In this document: positions 1 to 64,000 of the stretch, in pieces | How the letters are laid out: every line of letters starts with the position of its first letter | Position numbering within the stretch: position 1 is the stretch's first letter | Source: Thiocapsa rosea | GTDB lineage: Bacteria > Pseudomonadota > Gammaproteobacteria > Chromatiales > Chromatiaceae | Reading direction: 5' to 3' | DNA: 64,000 nucleotides | Assembly: GCF_003634315.1 (NCBI RefSeq) | Contig: NZ_RBXL01000001.1 | Span: forward strand, 666,501-730,500 | Translations under genes and position numbers: made by a program | Notes under the pieces: generated by a model | The model's input: only the letters and a program-made list of their open reading frames with translations | Told to the model about the DNA's origin: nothing | Databases searched by the model: none

Positions 1-166
1 GCACTTGTCCTTTCCATGCGCCGGGAGGCTTCACGCGGGAGCGCGAATAGGGAACGATCCGGGCAACCGGTACGCCGTTACGGGCGATCAGCACCTCCTC
101 ACCGCGTTCCGCCGCGACAATCAGGCTGGAGAGTTGGCTCTTGGCTTCCAACATGTTGACCTGCAT
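1..166 (-). CDS. Phd/YefM-family type II antitoxin (partial, C-terminus beyond window)
   Basis: Reading leftward from ATG at 166, the 55 visible codons give a protein starting MQVNMLEAKSQLSSLI and continuing GEEVLIARNGVPVARIVP. This is the N-terminal DNA-binding fold of Phd/YefM antitoxins, which repress their own operon and neutralise a co-transcribed toxin. A GGAG ribosome site lies about 8 bases before the ATG, and a perfect palindrome at 188-205 sits just upstream where an autoregulatory operator is expected. The frame is open to the window edge, so the end and any toxin gene are not visible. The short size and motif make the family call fairly safe; the partner toxin type cannot be judged. 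Confidence 0.8.
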   Translation of the reverse strand, partial: MQVNMLEAKSQLSSLIVAAERGEEVLIARNGVPVARIVPYSRSRVKPPGAWKGQV

Positions 167-187
167 TGGCGATCTCCGAAATCATGT

Positions 188-205
188 TTGGCTAATCTTA
201 GCCAA
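188..205. promoter_or_regulatory. Palindromic operator upstream of the Phd-like antitoxin
   Basis: TTGGCTAA-TC-TTAGCCAA is a perfect 8-bp inverted repeat with a 2-base centre, 22-39 bases before the antitoxin ATG. Phd/YefM proteins bind such palindromes as dimers to repress their own operon. The assignment as operator is inference from position and symmetry. Confidence 0.5.
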
Positions 206-276
206 GTCGATTCAGAGGCGCAAATGGTGTTGGCTTCTGGATCTTGCCAACTGATGCGGAGCCCTTTCATCCCTGC

Positions 277-1426
277 TTATCGCATCAGCTCGATGAAGGG
301 CACGGCCACCTCCAGGATACTCAAGCCGCCGTCCGTGAGCGTCGGATAACCACCCTGGCTTTTCCATTTGCGCCGGCCGTTGACATAGAGGTGACGGCCG
401 TGGGCGCTGTCGATGGCCAGATCGAGCGGCGGCGAGCAGGTGCCGGGCGCTTCGGCGGATTCGACCCCGCGCCCGCTCTTGTAACGCCCCTTGAGAGCGT
501 CGGCCTCGTCCTTGCCGCTGTCGGGGAACTGGCCGCTGGCGCATAGCCGTGATCGGCGGTCAGGATCAGCCGGCGGCCGGTGGCAAGCCGTTCGACCAGG
601 GACCAGAAGGCATCGCCGGTGAGCTGGGCTTCAACCTCCTGCGTGAGCGTCGCGAGGCCCTGGCCGGGGTCGTCGTGGTCGTGGAATCGGTGATCGGGCC
701 ATTGGTGCCAGAAGACCCAGTCAGGCTCTGCGCCGATCAGCTTGGCGCAGTCGGCTCAGGCGATGTCGACGGATTTGGTGCGCGCGCCGGGGAGCTTGTG
801 CGCATTGCCCGCGCCGTTGTTGCCGAGCGCGGACCGTTGGGCAAAGCCGAGTGCCTTGGCGAAGGGGGTGGTGTTCGGCGGCAGCTCGGCACCGGTCGGG
901 CGTGCCTGCTGGATGCTGCAACCCCGCAACTCGGCCTGGTGGAGGATCCAGGGCGCCTCGCGCAGCGACAGTGCATCGAGGATGAGCACCGCCCGTCCGG
1001 GCGATCGGCTGACCCACCAGTCGCCGAGCGCCTGCGCCGTCCGCGGGACCGAGGCTTCGTAACCCGACCACAAGTCCCAACCGGCGGTCGCCAGCCAGTG
1101 GTCGATCTCGCCGAGCGCTCGATCGCGCGCGTGGACCTCGGATGCGGCTTTGGCAGGATTGATCGGCGCCGAGCAGAGGGTCCAGGCGTGTTCGAGGTAT
1201 GGCAGGTCGAGCCCGCCCCCGCCTTCCAGGACATAGCGGATTTCCTTGGAGAGATGCGTGCTGTCCTCGCCCTGTTGAAAGAGCTTGTCGTTGCGGGCAC
1301 TGGCGATCAGCTTGGCGCGGGGATTCTCATCCTCGCGGAAGATGAAGCGGTTGCCGTCCTCTTGGATATGGCGGTGCCTTTCAGGCGGCGGCCCTTGAAC
1401 TCATCGCGTAAGGTCAGGCCAAGCAT
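277..1426 (-). pseudogene. PglZ-domain protein, degraded (two frameshifts and an internal stop)
   Basis: A GGAGG ribosome site precedes ATG at 1426. The frame starts MLGLTLRDEFKGRRLK, then breaks near 1375 where losing one A from an A-run would shift it into HIQEDGNRFIFRED. That frame carries the PglZ core VLILDALSLREAPWIL (about 988-941), then meets TGA at 756-758. Reading through, it reaches LILTADHGYA (about 575-547), the second metal-binding motif of the alkaline-phosphatase fold. A second shift near 547 leads to a tail ending in FIELMR and TAA at 277. Repaired, the protein would be about 380 residues. PglZ proteins belong to phage-defence systems such as BREX, but a stand-alone copy cannot be assigned to one. 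Three lesions in about 1.15 kb favour decay over sequencing error. No other BREX gene is present. Confidence 0.75.
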
Positions 1427-1528
1427 GCGTCCTCCAACAATTATCCGTTCGTCCCCTTCACCGACCTACGGCCTTCGGCCTTACTGATGCCTGGTTCCCG
1501 CTTTCTGTGCCGCCGTCGCCGAGTTTGA

Positions 1529-1707
1529 TCGCGCTCCCGCGCCCGGCCAAATGGCCGGGCGACACGGGCGATTTCGCCTGTTTTACACGGCCTGAAATGT
1601 TTCAATCCGCGCCAGGCCTATTGGCCCGGCGATGCTTTACAAATGCCAGGTCAACCAGATGCAGTACGAGGTTTCAATCCGCGCCGGGCCCATTGGCCGG
1701 GCGATGC
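1529..1707 (-). CRISPR. Relic CRISPR array: two good repeats, one degenerate terminal repeat, two spacers
   Basis: Two 37-bp repeats at 1599-1635 and 1671-1707 share GTTTCAATCCGCGCC at one end and GGCGATGC at the other, with an inner palindrome of the GGCC type; they differ at three positions. A third copy at about 1529-1565 keeps the palindromic part but has lost the GTTTCAATCC end. Spacers are 1566-1598 (33 nt) and 1636-1670 (35 nt). Read on the minus strand the repeat ends in ATTGAAAC, the usual crRNA 5-prime handle of type I/III systems. The degenerate copy is then at the trailer end and the leader lies right of 1707. No cas gene is in the window, so this is an orphan or relic. Confidence 0.7.
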
Positions 1708-2160
1708 TCCGCGCATCCAATCAGTTGATGCTGCGTAAGGAGCACAACGAGCTTGCGCGATCTTGGCCGGCGGGGCAAGTAGGAAGAGGACGACTGCAAG
1801 TCGTCTCTCCCGGGGGAGTCGACGCTTCGCGACGACCGTCGGCCTCACTTTCGAGCGACCGACGCGACCTGCATACACGAGGACATCCGAACCGACGATT
1901 GATCGATGGACACTGTCCGTTTCCTCTGCCTGGCCTCCCGTAAAAAGTCCGCAAAATCAGAGCTGCTGTAAGCGCGGCGTTGCGGTCGCTCCCGAACGGG
2001 GCGGGAACGACAGACCGCGGCGACGCTCGCCCCTGTCGAGGATCCCGACCCGGATCCCGGATCCGATCTGTTTTTCCGAATCGGCGCGACAGGGGTAGGC
2101 GGGTAGACTAGGCGCCCGGCATCCCCCGCCGCCATCTTCGACTCCCGAATCAGGACACCC
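1708..2160. other. Non-coding stretch between the CRISPR relic and dnaE
   Basis: No convincing gene. It should hold any CRISPR leader (leftward) and the dnaE promoter (rightward). A short palindrome, GACGACT-GCA-AGTCGTC at 1789-1805, resembles the palindrome clusters near 48.6 and 53.1 kb. CCCCTGTCG near 2031 and CGACAGGGG near 2087 form a long-range inverted repeat enclosing GGATCC-rich DNA; its function is unknown. Confidence 0.5.
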
Positions 2161-5735
<3,575 letters not shown>

Positions 5736-5736
<1 letters not shown>

Positions 5737-7061
5737 TGCAGACCGGGCACCGCGTTCGACAGATCCTCGCCGTCGCGCTGCTGATCGGCGCCGGCTGGTT
5801 GATGGTCGGCCTGATCGGCGATTTGAATCGCGTGAAGGTCCTGAAGACGGATCTTGCCGAGATCCACCATGTCCGCTACGGGCTGTTGGATGCCGACGTC
5901 TGGGTCGCGCGGATCGGGGAGATCCTGGAGAAGCGGGTCGACGAGCTGGATCTCACCGAGGACAGTCGGGCACAGGTGACGCAGGCCGTGACCCAATTGC
6001 TGGACACCCTGATCCGCGAGATCGAGCGCAATCTCGCGCAGCGCCGTCCGGACCCCGGCGGAAGCTGGCTGAACCAGCTCCAAGGCGTCCTGCAGCAGGG
6101 TTTGCAGGATCTGCTGCTGGATGTCGCGCGCCTGCGCGATCGTGTGCCCGAGTACGCCGATGCCTTCGTCGAACAACTCTCCGTGCCCGGTGTGAAGGAG
6201 CAGATCAAGGCGCGGTTGCAGGTGCTGCTTCGCGATGCCGTGGCCTCGAGCGGTGCCGGAACCGATCGACGACCGTTGGAGGCCGTCTTGGTGGGTTATG
6301 GCTGTGCGGATGTCGATGCCTGCTCACGCCTGATCGTAACCGAGATCGGTGAGCTTCAGCCCCGGATCCAACAACAGCTCGGGGCGGTGATCGGGCTGAC
6401 GGCCTTGGTGTTCATGGTCTCGCTCATTGGGGGTGCCCCCCGTGGGAAAGCCTCTGACGGGACGACCGATCGGCTCGCCCCGGCCCTGCTCTTCGCACTC
6501 GTCGGCGCGACCTTCCTCCTGCTCGTCGGCGGACTCGCCACGCCCATGATCGAGGTCGATGCACGCATCACCGCCCTCACCTTCCAGTTGCTCGGCGAGC
6601 CGGTCGTCTTTGCCGACCAGGTGCTCTACTTCCAGACCAAGAGCATCGTGGACGTGATGCGGATCCTGTTCGAGTCCGGCCAAGCCGATATGCTCCTGGT
6701 CGCCGTCCTCCTGACCCTCTTCAGCGTCGTCTTTCCCGCGCTCAAGCTGTTGGCGACCTATGCGTTTTACTTCGATTGGAGCGGCTCGCGCGGATCGGCG
6801 ACGGTCGGGTTCTTCGCACTCAAATCCGGCAAGTGGTCGATGGCCGACGTCATGGTCGTCGCCATCTTCATGGCCTACATCGGCTTCGATGCCTTGGTCG
6901 CCAACCAGCTCGGCGGTCTCCGGGGCGCGAGCGATGCAGTCACCGTTCTGACCACCAACGGCACCTCCTTGGAGCCCGGCTTTTATCTCTTCCTCGGATT
7001 CGTTCTTGCCGGACTCGTCCTGTCCACTGCACTCGAAAACCGACTCGACCGGGATCGATAG
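5736..7061 (+). CDS. PqiA-like (paraquat-inducible protein A domain) membrane protein
   Basis: 441 residues. One N-terminal hydrophobic segment (about 8-27) is followed by a mostly helical, probably periplasmic region of about 190 residues rich in Leu, Gln and Arg. The C-terminal half has four hydrophobic segments and the PqiA-type signature LLVAVLLTLFSVVFPALK followed by GKWSMADVMVVAIF. PqiA-domain proteins are inner-membrane partners of MCE/Mla-like lipid transport systems; here no MCE partner is adjacent and the long loop domain is unlike E. coli PqiA. The ATG overlaps the dnaE stop codon, implying co-translation with dnaE, an unusual pairing. The fold family is fairly clear; the specific role is unknown. 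Confidence 0.7.
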
Positions 7062-7204
7062 ACTGCGCTGCGCTTGTCCACCCTACGCGTTTGTCCAGCC
7101 GGCAGCGGCGATAGGCCAAGACGCGGCCATCCCTCATCGAGATGGCCCGTTCCGTGCATGATTTTGCTGGATGCCCCTTTGAACCTCAACCGGAGTCCGT
7201 CGCG

Positions 7205-8602
7205 ATGACCACCAGAGAATTCGACAGCATCGTCATCGGGACCGGACCCGCCGGTGAAGGCGCGGCGATGAAGCTCGCCAAGGCCGGGCATCGGATCGCC
7301 GTGATCGAGGCCCACAATGCGGTCGGCGGAGGCTGCACCCATTGGGGCACCATCCCCAGCAAGGCGCTGCGCCACTCCATCCAGATGCTTGCGGACTATC
7401 GACGCAACCCGCTGTTCCAGCACACCCAGCATCAGATCGAGGCGGCGTTTCCGGATCTGCTGCGTGCCGCCGACGGCGTCATCAACGATCAGGTCCGCAC
7501 CCGCTATCGCTACTACCAGCGCAATCGGGTCGAGGTCGTCTTCGGGCGCGCGCGCTTTCTGGGCGAGGATCGGATCGAGGTCCAGCGCCCGGGCAGCGTC
7601 ACCGAAGAGCTGCGCGCACAGCACATCGTCATTGCCACGGGCTCGCGCCCCTACCATCCGCCGGACGTGGATTTCACCCACCCGCGTATCCGCGACAGCG
7701 ACTCGGTGCTCGGACTGAAGCACACCCCGCGCTCCATGACCATCTATGGTGCAGGGGTCATCGGCTGCGAGTACGCATCGATCATGGGCGCACTCGATGT
7801 AAAGGTGAATCTGGTGGATACACGCGACCGACTCCTGTCCTTCCTCGACGACGAGATCACGGACGCGCTCGGCTATCACCTGCGCCAGCAGGGCGTGGTG
7901 ATCAGACACAACGAGACCTACGAGCGTGTCGAGGCCAGCGACGACGGGGTGGTGCTGCACTGCAAGTCGGGTAAGAAGTTCAAGACGGACATCCTGCTCT
8001 GGGCCAACGGGCGCACCGGCAACACCCACGACCTGGGGCTCGAGACGATCGGACTGATACCCAACCAGCGCGGCCAGCTCGAGGTCAACAAGAGCTATCA
8101 GACCGCCTTGCCGCACATCTACGCCGTCGGCGACGTGGTCGGGCAGCCCGCACTGGCCAGTGCCAGCTACGATCAGGGGCGATTCGTCGGCGCACACATC
8201 GCCGACGGCGCCTGCGACTGGTCTCTGATCGAGGAATTCCCGACCGGGATCTATACGGTCCCGGAGATCAGCTCCGTGGGGCGGACCGAGCGCGAACTCA
8301 CCGCACTGCAGATCCCCTACGAGGTGGCCCAGGCGGACTTCAAGAGCATCGCCCGCGCCCAGATCACCGGGCACACGGTCGGCATGCTCAAGCTCCTGTT
8401 CCACCGCGAGACCTTGGAGATCTTGGGGATCCACTGCTTCGGCGAACAAGCCGCCGAGATCGTGCATATCGGTCAGGCGATCATGTCACAGCGCGGCGAG
8501 GCGAACAGCATCCGGTACTTCACCGAGACCACCTTCAACTACCCGACGATGGCGGAGGCCTATCGGGTGGCGGCGCTCAATGGCTTGAATCGGCTCTTCT
8601 AA
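7205..8602 (+). CDS. sthA: Soluble pyridine nucleotide transhydrogenase
   Basis: Flavoprotein that moves reducing equivalents between NADPH and NAD+ in the cytoplasm. The 465-residue product has the FAD-binding [10 protein letters not shown], the second nucleotide-binding motif [13 protein letters not shown] and the C-terminal dimer signature [20 protein letters not shown]. In [16 protein letters not shown] only one Cys is present, as expected for SthA, which lacks the redox disulfide of other members of the family. An in-frame ATG lies at 7142, but ATG 7205 has GGAG about 10 bases upstream and gives the usual length (E. coli 466). The gene stands alone; a repeat unit begins 2 bases after its TAA. 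Confidence 0.95.
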
Positions 8603-8604
8603 AG

Positions 8605-8690
8605 CTGAACCGCGCCCGGAACAACAGCCAAGGTCGCCTGTGGATTCGGCCTCTTGGCGATCAAGAGACCTCGCAGTCGACGCGGTTCAG
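8605..8690. repeat. Dispersed palindromic unit (TTAAACCGCG family), variant copy
   Basis: 86 bp bounded by CTGAACCGCG and its inverse CGCGGTTCAG, starting 2 bases after the sthA stop. The ends differ from the family consensus TTAAACCGCG at two positions on both sides in a compensating way, suggesting selection for pairing. Confidence 0.6.
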
Positions 8691-8757
8691 GACGATAAGA
8701 GAATCATTGATTTAAGTTGCGATGACGGGTCTGTTGCGTCGCAGGATCAACTTTGGG

Positions 8758-8785
8758 TTGATATGTTAGAAAATCCTTATATACT
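8758..8785 (+). promoter_or_regulatory. Sigma-70-like promoter for the Met/Pro-repeat protein
   Basis: TTGATA (8758-8763) and TATACT (8780-8785) are separated by 16 bases in an AT-rich patch unlike the surrounding DNA. Transcription would start near 8792, giving an untranslated leader of about 260 bases before ATG 9055. Confidence 0.5.
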
Positions 8786-9054
8786 GATACCCTAATCAGG
8801 ACGCAGTCGAAGGGCAACGACAATAATCAGCTTGCTGCCGACGCCGGTTTCATGGCGCGGATACCCGGAAGCCATGACGCCCATGGACGGCGCGACCCCG
8901 ACGATGTTGCCTGCATCCGTCCCTGATGAAAATCCGCGAGTCCCGATCGACCGATGCGTCGAGCGGCAGCGGCTCCCCGATCGACGGGGAGGGCTCGCAG
9001 AACGACCAAGACCCATCATTTTCAATTCTTGTTCAAGTCTTAAAGGTGTGTTCC
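8786..9054 (+). other. Long 5-prime leader of the Met/Pro-repeat protein
   Basis: No gene is convincing here. The frame of the downstream gene is open back to 8926 but the extension is Ser/Asp-rich, lacks a ribosome site and would bury the signal peptide. The leader has several G/C-rich inverted segments (for example around 8850-8905). I could not match it to a riboswitch class I know. Confidence 0.4.
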
Positions 9055-9711
9055 ATGTCCAAGCTCGTCCAAGCAGCCTCGCTCATTGCCCTTGCCGCCG
9101 CCGCGTCCTCCGCCGGTGCCTGGTATAACGCCCCCGTCGCACCGGTCATGACCTCCGAGATGGCCGAGCAGCAGATGCAGGCCATCTCCGCACATCACGA
9201 GGCGATGGCCGAGCAGCAGCACAAGGCCATCGAGCAGGCGATGGAGGCGCATCGGAAGATGATGGAGCAGCGCGCCGCCGATTTCGCTCGGATGCCGTCC
9301 GGCATCGACGCGGGCTTCCCCGAGATGCCGCCCATCCCGGAATTCGCTCAGTACCCCGCAATGCCCGAGATGCCGGCCATGCCTGAATTCGGCCAGATCC
9401 CGGCCATGCCGGAGATGCCGGCCATGCCCGAATTCGGTCAGATCCCGGAAATGCCGGCGATTCCGGAATTCGTGAAGACGCGCACGGATGAGATGGATGC
9501 CCATCGCGCCAAGGTTCAGCAGGGCATTCAGGAGCGTCGCGCCGCTTTCAAGGCAGAGAGCGAGCAGCGTCGTGCGCAACATCCGCGCGCCACGGAGCGT
9601 ACCCACATGGCCGGTTTTGCACCCCACATGCACCCGGCGATGATGTCGAACAAGGACTGTGCGCCGAAGACCCAAGGCGCCGAGCAGCAGGCCGCCGCGA
9701 CTGCGCAGTAA
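9055..9711 (+). CDS. Exported Met/Pro-rich repeat protein, possibly sulfur-globule-type
   Basis: 218 residues. A signal peptide ([20 protein letters not shown], cleavage probably before AWYN at 22-23) is followed by a His/Met/Gln-rich helical stretch (33-78). Then come about three 15-residue repeats of the type [15 protein letters not shown] (91-138), a charged helix (about 142-182) and a tail with HMHPAMM and one Cys (202). ATG 9055 is chosen because AAGG precedes it and the signal peptide follows at once. A strong promoter and a downstream hairpin suggest high expression as a single gene. Sulfur-globule envelope proteins of purple sulfur bacteria are also small, exported and of biased composition, but they are usually Gly/Tyr/Asn-rich, so that link is only a guess. 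Met/His richness could instead mean copper binding. Confidence 0.6.
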
Positions 9712-9762
9712 GCACCCGGCACGCCGAGGCGATCACCTCGAAGAGGCGCCTCGCGCATGACA

Positions 9763-9788
9763 CGAAGACCCCGGCAACGGGGTCTTCG
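9763..9788. terminator. Hairpin between convergent genes
   Basis: CGAAGACCCC and GGGGTCTTCG form a perfect 10-bp stem with a 6-base loop between the rightward Met/Pro-repeat gene and leftward gshA. Neither side has a long T-run, so termination may be imperfect; position supports a shared terminator. Confidence 0.6.
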
Positions 9789-9793
9789 CGGTT

Positions 9794-11416
9794 TCAACTA
9801 GGTTCAACTGTCGGATCCCTGCCGATATCGGTTGCTCGGCCCTGGTTGAAATAGTCCGCGAGAAAATCATCGAAACAACGATCGTCGGTCGCCTCGATCG
9901 CCTCTTGCTGCGCGACCGACTCGCGGACGAGCCGCTCGAGCGCTGCTTCGCGCTCGGGATCGATGCGGTGGTGCCTGAGGGTCTCGCGGTGGGTCTCGGT
10001 CAGACGCCGAGCGAAGCTGAAAAAGCCCTCCCGGCGCTCACGCATCATCGCAAGGATGCGGGCAGAGGGGGTCGCATCCGGATCCGCGACCTTCTCGCGT
10101 TGTCGCTCGACACTCTGCACATACGGACCATCCGACACCCCGTCGAGGAGCTCGGCAACCGCGATCATGTCATCGAGGATCTGGCTCGCCCAGACACGCA
10201 AGGGTACGCCCTCGCGGAGGCGGGACAACACGAGTCCGGACTCGCGTCCACGATGGGCGGTCAGCACCTGATTCTCGTCGATCTCGCGCCGCTCCCGCGC
10301 GCCGATACGGGGACTGTCCAGGATCAGGCAATAGAGCATCAGGGTTTCGAGGAATCGAATCTGCTCGGCCGTAATCCCGACCGGCTCGAAGATATTGATG
10401 TCGGGCGAGCGCAGCTCGACGTACCGAACACCGCGGCGACGCAGCGCAAGCGTCGGACGCTCCATCCACTCCGTGATCTGCTTGGGACGCACCGTGCTGT
10501 AGTACTCGTTCTCGATCTGAAGAACGTTGGCATTGAGCTGCTCGTAACGATCGCCGACCTTCACGCCGATCTTCTCGTACTGCGGACAGGGGGTCTCGAT
10601 CGCCCAGGTCAGGCTGCGCACGTAGGAATCGAGGCTGTCGTAGCTCGCCTTCATCCCGGTGCCTTGTTCCTGTTGGTTTTGATACCCGATGTCGCCCATG
10701 CGCAGCGAGGTCGCATCAGGGTAATAGAGCGTGTGAGGATCGAAGATCTGCAGATCGGTGTCGCGGCCCTGCACGAAGCTGGCACAGACCGCGGGCGATG
10801 CACCGAAGAGATAGGGCACGATCCAGCCGACACGCTGTAGGTTGCGGACCATCCCCATCTGCACCTCGGAGCGATAGGCCACGCCATCGCCCTCGACGCC
10901 CTGAGTCGCCTGGTACAGGTCCAAAAACGCGTCGGCAAACGAGAAGTTGAAATGCAGACCCGCGATCACCTGCATGGTGCGACCGTATCGGTTCCCCAAC
11001 CCACGCCGATAGACCGTCTTCATGGTCGCGGCGTTCGACGTTCCGTATTGCGCCAGCGGGATACCCGCACCGCCCTCGAGCACGCAGGGCATGCTGGTCG
11101 CCCAGATCAGCTCGTCGCCGAGATGACGATAGACGTACGCATGCAGGTCGGTGAGGAATCCCAGGACCTCGTCGACGCTGGAGGTCGGGGGCGTGATGAG
11201 CTCGAGCAGCGCCTCGGAGAAATCCGTCGTGATATAGGGATGCGTCAAGGCGGAGCCGAGCGCTCGTGGATGCGGCGACATGGCGAGATGGCCGGCCGCC
11301 GACGCACGCAAACCCTCCTTTTCCAGGCCGATGCGATTGTCCCTGAGCCGCTCGGACGCGCCGCCCGCACGCAGACGCTCGATCCGCGCTTCAAGATCCT
11401 TCCGAGACTGATTCAA
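9794..11416 (-). CDS. gshA: Glutamate-cysteine ligase
   Basis: First enzyme of glutathione synthesis: ATP-dependent coupling of glutamate gamma-carboxyl to cysteine. 540 residues, slightly longer than E. coli GshA (518). The N-terminal region has IGLEKEGLR and LGSALTHPYITTDFSEALLE, matching the ERETLR and LGSALTHKWITTDF blocks of the E. coli enzyme, followed by SMPCVLEGGAGIPLAQYGTSN and the HFNFSF motif. The gene is monocistronic: 217 bases separate it from prc upstream, and a hairpin follows it. The ATG at 11416 gives a natural N-terminus. Assignment is secure. Confidence 0.95.
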   Translation of the reverse strand: MNQSRKDLEARIERLRAGGASERLRDNRIGLEKEGLRASAAGHLAMSPHPRALGSALTHPYITTDFSEALLELITPPTSSVDEVLGFLTDLHAYVYRHLGDELIWATSMPCVLEGGAGIPLAQYGTSNAATMKTVYRRGLGNRYGRTMQVIAGLHFNFSFADAFLDLYQATQGVEGDGVAYRSEVQMGMVRNLQRVGWIVPYLFGASPAVCASFVQGRDTDLQIFDPHTLYYPDATSLRMGDIGYQNQQEQGTGMKASYDSLDSYVRSLTWAIETPCPQYEKIGVKVGDRYEQLNANVLQIENEYYSTVRPKQITEWMERPTLALRRRGVRYVELRSPDINIFEPVGITAEQIRFLETLMLYCLILDSPRIGARERREIDENQVLTAHRGRESGLVLSRLREGVPLRVWASQILDDMIAVAELLDGVSDGPYVQSVERQREKVADPDATPSARILAMMRERREGFFSFARRLTETHRETLRHHRIDPEREAALERLVRESVAQQEAIEATDDRCFDDFLADYFNQGRATDIGRDPTVEPS

Positions 11417-11632
11417 TGACTGATCCTTGAGATCGGCAGTGTGCTGCGCCTAGCCCGGGCGGTGGCCGACGACCGGTTGATCCACGACGACAGGATGCGG
11501 CAGCGCTCCCGCGCACCGTCCGGACGACAAGAGGCAAGATTCGAAAACCTGAATCGCGTCGACTCCGATGCCCGTGAATCCATGCGGCGTCGAGTCAACG
11601 TGAAGACGGCGCATGTCATTGAGGAACGCGAT

Positions 11633-13735
11633 TCAGTCACGCATCACCGCACGCGGCCGTTCGGTGCGATCGAGCAAGACGGCATCGGCGAGGATTCGGG
11701 CCGCCTCTTCCACCTGAATGCGCGCGATAGCCTCGCGTTGGGCATCGAGCAGGTCCTCGTCGACCTGCTCCTCGGAGTCCTCGTCCACCGGAGCAATTCC
11801 GCGAGCACGGAGGTAGCTGTTCTGCTGTTCCTTGAAGACGCTTCCGCGCAGCTCGTCGTCCTTGCGCCGAGCGCGCTCCTGGAGCGAGACGTGGGTTTGG
11901 GCCTCGACATCGCGCATCAGCTTGCTTCGCTCCACCAGCATCGTGAAGCCGGGATCTCTTGACACGCGCTCCGCTGACTGCAGCGCGAGGAGCTCGACGC
12001 TGACGGAGCCGACTTTCTTGTATTCGGCCGGTCGGATCCGAGTCCAAGGCAGGGCATTGTCGAGGGATCTCTCGCCGTGGTCGACCATAAAATCGGCAGT
12101 CGGGAAACGAATATCGGGCTCGACGCCACGCAACTGCGTGCTCCCGCCGCTGATACGGAAGAATTCGGCCATCGTCAGACGGAGGCGACCGAGATTGTTT
12201 TGCTCCCCGGGGACATAGCGATTCAGATCGATCAGGGTCTGCACGGTCCCCTTCCCGAAGGTGGGCTCGCCGATCACCAATCCGCGCCCGTAATCCTGGA
12301 TAGCGCCGGCAAAGATCTCGGAGGCGGAGGCACTGTCGCGATCCACCAGCACGGCCAAGGGGCCCCGGTAGGCAAGGCCGGGCTCCGGATCCGTCTCGAC
12401 CTCGATCTTGCCGAAGGCGTCCTTCACCTGCACGACCGGACCGGTATCGATGAAGAGACCGGTAAGCGAGGTCGCCTCGGCCAACGAGCCGCCGCCGTTG
12501 CCGCGCAGGTCGATCACGATGCCGTCGACGCCCTTCAGGACCAAGTCGTCGATCAGCTGGCGCACATCCCGGGTCGTGCTGCGGAAGTTTCGGTCACCCG
12601 AGCCCTCGGCTTGGAAATCTCGATAAAAGGCCGGGATCTCGATCACGCCGATCCGCATTCCAGGCGCGTTCTCCAGACTGTCCAGGACCGACCCTTTCGC
12701 GGCCTGATCTTCGAGCTTGATCTCGTTGCGTACGATCGCAACCTCGCGCACGCCGCCGTTGGTCGCAGCGGATTTGGGCAGAAGCTGCAGTCTCACGACC
12801 GAGCCCTTAGGTCCGCGAATCTTGTCGACGACGTCCTGGAGGCGCCATCCCACGACATCCTCGATCGCCCCGTCGAGACCCTGCGCAACCCCGACGATCC
12901 GGTCGCCCGTCTGGACCTGGCCGGACTCACGGGCCGGACCGCCCGGGACCGTGCTCTGAATCACCGTGTATTCGTTGTCCGCGCGCAGGACGGCGCCGAT
13001 ACCCTCCAGCGACAGCTTCATGCTGATGTCGAAGTTCTCGGAGGTGCTGGGCGACATGTAGCTCGTATGCGGCTCAAGCGTCTGGGTATAGGCATTCATG
13101 AACGTCTGGAAGACGTCGTTGCCGTCGAACTGATGGGTGCGACGAACCAACCCTTGATACCGCTCGCTCAGCCGTTCGCGAATCTCCTCGTCGGTCTTGT
13201 CGGCCATACGCAGGGTCAGGAAATCGTTCTTCACCCGCTTGCGCCAGATCTCGTCCAGCTCGGCGCTGTCCTTGGCCCAGGGCGCGTCCGGAGAGTCGAG
13301 CCTGTAGGTCTCTTCGCGATCGAAGTCGAAGGAGCCCTTCAAAAGACCTTCGGCATAGATGACGCGCTCGTCGACCCGCATCCGATAGACCCGAAAGACG
13401 TCGAACGCCAGATCGAGCTCGCCGCGACGCAGCCCTTCGTCCAAGCGTTTCGCGCCGCCCTTGAAGCGCTCGACATCGCGGGCCAGAAAGAAGGATCGGC
13501 TCGGATCCAGTGCCTTCAGATAGCTGTCGAGGACCTCTTGCGCAAAGTCGTGGTCGAGCTTGACCTTTCTATAGTGAAAGCGCTCCAGAACCTTGTTGAT
13601 CACGACCGCCGATTTGGTTTGGGCAGGGTTCGGGAACAGCTCCGAAAGGGGTATCTGACGAGGGGATGCAAGGACAAGTGTCGCCGCCAGGAAGGCTGCG
13701 ACGGCGAAGGCAAGGCGAGACAGGCGCGATCTCAT
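11633..13735 (-). CDS. prc: Tail-specific carboxy-terminal processing protease
   Basis: Periplasmic serine protease that trims or degrades proteins from their C-termini, including ssrA-tagged and envelope proteins. 700 residues with an N-terminal signal sequence (about 1-23). A PDZ domain lies at about 240-330 (SLEGIGAVL...TVPGGPARESGQVQTGDRI). The S41 core has VIDLRGNGGGSL (407-418), the catalytic serine region DRDSASASEIFAGA (466-478) and the lysine in GEPTFGKGTV (Lys495), forming the Ser-Lys dyad. The length and the extended domains on both sides of the core match Prc/Tsp rather than short CtpA. It stands alone on the minus strand. Confidence 0.95.
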   Translation of the reverse strand: MRSRLSRLAFAVAAFLAATLVLASPRQIPLSELFPNPAQTKSAVVINKVLERFHYRKVKLDHDFAQEVLDSYLKALDPSRSFFLARDVERFKGGAKRLDEGLRRGELDLAFDVFRVYRMRVDERVIYAEGLLKGSFDFDREETYRLDSPDAPWAKDSAELDEIWRKRVKNDFLTLRMADKTDEEIRERLSERYQGLVRRTHQFDGNDVFQTFMNAYTQTLEPHTSYMSPSTSENFDISMKLSLEGIGAVLRADNEYTVIQSTVPGGPARESGQVQTGDRIVGVAQGLDGAIEDVVGWRLQDVVDKIRGPKGSVVRLQLLPKSAATNGGVREVAIVRNEIKLEDQAAKGSVLDSLENAPGMRIGVIEIPAFYRDFQAEGSGDRNFRSTTRDVRQLIDDLVLKGVDGIVIDLRGNGGGSLAEATSLTGLFIDTGPVVQVKDAFGKIEVETDPEPGLAYRGPLAVLVDRDSASASEIFAGAIQDYGRGLVIGEPTFGKGTVQTLIDLNRYVPGEQNNLGRLRLTMAEFFRISGGSTQLRGVEPDIRFPTADFMVDHGERSLDNALPWTRIRPAEYKKVGSVSVELLALQSAERVSRDPGFTMLVERSKLMRDVEAQTHVSLQERARRKDDELRGSVFKEQQNSYLRARGIAPVDEDSEEQVDEDLLDAQREAIARIQVEEAARILADAVLLDRTERPRAVMRD

Positions 13736-13917
13736 AAGCGGTTCTCGTAATCAATCTCTTTGCAGAGAGACAACGTTGGTTGGACGGGGTTTCTGGCCCA
13801 AACCGCAAAGACCTCGATCCAACGCCGAGCGGAGCATTGCCCGCAGAAAATACACCGAGCGTTCGGTAAAGATGGGGCCGCCGCGGCAGCTCTTCATGGG
13901 CACAGCGTCATCCGCAA
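13736..13917. other. Non-coding region upstream of prc
   Basis: Together with the repeat unit at 13918-14004 this separates prc from def by 266 bases. No convincing gene; it should contain the prc promoter, which I could not place. Confidence 0.4.
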
Positions 13918-14004
13918 TTAAACCGCGCCGGCTCCGACGGTCCTCGGAGCCGGCGCGGTCAATCCACTCCATCACATGACGCATACTGCACCCGGCGCGG
14001 TTTA
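13918..14004. repeat. Dispersed palindromic unit, alpha type, overlapping the def stop
   Basis: 87 bp from TTAAACCGCG to CGCGGTTTA. It contains an inner hairpin with stem GCGCCGGCTCCGA / TCGGAGCCGGCGC (13926-13956). The def stop codon (TAA, 14004-14002 on the minus strand) lies in the right terminal repeat. Read leftward from def it resembles the alpha unit at 24260. Confidence 0.8.
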
Positions 14005-14505
14005 GGTCTGGTAGACCTTGCGTCGGTACAGATCGGTGCGACGACTCACGACCCGATCGACGAACAGCAGACCGTCGAGATGGTCCATCTCATGCTGGAC
14101 GGCGCGCGCCTCGTATCCCTCCATCACGTACTCGGTCTCGCGGCCGTCGAGGTCCTGCGCCTTCAAGCGGATACCGGTTGCACGGATGACATTACCGGTG
14201 TAGTCCGGCACCGAGAGACAGCCCTCGCGGCCGATCGCATAACCTTCCCAATGGACGATCTCGGGATTCACCAGGATCAGGTAACCGTGATTGGGTGTCT
14301 TCGGACGACCCGAAACATCCACGATCACGATGCGCTGAAAGCGTCCGACCTGGGGGGCAGCAATGCCGACGGCGGCCGGACCGGCCAAGCGGGTCTCTTC
14401 CAGATCAGCCACGAAACCGCGCAAGTCCTCGTCGAAACACTCGACCGGCTCGGAGACCTGCTTCAGACGCGGGTCCGGAAGCTTGAGGATATCGAGGATT
14501 GCCAT
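14002..14505 (-). CDS. def: Peptide deformylase
   Basis: Metal-dependent hydrolase removing the N-formyl group from nascent proteins. 167 residues, the normal size, with all three motifs: GIAAPQVG (47-54), EGCLS (94-98, Cys96 a metal ligand) and HEMDH (138-142, two His ligands and the catalytic Glu). It begins 3 bases after the ACT-protein gene ends and so lies at the end of the run rluD-pgeF-ACT-def, not next to fmt as in E. coli. Its stop codon lies inside a dispersed repeat. Confidence 0.97.
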   Translation of the reverse strand: MAILDILKLPDPRLKQVSEPVECFDEDLRGFVADLEETRLAGPAAVGIAAPQVGRFQRIVIVDVSGRPKTPNHGYLILVNPEIVHWEGYAIGREGCLSVPDYTGNVIRATGIRLKAQDLDGRETEYVMEGYEARAVQHEMDHLDGLLFVDRVVSRRTDLYRRKVYQT

Positions 14506-14508
14506 GAC

Positions 14509-15030
14509 TCAGCCGATCAGGATATCGACGGGGGCGACATCCACGGAGACGCCTTGGGTGCTCAGCGCCGACAGCGCCGTTTGAACCTCTTCGATGGTCC
14601 GCTCGCAATAACCCTGAATGTTCATAATGTAAACTGGATGTTGCGCATCGCCCGCGACATCGGACTCGAGCTCGAGGATATTGAACCCGTGCTCGGCAAG
14701 GATCTCCGTCACGTCGGCGACGATGCCTGCACGATCGGCCCCGAAGACCCGAACTTGGAGATTCGGGAGCAGGTGCCGGTGCAGGCCGCCCGGCACCGGA
14801 TCCAGATGGATCCGCAGACCGAGTTCCTCGGCGACCGGGCGCATGGCGGCCATCAGCTCCTCGCGGGGGCGCTCGCCGCTCACCATCAGCATGATGGTGA
14901 AATTGCCGCCGAGGCGGATCATGGACGCCTCGCCGAGGTTGCATCCGCAGGTGTAAAGCGCTCGCGTCACGCGCGAGACGATGCCCGGGCGGTCGGCACC
15001 GACCAGGGTCAGCATGTTCCAATCAGGCAT
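14509..15030 (-). CDS. ACT-domain protein, GcvR-like regulator
   Basis: 173 residues made of two ACT domains: LTLVGADRPGIVSRVTRAL (about 7-80) and VRVFGADRAGIVADVTEIL (about 93-170). Both keep the [LV]xGxDRxGIV ligand-binding loop. The architecture matches GcvR, the post-translational repressor partner of the glycine-cleavage activator GcvA. No gcv gene is nearby and many two-ACT proteins of this type have no proven role. Its ATG overlaps the end of pgeF by 8 bases and def follows after 3 bases, so it is probably co-transcribed with both. Confidence 0.75.
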   Translation of the reverse strand: MPDWNMLTLVGADRPGIVSRVTRALYTCGCNLGEASMIRLGGNFTIMLMVSGERPREELMAAMRPVAEELGLRIHLDPVPGGLHRHLLPNLQVRVFGADRAGIVADVTEILAEHGFNILELESDVAGDAQHPVYIMNIQGYCERTIEEVQTALSALSTQGVSVDVAPVDILIG

Positions 15031-15805
15031 GAAGTGCGTCTCCCGCTGCAGCGTCGCCGTCGCCGTCGAGCCAGATCAGGCTCGCCATCCGCCCGGTGAC
15101 GCCGTCGCGCCGATACGAAAAAAAACGTCTTGGATCCGAATGGGTACAGTAACCGCCTCCATAGACGCCTGTCACCCCGAGCCTGGCAAGCCGGCGACGT
15201 GCCAGACCGGCGAGGTCGGCCAGAAAGCGCCCGTCGCGCGAGGCACGGAATGCATCGATCGACTCCGGATCCGCCTCGAGGAATCGCTCGCGCACCTCGG
15301 GACCGACCTCGAAGGCATCCGGACCGATCGCCGGGCCGAGCCAGACCAAGATCCGCTCGGATGCCCCACCCATGACCTCGATCGCACGCTCCAGGATACC
15401 GGAGGCCAGACCGCGCCAGCCGGCATGCACGGCCGCCACACGGGTTCCCCGGTCGTCGCACATGAGCACCGGCAGACAATCAGCCGTCATGACGACACAG
15501 ACCACATCGCCCTCGCCGGTCACGGCCCCGTCGGCCTCACAGCCGCCGAGCGGGCGTGCATCGCCCGGGATCGCCGAACCCTCGCCCGCGAGCCGGCAGC
15601 CATGCACCTGTCGGAGCCAAAGCGGCTCGCTCGGCAGCTGCAGGTGCTCGCGCAGAATCGCGCGATTGCGGGCAACCCGCTCGGGCGCGTCGCCGACATG
15701 ATCACCCAGGTTGAGGCTCGCATAGACGCCGGTGCCGACGCCGCCGTCGCGGGTGGTGGAATAGGCCCGCACGCGCGCCGGTGCGGGCCAATCGGGCTCG
15801 ATCAT
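15023..15805 (-). CDS. pgeF: Peptidoglycan editing factor / multicopper (laccase-domain) purine nucleoside phosphorylase
   Basis: Cytoplasmic YfiH-family protein that hydrolyses wrongly incorporated UDP-MurNAc-L-Ser and shows adenosine deaminase/phosphorylase activity in homologues. The metal site is present: H in LRQVHG, C in VMTADCLPVL and H in VAAVHAGWRGL. The C-terminal block FFSYRRDGVTGRMASLIWL is diagnostic. I take ATG 15805 as start: AGGAGG lies 12 bases upstream and the protein then begins MIEPDWP, aligning with E. coli MSKLIVPQWP (260 residues). An alternative GTG at 15856 overlaps the rluD stop (GTGA) but lacks a ribosome site. Gene order rluD-pgeF is conserved in gammaproteobacteria. 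Confidence 0.92.
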   Translation of the reverse strand: MIEPDWPAPARVRAYSTTRDGGVGTGVYASLNLGDHVGDAPERVARNRAILREHLQLPSEPLWLRQVHGCRLAGEGSAIPGDARPLGGCEADGAVTGEGDVVCVVMTADCLPVLMCDDRGTRVAAVHAGWRGLASGILERAIEVMGGASERILVWLGPAIGPDAFEVGPEVRERFLEADPESIDAFRASRDGRFLADLAGLARRRLARLGVTGVYGGGYCTHSDPRRFFSYRRDGVTGRMASLIWLDGDGDAAAGDALHA

Positions 15806-15852
15806 CTCGGGTTTAATCCTCCTCGGCTCGGGCGGATGGGGATGGATGGGCC

Positions 15853-16848
15853 TCACCCGGAAGCCTCGCTGCGAAACTGCTCGAGCAACCCCGCGAGATC
15901 CGCCGGCAACGGACTCTCCCAGCTCATCGCCGTCCCGAGCGTCGGATGCTCCAAACCCAGACGCAAGGCATGCAACGCCTGACGCGGGAAGCTCTGAAGC
16001 GCCTCGATGAGACCCGCGGATGCCCCCTTCGGCGGTCGCGGCCGACCACCGTAGGCGCGGTCACCAACCAGAGGATGCTGTGTATGGGCCATGTGCACGC
16101 GAATCTGGTGCGTCCGGCCGGTTTCGAGCTCGACGGCGAGCAGGCTGTGACCGGCAAATCGCTCCAAAACCCGAAACCGGGTGATCGCAGGCCGCCCGCT
16201 GGCGACCACGGCCATGCGGGTTCGCTGTGTCGGATGACGTCCGACCGGTGCCTCGATGCGGCCGCCGGCGACCACCTCGCCGATGACCAGGGCACGATAC
16301 TCGCGGTGGACCTGCCGAGCCTGCAGCTGCTCGACCAAAGAGCGGTGCGCCTCGAGCGTCTTGGCCACCACGAGCAGCCCGGTCGTGTCCTTGTCCAGGC
16401 GATGCACGATGCCGGCTCGCGGCACGCTCGCCAGCGCCGGATCGTGGTTGAGCAGGGCGTTCTGCAAGGTCCCGTCGCGATGCCCGGCCGCCGGATGCAC
16501 CACCAGACCGGCCGGTTTGTCGAGCACGAGGATCTGCTCGTCTTCGAAGACTGGATTCAGCGGAATCGCTTGCGCGAGACAATCGCCGAGCGGCTCGATC
16601 GGCGCGTCCAGCTCGATCAGCTCACCGCCCCAGACCTTGTCGCGCGAGCGCCGGGCCACCCCGTCCACGCGCACCTGTCCGGACTCGATCCAAAGCTGCA
16701 GCCGACTGCGCGAGAGCTCGGGGATGAGGGCCGCCAACACCTGATCGAGTCGGCGGGCCGCGAGTTGCGGCTCGACCCGAATCGCGCGTCGCATGCGCAT
16801 CGGGCCGGAAGCGACGGGCGGCGGGATGTCCGTGTCGGCGTGCGTCAT
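15853..16848 (-). CDS. rluD: 23S rRNA pseudouridine synthase D
   Basis: Modifies uridines of helix 69 in 23S rRNA, needed for normal ribosome assembly. 331 residues: an S4 RNA-binding domain (about 30-85, RLDQVLAALIPELSRSRLQLWIESGQV split over the fold) and the RluA-type catalytic domain with HRLDKDTTG (149-157), Asp152 being catalytic. The later ETGRTHQIRVHM motif is also present. The N-terminus is about 15 residues longer than in E. coli. It is divergent from bamD with 96 bases between, a conserved arrangement, and heads the leftward rluD-pgeF-ACT-def run. Confidence 0.96.
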   Translation of the reverse strand: MTHADTDIPPPVASGPMRMRRAIRVEPQLAARRLDQVLAALIPELSRSRLQLWIESGQVRVDGVARRSRDKVWGGELIELDAPIEPLGDCLAQAIPLNPVFEDEQILVLDKPAGLVVHPAAGHRDGTLQNALLNHDPALASVPRAGIVHRLDKDTTGLLVVAKTLEAHRSLVEQLQARQVHREYRALVIGEVVAGGRIEAPVGRHPTQRTRMAVVASGRPAITRFRVLERFAGHSLLAVELETGRTHQIRVHMAHTQHPLVGDRAYGGRPRPPKGASAGLIEALQSFPRQALHALRLGLEHPTLGTAMSWESPLPADLAGLLEQFRSEASG

Positions 16849-16907
16849 GACCGATTCACCGATCCGCCGCGGGTGTATCCTCGCGCGCGAGGACGATTGG
16901 CTTCGGG

Positions 16908-16913
16908 TATACT
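16908..16913 (+). promoter_or_regulatory. Possible -10 element for bamD
   Basis: TATACT stands in the 96-base divergent rluD-bamD interval, 32 bases before the bamD ATG, in an otherwise GC-rich setting. No good -35 box is seen 16-18 bases upstream. Confidence 0.3.
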
Positions 16914-16944
16914 GCGTGAGGAAATCAACAGGTATCTCTGATTC

Positions 16945-17772
16945 ATGCGAAGAACGTTAACACGACTGCCGGCGCTCGTGCTCGCCGTCGCGCTCGCCGG
17001 CTGCGGCGTCTTCGGCAAAGAGATCGATCTTACCGAGAACTGGAGCGCAGCCAGACTGTACGCCGAGGCATCCTCCGAGCTGGACTCGGGCAACTATGCC
17101 AGGGCGATCGAGTATTACGAGAAACTGGAGGCGCGTTATCCGTTCGGGCGTTATGCGATGCAGTCGCAGCTCGACGTGGCCTACGCGCATTATCGCGCCG
17201 ACGAGCCGGAGGCCGCGATCGCCGCGGCGGACCGCTTCATCAAGCTTTACCCCCAAAACCCGTACGTCGACTATGCCTACTACCTCAAAGGGCTGGTCAA
17301 CTACAACCGCAGCGTCGGGTTTTTGGATCGGTATGTCCCGACCGATGCCTCGCAACGCGATCCGGGTTCGGCTCTCGATGCCTTCGTGGATTTCTCGGTC
17401 TTGGTCGAGCGTTTTCCCGACAGCCGCTATGCCGAGGATGCGCGGCAGCGCATGCTCTATCTGCGCAACAATCTCGCCAAGCACGAGATCAACGTGGCGC
17501 GCTACTACATGCGCCGCGGCGCCTACCTTGCTGCAGCGAACCGCGCAAACTACGTGATCGAACGCTTTCAGCGCACAAGTGCCGTCGAAAGTGCGCTCGA
17601 GGTGTTGATCGACGCCTACACGGCGCTGGGCAAGCGCGAACTGGCGGCAGACGCAAAGCGCGTTCTCGACTTGAACCGAGAGGCAGGCCGATTCGCCGCC
17701 GAAGAGCGCGATCCGGGCGACGTCAGTCTCGCACGGAAACTCTGGGAATACCTAAGCCTCGATCAGAATTGA
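16945..17772 (+). CDS. bamD: Outer membrane protein assembly lipoprotein BamD
   Basis: Essential lipoprotein of the BAM complex, which inserts beta-barrel proteins in the outer membrane. 275 residues. The lipoprotein signal ends in LAGC with Cys20 as lipidated residue. Tetratricopeptide-like helical pairs follow (about 33-250), including YAEASSELDSGNYARAIEYYEKLEARYPFG and FVDFSVLVERFPDSRYAEDA regions. The conserved ELANEWS-type opening is present as LTENWSAARLY. A GAGG lies upstream of ATG 16945. A composite repeat starts 5 bases after its TGA and may act as terminator between bamD and convergent glnB. Confidence 0.96.
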   Translation: MRRTLTRLPALVLAVALAGCGVFGKEIDLTENWSAARLYAEASSELDSGNYARAIEYYEKLEARYPFGRYAMQSQLDVAYAHYRADEPEAAIAAADRFIKLYPQNPYVDYAYYLKGLVNYNRSVGFLDRYVPTDASQRDPGSALDAFVDFSVLVERFPDSRYAEDARQRMLYLRNNLAKHEINVARYYMRRGAYLAAANRANYVIERFQRTSAVESALEVLIDAYTALGKRELAADAKRVLDLNREAGRFAAEERDPGDVSLARKLWEYLSLDQN

Positions 17773-17777
17773 CCGCA

Positions 17778-17967
17778 TTAAACCGCGCCCTGCGCGGTAT
17801 GCGATGTTTTTGGATGGGTTCGACCCCGGCCGTTTTGACGAGCGCTGGAGCTGGCGCGGTTTAAGATATTCAAAAATATATTATTTTAAACCGCGTCCCC
17901 GCCAAGGGCCGTGCATGCACCAAACGTCGAACTCACTCGAAAGTGAGCATCTCGCTCTGGATGCGGT

Positions 17968-17970
<3 letters not shown>
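17778..17970. repeat. Composite alpha+beta dispersed repeat between bamD and glnB
   Basis: Alpha unit 17778-17864 (TTAAACCGCG to CGCGGTTTAA), AT-rich spacer 17865-17885 (contains AAAAATATATTA), beta unit 17886-17970. The glnB stop codon lies in the right end of the beta unit. The same composite plan recurs near 24.3, 61.9 and 63.5 kb. Confidence 0.85.
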
Positions 17971-18330
<360 letters not shown>

Positions 18331-18462
18331 CTACCGAAGCCGTTGAGTATAAGTTCCATACATGGCCTTGAACAGCGACCGGGTTAAACCGCGACGGCGA
18401 CACCTCTCGAGCGGTCGACGCGATACCCGCCGAGCGGCGAGTCATGCCGCTCGAGACCAAGC

Positions 18463-20088
18463 CTAAAATCCGCTCGTGATCGGATAGCGGCGGTCCCGAC
18501 CGAACGCCCGGGTGGAGATCCGCACGCCGGGCGGGGCTTGCCGGCGCTTGTATTCGTTGCGATCGACCAACCGGGTGATCCGACGCACGATCTCGGCCGG
18601 ATAACCGCGCGCGACGATTGCATCGACACCTTCGTCTTCCTCGATATAGAGCCGCAGGATCGGATCCAAAACCTCGTAGGGAGGAAGGCTATCCTGATCG
18701 GTCTGATCGGGCCGCAGCTCCGCGGAGGGCGCACGCGTGAGCACACGCTCGGGGATGACCGGGGAGCACCGGTTGCGATAGCGCGCAAGTCGATACACCA
18801 AGAGCTTCGGCACGTCCTTGATGGGCGCGAAACCGCCGGCCATATCGCCGTAGAGTGTGGCGTAGCCGACTGCCATCTCGCTCTTGTTTCCGGTGGTCAG
18901 CAAGATGCGTCCGGTCTTGTTGCTGATCGCCATCAGGATGATACCGCGGCAGCGCGCCTGGATGTTCTCCTCGGTAACGTCCGCGGCCAGACCCTCGAAG
19001 GCCGGCTCGAGCATCGACAGGAACGACCGGAAGGCCGGCTCGATCGAGATCAGCTGGGCCTTCACGCCGAGTGACTCGGCCTCCTCGAAGGCATCCGCGT
19101 TGCTCATCTGCGAGGTATAGCGCGAGGGCATCAAGACGCCCTCGACCGCGTCGGCACCCAGCGCGTCCACGGCGATGGCGAGCGTCAGTGCGGAGTCGAC
19201 ACCGCCCGAGAGACCGAGCACCGCCCCGCTGAAACCGTTCTTACGGACATAGTCGCGCACACCGAGCACCAAGGCGCCGTAGACACTCGCCTCCTCGTCC
19301 ATCGCCTCGTCGTCGAACGCCGGCGCGATGTACTCGGGCGACGCGCCGACCGGGCGCCCCTCGTCATCGAGGTCGAACGTGAGCAGATCCTCCTCGAAGA
19401 CCGCCGCGCGATGCAGGATCCGACCCGCGCCATCCGCGACAAACGAGGCACCGTCGAAGACCAATTCATCCTGCCCCCCGACGAGGTTTGCATAGACGAT
19501 CGGGATGCCGTGCTCGCTCGCCCGACGCGCGACCAGCGCCTCGCGCTCGGCACGCTTGCCGACATGAAAGGGCGAGGCATTGATGTTGACCAGGATCTGC
19601 GCTCCGGCCTCGACCGCCTGCCGTGTCGGATCTTCCTGCCAGATGTCCTCGCAAACGCTCAAACCGATCTTCAAACCCAGGTGATCGAGCACCAAAGGGG
19701 TCGCGCCGGCCTGAAAGTATCGCTTCTCGTCGAAAACGCTGTAGTTGGGCAAATGCTGCTTCGCATACTCACCGATCAGCTCGCCGTCGCGCACCACAGC
19801 CGCGACGTTGAACAGCCCGCCGACGGCCCGAAGCGGATAGCCCAGCACCAGGGTGACCCCTCGACACTCCGCGCGGATCCGCTCCAATGCCGACTCGACG
19901 CGCTGCAGCAGCTCGGGACGCAGCAAGAGATCCTCCGGCGGATAACCCGTGAGGGTCAGCTCGGGAAAGACCAACAGATCGACGCCGTCCGCGCGCGCCG
20001 AGGCCGCCTCGGCGATCACCCGACCGGCGTTGCCCACGACATCCCCGACAACGAGATTCAACTGCGCGACCCGGATACGACATCCCAC
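18463..20088 (-). CDS. nadE: Glutamine-dependent NAD+ synthetase
   Basis: Last step of NAD synthesis: amidation of nicotinate adenine dinucleotide. The two-domain form of 541 residues. The N-terminal nitrilase-type glutaminase has Glu43 in FPELTLTGYP, Lys110 in YAKQHLPNY and Cys146 in SVCEDIW. The C-terminal synthetase has the P-loop LGLSGGVDSALTLAIA and TTGNKSEMAVGYATLYGDMAGG. GTG 20088 is chosen: GAGG lies 8 bases before it and the protein then begins MGCRIRVAQLNLVVGD as in relatives; the longer in-frame ATG at 20133 adds an unrelated 15 residues. The 156-base gap to glnB holds a half-copy of the TTAAACCGCG repeat end (18384). Confidence 0.95.
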   Translation of the reverse strand: MGCRIRVAQLNLVVGDVVGNAGRVIAEAASARADGVDLLVFPELTLTGYPPEDLLLRPELLQRVESALERIRAECRGVTLVLGYPLRAVGGLFNVAAVVRDGELIGEYAKQHLPNYSVFDEKRYFQAGATPLVLDHLGLKIGLSVCEDIWQEDPTRQAVEAGAQILVNINASPFHVGKRAEREALVARRASEHGIPIVYANLVGGQDELVFDGASFVADGAGRILHRAAVFEEDLLTFDLDDEGRPVGASPEYIAPAFDDEAMDEEASVYGALVLGVRDYVRKNGFSGAVLGLSGGVDSALTLAIAVDALGADAVEGVLMPSRYTSQMSNADAFEEAESLGVKAQLISIEPAFRSFLSMLEPAFEGLAADVTEENIQARCRGIILMAISNKTGRILLTTGNKSEMAVGYATLYGDMAGGFAPIKDVPKLLVYRLARYRNRCSPVIPERVLTRAPSAELRPDQTDQDSLPPYEVLDPILRLYIEEDEGVDAIVARGYPAEIVRRITRLVDRNEYKRRQAPPGVRISTRAFGRDRRYPITSGF

Positions 20089-20149
20089 GGCGGGATCCTC
20101 TAGTTGCAACAAGAAGCTTGGTGTGGCCGCCAACGGCCGGCCCCCGGCT

Positions 20150-20230
20150 ATTAGCTCTCAGCTCTCAGCTCTCAGCTATCAGCTATTAGCTATTAGCCCT
20201 CTGCTCTCTGCTCTCAGCTCTCAGAGCTGC
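20150..20230. repeat. Heptamer tandem array, left arm
   Basis: About 11 copies of a 7-bp unit of the form CAGCTCT/TAGCTAT. It is the reverse complement pattern of the array at 20270-20391, so the two can pair around a 39-base centre. It lies just upstream of the nadE start. Confidence 0.85.
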
Positions 20231-20269
20231 CAGCCTCCGCAAAAGGCGTATGAGGGAGCGACCCGGTTT

Positions 20270-20391
20270 GGCTGACGGCTGATAGCTGATAGCTGAGAGC
20301 TGATAGCTGACGGCTGATAGCTGACGGCTGACGGCTGATAGCTGGCGGCTGGCGGCTGGCGGCTGGCGGCTGGCGGCTGGCGGCTGGCGGC
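20270..20391. repeat. Heptamer tandem array, right arm
   Basis: About 17 copies of a 7-bp unit (A/G)GCTG(A/G)N. The first ten mix GGCTGAC, AGCTGAT and AGCTGAG; the last seven are nearly uniform GGCTGGC, indicating recent expansion at that end. It stops 5 bases before the sucD stop codon. Confidence 0.85.
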
Positions 20392-20396
20392 CATCA

Positions 20397-21269
20397 TCAC
20401 CCGCCGAGCAGCTCCGCCAGTCGACTCCCCATCTGCGCAGGCGAGCGCACGGTCACGGCACCCGCCTGCTCGAGGGCGGCGTACTTGCCCTCGGCCGTCC
20501 CGCGTCCGCCGGTGACGATCGCACCCGCATGTCCCATGCGTTTACCCGCGGGCGCCGTCACCCCGGCGATGTAGGCGACCAGCGGCTTGGAGATCCGCTC
20601 GCGGATGACCTCCGCGGCCTCTTCCTCGCCGCTGCCGCCGATCTCGCCGACCATGATGATCGCCTCGGTCTGCGGATCCTGCTCGAAGAGATCCAGACAG
20701 GCGATGAAATCGAGACCCTGGATCGGGTCCCCGCCGATTCCGATGCAGGTGCTCTGGCCCAGACCGGCTTGGGTCGTCTGCCAGACCGCTTCGTAGGTCA
20801 GGGTCCCGGAGCGCGAGACGATGCCGACCCGGCCGGGCGCATGGATGTTCCCCGGCATGATGCCGATCTTGCAGGCACCCGGCGTGATGATGCCGGGACA
20901 GTTGGGACCGATCAGGACCGCCGGGCTGCCCGCGAGCGCGGCCTTCACCCGCACCATATCCAGGACCGGGATCCCCTCGGTGATGCAGACGATAACCCGA
21001 ATCCCGGCGTCCGCCGCCTCCAGAATCGCATCGCCGGCATAAGCGGCAGGCACGTAGATCATGGTCGCATCCGCGCCCGTGTCGCGAACTGCTTGATGCA
21101 CGGTGTCGAAGACCGGCCGATCGAGATGGCGCTGCCCGCCCTTGCCGGGGGTCACGCCGCCGACCAGGTTGGTTCCGTAGGCGATCGCCTGCTCGCTGTG
21201 AAAGGTGCCCTGCTTGCCCGTGAAGCCCTGACAGATGACCCGTGTGTTGCTGTCGACCAGAACGCTCAT
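20397..21269 (-). CDS. sucD: Succinyl-CoA synthetase, alpha subunit
   Basis: With SucC interconverts succinyl-CoA and succinate with nucleotide triphosphate formation in the TCA cycle. 290 residues. The CoA-binding Rossmann domain opens [27 protein letters not shown], and the phosphohistidine is His247 in [16 protein letters not shown] 21269 restores the family N-terminus; the frame is open 132 bases further upstream inside sucC but that extension is a shadow of sucC. The start follows the sucC stop by one base, so the pair forms one operon. Confidence 0.96.
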
Positions 21270-21270
21270 C

Positions 21271-22458
21271 TCAAACCCCTCCGGAGCCGGCAGCTCGACC
21301 GGCAGCCGCGTCCACGACCCGCCGGGCCGCCTCGCCGAGACCCGCCATCGTCTCGACAGCCAACCCGCTGCGCGCGAGCATCTCCAGGCCCTGCGCGGCA
21401 TTGGTACCTTCCAGGCGCACCACCACCGGGACCGAGACCTGAACCTCCCGCACCGCCTCGATGATGCCCTCCGCGATCAGGTCGCAGCGCACGATGCCGC
21501 CGAAGATGTTCACCAGCACGGCGCGGACATTGGTGTCGGAGAGGATCAGCTTGAAGGCTTCGGCCACGCGCGCTGCCGTGGCCCCGCCGCCGACATCCAG
21601 GAAATTGGCCGGCTCGCCGCCGTGCAGTTGCACCAGATCCATGGTCGCCATGGCGAGCCCGGCCCCGTTGACCATGCACCCGATGTTGCCGCTGAGGCTA
21701 ATGTAACTCAGCTCATGTCGCTGCGCGGCCAGCTCGCGCGGATCCTCTTGACCCGGGTCGCGCAGCGCCTCCAGATCCGGGTGGCGATAGAGCGCGTTGT
21801 CGTCCAGGTTGATCTTGGCGTCCAATGCGATGAGTTCGCCGCGATCGTCGACCACCAGCGGATTGACCTCCACCAGACTCGCATCCTTCTCGACGAAGAG
21901 GCGATACAGCCCCTCCATCAGCAGCCCGAGTGACTTGATCTGATTCGGGTCCAGGCCAAGCCCGAAACCCAAGCGGCGCACCTGATAGGGCTGCAGACCG
22001 ACCGCCGGGTGCACGCGCACCCGCAGCAAACGCTCCGGCGTCTCGGCCGCAACGCGCTCGATATCCATCCCGCCGGCCTCCGAGGCGACGAAGAGGACAC
22101 GCTCGGTCTCGCGCTCCAGGAGCAGCCCGAGATAGAGCTCGCGCGCGATCGCCATCGGCCGCTCGATCAGGAGCGTTTCGACCGGCAAGCCGTCCGGCGC
22201 GCTCTGACCCGTGACCAGTCGCGTGCCGAGCAAACGCCGTGCGGCACTCTCGACCGCGGACGGACTCTCGGCCATGACCACGCCCCCGGCCTTGCCGCGC
22301 CCGCCCGCATGGACCTGCGCCTTCACGACCCAGCGCTCCCCGCCGAGCGCCCCGCAGGCTGCCACGGCCTCCTCGACCGTGCTCGCCGTCACGCCGTCCG
22401 GGATTCGGATCCGGTGCTCGTTGAACAGCCGTTTCGCCTGGTATTCGTGTAGATTCAT
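21271..22458 (-). CDS. sucC: Succinyl-CoA synthetase, beta subunit
   Basis: Nucleotide-binding subunit of succinyl-CoA synthetase. 395 residues, starting [17 protein letters not shown] as in the family. The ATP-grasp fold is recognisable by [18 protein letters not shown] and [11 protein letters not shown], and the C-terminal ligase domain by [17 protein letters not shown]. An in-frame open stretch to 22617 precedes the ATG but has no family similarity. No sucAB or other TCA genes adjoin; the sucCD pair stands on its own between nadE and the divergent pilS, with 146 bases as the divergent promoter region. Confidence 0.96.
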
Positions 22459-22604
22459 GGTGTGCTCGTCGTCGCGGTGTGCCGAACCCCGAAGCGCCGC
22501 GACCGCATGGCCGGGCCCCCGCCATTCTGGTCTAATCCGCGGCAGGTTGGCAAAGGCGCATTTATCCTCCGCACGCAATGCGCCGCCCGAGGGCGTGTCC
22601 GAGC

Positions 22605-24263
22605 ATGAGACGACCAATGACGAATCACCCCGAATCCACGGCGGGCCACCCGATTTCGGCAGCGCGCCCCGACAGCACTCGACAACCCGGGCAGCCCGGC
22701 CACCCGCATCCGACCTGGATCGCGCTGCGTTGGCTGTTTCTGTTTCGGCTCGTGGTGCTGATCGGACTCATCCTGCTCTTCTCACCCTCGGCGCTGGACC
22801 CGCTCATCACGCCCGCCAACGCCGCGCTGGCCTGGAACGTCCTCATCTTTTACGCCATTGTGGTGCTGCTGAGCGGGCTGAACCTCTACGCGCGGTGGCC
22901 GAGCCGCGGGAGCCAGGTCCACCTCGCCATCTACATCGATATCATCGCCTTCACCTTCTTGATGTATGCCGCGGGCGGCGCCGCAAGCGGTATCGGGATC
23001 CTGATCGGCGTCACCGTCGCTGCCGGGGCGCTCCTGATGGAAGGGCGCCTGGCGCTTCTGTTCGCGTCCTTCGCCGCCCTTGCCGTGCTCACCGAGCAGA
23101 TCTATTCGGACCTTTACGGGCACGTGGCGACCGCAAGCTATACCCAGGCCGGCCTCCTCGGCGCCATCTTCTTCGCCGTGGCGCTGCTGGCGCATGTGCT
23201 CTACCGCAGGGTGCGCGAGGCCGAGGCCATGGCGGCGCGACGCACGGTCGATATCGCCAATCTGACCAAGCTCAACGCCTTCATCATCGCCAACCTCGAC
23301 ACGGGCATCCTCGTCGTCGACGGCGAGCGTCACCTGCGCCTGAAGAACAAGGCCGCCCTGGAGCTCCTCGACGTCGATGCGATTAAGCCCGGCAGCTCAC
23401 TGGTGGACTTCTCCCCGGAGGTCGTCGAGTGGCTCGAGACCCAGGTCCAAAACCCGGCGCCGGAGGGCACGGTCATGCGGGTCGGCGAGCGCGAGCTGCG
23501 TGCGACCCTTAAGCTTCTCGGCGATTATCGCGCCTCCGGCGCCTTGATCTATCTGCGCGACAACCAGGAGCTTACCCGCGAGGCCCAACAGATCAAGCTC
23601 GCGGCACTCGGCACACTCACCGCCAGCATTGCCCACAACATCCGCAACCCGTTGAGCGCCATCACCCATGCGAGCCAGCTCTTCGCCGACGGCAAGGATC
23701 TGCCCGAAGACGACCGCCACCTGCTCGACATCATCCGGCGCAACAGTGCGCGCATCGACGAGACGGTGCGCAGTGTTCTCCAGCTTTCGCGCCGCGACCG
23801 CATGGATCCGGTGTCGATCGATGCGGCACTCTGGATCGAGGAGTTTGCCGAGGAGTTTCGCGAGACCCACCGACTCGCACCGGACCGTCTCACGCTCGAG
23901 ATCACCTTCTCGCCCGACCCGGTCGAGGTGGATCCGCGCCACCTGCACCAGATCGTTTCCAACCTCTGCGAGAACGCGCTGATTCACGGCGGATACGGCA
24001 ATGAGCCGCCGCGGATCAAGATCCGCCTCCTGCCGATCGGCGAGACCGCAGATCAGCCACTGATCGAGATCGCCGACGAGGGACCCGGAATCGACGCCAA
24101 GACCGCGCGCGACATCTTCAATCCATTCTTCACCACGAAGACCAGCGGCACGGGCCTCGGTCTGTATATCGCCCGAGAATTGGCCGAGACCAACGGCATC
24201 CATCTCACCTACGAGCGCGCCGATCCCCACGGCAGCCGATTCAGACTCCACTTCACCCGTTAA
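22605..24263 (+). CDS. pilS: Sensor histidine kinase PilS
   Basis: Membrane kinase that, with PilR, controls sigma-54 transcription of type IV pilin. About 552 residues: six hydrophobic segments between about 35 and 205, a PAS-like region (about 215-325, NAFIIANLDTGILVVDG), a HisKA domain with phospho-acceptor His344 in ASIAHNIRNPLSAI, and an ATPase domain with N-box NLCENALIHGG, DEGPGI and GTGLGLYIA. The residue after His344 is Asn, where HExRNP is usual. The start is uncertain: ATG 22578, 22605 and 22617 are possible; 22605 has the nearest GAGGG. The TAA stop sits in a dispersed repeat. pilR follows after 385 bases, an unusually wide gap for this pair. Confidence 0.88.
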   Translation: MRRPMTNHPESTAGHPISAARPDSTRQPGQPGHPHPTWIALRWLFLFRLVVLIGLILLFSPSALDPLITPANAALAWNVLIFYAIVVLLSGLNLYARWPSRGSQVHLAIYIDIIAFTFLMYAAGGAASGIGILIGVTVAAGALLMEGRLALLFASFAALAVLTEQIYSDLYGHVATASYTQAGLLGAIFFAVALLAHVLYRRVREAEAMAARRTVDIANLTKLNAFIIANLDTGILVVDGERHLRLKNKAALELLDVDAIKPGSSLVDFSPEVVEWLETQVQNPAPEGTVMRVGERELRATLKLLGDYRASGALIYLRDNQELTREAQQIKLAALGTLTASIAHNIRNPLSAITHASQLFADGKDLPEDDRHLLDIIRRNSARIDETVRSVLQLSRRDRMDPVSIDAALWIEEFAEEFRETHRLAPDRLTLEITFSPDPVEVDPRHLHQIVSNLCENALIHGGYGNEPPRIKIRLLPIGETADQPLIEIADEGPGIDAKTARDIFNPFFTTKTSGTGLGLYIARELAETNGIHLTYERADPHGSRFRLHFTR

Positions 24264-24463
24264 ACCGCGCCCGGTCCGGTATGCGTCATTTGCTGGAATG
24301 GCTTGGCCACGCCGGCTCCGACGACTACGGGAGATGGCGCGACTTAAGATATTAAAAATATATTATTTTAAACCGCGTCCCCGCTAAGGGGCGTGGATGC
24401 ACCAAATGTCGAGCCCACTCGAAGGTGAGAATCTCGCTCTGGAGGCGGTTTGGACGCGGTTTA
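24260..24463. repeat. Composite alpha+beta dispersed repeat between pilS and pilR
   Basis: Alpha 24260-24347, AT-rich spacer with AAAAATATATTATT, beta from 24368 to 24463. The beta end is extended by a partial duplication (GGAGGCGGTTTGGACGCGGTTTAA region, 24441-24463). The pilS TAA (24261-24263) is bases 2-4 of the left terminal repeat. Confidence 0.85.
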
Positions 24464-24648
24464 ACGGGCACCCGCGACCGCGTCGAGCGGGTCGCACGGC
24501 TTCTGTCGGACCCGACCACGCGTTATGCTTGAAGGGCAGACACGGGGCAGTAGAGAAGAAGATAACGATGTCCTGAATGCGTCTGGCGCGCGTCCGGGCA
24601 ACAGGCCCCGAACCCACCCACCTTGACCACACCGAGGGAGCTGGCCTA

Positions 24649-26001
24649 ATGACGAAGGCTCAAGCGCTGGTCGTCGACGACGAGTCCGATATCCTCGACC
24701 TCTTGAAGATCACCCTCGGCCGAATGGATATTCGGGCACTCACCGCCATGACGGTCATCGACGCCAAGCATCAGCTCGAACGCAACCGCTTCGACATCTG
24801 CTTGACCGACATGAGCCTCCCGGACGGGAACGGCATCGACCTGATCCGTCATATCTCCGAGCATTATCCCGATCTGCCCGTCGCCATGATCACCGCCCAC
24901 GGCAACATGGAATCGGCAGTCGCCGCCATGAAGGCCGGGGCCTTCGACTTTGTCCCCAAACCGGTGGATTTGCAGCTTCTGCGCCAGCTCGTCGGCTCGG
25001 CGCTGCGCTTGCGCGAGACCGCGGCGGCCGGAGAAGAGGGCCGCAGCGCCGCGGGGGCAAGCCTGATCGGGGATTCGCGCGCGATGGAGCAGATCCGGCA
25101 GATGATCGGTAAGCTCGCGCGCAACCAGGCGCCGGTCTTCATTACAGGCGAGAGCGGAACAGGCAAGGAGCTGGCCGCCCGACTCATCCACGGGCAAGGT
25201 CCACGCGGCGCGGGACCCTTCGTCGCCGTCAACTGCGGGGCCATTCCGCAAGACCTGGTCGAAAGCGAGCTGTTCGGTCACAAGAAGGGCAGCTTCACGG
25301 GCGCGGTGAGCGACAAGGAAGGGCTCTTCCAAGCCGCCTCGGGCGGAACCCTGTTTCTCGACGAGGTCGCCGATCTTCCGCTGCCCGCGCAGGTGAAGCT
25401 CCTGCGGGCCGTGCAGGAGAAGAGCGTGCGCCCGGTCGGTGCCCAACAAGAGGTCGCCGTGGATGCGCGGATCATCAGCGCCAGTCATCGCGATCTCAAC
25501 CTGGAGGTCGACAAGGGCCACTTCAGGCAGGACCTCTTTTATCGCATCAACGTCATCGAGCTGCGCATGCCCGCGCTGCGCGAGCGCCCCCGCGACATCC
25601 CCGCCCTGGCGGAACGGATGCTGCTGCGCATCGCCCGGCATCATAAGGGCCAGCCCGCCATGACCCTCTCGGCGGACGCCCTCGAGGCATTGATGGACTA
25701 CGGCTTTCCGGGCAACGTCCGCGAGCTCGAAAACATCCTCGAACGCGCGACCGCACTCAGCGAAGGACCGGTCATCGAGGTCGGGGATCTCTATCTACCG
25801 CAGGCCGACGCTCCGACGCTCGCGGCCCCGGGACCGATCGACGACAGTGTTCCGCTCGAGGACTATCTCGGCGAGATCGAGAAGAAGGCGATCCTCGATG
25901 CCCTCGACGAGACGCGCTGGAACCGCACGGCCGCGGCAAAGAAACTGGGGATGACCCTAAGATCGCTGCGTTATCGTCTCGCCAAGCTCGGCATCGAATA
26001 G
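24649..26001 (+). CDS. pilR: Sigma-54-dependent response regulator PilR
   Basis: NtrC-type activator partnered with PilS, expected to switch on pilA through RpoN. 450 residues: receiver domain with Asp10/Asp11, phospho-acceptor Asp54 (CLTDMSLPDG) and Lys104; AAA+ domain with Walker A GESGTGKE (167-174), sigma-54 contact loop GSFTGA (214-219, a Ser variant of GAFTGA) and Walker B TLFLDE (234-239); C-terminal Fis-type helix-turn-helix NRTAAAKKLGMTLRSLRYRL. ATG 24649 has GGGAG 8-12 bases upstream; the open frame before it (to 24577) lacks similarity. No pil structural gene is in the window. Confidence 0.92.
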   Translation: MTKAQALVVDDESDILDLLKITLGRMDIRALTAMTVIDAKHQLERNRFDICLTDMSLPDGNGIDLIRHISEHYPDLPVAMITAHGNMESAVAAMKAGAFDFVPKPVDLQLLRQLVGSALRLRETAAAGEEGRSAAGASLIGDSRAMEQIRQMIGKLARNQAPVFITGESGTGKELAARLIHGQGPRGAGPFVAVNCGAIPQDLVESELFGHKKGSFTGAVSDKEGLFQAASGGTLFLDEVADLPLPAQVKLLRAVQEKSVRPVGAQQEVAVDARIISASHRDLNLEVDKGHFRQDLFYRINVIELRMPALRERPRDIPALAERMLLRIARHHKGQPAMTLSADALEALMDYGFPGNVRELENILERATALSEGPVIEVGDLYLPQADAPTLAAPGPIDDSVPLEDYLGEIEKKAILDALDETRWNRTAAAKKLGMTLRSLRYRLAKLGIE

Positions 26002-26029
26002 CCGATCGCATGCCGCGAGCGGACTGAAC

Positions 26030-27433
26030 ATGACACCCTCGAATTCCGAACCGAACGCCCCTGCCCCAACCCGGGATCCCTTCGTCGACTGGGTGCGCCA
26101 GGCCACACCCTACATCCACGCGCACCGCGGACGCACCTTCGTGATCGTCTTCGGCGGCGAGGCGGTCGCGGATCCGCGCTTCCCGGACCTGGTCCACGAT
26201 ATCGCCCTGCTGCACGGGCTCGGTATCCGGCTCGTGCTAGTGCACGGTGCCCGTCCCCAGATCGAGGCCCGACTCGCCGGCCGCGGTGCGCAGCTGCGCT
26301 ATGTCAACGGGTTGCGGATCACGGATCAGACCGCACTCGCCTGTGTGAAGGAGGCCGCCGGGGTGGTCCGGGTCGAGATCGAGGCACTGCTCTCGCTCGG
26401 GCTCGCCAACTCGCCGATGGCCGGAGTGCGCATCCCGGTCGTCTCGGGCAACTTCGTCACGGCGCGCCCCCTGGGCGTCATCGACGGGGTCGACTACGCC
26501 CACACCGGGGCGGTGCGGCGGATCGACCGTCAAACGCTGCGGGCGGTCCTCGATCAGGGCGCGGTCGCCTTGATGCCGCCGCTGGGGTATTCGCCGACCG
26601 GCGAGGTCTTCAATCTCAGCGCGGCCGACGTGGCGCGCGGCGCGGCTGTCGCGCTCGGTGCCGACAAGCTGATCTTTCTCACCGAGGATCCCGTCGCCAA
26701 GGATTCCGTCGTCAAGGATTCCGGCGGGGATGCGTCCCCGGACGGCGACCCTCGTGAATTGCCCCAGGATCTGCTGGGACCCAACCTCTTGGCCCGCGAC
26801 ATCGACGCCCTGCTCGCCGCCTCGAGCGGGATCCCCGAGGATGTCGCCCAATGCCTGCGCGCCGGTGCCGAGGCCTGCCGCAACGGGATCCGACGCGTGC
26901 ACCTGGTGCGGCGCCGGCGCGGGGGTGCGCTGCTGCGCGAGCTCCTCACACCCGACGGGAGCGGCACCCTGATCTCAGCCGAGCCTTACGAGGAGCTACG
27001 TCCGGCACGTATCGACGACGTCACGGGGATCCTCGAGCTGCTGCGCCCGCTGGAGGAACGCGGTGTTCTGGTGCGGCGCTCGCGCGAGCGCTTGGAGACC
27101 GAGATCGACCGCTTCTTCCTGACCGAGCGCGACGGCCTGATCACGGCCTGCGCGGCACTCTATCCTTACCCGAGTGCGGGGATGGCGGAGTTGGCCTGCG
27201 TCGCCGTGCACCATGAGTATCGCGCGACCGGGCGCGGAGATCGGCTGCTTGCTCATACGGAAGACATGGCCCGCGCCGGCGGCATCGCACGCTTGTTCGT
27301 CCTCACCACCCAAGCCGCGCATTGGTTTCGAGAGCGCGGTTTCGAGCCGGCATCGCTCGGTGCCCTGCCGATGGAGCGGCAAGCCCTGTACAACTTCCAG
27401 CGCAACTCGCAGGTCTACATCAAGGTCCTTTAA
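26030..27433 (+). CDS. argA: Amino-acid N-acetyltransferase (N-acetylglutamate synthase)
   Basis: First step of arginine synthesis, acetyl-CoA plus glutamate. 467 residues: an N-terminal amino-acid kinase-like, arginine-sensing domain (FVIVFGGEAVADPRF, LVLVHGARPQIEARL) and a C-terminal GNAT domain (LACVAVHHEYRATGRGDRLL, VLTTQAAHWFRERGFEP). The C-terminus LYNFQRNSQVYIK is shared with E. coli ArgA. The protein is about 24 residues longer than E. coli ArgA; part of this is an insert near residues 222-245 that includes a 15-bp tandem duplication (26694-26723) encoding AKDSVVKDS. Its TAA stop lies in a dispersed repeat. Confidence 0.94.
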   Translation: MTPSNSEPNAPAPTRDPFVDWVRQATPYIHAHRGRTFVIVFGGEAVADPRFPDLVHDIALLHGLGIRLVLVHGARPQIEARLAGRGAQLRYVNGLRITDQTALACVKEAAGVVRVEIEALLSLGLANSPMAGVRIPVVSGNFVTARPLGVIDGVDYAHTGAVRRIDRQTLRAVLDQGAVALMPPLGYSPTGEVFNLSAADVARGAAVALGADKLIFLTEDPVAKDSVVKDSGGDASPDGDPRELPQDLLGPNLLARDIDALLAASSGIPEDVAQCLRAGAEACRNGIRRVHLVRRRRGGALLRELLTPDGSGTLISAEPYEELRPARIDDVTGILELLRPLEERGVLVRRSRERLETEIDRFFLTERDGLITACAALYPYPSAGMAELACVAVHHEYRATGRGDRLLAHTEDMARAGGIARLFVLTTQAAHWFRERGFEPASLGALPMERQALYNFQRNSQVYIKVL

Positions 27434-27516
27434 ATCGCGTCCCGTGCGATCTGCGCGGGCATTGTGTCCGCTCGGCGTCGAGCGCGCCTAGAAGCGCTTG
27501 AGCGGACACGATTTAA
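27430..27516. repeat. Dispersed palindromic unit overlapping the argA stop
   Basis: 87 bp from TTAAATCGCG to CGATTTAA, with a matching change in both ends relative to TTAAACCGCG. The argA TAA is bases 2-4. The interior differs from alpha and beta and holds an inverted repeat GTGTCCGCTC / GAGCGGACAC. Confidence 0.75.
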
Positions 27517-27576
27517 GATTCTGAAGATCATCCACTTTTTCTGACTCCAACGGCAGAGCCGTCGCCTGACCAGGCA

Positions 27577-30500
27577 ATGGCGCCGTTCTTTTGCGACCCG
27601 ATCATGATGATGTCGATCCCGATGATGACTACACCAACAGGAACGTCCGGCCAGTCGGAGCAACGGCGGTTTTGGAAGCCATTCACGTTGCTTGCGTTCC
27701 TCCTTCTTGTCTTCTCGATGATGCTTGCGAGCAGCGCGCTCGCGGCCGAGCCCCCCGCTACCGCCTCGACCACGGCCGTACCCGCGAGTACCAACGACGG
27801 CCTTCCGTCGGTCAGCCAGATCGAGGCCAAGATCGCCGAGGTTGCGGCCGATACGGCACTCGACGAGGCCGGCAAGGCGGCCTTGACCGAGCAGTATCGG
27901 CGGTCTCTGGCGAACCTCGAGGCGGCTCGGACCTTCGAAGTACAGGCCAACGAGCTCGCCGAAGCGCTGAAGGCGGCGCCCGCAAAGACCGCGGAAATCC
28001 GGCAACGCCTGGAGCAACGCGGTCCGGCCGAGGAAGACGCCGTCGAGATCCCGACGGATTTGCCGACCGATGAGATCGCGCAGCGTCTAAGCATCGTCCT
28101 CGCCGAAGCAACCGCGCAGGAAACACGTATCGGCGAGCTGGGCACGTCCATCGAGCGCAGTACGGGCCGACCCGCCGCCATTCGCGCACGCTTGTCCGAG
28201 GTCCGGACCGCGCTCGGCGAGATCGAAGCCGATCTGAGCCAACCCAGGGGCGAAAGCGCGGAAACCGCAGCGAGCGAAGCACGCCGATGGGCGCTGGAGA
28301 CCCGTCGGGCATCGCTGTGGGCCGAGGCTCGGACGTTGGAGCAGGAGCTGTTGAGTGTGTCGGCGCGCGAAGCACTGCATCGTGCGCAACGCGATGAGGC
28401 CACCTTGGAGTGGGAGAGCCTCCGAGCCCGGCAGCGCCAGCTCGAGGAGCTGCAAAACCAGCGGCGTCGCGACGAGGCGGAGGCGGCGCAGCGTGAATCG
28501 GAACGCGCGCGGATCGAGGCCGCCGACAAGCATGCCTTGGTTCAGGAGGCGACCCGGGAGAACGCAGAGATCACCACATCCACCGGCGATCTGGCACGCC
28601 GCCTCGAGGGTTTGGACCTGGCGATCGAGCGCATCGAGGCCGAGCGCACGCGCGTGGAGCAGGATTTCAAGGCGGCACAGCAACGCATCGAAGCCGCCGG
28701 ACTCAGCAAGGCGCTCGGTCAAATCCTGGTGGAGCGGCGCGATCAGATCCCGGATCTGCGCCAATACCGCCGAGCGATCCAGGATCGCGAAGACGAGATC
28801 GCCGATGCCACGCTCAGACAGATCCGCTATCGCGAAGAGCAGCGCCACCTGCGCAATCTCGACGCCTACATCGACGAGCTCACCGCCCGGGATCCGACCG
28901 CGCAGGCCCCGGAGGTCCGCGAGCAACTCAAGACGACACTCGAGCAACGACTGCGACTGATCGCCCAAGCGCTGATCGTCGAGGACGACTACATCCGCCA
29001 GCTCGGCGAGCTCAACTACGCCGCAGACCAGCTGATTCGTGCGGCCCAGGGCTACGACGGCTATCTCGCCGAACGGCTGCTTTGGGTGCGCAGCACGCTC
29101 CCGGTCGGCCTCGAAACCCTCGCCACGCTTCCCTCGGCCATCGGCTGGCTCATCGCGCATGAGCATTGGATCGAGGTCGCACGGGTGCTGGCGCACGCCG
29201 GAGCGCACTCGCCCCTGGTCTGGGGCGTATCGCTCGTCATCGCCGCCCTCTTCTGGAAGCTCTCGGCGCTGCGACGCGCAATCCGCGCCACGGCCGAGCC
29301 GCTGCGCAGGATCCGCACCGATCGCCTGAGCCATACCGGCAAGGCCATCGGCCTGACCCTCTTGGCCGCACTCCCCATCCCGCTCCTGTTGTGGCTGATC
29401 GGACTCCAGCTGTCGACAGCCGTCGAGACCACCGGCTTCACGCGCGCGCTGGGATCGGCCCTCATCGCCGCCTCCGTCGGCCTCTACTATCTGCGTGCGT
29501 TCCGAACACTCTGCATCACCGGCGGGGTCGCCGACCGACACTTTCGCTGGAGCCAAGAAACCCTACGACGTCTCAGACGCGAGTTTGATTGGTTCAGCAT
29601 CTACATCGTCCCGGTCGCATTGACGGCCATGGTGCTCTACAACGACAGCGACCCGGCCTTCAGCGGGAGCCTGGGACGCCTGGCGACGATCGCGACCATG
29701 GTGGGTTTCTCCGTCTTCTTCGCGCGCCTCTTGAGCCCCACGAAAGGTGTTCTGAAGGACGCGCTCGCGGCCAACCCGAAGGGCTGGTTCAACCGCCTGC
29801 GTCACCTCTGGTTTCCGGTGATCGTCGGCGCGCCCTTAGGGCTGGCGGTGCTCGCCTTGCTGGGCTACGTCTACACGGCCGGGGTCCTGTTCGAGTCGCT
29901 GGTGCAACAGACCTGGCTCGCGCTTGCCTTGATCGTGCTGCATCAGGTGATCGTACGTTGGCTGATCGTGACGCGGAGGCGCTTGGCACTGACGGCGGCG
30001 GTCGAGCGCGCGAGTGCGCGCCGCGCGCAAACCGAGGCCGAACGCAATGAGACCGCTGCCCCGGTCGCCTCGGAGTTGCAGGTGGACGAGCCCGAGCCGG
30101 ATCTCGCCGCACTCGACGAGCAGACCCGACGCCTGATCAATGCCTCGGTGTTCTTCACCGCATTGCTGGGGGTGTGGCTGACCTGGTCGGATGTCTTGCC
30201 GGCCCTGTCCATGCTCGAGCGCATCCCGCTGTGGTACTACGACGGGATGATCGACGGCGTTGCCCAGCCGGTCCCGGTGACGGCGGCCAACCTGGGCCTG
30301 GTGCTGGTGATCCTCTTCGTGGCAACCGCTGCGGCCAAGAACCTCCCTGCCCTGCTTGAGATCCTGCTGCTGCAAACCGAATCCGTCTCGGCGGGCGGGC
30401 GTTATGCGATCAAGACCCTGGTGAGCTACGCCATCACGGTCGCCGCCTTCCTGGTCGCCTTCAGCACACTCGGGCTGAACTGGGGGCAGGTACAGTGGCT

Positions 30501-31128
30501 CGTGGCGGCGCTGGGTGTGGGTATCGGCTTCGGCCTTCAGGAGATCGTGGCGAACTTCATCAGCGGCATCATCATCCTGTTCGAGCGCCCGGTGCGGGTC
30601 GGCGACATCGTCACCATCGGCGATACGACCGGCGTGGTGACCAACATCCAGATCCGCGCAACCACCATCCGCAACTGGGACAGGCAAGAGCTCCTGGTAC
30701 CGAACAAGGAGTTCATCACGGGGCGTTTGTTGAACTGGAGTCTGACCGATCAACAAAACCGCATCACGATCCCGATCGGGATCGAATACGGAAGCGACAC
30801 GCGCAAGGCACTGAGCATCCTCGCTCAAGTTGCCGAGCAGCACGAGCGGGTGCTCGATGATCCCGCCCCCTTGATCAGCTTCGAGGGGTTCGGCGACAAC
30901 GCCTTGACCATCGTCCTGCGGTGTTATCTCAGCTCGCTCGACGGCCGGATGGGCGTCGCCACCGAGCTGCATCAGGCGATTTACGATCGCTTCAAAGAGG
31001 AGGGAATCGGGATGGCGTTCCCGCAACGCGATATCCATCTATCGCTGCGTGAGCCCCTGGATATTCGTTTGGATCCCGCCGCTCGGGACGTCTTTCGGCC
31101 GACGGAGTCGGTCTCGCAAGGCACGTGA
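27577..31128 (+). CDS. Large mechanosensitive channel of the MscS superfamily (MscK/MscM type)
   Basis: 1183 residues. An N-terminal signal sequence (cleavage near ALAAEPP, about 57) leads to a long periplasmic coiled-coil region rich in Glu, Arg and Gln (about 75-500). Some ten hydrophobic segments follow (about 515-980), and the C-terminal MscS core carries the pore helix with ALGVGIGFGLQEIVANFISG and the beta domain opening PVRVGDIVTIG. This is the plan of E. coli MscK and MscM, which release solutes on hypo-osmotic shock; which of the two it matches cannot be decided by eye. The exact start is unsure: several ATGs lie within the first 50 bases and none has a clear ribosome site. It stands alone. 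Confidence 0.88.
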   Translation: MAPFFCDPIMMMSIPMMTTPTGTSGQSEQRRFWKPFTLLAFLLLVFSMMLASSALAAEPPATASTTAVPASTNDGLPSVSQIEAKIAEVAADTALDEAGKAALTEQYRRSLANLEAARTFEVQANELAEALKAAPAKTAEIRQRLEQRGPAEEDAVEIPTDLPTDEIAQRLSIVLAEATAQETRIGELGTSIERSTGRPAAIRARLSEVRTALGEIEADLSQPRGESAETAASEARRWALETRRASLWAEARTLEQELLSVSAREALHRAQRDEATLEWESLRARQRQLEELQNQRRRDEAEAAQRESERARIEAADKHALVQEATRENAEITTSTGDLARRLEGLDLAIERIEAERTRVEQDFKAAQQRIEAAGLSKALGQILVERRDQIPDLRQYRRAIQDREDEIADATLRQIRYREEQRHLRNLDAYIDELTARDPTAQAPEVREQLKTTLEQRLRLIAQALIVEDDYIRQLGELNYAADQLIRAAQGYDGYLAERLLWVRSTLPVGLETLATLPSAIGWLIAHEHWIEVARVLAHAGAHSPLVWGVSLVIAALFWKLSALRRAIRATAEPLRRIRTDRLSHTGKAIGLTLLAALPIPLLLWLIGLQLSTAVETTGFTRALGSALIAASVGLYYLRAFRTLCITGGVADRHFRWSQETLRRLRREFDWFSIYIVPVALTAMVLYNDSDPAFSGSLGRLATIATMVGFSVFFARLLSPTKGVLKDALAANPKGWFNRLRHLWFPVIVGAPLGLAVLALLGYVYTAGVLFESLVQQTWLALALIVLHQVIVRWLIVTRRRLALTAAVERASARRAQTEAERNETAAPVASELQVDEPEPDLAALDEQTRRLINASVFFTALLGVWLTWSDVLPALSMLERIPLWYYDGMIDGVAQPVPVTAANLGLVLVILFVATAAAKNLPALLEILLLQTESVSAGGRYAIKTLVSYAITVAAFLVAFSTLGLNWGQVQWLVAALGVGIGFGLQEIVANFISGIIILFERPVRVGDIVTIGDTTGVVTNIQIRATTIRNWDRQELLVPNKEFITGRLLNWSLTDQQNRITIPIGIEYGSDTRKALSILAQVAEQHERVLDDPAPLISFEGFGDNALTIVLRCYLSSLDGRMGVATELHQAIYDRFKEEGIGMAFPQRDIHLSLREPLDIRLDPAARDVFRPTESVSQGT

Positions 31129-31200
31129 GAATTCGGGCCTATTTGCCGAACGGATCCGATCGGCGGATGGAGCCGCGCCGGGCGGCTCGCTGACATGAAA

Positions 31201-31221
31201 GGCCCGCCCCACCGGCGGGCC
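31201..31221 (-). terminator. Intrinsic terminator of the 59-codon gene
   Basis: GGCCCGCC (31201-31208) and GGCGGGCC (31214-31221) form an 8-bp GC stem with 5-base loop. On the minus strand it follows the small gene stop by 8 bases and is followed by TTTC. It may also stop rightward transcription from the channel gene. Confidence 0.6.
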
Positions 31222-31228
31222 GTCGGCC

Positions 31229-31408
31229 TCAACCCAGCTCGTCGAACTCGGGGTCGTCGAGAAGCTCGCGAAGCCGTTTGATTTCACGCATATGCTCGAT
31301 CCGACGACGCACCGCCAGATTCGCCGCGGGGGCGCGCGAATCCGGGCCGGTCATCGACGGCACACGCTCGTTGGCTTCCTCGCCGTAACTGCTCTCGTTG
31401 TCCATCAT
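31229..31408 (-). CDS. Small conserved protein, PA3496-family putative envelope integrity protein
   Basis: 59 residues, beginning MMDNESSYGEEANERV and ending RLRELLDDPEFDELG. The basic helix AVRRRIEHMREIKRLREL followed by a short acidic tail is the pattern of the small PA3496-type family of gammaproteobacteria. A GAGG site lies 8 bases before ATG 31408 and a terminator follows the stop. No signal peptide or membrane segment is present. The function is not established, and the envelope link comes only from the family name. The small size makes the family call moderate, but the gene itself is well supported by its ribosome site and terminator. Confidence 0.65.
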   Translation of the reverse strand: MMDNESSYGEEANERVPSMTGPDSRAPAANLAVRRRIEHMREIKRLRELLDDPEFDELG

Positions 31409-31642
31409 CTCCGCTACCTCGGGTCACACAATCGCATTAGAATATTCGCCGCTCTTTAAACGAAAGAAGGATCGGTGTCAAGCGATTATTTGCTCCGTGA
31501 TGTGCTCCTGCCTCGACCCGAGTCGCGTCATGCTCGGCAATTCGACCGGGGAGTCGGCGCCGATCGAGTTGCTCCGCGCCATCGCGGGCCTCAAGATAAC
31601 GGGCTGACATCGAATCGATTCGAAGCAAAAGGAGCCCCTGCC

Positions 31643-32341
31643 TTGAACGAGCGTGCGATCCTGATCTGGGACCTACCGACCCGCCTCTTTCATTGGCTAC
31701 TTGCGTTGCTCGTCGCAGCGGCGTTCGTGACCGGCCTGCAAGGCGGAAATCTGATGGTTTGGCACGGACGCATCGGGATTGCGATCCTGGGCCTGCTCGT
31801 CTTCCGCCTCGCCTGGGGTGTCCTGGGGTCGACCTACGCGCGATTCGGGCACTTCGTGCGCGGACCGGGCGCGGTCATCGACTATCTGCGCGGTCGTTGG
31901 CAAGGGCTCGGACACAGCCCCTTGGCGGCCCTATCCGTACTCGCCTTGCTCGGCCTGCTGCTGTTTCAGTCGATCAGCGGCCTCATGACCAACGACGATA
32001 TCGCCTTCAGAGGCCCCCTCTATGACCTGGTTTCCAAAGCGACCAGCAACAGGCTCACCGGGTTGCATCGCCAGAACATCTGGTTGATCGGCGGGCTCAT
32101 CGCACTGCACGTCTGCGCGATCCTCTTCTACCGCTTCGTGCACAAGGACGATCTGGTCATGCCCATGATCCACGGGCGAAAGCGGGTCTCGGGCACGGCG
32201 GCGAAACCGGCAACCGGCGGCGGCCTGCTCGCCTTCCTCGCGGCCTTGGCCATTGCCTTCGCCGCCGTGTGGATCGCCGACGGCGGGCTTCTTCCGCCAC
32301 CCCCGCCGCCACCGCCACCCGGCAGCATCCCGACGTGGTAA
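31643..32341 (+). CDS. Cytochrome b561-type membrane protein
   Basis: 232 residues. Start is TTG at 31643, with AAGGAG 8 bases upstream; this gives the usual opening ERAILIWDLPTRLFHWLL. Four hydrophobic helices of a bacterial b561 domain carry candidate haem ligands: His in LFHWLL, MVWHGRIG, GLHRQN and ALHVCAI. The segment GRLAWGVLGS-type motif appears as FRLAWGVLGSTYARF. A fifth C-terminal membrane helix (about 197-215) is followed by a nine-proline run and GSIPTW. The family transfers electrons between quinol and diverse partners, often small c-type cytochromes, none of which is adjacent here. The open frame continues upstream to 31475 but lacks similarity. Confidence 0.85.
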   Translation: MNERAILIWDLPTRLFHWLLALLVAAAFVTGLQGGNLMVWHGRIGIAILGLLVFRLAWGVLGSTYARFGHFVRGPGAVIDYLRGRWQGLGHSPLAALSVLALLGLLLFQSISGLMTNDDIAFRGPLYDLVSKATSNRLTGLHRQNIWLIGGLIALHVCAILFYRFVHKDDLVMPMIHGRKRVSGTAAKPATGGGLLAFLAALAIAFAAVWIADGGLLPPPPPPPPPGSIPTW

Positions 32342-32492
32342 CGGAGGTCGACACACACAGACGCGGCCGTCACCGGCGATTGAGTTGCCCGGCGGCCGAT
32401 GTTCTGGTACTTAAGCGTGTTTTTCGCGGCAGGTCCGGTCAATCCGTATCGGGCGCATGCCATCCACGACAAGAGCCTTCGGGAGTACATCC

Positions 32493-32927
32493 ATGGCCGA
32501 AGCGAACGCCACTCAAGCCAGCACAGCCGAGTTCGAGCCCTATCGACAAGGTGCGAACGAGGACTACATGAGTCCCGAGCAGGAGGAGCATTTTCGCGAG
32601 ATCCTCTTGGCCTGGAAGAAATCGCTCATGGAGGAGGTCGATCGTACCGTACACCACATGCAGGACGAGGCCACCAACTTCCCGGACCCCAACGATCGCG
32701 CCACGCAGGAGTCCGAGTTCAGCCTGGAACTGCGCACCCGCGATCGCGAGCGCAAGCTGATCAAGAAAATCGACGAGGCGCTCGGTCGGATCGACGACCA
32801 TGACTACGGCTACTGCGAGGCCTGCGGGGTCGAGATCGGCATCCGTCGTCTCGAGGCGCGGCCGACCGCCACACTCTGCATCGACTGCAAGACACTCGAC
32901 GAGATCCGCGAACGGCAGCGCGGATGA
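32493..32927 (+). CDS. dksA: RNA polymerase-binding transcription factor DksA
   Basis: Binds the secondary channel of RNA polymerase and, with ppGpp, shifts transcription away from rRNA promoters. 144 residues. The coiled-coil has the acidic tip in [10 protein letters not shown] (Asp65 and Asp68), and the C-terminal zinc finger has C108, C111, C129 and C132 (CEAC...CIDC). ATG 32493 has GGGAG upstream; an in-frame ATG at 32457 is less likely. gluQ follows after 36 bases, a conserved pairing. Confidence 0.96.
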
Positions 32928-32963
32928 ACAATCGGACGGGATCCCGGTCCAGGGTGTGAGCCG

Positions 32964-33899
32964 ATGCTCGGTCCTGCCGATCCCGCTCCGAGCAGCGACA
33001 CCGGGCGGGGCGCCTATCGCGGCCGCTTCGCTCCGTCCCCGACCGGTCCGCTCCATCTCGGCTCGCTGCTCGCCGCCGTCGCCAGCTACGCGGACGCCCG
33101 CGCCAACCGGGGCATCTGGCTGGTGCGGATCGAGGACATCGACCGACCGCGCGAGGTTCCCGGGGCGGCCGACCTGATCCTCCGCACCCTGAGCGCGTTC
33201 GGGTTCGAATGGGACGAGGACGTGCTCTATCAAAGCCGCCGAACCGACGCCTACCGTGACGCGCTCGACACACTCGCGGCTCGGGGCCTCACCTACCCCT
33301 GCGGCTGCACCCGCGCCGAGGTAGCCCGCGCCGGGCGCGCCGGACCTGAAGGACCCGTCTACCCGGGCACCTGCCGCCCCGGACTCCCGCTCGGACGGCG
33401 CGCACGCACCGTGCGCTTTCGCACCCCGCCGGGCGCGGTTGCCTTCGAGGACCGAATCCAGGGGCCACAGGAGCAGATCGTCGACGAAGCGGTCGGCGAC
33501 TTCGTGCTGCGGCGTGCCGACGGGCTCCACGCCTATCAGCTCGCCGTCGTCGTCGACGACGCCCGGCAAGGGATCACGCAGGTGGTGCGCGGCGCGGACC
33601 TGCTGCTCTCCACGCCCCGCCAGATCCTGCTGCAACAGGCCCTGAGGTTCGGCCAACCCGGCTATGCGCATATCCCATTGATCCTGGATACCGAGGGCCG
33701 AAAGCTCGGCAAATCACTGTCTGCCCCACCGGTCGACGCGCGCGATCCGCGACCTGCATTGCGTGCGGCTTGGACCTTGTTGGGACAAACACCACCGCCC
33801 GAGGATCTCCACCCGGATGCCTTCTGGGATTGGGCGATCCCGCAGTGGCACATCGGGCGCATCCCGGCTAGAGCCTCGGTCGCATGCCCGACCGCCTGA
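32964..33899 (+). CDS. gluQ: Glutamyl-Q tRNA(Asp) synthetase
   Basis: Paralogue of glutamyl-tRNA synthetase without anticodon-binding domain; it glutamylates queuosine in tRNA(Asp). 311 residues: HIGH-like motif in APSPTGPLHLGSL (24-36), zinc ligands in CGCTRAE and YPGTC, and the KMSKS-like RKLGKS. The length stops after the catalytic core, as expected. It is downstream of dksA, the standard arrangement. A few extra N-terminal residues (MLGPADPAPSSDTG) suggest that the start might be slightly downstream, but no better codon is present. Confidence 0.94.
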   Translation: MLGPADPAPSSDTGRGAYRGRFAPSPTGPLHLGSLLAAVASYADARANRGIWLVRIEDIDRPREVPGAADLILRTLSAFGFEWDEDVLYQSRRTDAYRDALDTLAARGLTYPCGCTRAEVARAGRAGPEGPVYPGTCRPGLPLGRRARTVRFRTPPGAVAFEDRIQGPQEQIVDEAVGDFVLRRADGLHAYQLAVVVDDARQGITQVVRGADLLLSTPRQILLQQALRFGQPGYAHIPLILDTEGRKLGKSLSAPPVDARDPRPALRAAWTLLGQTPPPEDLHPDAFWDWAIPQWHIGRIPARASVACPTA

Positions 33900-33951
33900 T
33901 CATCGCGGGCGCCCCACTTCGGCGCGCGCCCCTCGACCCCGAGACTCCCTG

Positions 33952-34491
33952 ATGGCCCTCAAAGCAACCGTCTTCAAAGCGCAAGTCCAGATCAGCGACA
34001 TGGACCGTCACTACTACGAGAGCCACACCCTGACCCTGGCCCGGCACCCCTCCGAGACCGATGAGCGGATGATGGTCAGGCTCCTCGCCTTCTGCCTCTA
34101 TGCCGACCCGCAGCTCGCCTTCACCAAGGGCTTGAGCGCCGACGACGAGCCCGACCTTTGGCAACACAGCTTGAGCGGCGAGATCGAGCGCTGGATCGAG
34201 GTCGGCCAACCCGACGAGCGGCGTCTGCGCAAGGCGAGCGGTCGCGCGCGCGAGGTGGTGGTGATCACCTACGCCGGGCGCGCGGCGGATCTTTGGTGGG
34301 AGCAGAACAGCGCCGGTCTCGCGCGCCTTCGCAACCTTCGGGTGCTCGATCTGAACAGCAGCGAGATTCAGGCCCTGAGCAGGCTGGTCGAGCGCTCGAT
34401 GGATCTGCAGTGCACCGTCGAGGGCGGCGAGGTTTGGATCGGCAACGCTCGGGAGACGGTCGCCCTGACGCCACGTCTGCGCCGGGTCTGA
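33952..34491 (+). CDS. yaeQ: YaeQ family protein
   Basis: 179 residues, the family size, starting MALKATVFKAQVQISDMDRHYYESHTLTLARHPSETDERMM as in E. coli YaeQ across its whole first quarter. The PD-(D/E)XK-like nuclease fold is known for this family from structures, but its cellular role is unknown; E. coli YaeQ was noted as a suppressor related to RfaH loss. The frame is open further upstream into gluQ; ATG 33952 gives the conserved N-terminus. It lies 52 bases after gluQ on the same strand and may be co-transcribed. Confidence 0.92.
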   Translation: MALKATVFKAQVQISDMDRHYYESHTLTLARHPSETDERMMVRLLAFCLYADPQLAFTKGLSADDEPDLWQHSLSGEIERWIEVGQPDERRLRKASGRAREVVVITYAGRAADLWWEQNSAGLARLRNLRVLDLNSSEIQALSRLVERSMDLQCTVEGGEVWIGNARETVALTPRLRRV

Positions 34492-34530
34492 GCGCACCGA
34501 GGGTGTGCAGCGTTAAACGGGCGTTCCCCT

Positions 34531-34640
34531 CACCCGGCAGAGCCGGAACCAGGAGCGCAGTCGATGACTTTGCTCGTTGTCGTTGTCGTAATCGAGTCTT
34601 CCCGCGACAACGACAACGACAACGAAATGTCTTGGACAGG
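34531..34640. repeat. Hexamer hairpin element (GTTGTC / GACAAC family), copy I
   Basis: Flank CCCGGCAGAGCCGGAACC, then CTCGTTGTCGTTGTCG, a 16-base centre, then three to four GACAAC units and CTTGGACAGGG. Arms are reverse complements. The rest of the 324-base yaeQ-galU gap holds a partial flank (CCCGGCAGAGCCGGAGCC near 34765) and no gene. Confidence 0.75.
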
Positions 34641-34815
34641 GCTGAGGTTGTGCCGAGCCGTGCGAGGCACAACCAACCGTTGCCGCGAGTTGTGCTTCCT
34701 ATCGTCAGCACAACCTACGGGTATGGGATTTTCCGGAATCGCCTAGACGGCCGGAACCCTCACCCGGCAGAGCCGGAGCCGACAGCCCGGCTGCCGGCCC
34801 CGCCCCGTCGCGCCG

Positions 34816-35691
34816 TTATTGTTGCCCGAAGGCCCGCAGATAGGCCGAGAAGCGCTCCCCGACCTCCGGGTGCGCCAGGCCGTACTCGACGTTCGCCTGG
34901 AGATAGCCGAGCTTGCTCCCGCAGTCGTAGCGCTTGCCTTGGAAGGGATAGGCGATCACAGGCTCGTCCTCGAGGAGCGCGGCGATGGCGTCGGTCAACT
35001 GGATCTCCCCGCCCGCACCTTCCCGGGTCTGCTCGAGCTTCTCGAAGATCTTGGGCGTCAGCAGATAACGCCCGACGACCGCCAGATTCGAGGGCGCATC
35101 GGCCGGCGCCGGCTTCTCGACGATCGAGACGACCCGGAGCTCCCCGTCCGGACCGGGCTCGACCTTCACGATGCCGTACTTGTTGGTCTCCTCGCGCGGG
35201 ACCTCCTGAACGCTGAGCACGCTGCAACCATAGCGCTCGTAAACGTCGGACATCTGCTCGACCACGCCTTTGCCTTGGCAGCGGATCAGGTCGTCGGCGA
35301 GGATCACCGCGAAAGGCTCGTCGCCGACGACCGCCTTGGCGCAGAGTACCGCGTGCCCCAGACCCAACGCCTCGGCTTGGCGCACGTAGATGCAGGTCAC
35401 GCTCGGCGGTATCACGTTCTGAACGATGTCGAGAAGTTGCAGCTTGCCGGAGCTCTTGAGCTCCGCCTCGAGCTCGTAGGCCTTATCGAAATGATCTTCG
35501 ATCGAGCGTTTGTTGCGTCCGGTGATGAAGACCAGCTGAGTGGCACCGGCGTCCTCCGCCTCCTCGGCGGCATACTGGATCAAGGGTTTGTCGACGACCG
35601 ACATCATCTCCTTGGGGCTGGCCTTGGTCGCGGGCAGGAATCGCGTCCCCAGCCCTGCAACGGGGAACACTGCCTTTCGAATCTTCGCCAT
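34816..35691 (-). CDS. galU: UTP-glucose-1-phosphate uridylyltransferase
   Basis: Makes UDP-glucose for lipopolysaccharide, capsule and trehalose-type metabolism. 291 residues with nucleotide-binding loop [22 protein letters not shown] (near the N-terminus), the substrate motif [16 protein letters not shown]-like block ([16 protein letters not shown]) and metal site ILADDLI. The KYGIV and VEKP segments are also conserved. It stands alone on the minus strand; the 176 bases upstream include one dispersed repeat unit shared with the end of pyrF. Confidence 0.96.
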
Positions 35692-35784
35692 CGACGTGAC
35701 TCCTTAATGATCGATCAGAGTAAACAGGCACCTCGAACGATTCGACGAGATGCGCGGTTGAGACGGGCTGCGGTTTAGCGCGAC

Positions 35785-35870
35785 TTAAGCCGCGACGGCT
35801 CCAGCGCGCGTCAAGTCTGCCGGGGCCGATCCTATCCAAAAACATCGCATACCGCGCTGGGCGCGGTTTA
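35785..35870. repeat. Dispersed palindromic unit, alpha type, overlapping the pyrF stop
   Basis: 86 bp from TTAAGCCGCG to CGCGGTTTA. Read leftward it shows GCGCGGTATGCGATGTTTTTGG, shared with the alpha units near 17.8 and 61.9 kb. The pyrF TAA (35870-35868 on the minus strand) lies in its right end. Confidence 0.85.
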
Positions 35871-36566
35871 GGCTACGAGCGAATCCTCGATCGCCCGAAG
35901 CGCGGCAAGCGGGTCCTCGGCCTCCGTGATCGGGCGGCCGATCACCAGGTCGTCCGCTCCGGCGGCAAGCGCATCGCGCGGCGTCATGACGCGCACCTGA
36001 TCCCCGAGCGACGCACCGGCCGGCCTCACGCCCGGTGTGACCAGCCGAAAATCCGGGCCCTGCGCCGCGCGGACCGCGGCCGCCTCCAACGGCGAGCAGA
36101 CCACGCCGTCGAGACCCGCGGCATGCCCGAGGGCTGCGAGCGCAAGGACCCGCTCGCCGGGCTCGCCGGGGCAGCCGACGGCGCTCAGATCCTCCCGACT
36201 CAGGCTGGTGAGCAGGGTCACGCCGATCAGCAACGGCCGGCTCGACATGGCATCGAGTCGCGCGCGCGCAGCCTCGATCATCCGGGTCCCGCCCGAGATA
36301 TGCAGGTTCACCATCCAGACCCCGAGATCCGCCGCAGCAGCGCAGGCACCCGCGACCGTGTTGGGGATATCGTGAAACTTCAGATCGAGAAAGACCTCGA
36401 ACCCGCGCACCTGCAACACCTCGATGAACGCCGGCCCGCATCGCGTGAACAGCTCCTTGCCGACCTTGAGCCGGCAGCGCGTCGGATCGAGACGCTCGAC
36501 CAGGGCAAGGGCTTGGGCCTCGCTCGCGAAATCGAGCGCGACGATAATGCGTTTGGATTGCGTCAC
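35868..36566 (-). CDS. pyrF: Orotidine 5-phosphate decarboxylase
   Basis: Last step of UMP synthesis. 232 residues: IIVALDFAS opening, catalytic lysine/aspartate block [13 protein letters not shown], and the C-terminal VTPGVRP and [10 protein letters not shown] phosphate-binding loops. Start is GTG 36566, with GAGG 7 bases upstream, giving [11 protein letters not shown]; the upstream open frame to 36776 is not similar to the family. It is downstream of lapB as in most gammaproteobacteria, with a 145-base gap. Its stop codon lies in a dispersed repeat. Confidence 0.95.
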
Positions 36567-36711
36567 GACCGGTCCTCGTCTGCTTGGTAAGGGGTGCGCG
36601 CCCGGTGTCTCGGACCGCACGGCAGCGCATGGTCCCACAACCTTCGGCCGATCAGCGCCACCGAGCGTGCGGGCCCGGGCAAAGTAAATCCCGTTCGAGC
36701 CATTTGCGGGG

Positions 36712-37914
36712 TCAGGCGAGGCGTCGCTCATGCAGCACCTCGTCTCCGATGATCGGCTCCGGCTGCACAGGCACAACGCTGCCCCAGGAGCGACAGCTGG
36801 GACACTGCCAATGCAGCGAGCGCGCCTCGAATCCGCAGTGCTCGCAGCGATAAACCGCCTGCCGGGCGAGCAAATGCCGCGTCACCTCCAAGGCGACGCG
36901 AAGACGTTCGGCCGTAAAACCCTGCCCCTGCGACGGCCCCTCGACCTGCAGCTCGAAGAGACGCTCGAGTGCGGCAAGATCCGCATGCCGGGTCAGATAG
37001 CGCGTCAGCAGATCCATGGCCGCCTCCTTGCCGCGGCTCTGGGCGACGACATCGCTGAGACCGAGCGTCAATGCCGGACTTGAATGCCGCTGCGCCAAGT
37101 CTTCCAGAACCGCGGGCACATCGTCGCGTCCGAGGTGCCGCAAGGTATCGATCAGCTCGGGCAGGATCTCCGGGACGTAAGATGCGCGCTGCTCCGCGAC
37201 GTGCGTAAACAGCGCCAGCGCTCGCTGCGGATCACCGTCTTCCAGCGCGGAACGACCCTCGAGCATGGTGGCGCGGACGCACTCCGGATCGACCTCACGA
37301 GCCAGGCTCAGGTGGGTCATCGCATGCGCCGCGTCGCCGCAGCGCCGAGCATCCTCGGCCAGCTCGCAATGGTAGTGGCCGATCGCGACCTTGATGGACG
37401 GATCGCTCGCAGGCTCAAGCAGCTCGGCGACCTCCAGGCAGTGTGCCCAGTCGCGCTCCTGTTCGTAGAGTTCGCGCAGACTCTGGAGCGCACGCTGGCG
37501 GTGCAACCCGAGACCGACCAGCTCCTGAAACAGGCATTCGGCACGATCCAACAAGCCTGCACGCATGTAGTCCTGGCCGAGTTCGAAGAGTGCATCACCG
37601 CGCTGCTCCGCGGCCAGATTCTTCCGGGCGATCAGGTTCTGGTGAATGCGAATCGCCCGGTCGACCTCGCCGCGACGTCGAAACAGACTGCCGAGCGCGA
37701 GGTGGGTCTCGACGGTCTCCCCGTCGACCTCGACAAGCTCCAGGAACATGTCGATGGCCTTATCCGGCTGCTCCTCGACAAGATAATTCAGCCCCCGCAG
37801 GAATGCGGGATGAGGTAGCGATCCGCGGCTGCGTCTGACCGGGGTGCTGCGACGCGCGGCCCACCACCCGGACGCCGCGGCAACGGGCAGAAGCAGAAAG
37901 AGGAGCTCGATCAC
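36712..37914 (-). CDS. lapB: Lipopolysaccharide assembly protein B
   Basis: Membrane-anchored TPR protein that targets LpxC for FtsH degradation and so balances LPS and phospholipid synthesis. 400 residues from GTG 37914: N-terminal membrane helix ([22 protein letters not shown]), TPR helices from about 35 to 340 ([23 protein letters not shown] opening), and a rubredoxin-type zinc module with C357, C360, C371 and C374 (CEHCGF...CPSC). E. coli LapB has 389 residues. lapA, which usually precedes it, is not here: the upstream neighbour is a divergent SDR gene. Confidence 0.94.
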
Positions 37915-38180
37915 GGGCGCCACCGACGGCGCAGGAGAACGCGTGGGACGCCCCCGCCAAGGACGGAGCCGCGACCGCTTTGATATGCTGTTTCGGGTAA
38001 ACTGATCACGCTGGGAATGATACAGGCAACCCGCCCTGCCCGCATGAGGAAGCCGAGCGGATCGGCGACCGACGGAGCGCGCCCGGGTTGGGCATCTCGC
38101 TCGAGCCCCCAACTTTCGATGAGGAGCGTCGAGCCGACGGGCGCCCTGAATAGTCGGCACAGCAATCAGGAGTCACGAGC

Positions 38181-38894
38181 GTGCAGGAATTCTCCGGGAA
38201 AACCGTTGTCGTCACCGGCGCCGCGGGAAATCTTGGCCGTGCCACGGCACTTGCCTTCGCCCGCCGAGGCGCCCGACTGGCCCTGATCGACCTGAATGCC
38301 GATGCCTTGCAGTCGGCCCAGAACGACCTGCCCGCGGGATGCGAATCGGCCATCTTTGCGACCGATGTGTTGGATGGCCCCGCGGTGGCTGCCATGATCG
38401 CCGGCGTGACAGACCGCTTCGGCGCCGTTCATGTCCTCGCGAACATCGCCGGCGGCTTTGCGATGGGGCCGACCATCGAGGAGACGACCGATGCACAGTG
38501 GGACTCCTTGATGGATTTGAACCTGCGTAGCGTCTTCAACTGCTGCCGGGCGGCGATACCCCGGATCCCGGACGGGAGCGACGGGCGCATCGTCAACATC
38601 TCCGCCCGAGCCGCCGTTCGGGGGGCCGGACACATGGGGCCCTACTGCGTCTCGAAGGCCGCCGTCATCACACTGACGGAGAGCCTCGCCGAGGAGCTGA
38701 AGCAGCGCGGGATCACCGTCAACTGTGTCCTGCCCGGAACCCTCGACACCCCGCAAAATCGCGCCGCCATGCCGGACGCGGACCACGACACCTGGGTTCC
38801 TCTGGATGCACTCGCCGATGTCATCCTCTTTCTGGCCTCGGATGCCGCGCGCTGCGTGACCGGCGCCGCCGTGCCGGTCTACGGACGCAGCTGA
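38181..38894 (+). CDS. Short-chain dehydrogenase/reductase
   Basis: 237 residues from GTG 38181. Rossmann motif TGAAGNLGR (13-21), NIAGG (NNAG variant), Ser in NISARAAV and the catalytic pair in YCVSK (Tyr, Lys separated by three residues). This is a classical SDR using NAD(P)H; the C-terminus VTGAAVPVYGRS resembles 3-oxoacyl-reductase-like members but the substrate cannot be told. The next gene begins within its stop codon (TGATG), so the two are likely translated together. It is divergent from lapB with 266 bases between. Confidence 0.9.
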   Translation: MQEFSGKTVVVTGAAGNLGRATALAFARRGARLALIDLNADALQSAQNDLPAGCESAIFATDVLDGPAVAAMIAGVTDRFGAVHVLANIAGGFAMGPTIEETTDAQWDSLMDLNLRSVFNCCRAAIPRIPDGSDGRIVNISARAAVRGAGHMGPYCVSKAAVITLTESLAEELKQRGITVNCVLPGTLDTPQNRAAMPDADHDTWVPLDALADVILFLASDAARCVTGAAVPVYGRS

Positions 38895-39397
38895 TGCGCG
38901 CCCTGTACTTTCGCCGGCAAGGACAGAGCAAAAACCGCGACACCCGATCGGAAGACCGATCGGATCGAGCGCACAACAACAGGAAAGGCCCGCTTCGTCG
39001 CTGGGCAGCAGCAGTGCTCCTCATCGCGGGCCTCGGCCTCGAAAGTGCCGCTGCAGCGCCTCTGGACGAGGCGACCAAACAGCTTTTGATCGAAGCGGTC
39101 GAGGCCGCCTACGTGGTGGATCTCTACCACTCGCGCTGCCGCAGCGACGGCTCCAACCGTCGCACCGAGAACCTCAACAAGCTGCTCGCCAGCCGCATGC
39201 GCATGACCGTGCTGCGGGTCCAGGACGACGTCTTTCCCGAGCGCAATTATCGCAAGGTCCAGGAGCGCCTTCAGCGCGAGTTCCTCGACATGCTGGCCGA
39301 GAACGGCGGGTGCGCCGGGGTGAAGGACTCGGAACTCCCCGTAGAGTTTCGAGCACGTTACGACGAAAAGATGCGTGCAATCGAAGCGCTTCCCTAA
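38894..39397 (+). CDS. Exported protein of unknown function
   Basis: 167 residues. A long basic N-terminal region (about 1-36) precedes a hydrophobic stretch AAAVLLIAGLGLESAAAAPL with likely signal cleavage near 55. The mature part is helical and charged with two Cys (in HSRCRSDG and NGGCAGVKD), which could form a disulfide in the periplasm. I do not recognise a family. The ATG overlaps the TGA of the SDR gene. The true start could be an internal codon giving a shorter n-region, but no internal ATG lies before the hydrophobic stretch. The TAA stop is inside a dispersed repeat. Confidence 0.65.
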   Translation: MRALYFRRQGQSKNRDTRSEDRSDRAHNNRKGPLRRWAAAVLLIAGLGLESAAAAPLDEATKQLLIEAVEAAYVVDLYHSRCRSDGSNRRTENLNKLLASRMRMTVLRVQDDVFPERNYRKVQERLQREFLDMLAENGGCAGVKDSELPVEFRARYDEKMRAIEALP

Positions 39398-39479
39398 ACC
39401 GCGTCCAGAGCGAGATGGTCATTTTCGAGTGAGTTCGACGTTTAGCGCATCCAAAGCCCTTAGAAGGGACGCGGTTTAA
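39394..39479. repeat. Dispersed palindromic unit, beta type reversed
   Basis: 86 bp from CTAAACCGCG to CGCGGTTTAA. Its reverse complement matches the beta units (GGGACGCGG end, TGGATGC-CAAACGTCGAAC-CACTCGAAAATGA block, CGCTCTGGACGCGG end). The stop of the exported unknown protein (39395-39397) is in its left end. Confidence 0.85.
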
Positions 39480-39511
39480 GTCGGCAGCCTCGACAACCGT
39501 CGCGGCCAACC

Positions 39512-40990
39512 TCAGCGCGCCGGGTCGGGCGTGGTGCCTTCGTAGCGATTCGCTGGATCCCACGACTCCGCTTGGAGGATTTGCGACAACGCCGACACGC
39601 CCACCGCGGCCTCCTTGAGTCTCTTCACATCGGCCGAGGACAGGCTTGCTCCGGATTGCGGAAGTCGTGCGACCAGCTCCTGGATGATTGCGCTGTTGCG
39701 CTCGATCCCGTCGCGAACGGCCAGGATGCGCGCAAGTCGGGCGTCGACGGCCAAACGCAGCTCGGTTGCCGCGCGTGCGCACTCGCTCGTCTCGGCCGCG
39801 GCATGAAGATCGCGCAGCGCCACCGCCTCGCGCATCGCGCTGCGCCACCAGTTGACGAAAGTCGATTTATGATCGGCCAGCAAGTTGAGCGAGGCGGCCA
39901 TGGCGTCGATCTCGTCGCGCGCGCCGGGCACCGTCGGGATGCGCTCGCGCGGCGTCTCGGTGGTCATGCGATCGAGCAGCCCTGCGATGTCGCGCACCGG
40001 ACGGACGATCCTCGAGGTGATCATCACCGCGAAGAGCGCCCCGAGCAGGGTCGCCCCGAGCGCGATCAACAGGTTGATCCGCGCCCGCGCGGCCGCGTTC
40101 TCCGCGATCGCATCGGTCATCGAGATCATCAGCCGACGGGCTTCGATAAGGTTGCCCTCGACCAGCGGCGTGATGCGTCCGACTGCAACGTCCATGGCGT
40201 CCACGAGCCCCTCGATCCGGCGGTCCTGCTCGACCAGCGCATGAAAATCACGCCCGTAGGCCGCGAGGCCCTCGGTCAACGCTTCGCGCTGCGGATCGGC
40301 GATCGGGACCTGCATCACGCGCTCGGCGGTGTTTGTCAGGATCGCGTCCACCATCGCGACATAGGTTGCGTCGCCGCGCAGGAGATAATCCTTCTCGCGG
40401 CGACGCAGCTGGAGAATCGCGACCTCGAGACCCGTCGCCTGCTCAAGCGAGCCGGCCAAGGATCCGACCAAGGATCCAGCCAGCGCCTCCAGCTCATGCG
40501 CGGTCCGACGAAACGCGCCCTGCAGACCGCTGTTCTCGTCGAGCCCATTGACCCGCCATGCCTCGACGACCGCCTCGAAGCTCGATCGATAATCGGCGAC
40601 CAGCGTTCGAATCTCCGTCGCTGCCTGCTGCGAGGTCTCGTCGAGACGCGCGAGTCCGACGGCCTCGGCATCCAAGGCAGCCGCTTCGCGTGTCACCTGC
40701 GCAACCGCATCGAGATCTCGCGTCGTGAGAAACGCGGACTGAGCCGCGCGGATGGCGCCGAGCCGCCGCTCGATGCCGAAGGCATAGGACTGGCGTGCAC
40801 CGTAGAGCGCGTGGAGACGCTCGTAGTCCGCGCTCAGGCGCGCCAGGGCCACCTGGTCGTGAACGATCACCCCGAGAAAGATCAGGATCACCAGACCGAA
40901 ACCCAGCCCGATCTTCTCACCGATACGCAATCTGCTCGCGAGTCTGCTCACCCTGCCTCCCGGGCCTGACACGGCCGGTCGATCCCCCAT
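39512..40990 (-). CDS. Membrane sensor with helical periplasmic domain and HAMP, no output domain
   Basis: 492 residues. First membrane helix about 28-45 (IGLGFGLVILIFLGVIVHD). A long all-helical periplasmic region follows (about 46-300) with LRRREKDYLLRGD, the conserved block of HBM-type (helical bimodular) sensor domains. The second helix is about 305-327, then a HAMP domain (SRIVRPVRDIAGLLDRM) and about 130 residues of helix. The hairpin tip of methyl-accepting proteins is absent, and no kinase, GGDEF or other output motif is seen. It may act through a partner, or be a truncated chemoreceptor. It is monocistronic and convergent with the exported unknown gene. Confidence 0.75.
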   Translation of the reverse strand: MGDRPAVSGPGGRVSRLASRLRIGEKIGLGFGLVILIFLGVIVHDQVALARLSADYERLHALYGARQSYAFGIERRLGAIRAAQSAFLTTRDLDAVAQVTREAAALDAEAVGLARLDETSQQAATEIRTLVADYRSSFEAVVEAWRVNGLDENSGLQGAFRRTAHELEALAGSLVGSLAGSLEQATGLEVAILQLRRREKDYLLRGDATYVAMVDAILTNTAERVMQVPIADPQREALTEGLAAYGRDFHALVEQDRRIEGLVDAMDVAVGRITPLVEGNLIEARRLMISMTDAIAENAAARARINLLIALGATLLGALFAVMITSRIVRPVRDIAGLLDRMTTETPRERIPTVPGARDEIDAMAASLNLLADHKSTFVNWWRSAMREAVALRDLHAAAETSECARAATELRLAVDARLARILAVRDGIERNSAIIQELVARLPQSGASLSSADVKRLKEAAVGVSALSQILQAESWDPANRYEGTTPDPAR

Positions 40991-41020
40991 CGCTCAACTG
41001 ATCGGACGCCAGCTTACCCT

Positions 41021-41116
41021 AACCCGGCAGAGCCGGAACCAAGAAACCTCGTCGAAAGCTCTGCTCGTTGTGGTTGTCGTGTTCGTCCGGGATCCGATGA
41101 CGACGACGACGAAAAA
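41021..41116. repeat. Hexamer hairpin element, copy II
   Basis: Flank CCCGGCAGAGCCGGAACCAA, then AAGCTCTGCTCGTTGTGGTTGTCG, a centre, and a decayed right arm with GACGACGACGACGAAAAA. It is in the 284-base gap before the FHA/phosphatase gene. The right arm carries GAC trinucleotides in place of GACAAC. Confidence 0.7.
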
Positions 41117-41274
41117 TTCTGCGACCGTTTTTTCAAGACGTGTGGCGACAGGGACAGCTCGCGAGCGTTGCGCAACCACCGCGCGGTTGATGCCCATCGG
41201 CAGGAATGCGACGCTTGAGCCATCGCGCGGATACTGCATCACGACTCAGACCCGGAGGGTCTTTCAAACAGCCC

Positions 41275-42831
41275 ATGTCGGACCCGAGCCACGCCAAGCG
41301 CAAAGGCTTTCTGAGACACTTTCGCGGTCTGATCCGCGAGGCCGACCCGTGCGCGGACATCGACCTTCGCGGATCGCTGCGACTGGGCAAGTCCACGGTG
41401 AAGCTCCCGCCTCCCGCGCTGCCCCTGCAGATCCTGCTCGGCGGCGAGCAGGGGTATCGGCTCCACCTCTATCCGGAGCCGGTACTCGATGCCGAAGGCC
41501 GCTTCGAGCACCGTGGCAGCTATCTCCTGGTCGACCCCATGACCTATTTCTCCGACGTCAGCGGATTCATCCGACTGAGCGAAGGCGATACCCTGACCCT
41601 GGGACGCGACGACCCGACGCAGCGCCTGCTGCTGCGCTACCCGCGCGCCGTCGAGCCTCGGCATCTTCGGCTCAAACTCTCGGCCGACGGGCTGTCCATC
41701 AAGAACAAGTCCGGGGCGGCGGGCGTCTGCATCGCCCCCTTGGCCTCGACCGATCTCATGGAGCGCATGTCGCGTTGGCGCCGCCTTGCGCTCGCGCGTC
41801 TGGCACGGGTGCTGGGCGGACCGATCGAGCCTCTGGCGCGCGCCCCCGCCCTCGACCTCATCGAGCAGGTGATCGCGCTGATGGATCAGGAGCCCTATCG
41901 CGCGCTCAATCGTCTCGGTCAACCCGGCGGTCTCCTGATACTGCCCGATCGCGCGACCCCCGTCTTCGTCGGGGATCTGCGCGCCCGGATCGACAACCTG
42001 CTCGTCATCCTGACGCAGAGCGCCTTTCTTCAGGCCCTTGAGGAGGGCAGCGCCATCCTGATCATCCTGGGCAGTGCCGTACATCCGGATCGACCCGAGC
42101 AAGCCGCCGAGATGGACAGCTCCATCCTGATGATGGATCTGATCTTTCGACTCAAGCTGCGGTTTCCCGAACGGGTCTTTTATCTGCGGGGCCATCACGA
42201 CAGCTTTTCCGAGGCGATCAGCCACGCCGGGTTGCCGCAAGGATCCCTCTGGGAGGACGCCCTGCATCAAGCACGAGGACCGGACTACCGGGACGCCATG
42301 CGGCGATTCTATGCCCGCCTACCCTTGGTGGCCGTCACCTCGCGCTACCTCGCCGCCCACGCCGCACCGCCGATCGAGGCCGATGGATGGCAGACGCTCG
42401 TGGACATCGACCGGCATCCGGAGCTGGCCGACCGCCTCGCTCGGGTCCGACATCCCTCGGAGCCTGCCCCGAGCAGCGCCTACGGACGGCGCGATCTGAG
42501 CCGCATGTTCCGTCGCCTCGGATTGGCGGAGAACGCCGTCTGCGTGCTCGGGGCTCGCCCGGCGCCCTCGGCCGAGCGTCGCGCGCGAGACACCGAGGGC
42601 ATTGTCCAGCATCAGCGTGTCTCCAGTGCCGATCCGCACTGGGTCGGCACCCTCACGCGCACCCACAAGCGGTTGTTGCCGCTGCGCTATCCGGCCGAGC
42701 CCCTGCTGGAGGTCTACAATCGGCTCGTGCGCTCCGCAGGTCCCGGAAGCACCCCGAATCGACAGCTCACGAGCCTCGTTCAACCAATCCCGTCTAAACC
42801 GAAAGACGCTCCCGACGAGGCGCCGCGATGA
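41275..42831 (+). CDS. FHA-like domain fused to a degenerate PPP-type phosphatase domain
   Basis: 518 residues. Residues about 85-155 look like a forkhead-associated domain (TLTLGRDDP...VEPRHLRLKLSADGLSIKNKSG). Residues about 225-420 follow the metallophosphatase plan but with altered motifs: FVGDLRARIDN for GDxHG, LGSAVHPDRPE for GDxVDRG and LRGHHDSF for RGNHE. Several metal ligands are therefore missing or replaced, so catalysis is doubtful, though the second-site His could persist. The last bases overlap the ATG of the Na/Pi cotransporter gene (ATGA), implying a shared function. The start is moderately supported: GGAGGG lies about 17 bases upstream of ATG 41275. Confidence 0.65.
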   Translation: MSDPSHAKRKGFLRHFRGLIREADPCADIDLRGSLRLGKSTVKLPPPALPLQILLGGEQGYRLHLYPEPVLDAEGRFEHRGSYLLVDPMTYFSDVSGFIRLSEGDTLTLGRDDPTQRLLLRYPRAVEPRHLRLKLSADGLSIKNKSGAAGVCIAPLASTDLMERMSRWRRLALARLARVLGGPIEPLARAPALDLIEQVIALMDQEPYRALNRLGQPGGLLILPDRATPVFVGDLRARIDNLLVILTQSAFLQALEEGSAILIILGSAVHPDRPEQAAEMDSSILMMDLIFRLKLRFPERVFYLRGHHDSFSEAISHAGLPQGSLWEDALHQARGPDYRDAMRRFYARLPLVAVTSRYLAAHAAPPIEADGWQTLVDIDRHPELADRLARVRHPSEPAPSSAYGRRDLSRMFRRLGLAENAVCVLGARPAPSAERRARDTEGIVQHQRVSSADPHWVGTLTRTHKRLLPLRYPAEPLLEVYNRLVRSAGPGSTPNRQLTSLVQPIPSKPKDAPDEAPR

Positions 42832-43990
42832 CCCCCGAGGTCACCCAAGCGATGACGCCGGCGATCCACTGGTGGACGATGGCGATGAGCCTCTTCGGCG
42901 GCCTCGCCCTCTTTCTCTACGGCATCGACCAGATGGCCGAGGCGCTCAAGGCGGTCGCCGGCGAGCGGATGAAAGACATCCTGGCCAAGCTGACCGCCAA
43001 CCGCTTCATGGGGGCCATCACCGGCGCCTTCGTCACGGCCGTCATCAACTCTTCTTCCGTGACAACGGTTCTGGTGGTGGGCTTCATCAGCGCCGGACTC
43101 ATGACCTTGAGTCAATCCGTGGGCGTCATCATGGGCGCCAACATCGGCTCCACCGTGACCGCGCAGCTGATCGCCTTTCAGATCACCGAGGCAGCCCTGT
43201 TGATGATCGGCATCGGCTTCACGATGCAGTTCGCATCCACGCAGGAGGCGATTCGCCAGTACGGCGGGATCCTCATGGGTCTGGGTCTGGTGTTCTTCGG
43301 CATGAGCATCATGAGTGACGCCATGGGGCCGTTGCGGACCTACGAGCCCTTCCTGGAGTTTGTCCGGAGGCTCGAACATCCGGCGATCGGCATCCTCGTC
43401 GCCGCCGTCTTCACCGGTGTGATCCAGTCCTCCGCCGCCACCATGGGCATTGCGATCGTCATGGCGAGCCAGGGCCTCATCAATCTTCCCACCGGGATCG
43501 CGCTCGCCCTCGGGGCCAATATCGGGACCTGCGTGACCGCCCTGCTGGCGGCGATCGGCAAACCGCGCGATGCGTTGCGCGCCGCCTTGGTACACGTCAT
43601 CTTCAACGTCTGCGGCGTCCTGATCTGGGTCGGCTTCATCACACAGCTTTCGGCCTTCACTCAGCTGATCTCGCCGGCCCACCCTGACCTGTCGGGAACC
43701 GCGCGACTCGCCGCCGAGGTCCCCCGGCAGATCGCCAACGCACATACCCTATTCAATATCGCCAATACGCTCCTTTTTATCGGGCTGACCACGCAGTTCG
43801 CGCGGCTCGTGCAATGGCTGGTTCCAGACAAGCCCGCGGGCCCGGAGGCCCTCGTCGTGCGCGCAAAGTATCTGGATGAGGAGCTGCTCTCCACGCCGTC
43901 GCTGGCGCTTGACCGCGTGCGCCTGGAGGTCCTGCACATGGGCGAGCTCGTGGACAAGATGATGTCGCGCATTATGCCGGCGATCCTCAG

Positions 43991-45301
43991 GAGGTGTAAA
44001 TTAATAAGTGGCCGATTTCCGGTGATCTGAGCGAGGCTTGATGAGGTAGTTCCAATCCATGCCATGAAATCTGGCAGGAACAAGATTCACGGCGCGAAAC
44101 TCGTCGTCGCTCACGGAAATGCCGGTCGGATAGCCTGCCTCGTCGAGCTCGGCTCGGATCTCCAATCCTTTCGTCGTCGTGGTGTTTGCGATGAGGTTGA
44201 CGATGACTTCGTGATTGATGAGCGGTCGGCCCCGCCAGTTCTCGGTGATGTGACAGAACATGCGATGCTCGATTTTGTTCCACTTGCTGGTGCCGGGCGG
44301 AAAGTGGCGCACGTAGATGGCGAGTCCGAGCTCGTCGGCCAGTTTCTGCAACTCCACCTTCCAGAGCCGGTTGCGGCTGGCATTGCTGCCGCCCCCATCG
44401 GCGGTGATCAGCAGCGACTGCGCATGCGGGTAGCACTGGTGTCCCATCCGAGCCCACCAGCGACGAATCGAGGCCACGGCGAATTGGGCGGTATCATGAT
44501 CCACGCCGACGCTGACCCAGCCGCGATTGTCGGTGAGATCATAGATTCCATAGGGGCACACCTTGCCCAGCGCTTTGTCGGCGAAATCGTGCGTCCGGAC
44601 GGGTTCCGGCTGTCCCTTCGGGCGATATTCCCGGCCCCGATTGGCAAAGGGACCAACCAGTTCCTTTTTCTTGGCGTCCACGGAGATCACCGGCTGACCG
44701 GCCCGTTGAAACACTCTCACACACCGATTGATATAGCGAAACTGCGCGTCCCGATCAGGATGCGAGTTCCCCTCGAGACATTTGCGCGTCCCTTGCAGGC
44801 GATAGTCCAGTTGCTTGAGCAACTGCGCTACTTTGCTGTGACTGACCCCATGACCTTGTCGCGCCAACGCTTCAGCGAGCTTGCGTGTGCTCTTGCAGGT
44901 CCAGCGCAAGGGGGACATGGGATCGCCCCGCGCACTCGGCTCCACCAAGGCTTCCAGTGCCTCGAGTAGTTTCGGATCCTGTGCCGTCACCGCATGCCGG
45001 CCTCCTCCGGAGCGCCGTATCCGACCCGCAGGCGATGGATCCGATGCCTCTTCACCGCGCATTTCCTCGCAACCACGCTGAATCGTGCGCTCGCCTAAAC
45101 CGGTGGCTTGAGCGACGGCGCGGATGCCGCCGTGACCGAGCTCCAGTGCTTCACACGCCGCCCAGTGCCGACGCCCCCGCTCGTCCAGCACGCTTTGCAA
45201 GCGCTGGAACTTCCGCCTTACGCGCTCAATCAGTGCCGGTTCGACCATGCAGAAAACATGGCACAACATCACCAAATCGGCCAGTTATTTATTTACGACG
45301 T
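43991..45301. mobile_element. ISAzo13-family-like insertion sequence with 5-bp target duplication
   Basis: 1311 bp flanked by direct repeats CTCAG (43986-43990 and 45302-45306). Near each end lies a matching inverted stretch beginning GTAAATTAATAAGTGGCCGA on the left and GTAAATAAATAACTGGCCGA on the right, five bases in from the tips; the outermost five bases do not pair well. One transposase gene fills the element. The intact target frame after excision in silico shows that the insertion is precise and probably recent. Confidence 0.88.
44001..45248 (-). CDS. Transposase, ISAzo13 family
   Basis: 415 residues from ATG 45248 (TTG 45275, GTG 45272 and ATG 45269 are possible upstream starts). The N-terminal helix-turn-helix region has GGIRAVAQATGLGERTIQRG. 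The catalytic part has VISVDAKKKELVGPFANRG, LLITADGGGSNASRNRLWK and FPPGTSKWNKIEHRMFCHI, the DDE-type signatures I associate with ISAzo13-like transposases. The frame is intact and fills the element. Its stop lies 10 bases inside the left IS end. Confidence 0.9.
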   Translation of the reverse strand: MVEPALIERVRRKFQRLQSVLDERGRRHWAACEALELGHGGIRAVAQATGLGERTIQRGCEEMRGEEASDPSPAGRIRRSGGGRHAVTAQDPKLLEALEALVEPSARGDPMSPLRWTCKSTRKLAEALARQGHGVSHSKVAQLLKQLDYRLQGTRKCLEGNSHPDRDAQFRYINRCVRVFQRAGQPVISVDAKKKELVGPFANRGREYRPKGQPEPVRTHDFADKALGKVCPYGIYDLTDNRGWVSVGVDHDTAQFAVASIRRWWARMGHQCYPHAQSLLITADGGGSNASRNRLWKVELQKLADELGLAIYVRHFPPGTSKWNKIEHRMFCHITENWRGRPLINHEVIVNLIANTTTTKGLEIRAELDEAGYPTGISVSDDEFRAVNLVPARFHGMDWNYLIKPRSDHRKSATY

Positions 45302-45946
45302 CTCAGCGGCAATCGCCGCACGCTGCGCGAGATCGAGCTGATGGACAACGATGTGGACACGCTGCACGCCCAGATCATCACCTATCTGGGCAAGATCAGC
45401 CGTCTATCGCTCACCGAGAAGCAGACCGCGACGCTGATGCGCCTGATGGCGGCGGTGAACGATTTGGAGAACATCGGCGACGTCGTCGAAACCAACCTGA
45501 TCGTGCTCGGCCGCGAGCGCATCGACGCGGGCGTCTCCATCAGCGGGCCGACCCGCCAGGTCCTCATGGGTTTCCACCAGGTCGTGACACGCTCGGTCGC
45601 CGCCGCAGTCCAGGCCGTTGCGCAGAACAACGAGTTGGCCGCGCGATCCGTGACCTCCATGAAGCAGGAGATCCAACATATCGCCGACTCCGCGGCCATT
45701 CACCAAGCACAACGCCTCGTCGCGGAAGAACCGAATCGGATCCCCGCCTACACGATCGAGATCGACATCATCGAGAAGCTCAAGCGGATCTATTATTTTG
45801 CCAAACGGATGGCCAAGACGGTCGAGACGGACGAGGAGGAGGATGGCGCGTCGTGATGGAACAGGATCTTGGCGCCTGATTCCGGATCCGAAACGCGCTG
45901 CCGGAAGGTGTGATTGCAGATGCCGGGCGCATCGATCCCGTCCTCC

Positions 45947-45978
45947 CGTGCCCGGCGGTTGACCATCGCCCGGGCACG
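45947..45978. terminator. Possible hairpin between convergent cotransporter fragment and ABC gene
   Basis: CGTGCCCGG and CCGGGCACG form a 9-bp stem with a 14-base loop in the 176-base convergent interval. No T-run follows, so support is weak. Confidence 0.35.
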
Positions 45979-46032
45979 TTGCCGTTGGTGCGCACCCGCC
46001 CCGCCGGAATCGACCGAGACGCGACATCAACC

Positions 46033-47874
46033 TCAAGGCAGCGCAAGGCGCAAGGCTGGCGGGGTCTGAGCCGGAGCTAAAACCGGAGCCGCCGCAGCAT
46101 CCTGGAACTGCAGAGACGCCAGCCGCGCATAGAGCCCGTCCTCGGCCATCAGCGCTTCATGGCGCCCGCTCGCGACGATCCGACCCTGATCAAGGACCAG
46201 GATGCGGTCTGCCGTACGCACGGTCGCCAGACGATGGGCGATGACGATGCTGGTGCGACCCTGCATCAGATGCTCCAACGCCTCCTGCACCAGGCGCTCG
46301 CTCTCGGCATCAAGGGCGCTGGTCGCCTCGTCGAGCAACAGCAGGACCGGATTGCGCAGCACCGTGCGTGCGATGGCGATGCGCTGACGCTCGCCGCCCG
46401 AGAGCCTCACCCCGCGCTCGCCCAGGAAAGTATCGAAGCCCTGCGGTAGGCGGTCGAGAAACTCGGCCGCGTGGGCGGCCTCGGCTGCGCGGCGGACATC
46501 CGCATCGCTCGCGTCGGCCAGACCGTAACGGATGTTCTCCCAGGCGTTCGCGCCGAAGATGACCGGATCCTGCGGGACCAGCGACATATGCCGGCGCAGC
46601 TCGGCGGGCGCCAGATCGCGCAGATCCACGCCGTCGAAGCGCACCGCGCCGGCGACCGGATCGTAGAAGCGCAACAGCAGTTGAAAAAGGGTCGATTTGC
46701 CGGCGCCGGAGGGTCCGACCAGCGCCACCCGCTCGCCGGGCTCGATGACCAGGTCGAGGCGATCCAGTGCGGCGGTATCCGGGCGCGCCGGATAGAGGAA
46801 GCGCACCGCATCGAATTCGACGCGCCCGCGCGCCGGATCCGGCAACGCCTTCGGCTCGGGCGGTGTGCGAATACTCGACTCGGACTCCAACAGCTCCATG
46901 AGGCGCTCGCTCGCACCCGCACCACGCAACAACTGACCCATCAGCTCGCTCAGAGAGCCGACCGATCCGGCAACCACGACGGCGTAGAAGAGAAAGGCCG
47001 AGAGCTCGCCCCCGCTGATCGTGCCGGCCAGCACCTGCCGGCCGCCGACCCAGAGCACGACCCCGATCGCGCCGAAGGTCAGGAGGGTCGAAACGGCCGC
47101 CAGCAGGGCGCTGGTTTGCGAACGCCGCGCCGCGACCTCGAAGGCGGACTCCACCTGCGTGCCGTAGCGCTCGCGGTCGATCGGCTCGTGACAGCAGGCC
47201 TGCACCGTGCGGATCCCGTGGATCACCTCGTCGACATAGGCGCCGACATCGGCGATCCGGTCCTGGCTGTCGCGCGAGAGACGTCTCACCCGATGCCCCA
47301 AGAGCCAGGCCGGGAGGATCACGAAAGGTACCCCGAGCAGCACCAGGCCGGTCAGGGCGGGGCTGGTGATCGCAAGCATGACGATGCCGCCGATCATCAG
47401 TAGACCGGTGCGCAGCACCATCGCCAGGGTCGAGCCGACCACGACCTGCAGCAACGCCGTGTCGCTGGTCAGGCGCGAAATGACCTCACCGACGCGAGTC
47501 GTCTCGAAGAAGCCGACATCGAGCGACAACACCCGGTCGAAGACGCTCTTGCGGATATCCGCCACCACCCGCTCGCCGATCCAGTTGAGTAAGTAGCTGC
47601 GGACCCCCACGGCAATGCCGGTTGCCAGGACGACGGTCAAAAACAGGATCAATGCCTGATCCAACGCCTGCGTCGAGCCGCTGGTCAGACCCGAATCCAC
47701 CAGGGTGCGAATCACCTGACCGAAGGCGAGCACCGAGCCGGCCCCGACGAAGAGTGCCACCAGCGCCCCCGCGAGCTGCCAGCCGTAGGGCCGGGTGAAA
47801 CCAAGCAGGCGCCGCAGCGCTCCAAGGTTACGGGTCCCCGGTCGGTCGCCGGGGACTGCAGATTGTTCGCGCAT
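46033..47874 (-). CDS. ABC transporter, fused permease and ATPase (MsbA/lipid or drug exporter type)
   Basis: 613 residues, a half-transporter that should work as homodimer. Six membrane helices (about 33-310) contain the exporter coupling-loop block DVGFFETTRVGEVISRLTSDT. The ATPase domain has Walker A GPSGAGKST, Q-loop VPQDPVIF, signature RLSGGERQRIAIA, Walker B LLLLDEATSALD and switch IAHRLATV. These are the features of type IV exporters. The substrate cannot be read from sequence; it lacks obvious MsbA-specific context such as lpxK. A short Ala/Pro tail follows the ATPase domain. It stands alone. Confidence 0.9.
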   Translation of the reverse strand: MREQSAVPGDRPGTRNLGALRRLLGFTRPYGWQLAGALVALFVGAGSVLAFGQVIRTLVDSGLTSGSTQALDQALILFLTVVLATGIAVGVRSYLLNWIGERVVADIRKSVFDRVLSLDVGFFETTRVGEVISRLTSDTALLQVVVGSTLAMVLRTGLLMIGGIVMLAITSPALTGLVLLGVPFVILPAWLLGHRVRRLSRDSQDRIADVGAYVDEVIHGIRTVQACCHEPIDRERYGTQVESAFEVAARRSQTSALLAAVSTLLTFGAIGVVLWVGGRQVLAGTISGGELSAFLFYAVVVAGSVGSLSELMGQLLRGAGASERLMELLESESSIRTPPEPKALPDPARGRVEFDAVRFLYPARPDTAALDRLDLVIEPGERVALVGPSGAGKSTLFQLLLRFYDPVAGAVRFDGVDLRDLAPAELRRHMSLVPQDPVIFGANAWENIRYGLADASDADVRRAAEAAHAAEFLDRLPQGFDTFLGERGVRLSGGERQRIAIARTVLRNPVLLLLDEATSALDAESERLVQEALEHLMQGRTSIVIAHRLATVRTADRILVLDQGRIVASGRHEALMAEDGLYARLASLQFQDAAAAPVLAPAQTPPALRLALP

Positions 47875-48123
47875 AGGCGTGATCTCGTAGGGACGGAAGC
47901 GAAGAGGTCCCGCTCGCTTTCAAAAGGATCGGCACCCGAAGATGGCCGGACCGGAGTTTCTTTTCGCCGTGGCGTGACCGATTCCGACTAGGCCCGTCGG
48001 CCGGCCCTCTGCTAACCTCGGAAGACCCGAGGCGCGGTCGGCAAGCGTGTCCGGGTCAGTGCAAGGAACGGCGACAAAACAGCAGGAGTCGATTCTCCAC
48101 CACCGAGGGAGCTCGAAGAGACG

Positions 48124-48555
48124 ATGAAGACGATTCAACAACTGCTCGGCGACAAAGGGGTGCAGGTTTGGTCGATCGGCCCCGATGCAAGCGTTTTTGA
48201 CGCACTCGTGCTGATGGCCGAGAAACAGATCGGCGCACTCTTGGTCATGGACGACACCGGAATGATCGGTCTGATCTCGGAGCGCGACTATGCCCGCAGC
48301 GTCATTTTGAGGGGGCGCACATCCAAGGAGACGCTGGTGCGCGATGTCATGACCGAGCGCGTGGTCTGCACAAAGCCGGATCAGACACTGGAAGAGGCCA
48401 TGGCCCTGATGACGGACAAGCGCGTTCGCCATCTCCCGGTCATCGACGACGGCAAGGTCATCGGCCTCATCTCGATCGGCGATCTGATCAAATCCATCAT
48501 CTCGGAGCACAAGTTCATCATCGAGCAGCTCGAGCACTATATCAGCAGCGGCTGA
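48124..48555 (+). CDS. CBS-domain pair protein
   Basis: 143 residues forming two CBS motifs: VWSIGPDASVFDALVLMAEKQIGALLVMD with GLISERDYAR, and RVVCTKPDQTLEEAMALMTDKRVRHLPVID with GLISIGDLIK. Stand-alone CBS pairs bind adenine nucleotides or similar ligands and regulate partners or sense energy state; the partner here is unknown. GGGAG lies upstream of ATG 48124. It lies between the divergent ABC exporter and a cluster of palindromic repeats, probably as a single gene. Confidence 0.9.
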   Translation: MKTIQQLLGDKGVQVWSIGPDASVFDALVLMAEKQIGALLVMDDTGMIGLISERDYARSVILRGRTSKETLVRDVMTERVVCTKPDQTLEEAMALMTDKRVRHLPVIDDGKVIGLISIGDLIKSIISEHKFIIEQLEHYISSG

Positions 48556-48606
48556 TATCCCGGCCTGACAACCCAATACGACACTCCAGCCGCACACCCC
48601 GGGTAC

Positions 48607-48707
48607 GCCGACTTCAGTCGGCACCTGGGGAGGCGGACTTCAGTCCGCCGCGCGGGCGCGTTCGGGCGACTGCAGTCGCCCGTCCCCGGGAGCCGGATGA
48701 ATCCGGC
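48607..48707. repeat. Cluster of four short palindromes upstream of the SNF2 gene
   Basis: Perfect or near-perfect palindromes GCCGACTTCAGTCGGC (48607-48622), GGCGGACTTCAGTCCGCC (48632-48649), GGGCGACTGCAGTCGCCC (48664-48681) and GCCGGATGAATCCGGC (48692-48707), at 8-15 base intervals. They differ in sequence but share the 16-18 bp hairpin design, with GGGTACGCC-type joints. Confidence 0.8.
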
Positions 48708-48741
48708 GTACCCATTGACTTGATGGACAGCCAAAGCTGCA

Positions 48742-51700
48742 ATGGCAGGCATGAAGATCCTGCACGCGTTCTGGCTTCCGGAGAAGAGCCCCGACTTTAT
48801 ACAGTCGGGGACGTTGCGCCTCTGGTGCGAAACCGACCGGGCCGATTCCGACAACCCGGAACCGACATCGGCCCGCCACCCCTGCCAGTTGCCGCAAACG
48901 GATTGGCCGGCGCTGATCGAGGGTCTCGGGCTCGCGAGCGCAGGGATGACACTCAAGCCGACCCCCGGCATCGTGCTTCTGCCGAGCCAAGGCGCGAGAC
49001 CGCTTCCTTGCCCCGAGCTCGCCAAGGCCCTGCCGGAGCCCCTGGATGTCTCCGGGGCGACGCTGCGCACCTGGGAGGTCGACACCATCCCGCTGGAGCG
49101 GCCCATCAAGCAGCTCGGCGACATGCACTATCTGGCAGCCTTTGGCGTCGACAACCTGGAGCCGGGCAGCGACTTTCTTTTCTGGTACTGGTTCACGCAG
49201 GCGCTGAAGCAACGGCTGCTGCGCGATCAATATCTTCCGGCGCTGCGTTATCGTCAGCCGCCGACCCCGAAAGGCAAGGGCAAACGCACAACACCGGCGC
49301 CCGAGATCTACGGCGCTTGGCAGTGGGCAGCGGGCGACGACGACCCCTTGATCGCCACAGCGGTGGAGCGCATGCCCGCGGCCTGCGGCGCTGGCCTCGG
49401 TGTCGGTCCCATCGTCCGCCAAAGTGGCGGCCGGGACGCGGGTCCGCCCGTGCACGGACAAGAGTGGTTCGAGCCCGCCAGTTTGCTGCAGCACTGCGCG
49501 CAGGTGCTGCTCGACCACGTGGTTCGACAAACCAAGTGGCCGGCAGCATTCCAAAAGCGCGCCGACGCGACCCTCATCGCGCCCTGCCTGGTGCCCACAC
49601 CCGCCGCTGCCCGCTGGACACCCTCCACGCCGGACCCGTCGGCCGGACTGGAGATGCAACGCCGGTGGCTGGCGTGGCGCGACCGCATCATCGGCGGCGA
49701 ACGCAACGCCACCTTCCGCCTGGGCTTTCAACTCGCGGAGCCACCGACCGACGATGAACGCGGGCAAGATCGGGACCCCAGCGGCGGCCATGACGGCGAC
49801 CATCGCGACCAATGGCGCCTGCACTTCGTTGCCGTCGCCGCCGACGACCCCTCGCACCGCTTGGCGCTGGCGGACTACTGGGCCGCCTCGAAATCGCAGC
49901 GTGCCGCGCATCGGTCACGCTTGGGTGCCGACTTCGAACAGGTCCTGCTACTGAATCTCGGACTCGCCGCGCGCATGGTGCCGATGCTTTGGGGCGGACT
50001 CGACAGCGCCGAGCCGCAGTCCGTGGGGTTGGACCTGGACAGCGCCTTCACCTTCCTGAAGGAATCCGCCTGGGTACTCGAAGACGCCGGCTACAGCGTC
50101 ATCGTGCCGGCCTGGTGGACGCCCAAGGGCCGCCAGCGCTTCAAACTGCGGCTGCGCCCGTCCGCGGCCAAGCCTGGAGCAAGCGCCGGCGCCAGCCCGG
50201 GTGCGGGTCACGTCAACCTGTCCAACCTGATCCAATACCGCTACGACCTGGCCATCGGCGATGAGACCCTGAGCGCCGAGGAATGGCAACAGTTGGTCGA
50301 GGCCAAGACGCCGCTGGTGCGCTTCCGCGGCCAATGGGTCGAGCTTGACCGGGACAAGATGCAGGAGATGCTCGCCTTCTGGCGCGAGCACGGCAGCGAG
50401 ATGCCGAGCATGAGCCTGCAGGAGATCCTGCAACGCACCGCCGAGGACGACGCCTTCGAGGTCGATCCCGACGCCGCCCTCGCCACAATGCTGGAGCGAC
50501 TGCGCAACCAGAGCCGGCTGCAGCCGGTCGAGACCCCGGCGGGCCTGCACGCCGAGCTGCGCGACTACCAGAAGCGCGGCCTGGCCTGGCTCGGCTTCCT
50601 CGAAGGTCTGGGGCTGAACGGCTGTCTGGCCGACGACATGGGGCTGGGCAAGACCATGCAGGTCATTGCCCGGCTCGTTCAGGAACGTGCCGGGGCGGAC
50701 CCGATCGCGCCGACCCTGTTGGTCGCGCCGACTTCGGTCATCGGCAACTGGCAGAAAGAAGTCGAACGCTTCGCGCCGAGCCTCGGCACCTGGATTCACC
50801 ACGGCGCCAAACGCGAGCAAGACATCGAAGCGTTCAAGGCACAGGCCGCCAAGCACGACCTCATCATCACCTCTTACGCCCTGGTCCGCCGCGACCAAAA
50901 GCTGCTGGCCGGTGTGGACTGGCACCGCGTGGTGCTCGACGAGGCGCAAAACATCAAGAATCCGAAGGCCGACCAGACCCGCGCCGTGTGCAAGCTCCAG
51001 GCCCGGCATCGTCTTGCGCTGACCGGAACGCCGGTGGAAAACCGGCTGACCGACCTCTGGTCCATCTTCAACTTCGCCAATCCCGGCTATCTCGACACCC
51101 AGCCACGCTTTCGCAAACGCTTCGAGCTGCCGGTGCAGCGCGACAACGACCCGGTGCAGACCGCGACCCTCAAGCGCCTGGTGGAGCCCTTCATCCTGCG
51201 CCGCGTGAAGAGCGACAAATCCATCATCGCCGACCTGCCGGACAAGCTCGAGGCCATCGCCTACTGCAATCTCAGCCGCGAGCAAGCGGCACTGTATGAA
51301 TCGGTGGTGCGCGACGTCGAACAGCAGCTCGAAGAGAAGACCGGCATCGAGCGCCAGGGCCTGATGCTGTCCACGCTGATGCGCCTGAAGCAGATCTGCA
51401 ACCACCCGGCGCAGTTCCTTCAGGACGGCAGTGCCTTCACCGCCGCGCGCTCGCACAAGCTCGAACGCCTGCAGGCGATGCTCGAAGAGGCCATGGCCGA
51501 GGGCGACAGCGTACTGATCTTCTCCCAGTTCACCGAGATCGGCGAGCAGCTCGAACGCATGCTGCGCCGCGAGAGTCATTACAACACCTATTATCTGCAC
51601 GGCGGCACCTCGCGTGCCCGGCGCGAGCAGATGATCGACGCCTTCCAGGACCCGGACGGCGAGCCGTCGGTGTTCGTCCTCTCGCTGAAGGCCGGCGGCG

Positions 51701-51993
51701 TCGGCATCACGCTGACCAAGGCCAATCACGTCTTCCACTTCGACCGTTGGTGGAATCCGGCCGTCGAGGATCAGGCCAGCGATCGCGCCTACCGCATCGG
51801 CCAGCAAAAGACGGTGTTCGTGCACAAGTTCGTGACGCTAGGCACCCTGGAGGAGCGCATCGACGCCATGATCCAGGACAAAAAGGCCCTGGCCGGCGCC
51901 ATCGTCGGCAGCGACGAGTCCTGGCTGACGCAACTCGACAACGACCGCTTCAAAGACCTGATCCGCCTCAATCGCCAGGCGGTGATGGGCTGA
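48742..51993 (+). CDS. SNF2-family DEAD/DEAH-type helicase with SNF2-associated N-terminal domain
   Basis: 1083 residues. The N-terminal half (about 1-540) is the helicase-associated domain seen in bacterial SNF2 proteins, ending in LSAEEWQQLVEAKTPLVRFRGQWVELD. The SNF2 core has DDMGLGKTMQ (Walker A about 630-639), LDEAQNIKN (about 732), LTGTPVENRL, and motifs V-VI in SLKAGGVGITLTKANHVFHFDRWWNP and DRAYRIGQQ. Such proteins translocate on double-stranded DNA and remodel protein-DNA complexes; bacterial roles include transcription recycling and, in some operons, phage defence. A SWIM zinc-finger gene follows after 22 bases. A second possible start is ATG 48751. No clear ribosome site. Confidence 0.92.
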   Translation: MAGMKILHAFWLPEKSPDFIQSGTLRLWCETDRADSDNPEPTSARHPCQLPQTDWPALIEGLGLASAGMTLKPTPGIVLLPSQGARPLPCPELAKALPEPLDVSGATLRTWEVDTIPLERPIKQLGDMHYLAAFGVDNLEPGSDFLFWYWFTQALKQRLLRDQYLPALRYRQPPTPKGKGKRTTPAPEIYGAWQWAAGDDDPLIATAVERMPAACGAGLGVGPIVRQSGGRDAGPPVHGQEWFEPASLLQHCAQVLLDHVVRQTKWPAAFQKRADATLIAPCLVPTPAAARWTPSTPDPSAGLEMQRRWLAWRDRIIGGERNATFRLGFQLAEPPTDDERGQDRDPSGGHDGDHRDQWRLHFVAVAADDPSHRLALADYWAASKSQRAAHRSRLGADFEQVLLLNLGLAARMVPMLWGGLDSAEPQSVGLDLDSAFTFLKESAWVLEDAGYSVIVPAWWTPKGRQRFKLRLRPSAAKPGASAGASPGAGHVNLSNLIQYRYDLAIGDETLSAEEWQQLVEAKTPLVRFRGQWVELDRDKMQEMLAFWREHGSEMPSMSLQEILQRTAEDDAFEVDPDAALATMLERLRNQSRLQPVETPAGLHAELRDYQKRGLAWLGFLEGLGLNGCLADDMGLGKTMQVIARLVQERAGADPIAPTLLVAPTSVIGNWQKEVERFAPSLGTWIHHGAKREQDIEAFKAQAAKHDLIITSYALVRRDQKLLAGVDWHRVVLDEAQNIKNPKADQTRAVCKLQARHRLALTGTPVENRLTDLWSIFNFANPGYLDTQPRFRKRFELPVQRDNDPVQTATLKRLVEPFILRRVKSDKSIIADLPDKLEAIAYCNLSREQAALYESVVRDVEQQLEEKTGIERQGLMLSTLMRLKQICNHPAQFLQDGSAFTAARSHKLERLQAMLEEAMAEGDSVLIFSQFTEIGEQLERMLRRESHYNTYYLHGGTSRARREQMIDAFQDPDGEPSVFVLSLKAGGVGITLTKANHVFHFDRWWNPAVEDQASDRAYRIGQQKTVFVHKFVTLGTLEERIDAMIQDKKALAGAIVGSDESWLTQLDNDRFKDLIRLNRQAVMG

Positions 51994-52015
51994 TGCAGCG
52001 ATAGGCGACGACAAC

Positions 52016-52864
52016 ATGAGCAACCCGGGCAGAACCTGGTGGGGGAGCCGCTTCCTGGCGGCATTGGAAGGCTTCACGGACAGCGGCCGCTTGGAGCGCG
52101 GACGCGCCTACAGCAGCGACAGTCGTATCCTCGAGTTCGCCATCGTCGACGGCATGGTGACGGCGACCGTGCGCGGCAACATCAACCCCTACTTCGGCGT
52201 CTACAAAGAGCCGAAGTACAAAACCCGTATCCAGATGACCCCGTTGGCCGCGGACGCCTGGGCCCGCGCGATCGCCCGGATCGGCAGTCGCGCCGGACTG
52301 GTCGCACGCCTGTCGATGAACGAGATGCCGGACGACATCGAGTCCGCGTTTGCCGGAAAAGGCAAAGGCACCGGCACTGGCCTGCTGCCGCGCAATCGCC
52401 AGGACTTCAAGCTCACCGACTGCTCCTGCCCCGACAGCGCCAACCCTTGCAAGCACATCGCCGGGGTCTATTACAGGCTGGCCCACCAACTCGATCACGA
52501 CCCCTTCCTGCTGTTCGAATTGCGTGGTCTCGGCCGAGAGCAACTGCGCAAGGCCCTCGCCAAAACCCCGCTCGGCAACGCACTGCACGGGCTCGCCGAG
52601 ACCGACAAACCGGAGCCAGTCGCAACCGACAGCTACTTCACCCGGCCCCAGCCCACGAGCGCATCACCCGACTATCACGCCTTTTGGCACGGCACCAAGC
52701 GCCTGCCGCGCGAGCTACCGCCGATGCGCGCCGCCGAGGTGCCGGCCATCCTGATCCGCAAAGGCGGCGACTATCCCGCGTTCTGGGACAGGGATGCCTC
52801 GTTCGTCGCACTCATGGAGGAGCTGTACCTGCGGGTACGCGAGAAAAACAAGACCCTGCTTTAA
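52016..52864 (+). CDS. SWIM zinc-finger protein
   Basis: 282 residues. The SWIM motif CxC...CxH is complete: Cys136, Cys138, Cys145 and His147 (DCSCPDSANPCKHIAGVYY). The N-terminal part has the conserved RLERGRAYSSDSRI and TVRGN blocks of SWIM proteins paired with SNF2 helicases. SWIM domains bind DNA or proteins. The gene is 22 bases after the SNF2 gene and surely in its operon; the pair probably acts together on DNA. CTT-TAA at the end places the stop inside a dispersed repeat unit. Confidence 0.92.
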   Translation: MSNPGRTWWGSRFLAALEGFTDSGRLERGRAYSSDSRILEFAIVDGMVTATVRGNINPYFGVYKEPKYKTRIQMTPLAADAWARAIARIGSRAGLVARLSMNEMPDDIESAFAGKGKGTGTGLLPRNRQDFKLTDCSCPDSANPCKHIAGVYYRLAHQLDHDPFLLFELRGLGREQLRKALAKTPLGNALHGLAETDKPEPVATDSYFTRPQPTSASPDYHAFWHGTKRLPRELPPMRAAEVPAILIRKGGDYPAFWDRDASFVALMEELYLRVREKNKTLL

Positions 52865-52946
52865 ACCGCGTCCAGAGCGACATGCGTCATTTTCATTTTG
52901 TGTCCAGCGTCGGAGACGTCCTTGCTCTTGGCGAGACGCGGTTTAG
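52861..52946. repeat. Dispersed palindromic unit, beta-like reversed, overlapping the SWIM gene stop
   Basis: 86 bp from TTAAACCGCG to CGCGGTTTAG. The left portion (GTCCAGAGCGACATG-GTCATTTTCA) matches the reversed beta unit at 39394; the right half has diverged. Confidence 0.8.
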
Positions 52947-52969
52947 AGTTTAATTTTTTTTGCACTTGA

Positions 52970-53023
52970 ACCCGCGCTGGCGCCGACAAATGGCGCATAC
53001 CGTGCGCACCGGGCGCGGTTTAA
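52970..53023. repeat. Truncated alpha unit, reversed
   Basis: Only about 54 bp: CGCTGGCGCCGAC, CGCATACCG-GCGC and the end CGCGGTTTAA. The left terminal repeat is missing. A T-run (TTTAATTTTTTTT) lies between it and the preceding beta-like unit. Confidence 0.6.
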
Positions 53024-53050
53024 GCAACATGCCCCGGCGGCAATGTTCGT

Positions 53051-53203
53051 GCCGACTAAAGTCGGCGTACCCAGGTGCCGGTTGAAACCGGCGAACCCAC
53101 ACCTGGGTACGCCGACTTGAGTCGGCCCCCCGGGAAGGCGGACTTCAGTCCGCTGGGTACGCCGACTTGAGTCGGCCCCTGGGGAGGCGGACTTCAGTCC
53201 GCC
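53051..53203. repeat. Cluster of six short palindromes downstream of the SNF2/SWIM pair
   Basis: GCCGACTAAAGTCGGC (53051), GCCGGTTGAAACCGGC (53077), GCCGACTTGAGTCGGC (53111 and 53161), GGCGGACTTCAGTCCGC (about 53138) and GGCGGACTTCAGTCCGCC (about 53186). Two nearly identical blocks, 53105-53154 and 53155-53203, show a tandem duplication of about 50 bp. Confidence 0.8.
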
Positions 53204-53216
53204 GTCTGCTGCGCCC

Positions 53217-53798
53217 CTACATCGAAATCCCGGCCAGCCCGCGAATGGCATCGCGATTGGTGCGAGACGTCGCCAGGGCCAACGCCGGGTGAGCCGGCAG
53301 CCATCGGTACTCGGTGTGCTCGCGCGGATCGAGACGGATGAAACGTCGCGTCTCCAGCACTAGGGCGAACCAATATTCGCGATTGAAGCAGACATTGGGG
53401 GCGTAGCGTTTCCGCCAGGCTTGGATGATGGGAAAGAGGTTCGAGTGGCGCAGATCGATCAGGGCGCCGCCGACCCGCAAGCCCGTTTCTTCGAAGACCT
53501 CGCGTGCGGCGGCGTGTCGCGGCGACTCGCCGAGCGCCAGGCTTCCGGTCACCGACTGCCAGAAGCCGGCGGGGCGGGTCCGCTTCAGCAGAAGAAACTC
53601 GCCGCCACGGGTGCAGATGACAACCAGCACCGATTGAGCGCGCTTGCGCGTCTCCTCCAACATGGGTAACGGCTCCAAGGTCTGATCATCGCTTTCGACG
53701 TCGAGCGCAACGCGCGGCGCCTCCTCGAACGGCGGCCCCGACCGGACGGCGTCGTCGACACCCGGCCCCGGCATCATCTCAGCCGCATCCACGGGCAT
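53217..53798 (-). CDS. nudB: Dihydroneopterin triphosphate diphosphatase
   Basis: Nudix hydrolase of folate synthesis that removes pyrophosphate from dihydroneopterin triphosphate. The Nudix box is complete: GSLALGESPRHAAAREVFEE followed by TGL. The flanking FWQSVTGS, HRYAP-like KRYAPNV and the C-terminal SRTNRDAI match E. coli NudB. ATG 53798 is 7 bases after the aspS stop, giving 193 residues, about 45 more than E. coli at the N-terminus; an internal ATG at 53663 (MLEETRKRAQSVLVVI) would give the usual length. The order aspS-nudB is conserved. Family is clear, the start is not. Confidence 0.88.
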   Translation of the reverse strand: MPVDAAEMMPGPGVDDAVRSGPPFEEAPRVALDVESDDQTLEPLPMLEETRKRAQSVLVVICTRGGEFLLLKRTRPAGFWQSVTGSLALGESPRHAAAREVFEETGLRVGGALIDLRHSNLFPIIQAWRKRYAPNVCFNREYWFALVLETRRFIRLDPREHTEYRWLPAHPALALATSRTNRDAIRGLAGISM

Positions 53799-53805
53799 CT
53801 TTGGC

Positions 53806-55584
<1,779 letters not shown>

Positions 55585-55687
55585 CGTCGTCTCGCCTCGT
55601 GTCTTCGCATCGAGCGACGCAAAAGCGCGTCGCTCGATCAGGTTTATTGCGTGATGGGGTGGGGAAAGATCGGTCGCCGCGTCCGGC

Positions 55688-56047
55688 TCACGCCGCGGGC
55701 TTTTTTTCGACCGGCTTTGGCTTCGGTTTTGGCGTGGCGCTCGCGTCCGGCTTCGCCGTGGTGGTGCCGCCCTTGTCGCCCGAGCCAGCGCCCGAGCCAG
55801 CAGCCGCACTGTCACCCGACTTGGTCTCCTTCTTCTCGCCGGTGTCGTGCAGATTCTTCTGGTTCGACTTTTTGAAGTCGGTCTCGTACCAACCGCCGCC
55901 CTTCAACCTGAAAGCCGCGGCGGAGATCTGTTTGCGCAGCGTCGGCTGGCCGCACGCGGGGCAGTCGACCAGGGGCGGATCGCTGATCTTCTGGATCTGC
56001 TCAAGCGCATGACCGCAACTCTCGCAGCGGTACTCGTAGATCGGCAT
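55688..56047 (-). CDS. FmdB-family zinc-ribbon protein
   Basis: 119 residues. The N-terminal zinc ribbon [16 protein letters not shown]...[11 protein letters not shown] has two CxxC pairs. The C-terminal half is low-complexity (Gly/Ser/Ala, then [13 protein letters not shown]), longer than most relatives. The family is often annotated as putative regulatory protein, and its function is unknown. GAGG lies 8-9 bases before the ATG. It is 103 bases upstream of aspS, a common pairing, and is divergent from vapBC. Confidence 0.9.
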
Positions 56048-56180
56048 CGTTCGTTCCTCGACAAAAGCAAGCTGGCGCCAATTATCAGGCGTTTCCGTAA
56101 AGAATGCATACCGCAGACGGGCGGATCAGCGACACGGGTCTCGTGCTACACTGATCCAGTGTACTCGCGCGGAGACGTTC

Positions 56181-56420
56181 ATGGCCAATCTGACGATCAC
56201 TGTCGACGACGAGGTTCTCAAGCAGGCGCGAATGCGCGCACTGGAAGAGAACAGCTCGGTCAACGCCATCCTGGGGCGCTATCTGCAGGACTACGCGCAA
56301 GCCGACGCGGCGCGACAGCGGCGCCAGGACGCGCTCGACGCCCTCCTTGCGTTAGCGCAGCAGTGCCGCTGCGGCCGCGCCGGAAAAACTTGGACGCGCG
56401 AGGATCTGCATGAGCGGTGA
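56181..56420 (+). CDS. VapB-type ribbon-helix-helix antitoxin
   Basis: 79 residues. The N-terminus MANLTITVDDEVLKQARMRALEENSSVNAILGRYL has the strand-helix-helix form of RHH antitoxins; the C-terminal part is basic and should wrap the toxin. GGAG lies 6-8 bases upstream of the ATG. It overlaps the PIN toxin gene by 11 bases, the standard antitoxin-first order, and presumably represses its own promoter in the 133-base divergent interval with fmdB. Confidence 0.85.
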   Translation: MANLTITVDDEVLKQARMRALEENSSVNAILGRYLQDYAQADAARQRRQDALDALLALAQQCRCGRAGKTWTREDLHER

Positions 56421-56853
56421 GATCCGTTTTCTCGACACCAATGTGCTGGTCTATGTCTTCGACGACGATGAGCCGGAAAAACAGGCAATCGCCGAGCGGA
56501 TCTTACGCGACGATTCCGGGATTCGGCTCAGCACCCAGGTGCTTGCAGAATTTTATGTCACGGTCACCCGCAAACTGGGGCGTCCGATGTCGCCCCAAGA
56601 CGGCTTAACCGCCGTGCGACACTTAAAGACCTATCCTGTCGCGATGATTACCCAAGACCTCGTCACCCGGGGCATCAGCCGCAGCATCGACTCGCGGATC
56701 TCCTTTTGGGACGGCCTGATCGTGGAGACCGCACTGGCCGAAAAGGCTCACTTGCTGATCACGGAAGACCTTCAGGACGGATGGACGATCGGGTCCATGC
56801 GGGTTTGGAATCCCTTCAAGTCCGCCGGCAACGACAATCCCCGGCCGTGCTGA
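56410..56853 (+). CDS. VapC-type PIN-domain toxin ribonuclease
   Basis: 147 residues. PIN acidic residues are in place: Asp9 (FLDTNVLVY), Glu47 (QVLAEFYVT), Asp101 (FWDGLIVETA) and Asp120 (LITEDLQDG). PIN toxins cleave tRNA or other RNA with a divalent metal. The frame is intact, so the toxin-antitoxin pair is likely functional. The ATG overlaps the antitoxin end. A short tail NDNPRPC extends past the fold. Confidence 0.9.
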   Translation: MSGEIRFLDTNVLVYVFDDDEPEKQAIAERILRDDSGIRLSTQVLAEFYVTVTRKLGRPMSPQDGLTAVRHLKTYPVAMITQDLVTRGISRSIDSRISFWDGLIVETALAEKAHLLITEDLQDGWTIGSMRVWNPFKSAGNDNPRPC

Positions 56854-56872
56854 GCAGCGAGTCAAACCGACG

Positions 56873-57727
56873 ATGACGTCGCCGACCAAGCGAACTATCC
56901 TCGTCACCGGCTGCTCCAGCGGCATCGGGCTCGCCTGCGCGCTGGGTCTGGCCGAACGCGACTGGCTGGTGATCGCCTCCGCGCGCAAGTCCGAAGACGT
57001 CTCCCGGCTGAAGGAGAAAGGTCTCACCGCCGTTCAACTCGACCTGGACGACCCCGAGAGTATCGCGAATGCACTCGCGCAGACCCTGGACATCAGCGGC
57101 GGACGGCTCGACGCACTCTTCAACAACGGTGCCTACGGACAACCGGGCGCGGTGGAGGATCTGACCCGAGACGTCCTGCGCGCCCAACTGGAGACGAACC
57201 TGCTCGGCTGGCACGATCTGACCTGCCGCGTCATCCCGATCATGCGCCGGCAAGGTCACGGCCGCATCGTGCAGAACAGTTCCATCCTCGGCGTCATCCC
57301 GCTCCCCTTTCGCGGCGCCTATGTCGCGAGCAAATATGCGCTGGAAGGGCTTACGGATACGCTGCGTCTGGAGCTACGCGGCAGCGGGATCTCGGTCTCC
57401 CTGATCCAGCCCGGCCCCATCCTGAGTCGCTTTCGAGACAACGCCTACCTCGCGCTAAAGGCGAACATCGACACCGAGCGCAGTGTCCACCACGACGCCT
57501 ACGCGCGTGCGGAGGAACGTCTGACCAAGGTAGGCGCCGCCCAGCCCTTCACCCTTCCGCCCGAGGCGGTGATGAAGAAGCTGATCCATGCCCTGGAAAG
57601 CCCACGCCCTCGGATTCGCTATGCGGTGACTTTCCCCACTCACCTCTTCGGCGTGCTCACCCGAATCCTGCCCGACAGCGCACTGGACTGGGTCATCGCA
57701 CGCATCTCACGCGGCGGTGCCGGCTAG
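56873..57727 (+). CDS. Short-chain dehydrogenase/reductase
   Basis: 284 residues. NAD(P)-binding motif TGCSSGIGLA (13-22), NNGAYG, Ser in QNSSILG and YVASK with catalytic Tyr and Lys; PGP (about 184) follows. It resembles E. coli YbbO-type reductases, including the C-terminal RIRYAVTFPTHLFGVLTRILPDSALDWVI block. The substrate is unknown; YbbO homologues reduce aldehydes or ketones. It is 19 bases after vapC on the same strand but unlikely to share function. Confidence 0.9.
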   Translation: MTSPTKRTILVTGCSSGIGLACALGLAERDWLVIASARKSEDVSRLKEKGLTAVQLDLDDPESIANALAQTLDISGGRLDALFNNGAYGQPGAVEDLTRDVLRAQLETNLLGWHDLTCRVIPIMRRQGHGRIVQNSSILGVIPLPFRGAYVASKYALEGLTDTLRLELRGSGISVSLIQPGPILSRFRDNAYLALKANIDTERSVHHDAYARAEERLTKVGAAQPFTLPPEAVMKKLIHALESPRPRIRYAVTFPTHLFGVLTRILPDSALDWVIARISRGGAG

Positions 57728-57775
57728 CAGCCCAGACCCACCCCCAACTGAGTTTCAAGGCATCGAGATCATCCT

Positions 57776-57895
<120 letters not shown>

Positions 57896-57945
57896 GTCGC
57901 TAAAGGAAGCGCATCCTTCCAACCCGCAAAAAAATAAACATCCGT

Positions 57946-58031
57946 TTAAACCGCGTCCCACCGACGCCGCAGAGATCAGCCGAGACCAACCTCACCACCG
58001 GCCATCACATATCCCGCCGGACGCGGTTTAA
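57946..58031. repeat. Dispersed palindromic unit overlapping the greA stop
   Basis: 86 bp from TTAAACCGCG to CGCGGTTTAA, perfect 10-bp inverted ends. The interior matches neither alpha nor beta. The greA TAA (58030-58028 on the minus strand) is in its right end. Confidence 0.85.
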
Positions 58032-58504
58032 ACGTACTTGACTTCCAGGATCTCGAACTCACGCACCCCTCCCGGCACCTGCACCGAGGTGACATCGCCT
58101 TCACTCTTGCCGATCAGACAGCGGGCAATGGGCGAGCCGACCGAGATCTTGCCCTGCTTCAGATCCGCTTCGTCCTCGCCGACGATCTGGAAGCTGTGCT
58201 CGATATCCTTGTCCAGCTCCAACACCTGCACGGTCGCGCCGAAGACGACCCGCCCGTTGGCGGCGAGCTGCGTCACGTCGATGATCTGGGCGTTCGCGAG
58301 CTTGCCCTCGATATCCTGAATACGCCCTTCGACGAAGCCCTGCTGCTCGCGTGCGGCATGGTACTCGGCGTTTTCCTTCAGATCGCCGTGCGCCCGCGCC
58401 TCGGCGATCGCCTCGATGATCCGGGGGCGCTCGATACGCTTGAGCCGCTCGAGCTCTTCGCGCAATTTCTCAGCGCCTCCGACAGTCAGAGGGACCTGAT
58501 TCAT
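58028..58504 (-). CDS. greA: Transcription elongation factor GreA
   Basis: Rescues backtracked RNA polymerase by stimulating transcript cleavage. 158 residues, the E. coli length. The N-terminal coiled coil has the acidic tip in [17 protein letters not shown], and the C-terminal domain has [28 protein letters not shown] precedes ATG 58504. It follows carB as in many gammaproteobacteria, but a strong terminator lies between, so it probably has its own promoter in the remaining interval. Confidence 0.97.
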
Positions 58505-58597
58505 GGGTGATTTCCTCGTCTGGATGCACCGCCTTCGTCACGGTCGCGGTTCGGGCCGGAGGCCCGCGGCGGGTCGGATCTTAGGGGTGTCGCATAG

Positions 58598-58629
58598 AAA
58601 AAGTCGCGGGCGCCGAAGGGCGCCCGCGA
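58598..58629 (-). terminator. Rho-independent terminator after carB
   Basis: On the minus strand TCGCGGGCGCC pairs with GGCGCCCGCGA (11 bp, 4-base loop), followed by CTTTTTCT, beginning 7 bases after the carB stop. Confidence 0.85.
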
Positions 58630-58635
58630 GGTCGG

Positions 58636-61845
<3,210 letters not shown>

Positions 61846-61862
61846 GGGGATTCATTCGCCGG

Positions 61863-62055
61863 TTAAACCGCGCCCAGCGCGGCATGCGATGTTTTTGGAT
61901 GGGATCGGCTCCGGCAGACTTGACGAGCGCTGGAGTCGGCGCGGTTTAAGAGATCAAAAGCGATATCCTTTTAAACCGCGCCCCCGGTAACGGCCGTGGA
62001 TGCACCAAACGTCGAACACACTCGAACATCAGCATCTCGCTCCGGGCGCGGTTTA
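61863..62055. repeat. Composite alpha+beta dispersed repeat filling the carA-carB gap
   Basis: Alpha 61863-61949, spacer 61950-61970, beta 61971-62055. The carA TAA (62055-62053 on the minus strand) lies in the beta end. The whole carA-carB interval except 17 bases is this element. Confidence 0.9.
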
Positions 62056-63198
62056 TGCCTTGCGGGCGCGCATGAGCTCGATGAAACGATCGAAGAGCGG
62101 TGCGAGATCATGGGGACCCGGACTGGCCTCGGGGTGACCCTGGAATCCGAATGCGGGGCGATCACGATGCCGGATGCCCTGCAGACTGCCGTCGAACAAG
62201 GAGCGATGGGTGGCCTCGACCGTCGGGGGCAGACTCTCCTCGTCGACCGCGAAGCCGTGGTTCTGGCTGCTGATCATGACCTCGCCGGTGGCGAGGTCCT
62301 GCACCGGGTGATTCGCACCGTGATGGCCGAACTTCATCTTCAGCGTGCGCGCGCCGCTGGCGAGGCCCAGCAGCTGGTGGCCGAGACAGATGCCGAAGAG
62401 CGGCATGTCGGCATCCAGCAGCTCGCGGATCGCCTCGATCGCATAATCGCAGGGCTCCGGATCGCCCGGACCGTTGGACAGAAAGACCCCGTCAGGCTTC
62501 AGACCCAGCACCGTCGTCGCCGGCATGTGCGCGGGGACGACCGTGACGTGGCAGCCGCGCGAGGCGAGCATCCGCAGGATGTTGCGCTTGATGCCGTAGT
62601 CGTAGGCGACGACATGGAAGGGCAGACGATCGCCGACCGGATGAATGGACTCGGGATGGCCCTCGCCCAGCACCCAGACGCCTTGGGTCCAGGCATAGGT
62701 CTCGGAGGTCGAGGCATGCTGCGCCAGATCCATCCCCTTGAGGCCCGGAAAGCCCTGCGCCTCGCGCAGCGCCGCCGCCTCGTCGATCCCGTCGCCGGCC
62801 TGAAGGCAGCCGTTTTGGGCGCCCTTCTCGCGCAGCAGTCGGGTCAACCGTCGGGTGTCGATATCGGCGATGCCGACGATGCCTTGGCGCCGCAGATAGG
62901 CGTCGAGACGCTCGGTCATGCGAAAGTTGCTGGGCAGGATCGGCAGGTCGCGGATGATAAGACCGGCGGCCTGAACGCGGTCGGACTCCTCGTCCTCCGG
63001 GTTCGTCCCGACATTGCCGATATGCGGGTAGGTCAGGGTGACGAGCTGTCGCAGATAGGAGGGATCGGTGAGGATCTCCTGATATCCGGACATAGCGGTG
63101 TTGAACACCACCTCGCCGACGCTCGATCCATCGGCGCCGATCGACGTTCCCCGGAAGACGGAGCCGTCCTCCAGCACGAGTACCGCGGGTTTGCTCAA
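62053..63198 (-). CDS. carA: Carbamoyl-phosphate synthase, small (glutaminase) subunit
   Basis: Supplies ammonia from glutamine to CarB. 381 residues from TTG 63198, preceded by GGAG 6-7 bases away, giving [17 protein letters not shown]; the frame is open to 63444 without similarity. The class I amidotransferase domain has nucleophile Cys271 in [12 protein letters not shown] and the His/Glu pair in [12 protein letters not shown]. In carAB operons the genes are usually close; here a 193-bp repeat element lies between. Upstream, 255 bases hold the promoter region with a TGCGTC-TCG-GACGCA hairpin near 63425-63439. Confidence 0.96.
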
Positions 63199-63453
63199 GG
63201 GTTTCTCCGATCCGGGCGGGGGCGTACAAGGGCCGCGACGCGAACGTGGGTGACGGCACAATGTCGCCTGGGCGGGCACACAGGCACCGACCTGACCCGT
63301 CGGAATTCTAAAGAAGCCGCGCTCGAGTGTCCATGCGCACCGTGATGACGAACGACGACAAGCCGCAGAACGGCAGGGCCGAAAAGTGCTCGCGCTGCCG
63401 GCAGAGGGGTCCGCAACGAGACCTGCGTCTCGGACGCAGTGCAAGAATCAGTA

Positions 63454-63645
63454 TTAAACCGCGCCCGGCGCGGTATGCGATGTTTCGGATGGGATCGGCC
63501 AAGGCAGGCATGGCGGCCGTTGGAGCCGACGCGCTTTAATGTACTCGAAAATTTATCATTCTAAACCGCGTCCCCGCTAAGGGCTGTAGATGCACCAAAC
63601 CTCGAGCACACTCGAAAATCAGCATTTCGCCCCGGACGCGGTTTA
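63454..63645. repeat. Composite alpha+beta dispersed repeat between carA and trxC
   Basis: Alpha 63454-63539, AT-rich spacer, beta 63561-63645. The trxC TAA (63645-63643 on the minus strand) lies in the beta end. Confidence 0.88.
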
Positions 63646-64000
63646 GAGCGCCTGCCGCGCCCAGGCGATGATCCCGTTCGTATCCATCGCCCCAGCCGTG
63701 CGCGCGACCTCCGCACCCCCGCGAAACAGCGCCAGTGTCGGGATGCTGCGGATGCCGAAACGCGCACCCAGGGCTTGAGCCTCCTCGGTGTTGATCTTGA
63801 CCAGACGCATGTTCGGCTCGAGCCGAGCGGCGGCGGCCTCGAAGGCCGGGGCCATCATCCGGCAGGGTCCGCACCAGGGCGCCCAGAAATCCACCAGAAG
63901 CGGCAGATCGCTGCGCGAGAGATGGCGCGCAAATCGGGGCTCGTCCAGCGCCAGCGGCTGGCCGAGAAACAGCTGACCGTGACACTTGCCGCATTTCGCG
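63643..64000 (-). CDS. trxC: Thioredoxin 2 (N-terminus beyond window)
   Basis: The 118 visible residues start inside the zinc-binding region (AKCGKCHGQLF, second CxxC pair), followed by the thioredoxin fold with active site FWAPWCGPCRMM and cis-Pro loop IRSIPTLALF. The N-terminal zinc CxxC distinguishes TrxC from TrxA; the first pair lies outside the window. It reduces protein disulfides and helps under oxidative stress. The TAA stop is inside a dispersed repeat. The start codon is not in the window. Confidence 0.92.
   Translation of the reverse strand, partial: AKCGKCHGQLFLGQPLALDEPRFARHLSRSDLPLLVDFWAPWCGPCRMMAPAFEAAAARLEPNMRLVKINTEEAQALGARFGIRSIPTLALFRGGAEVARTAGAMDTNGIIAWARQAL

Follow-up and report, generated by a model that had tools for sequence, protein, structure and literature searches.

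Results

Overview of the element

The window analyzed here, a whole stretch of 64,000 nt (C1:666501-730500) of the Thiocapsa rosea genome (G000; 6.11 Mb in two contigs, C1 and C2), contains multiple copies of a small repeat that is most likely an IS630-type MITE, as judged from its two-base insertion footprints together with ends that match those of IS630 elements. It is a short element with terminal inverted repeats, its footprint has two bases (mostly TA), and its ends are shared with IS630; an autonomous partner in the same genome, a usual but non-defining trait of MITEs, was not found in the own genome.

We consider it very probable that the repeat is a high-copy, non-autonomous IS630-type MITE, with mobilization, pair decay and stop-codon placement along the following lines. 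The main mobile form would be a composite of ∼193 bp, in which two imperfect hairpins of ∼85 bp stand heads-out (the head is the unit end facing outwards in a pair) on either side of a 20-23 bp AT-rich spacer. A putative TA-targeting DDE transposase of the IS630 family would recognize the heads, and insertion would duplicate two bases, in either orientation and with a preference for YTAR. Resident pairs would become singles through deletions whose endpoints lie in directly repeated unit ends ∼107 bp apart, and singles may finally shrink to mini-hairpins of ∼23 bp, a decay that is clear at two sites and from there extended to the family. About half of the copies would have settled on a pre-existing stop codon, which the opening codon of the element then supplies; a bias toward stop-codon contexts probably combines with retention there, and the stop-side hairpin may act on the mRNA 3′ end. 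The species comparison gives a record of IS630-type MITE spread and decay, with filled, empty, pair, single and mini-hairpin states at the same sites. The mobile element in question occupies stop codons while leaving the genes intact.

Repeat unit, composite plan and copy number

The four window composites form one repeat family of 193 nt, with copies at 17778, 24260, 61863 and 63454 (63453 by repeat search). The initial annotation had placed an alpha unit, an AT-rich spacer and a beta unit at these positions, and this layout was borne out, with a spacer of 20-23 bp in the copies excised by script. Its division into two unit types was right about the two-part plan and wrong about the types: the alpha profile and the beta profile each match the other unit on the opposite strand, and alpha and beta are therefore diverged copies of one unit, the composite being an inverted pair. 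The ∼85-bp unit starts with TAAACCGCG and finishes with CGCGGTTTA, and 58 of the 70 end-to-end spans below 500 bp measured 84-86 bp. By eye, diverged subfamilies retain the ends, the length and, when paired, the AT-rich spacer. The two unit ends covary at three positions (z = 9-10 against shuffles, 132 units), for which inheritance within subfamilies may be an alternative source. Rfam gave no match at gathering score across the 64-kb window.

When the composite was used as a DNA query against the own genome, at least 43 matches were returned (best 40 of 611 candidates scored); 40 matches cover ∼190 of its 194 bases with 86-100% identity, whereas three are weaker or partial. The beta core, allowing two or fewer mismatches, occurs 169 times in the genome (84 forward, 85 reverse; none for a reversed control pattern), which disposes of the concern that there might be no genome copies outside the four in the window.

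Units were counted in a 764-kb sample of the own genome that comprises the window, 19 spaced 20-kb stretches of C1, one stretch of C2 and 300 kb round the window. It holds 144 units in 102 elements, i.e., 42 pairs and 60 singles, and the orientation is heads-out in all 42 pairs. From 86 units in 464 kb (window plus spaced stretches, the 300-kb flank block being excluded) we extrapolated ∼1,130 (about 1,100) units per genome, or 1.6% of the sequence. Several sampled stretches, mostly of lower GC, have few or no units, and 20 kb of C2 has none. Zero or one unit was observed on C1 near 3.3, 4.46-5.06, and 5.62 Mb, and on C2 at 100-120 kb.

Copies in the window

The composite at 17778..17971 (+) consists of alpha (17779-17864), the AT-rich spacer and beta (17886-17970), and its beta end is the TAA stop of a P-II gene (17968-18318, -). 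In the composite at 24260..24453 (+) it is the alpha end that forms the TAA stop, here of a histidine-kinase gene (22617-24263, +); this copy is missing from at least five congeners (G001, G003, G004, G008, and G009). The composite at 61863..62056 (+) lies between a carA-like gene (62053-63444, -; named from a reading of the translation and a sequence search) and the gene at 58636-61845 (-), and provides the stop codon of the former. Among the carA matches listed, all of which came from other genera and near relatives of which were outside the comparison, the best was Thiococcus pfennigii at 80%. The fourth, at 63454..63646 (+), has its beta end on the stop of a gene starting at 63643 (-). Contrary to the initial annotation, the order relative to the gene end is therefore not fixed: three composites have the beta end on the stop and 24260 has the alpha end there.

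The single units annotated at 13918, 35785 and 39394 were recovered by repeat and profile searches. The first (13918..14004, -) has its head on the stop of 14002-14505 (-), and the site is empty in G008. The second, an alpha unit (35785..35870, -), is on the stop of 35868-36566 (-) and absent in six relatives. The third (39395..39479, +), a reverse complement of beta, has its head on the stop of 39014-39397 (+).

Five diverged units, near 8608, 11551, 27431, 52862 and 57946, were found in addition to those annotated initially. The element at 52862..53030 (+) is a beta2-type unit (52862-52945) whose partner, beyond an AT-rich spacer, is truncated (by eye); its head is on the stop of 52016-52864 (+). 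A diverged single at 57946..58030 (-) is on the stop of 58028-58504 (-). Three units are old. The single at 27431..27516 (+), which is on a stop codon, is retained in eight species including T. rosea; the stop codon is TAA, TGA or TAG depending on the species, and a matching change at both ends is seen in G001 and not in G009. The unit at 11551..11633 (-), with TGAATCGCG ends, is on the stop of 11633-13735 (-), and its ends are identical across six species including T. rosea while the interior has diverged. The diverged unit at 8608..8689 (+), with TGAACCGCG/CGCGGTTCA ends, lies 5 bp past a stop codon.

The window contains other repeats as well. An array of 7-bp units (AGCTGAC/AGCTGAT type) that makes up a ∼100-bp inverted repeat follows nadE at 20126-20402; the gap after nadE is 186 bp in the own genome and 45 bp in G001. 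Two 38-nt repeats (GTTTCAATCCGCGCC...) that lie 72 bp apart at 1599-1708 have a CRISPR-like look.

Distribution among genomes

The composite query found a match in 11 of 56 genomes. Nine of the 11 genomes of the genus were positive (G006 with a partial match only), as were two (G025 and G028) of the 24 other genomes of the family; no match was found in 21 genomes from elsewhere in the class. Among ten chosen genomes searched later, composite matches were strong in G159 and weak in G102 and G100. In G159 the search returned at least 43 composite matches (40 of 96 candidates scored). The composite was not found in plasmid or phage records, and one exact beta-derived pattern was absent from viral contigs.

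Empty sites and the insertion footprint

Ten congeners were compared with T. rosea, over ∼366 kb each of G001, G004, and G009, smaller blocks (29-67 kb) of G002, G003, G005, and G008, and 20 kb of G006, G007, and G010. At thirty site clusters an element present in one species is matched by flanks that close up in another; since clusters 8 and 27 are one stop codon with different left flanks, the 30 are not strictly independent. The 24260 composite lies outside these clusters, its empty sites having been compared separately. In 21 of the 30 clusters the empty allele has exactly two bases between the flanks. The dinucleotide, tallied by eye, is TA in at least one relative at 10 of these clusters, only CA, TG or CG at 8, and different at 3: AA (site 16), TC (site 26), and a CG with one flank poorly aligned (site 4). 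Four further clusters (2, 5, 13, and 21) read TA by eye but one base off, and the remaining five give no exact reading. Where the ends of the element read TA, the preceding base is a pyrimidine in 80 of 84 cases and the next base is a purine, again in 80 of 84.

At the eight sites with CA, TG or CG only (3, 6, 7, 8, 14, 22, 23, and 27), every relative examined (two or more at several sites) lacks TA, whereas the filled allele reads TA. These sites are a real exception that a strict TA rule does not predict. Two histories could account for them: a mutation that created TA ahead of insertion, or an insertion step that accepts YR, followed by conversion of the ends to TA, with the inner unit ends perhaps serving as the template within a hairpin. 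Filled alleles with one odd end were seen in G000 at site 12 and in G003 at site 27.

Other comparisons also point to mobility. One ATTGATTTAAGTT site has received insertions of opposite orientation in G001 and G002, and G001 contains near-identical copies (L067, L077, and L087, by eye). The carA/carB composite is common to G000, G001, G004, and G009, with a 71-bp remnant in G005; it is precisely absent in G002 (the site is uncovered in G003 and G008). Because G002 is nested within the filled group on a tree of eight genes of the carAB region, we read its site as a probable precise loss or a swap for an empty allele; allele exchange and repeated insertion would also be compatible.

Decay of pairs

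A pair in one species corresponds to a single in another at sites 2, 4, 10, 13, and 27. The unit ends form direct repeats ∼107 bp apart, so that the change from pair to single can be a simple deletion. At sites 10 and 27, shared letters indicate such a deletion: the remnant and the pairs share letters at site 10, and at site 27 the single of G004 contains the right-hand, stop-side unit of the pair in G003 and G005. Mini-hairpins of 23 bp, with little beyond the unit ends (L043:18101-18123, and G004 at site 2), look like the last stage of decay.

IS630 elements with matching ends

None of the seven DDE_3 loci in the own genome has matching ends or units on both sides, and a transposase of the matching subfamily was not found there, the closest protein match being 26% identical. 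As the own genome has no matching copy, we infer the transposase itself, and the present mobilizer may have been lost. Among 33 of the 48 DDE_3 places listed for the genus, G007 contributed a 1,277-bp IS630-family element with TA-flanked ends that resemble the unit heads, and, L281 aside, one locus (L282) had a complete unit, on one side only. Close relatives of the G007 transposase occur in other genera of the family, at 88% in G166 (411-aa frame), 78% in G079, and 71% in G135 (405-aa frame). The G135 match is present at three places with equal score, and transposase fragments were found in further genomes; the G135 protein is an IS630 transposase by NCBIfam NF033545 (E = 4.1e-52) and Pfam DDE_3 (PF13358, E = 9e-23). 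G159, of another genus, contains broken pieces of IS630 transposase in addition to its composites. The unit profile matches one end at eight of nine transposase loci, starting from model position 1 (E = 3e-6 to 3.5e-3), and five of these eight have TA-flanked ends on both sides; the ninth locus, L306, merely has a composite alongside.

The heads were compared with the IS ends over 36 ungapped bases and against 5,000 shuffles. The head of the 52862 (beta2) unit matches the right IS ends at 31/36 (G166), 30 (G079), 29 (G007), and 27 (G135) positions and the left IS ends at 23-25/36, the shuffle maximum being 22 or less (21 or less for the best pairing of 31/36). The alpha head matches right ends at 24-26/36 and left ends at 23-25/36 (shuffles 21 or less). 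For the beta head the range is 21-26/36, and its three weakest comparisons (22, 22, and 21 of 36) stand against shuffle maxima of 22, 23, and 20. At the level of aligned letters, the resemblance of heads to IS630 ends is clear, and best for beta2 and the right ends. The assignment of alpha to the left end and beta to the right end is not supported, since the alpha head fits left and right IS ends about equally. Six unit-end spans of IS size (0.8-3 kb) are present in the 464-kb sample.

Placement on stop codons

We used a simple codon-model caller to predict genes; its output fits five family-supported genes. In the 764-kb sample, 54 of the 102 elements coincide to the base with the stop of a neighbor, the element contributing the stop as its opening codon. 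Stops inside an element make up 53 of 151 TAA, 3 of 410 TGA, and 0 of 109 TAG stops; about a third of the TAA stops sampled are thus element-derived. With a looser criterion, 35 of 64 elements are at stops (464-kb sample). Over eleven genomes, with orthologues counted repeatedly, 98 of 158 elements are exactly on a stop. The association is weaker in other genera, with 3 of 8 in G159 and 1 of 4 in G028 (four of its seven loci, the other three being too short), and one of four IS630 copies (L281) is on a stop codon. Some pairs, e.g., L043:8264-8455, give the stops of both convergent neighbors (2 of 42 in the own genome and 4 of 21 in congeners). For pairs at one stop codon (764 kb), the stop-side unit is alpha in 12, beta in 4, and another type in 5.

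The coincidence with stops could be a mere by-product of TA rarity in genes and of selection against insertions elsewhere: a YTAR target often fits stop codons, and 63 of the 64 elements in the 464-kb sample are intergenic. We regard this as possible, if hardly probable. The enrichment, with an odds ratio of 17 against free intergenic TA, still holds against intergenic YTAR (odds ratio 8). It also holds in the intergenic gaps of convergent gene pairs, which should lack promoters (27 elements at stops and 13 not, set against 705 free TA sites, in eleven genomes with orthologues repeated). Moreover, pairs that best match the window composite, and are presumed young on that account, are also on stops, as seen for 14 of 30 such pairs in the own genome and for 12 of 21 from congeners. 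Further signs that point beyond a by-product are the preserved ends of old copies and a bias in orientation: singles associated with a stop have the head toward it in 25 of 31 cases (p = 0.0009), as compared with 6 sense and 12 antisense among the other singles in tandem contexts.

Of the 15 clusters associated with a stop, 13 already have one at the same position in the empty relative (by eye). TGA accounts for six of these pre-existing stops (at site 9 it was read in five of the six relatives), TAG for four and TAA for three. In most cases, then, the stop is older than the element, and it is often TGA, though the element brings TAA. It is conceivable, but we think doubtful, that the transposon family prefers any stop codon including TGA, that its own first codon puts TAA in place of the host stop, and that the duplicated CA/TG becomes TA when the outer ends are corrected, on a hairpin template, from the inner copies. 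If this were true, the element would over time have captured roughly one in three TAA stops genome-wide and would be the 3′ end structure of those mRNAs.

Folding and possible function at mRNA 3′ ends

In the fold check that the initial annotation had called for, the composite as RNA gave z = -5.16, with none of 200 shuffles as good; as single-stranded DNA it gave z = -3.78, with a different best structure in which the outer ends are unjoined. Nine of the ten window units folded as RNA with z from -1.97 to -4.97, the exception being 35785 (z = +0.20). The pairs were aligned at 53 composite loci (partial L075, L085, and L086 were left out, as was L076), and RNAalifold scored the whole at -33.4 and the units apart at -15.0 and -18.1. 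In single-sequence predictions, all 53 pairs had a lower MFE as a whole than their two units added together, and the outer ends were joined in 47 of 53.

These folds, better than those of shuffles, would also be expected of a host regulatory RNA element, a terminator or mRNA 3′ stabilizer, whose function is its position at the stop and whose mobility is incidental. The share of elements on stops, the head-to-stop bias with its reverse tendency in other tandem-context singles, and the ends of the 11551 unit, the same in six species, would fit such an element. So would the 17778 site, where the ten compared relatives have 54-362 bp of other sequence instead, which in G001 includes a terminator-like hairpin (by eye). 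We nevertheless consider it unlikely, because the two-base empty sites, the near-identical copies in G001 and the IS630-like ends are those of a transposon, about half of the copies are off stops, and a pair has heads on both sides. In addition, the stem is followed by only three U (by eye), which does not make an ordinary Rho-independent terminator.

For the IS630-type MITE, the head bias, the preserved ends and the RNA folds together favor site preference plus retention as mRNA 3′ structure. An intrinsic preference would be an unusual way for a DDE transposase to choose its targets; if selection is responsible, a parasite would have been widely domesticated as mRNA 3′ ends.

RAYT-like genes of the own genome

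REPs are short palindromes of 20-40 nt with a conserved tetranucleotide. The initial annotation had likened the composite to a REP/BIME pair mobilized by a tyrosine-HuH transposase, and the genome-wide, inverted, BIME-like plan stands, whereas the mobilizer is not supported. A BIME-like composite of REP-type palindromes moved by a RAYT acting on single-stranded hairpins would agree with an intergenic, high-copy, palindromic inverted pair, with the RAYT-like genes present in the own genome, and with precise empty sites and the apparent precise loss in G002, but it is highly improbable and largely refuted, given the ∼85-bp units, the terminal inverted repeats, two-base footprints and heads that match an IS630 element, and the nine own-genome Y1_Tnp (PF01797) loci, none of which has units on both sides within 1.5 kb each way. 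One of the nine, L059, has a unit-like stretch (TGAACCGCG...CGCGGTTCA, 3146-3229; profile E = 0.08) on one side, ∼1.3 kb from the RAYT-like gene. The window also has REP-like palindromes (GGGTACGCCGACTTCAGTCGGC...) of a separate family at 48601-48650 and 53051-53204, and the RAYT-like genes of the own genome may have these as their true substrates.

Comparison with known systems

Among the titles and abstract starts listed in searches of the open-licence literature, none dealt with this repeat or with MITEs placed at stop codons, nor, for this group, with an inverted pair of homologous hairpins around a fixed spacer. In the sections of PMC2229807 and PMC3049150 that describe it, the RUP element of Streptococcus pneumoniae is a single unit of 107 bp in 108 copies, with a partner, IS630-Spn1, that is common in the species; RUP with IS630-Spn1 is, on these descriptions, the printed precedent for an IS630-type MITE. 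Like the present element, RUP is small, intergenic and foldable, with TA ends and IS630-like terminal repeats, and it is non-coding, as the present element would be (PMC2229807; PMC3049150). The element described here differs from RUP, as there portrayed, in being an inverted pair of homologous units, in its extrapolated number of ∼1,100, in having its partner only in relatives, and in its association with stops.

The other systems are compared from similarly partial descriptions. BOX elements of S. pneumoniae are likewise modular composite small repeats, but they consist of boxA, a variable boxB array and boxC (PMC3049150), whereas two homologous inverted modules with a fixed spacer are found here. 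ERIC/RU-1, YPAL/RU-2, and Correia/NEMIS elements are likewise small and mobile, have TA at their ends and give transcripts with long stem-loops (PMC2229807); the relevant part of that review names an IS match for RUP only, and ERIC, YPAL, and Correia are compared here by description. REP/BIME elements with RAYT share the palindromes in alternating orientation (PMC2817692) and differ in mobilizer and unit length, the own-genome loci giving the present element no RAYT link. SPRITE of S. pneumoniae is enriched near gene 3′ ends, with a proposed co-option as terminators, but it is an 18-bp duplex with a long U-rich tract, and the account of it in PMC3049150, as far as it was available, mentions no supply of stop codons. 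The inverted pair of homologous hairpins with a fixed AT-rich spacer, together with the stop-codon association, sets the Thiocapsa element apart.
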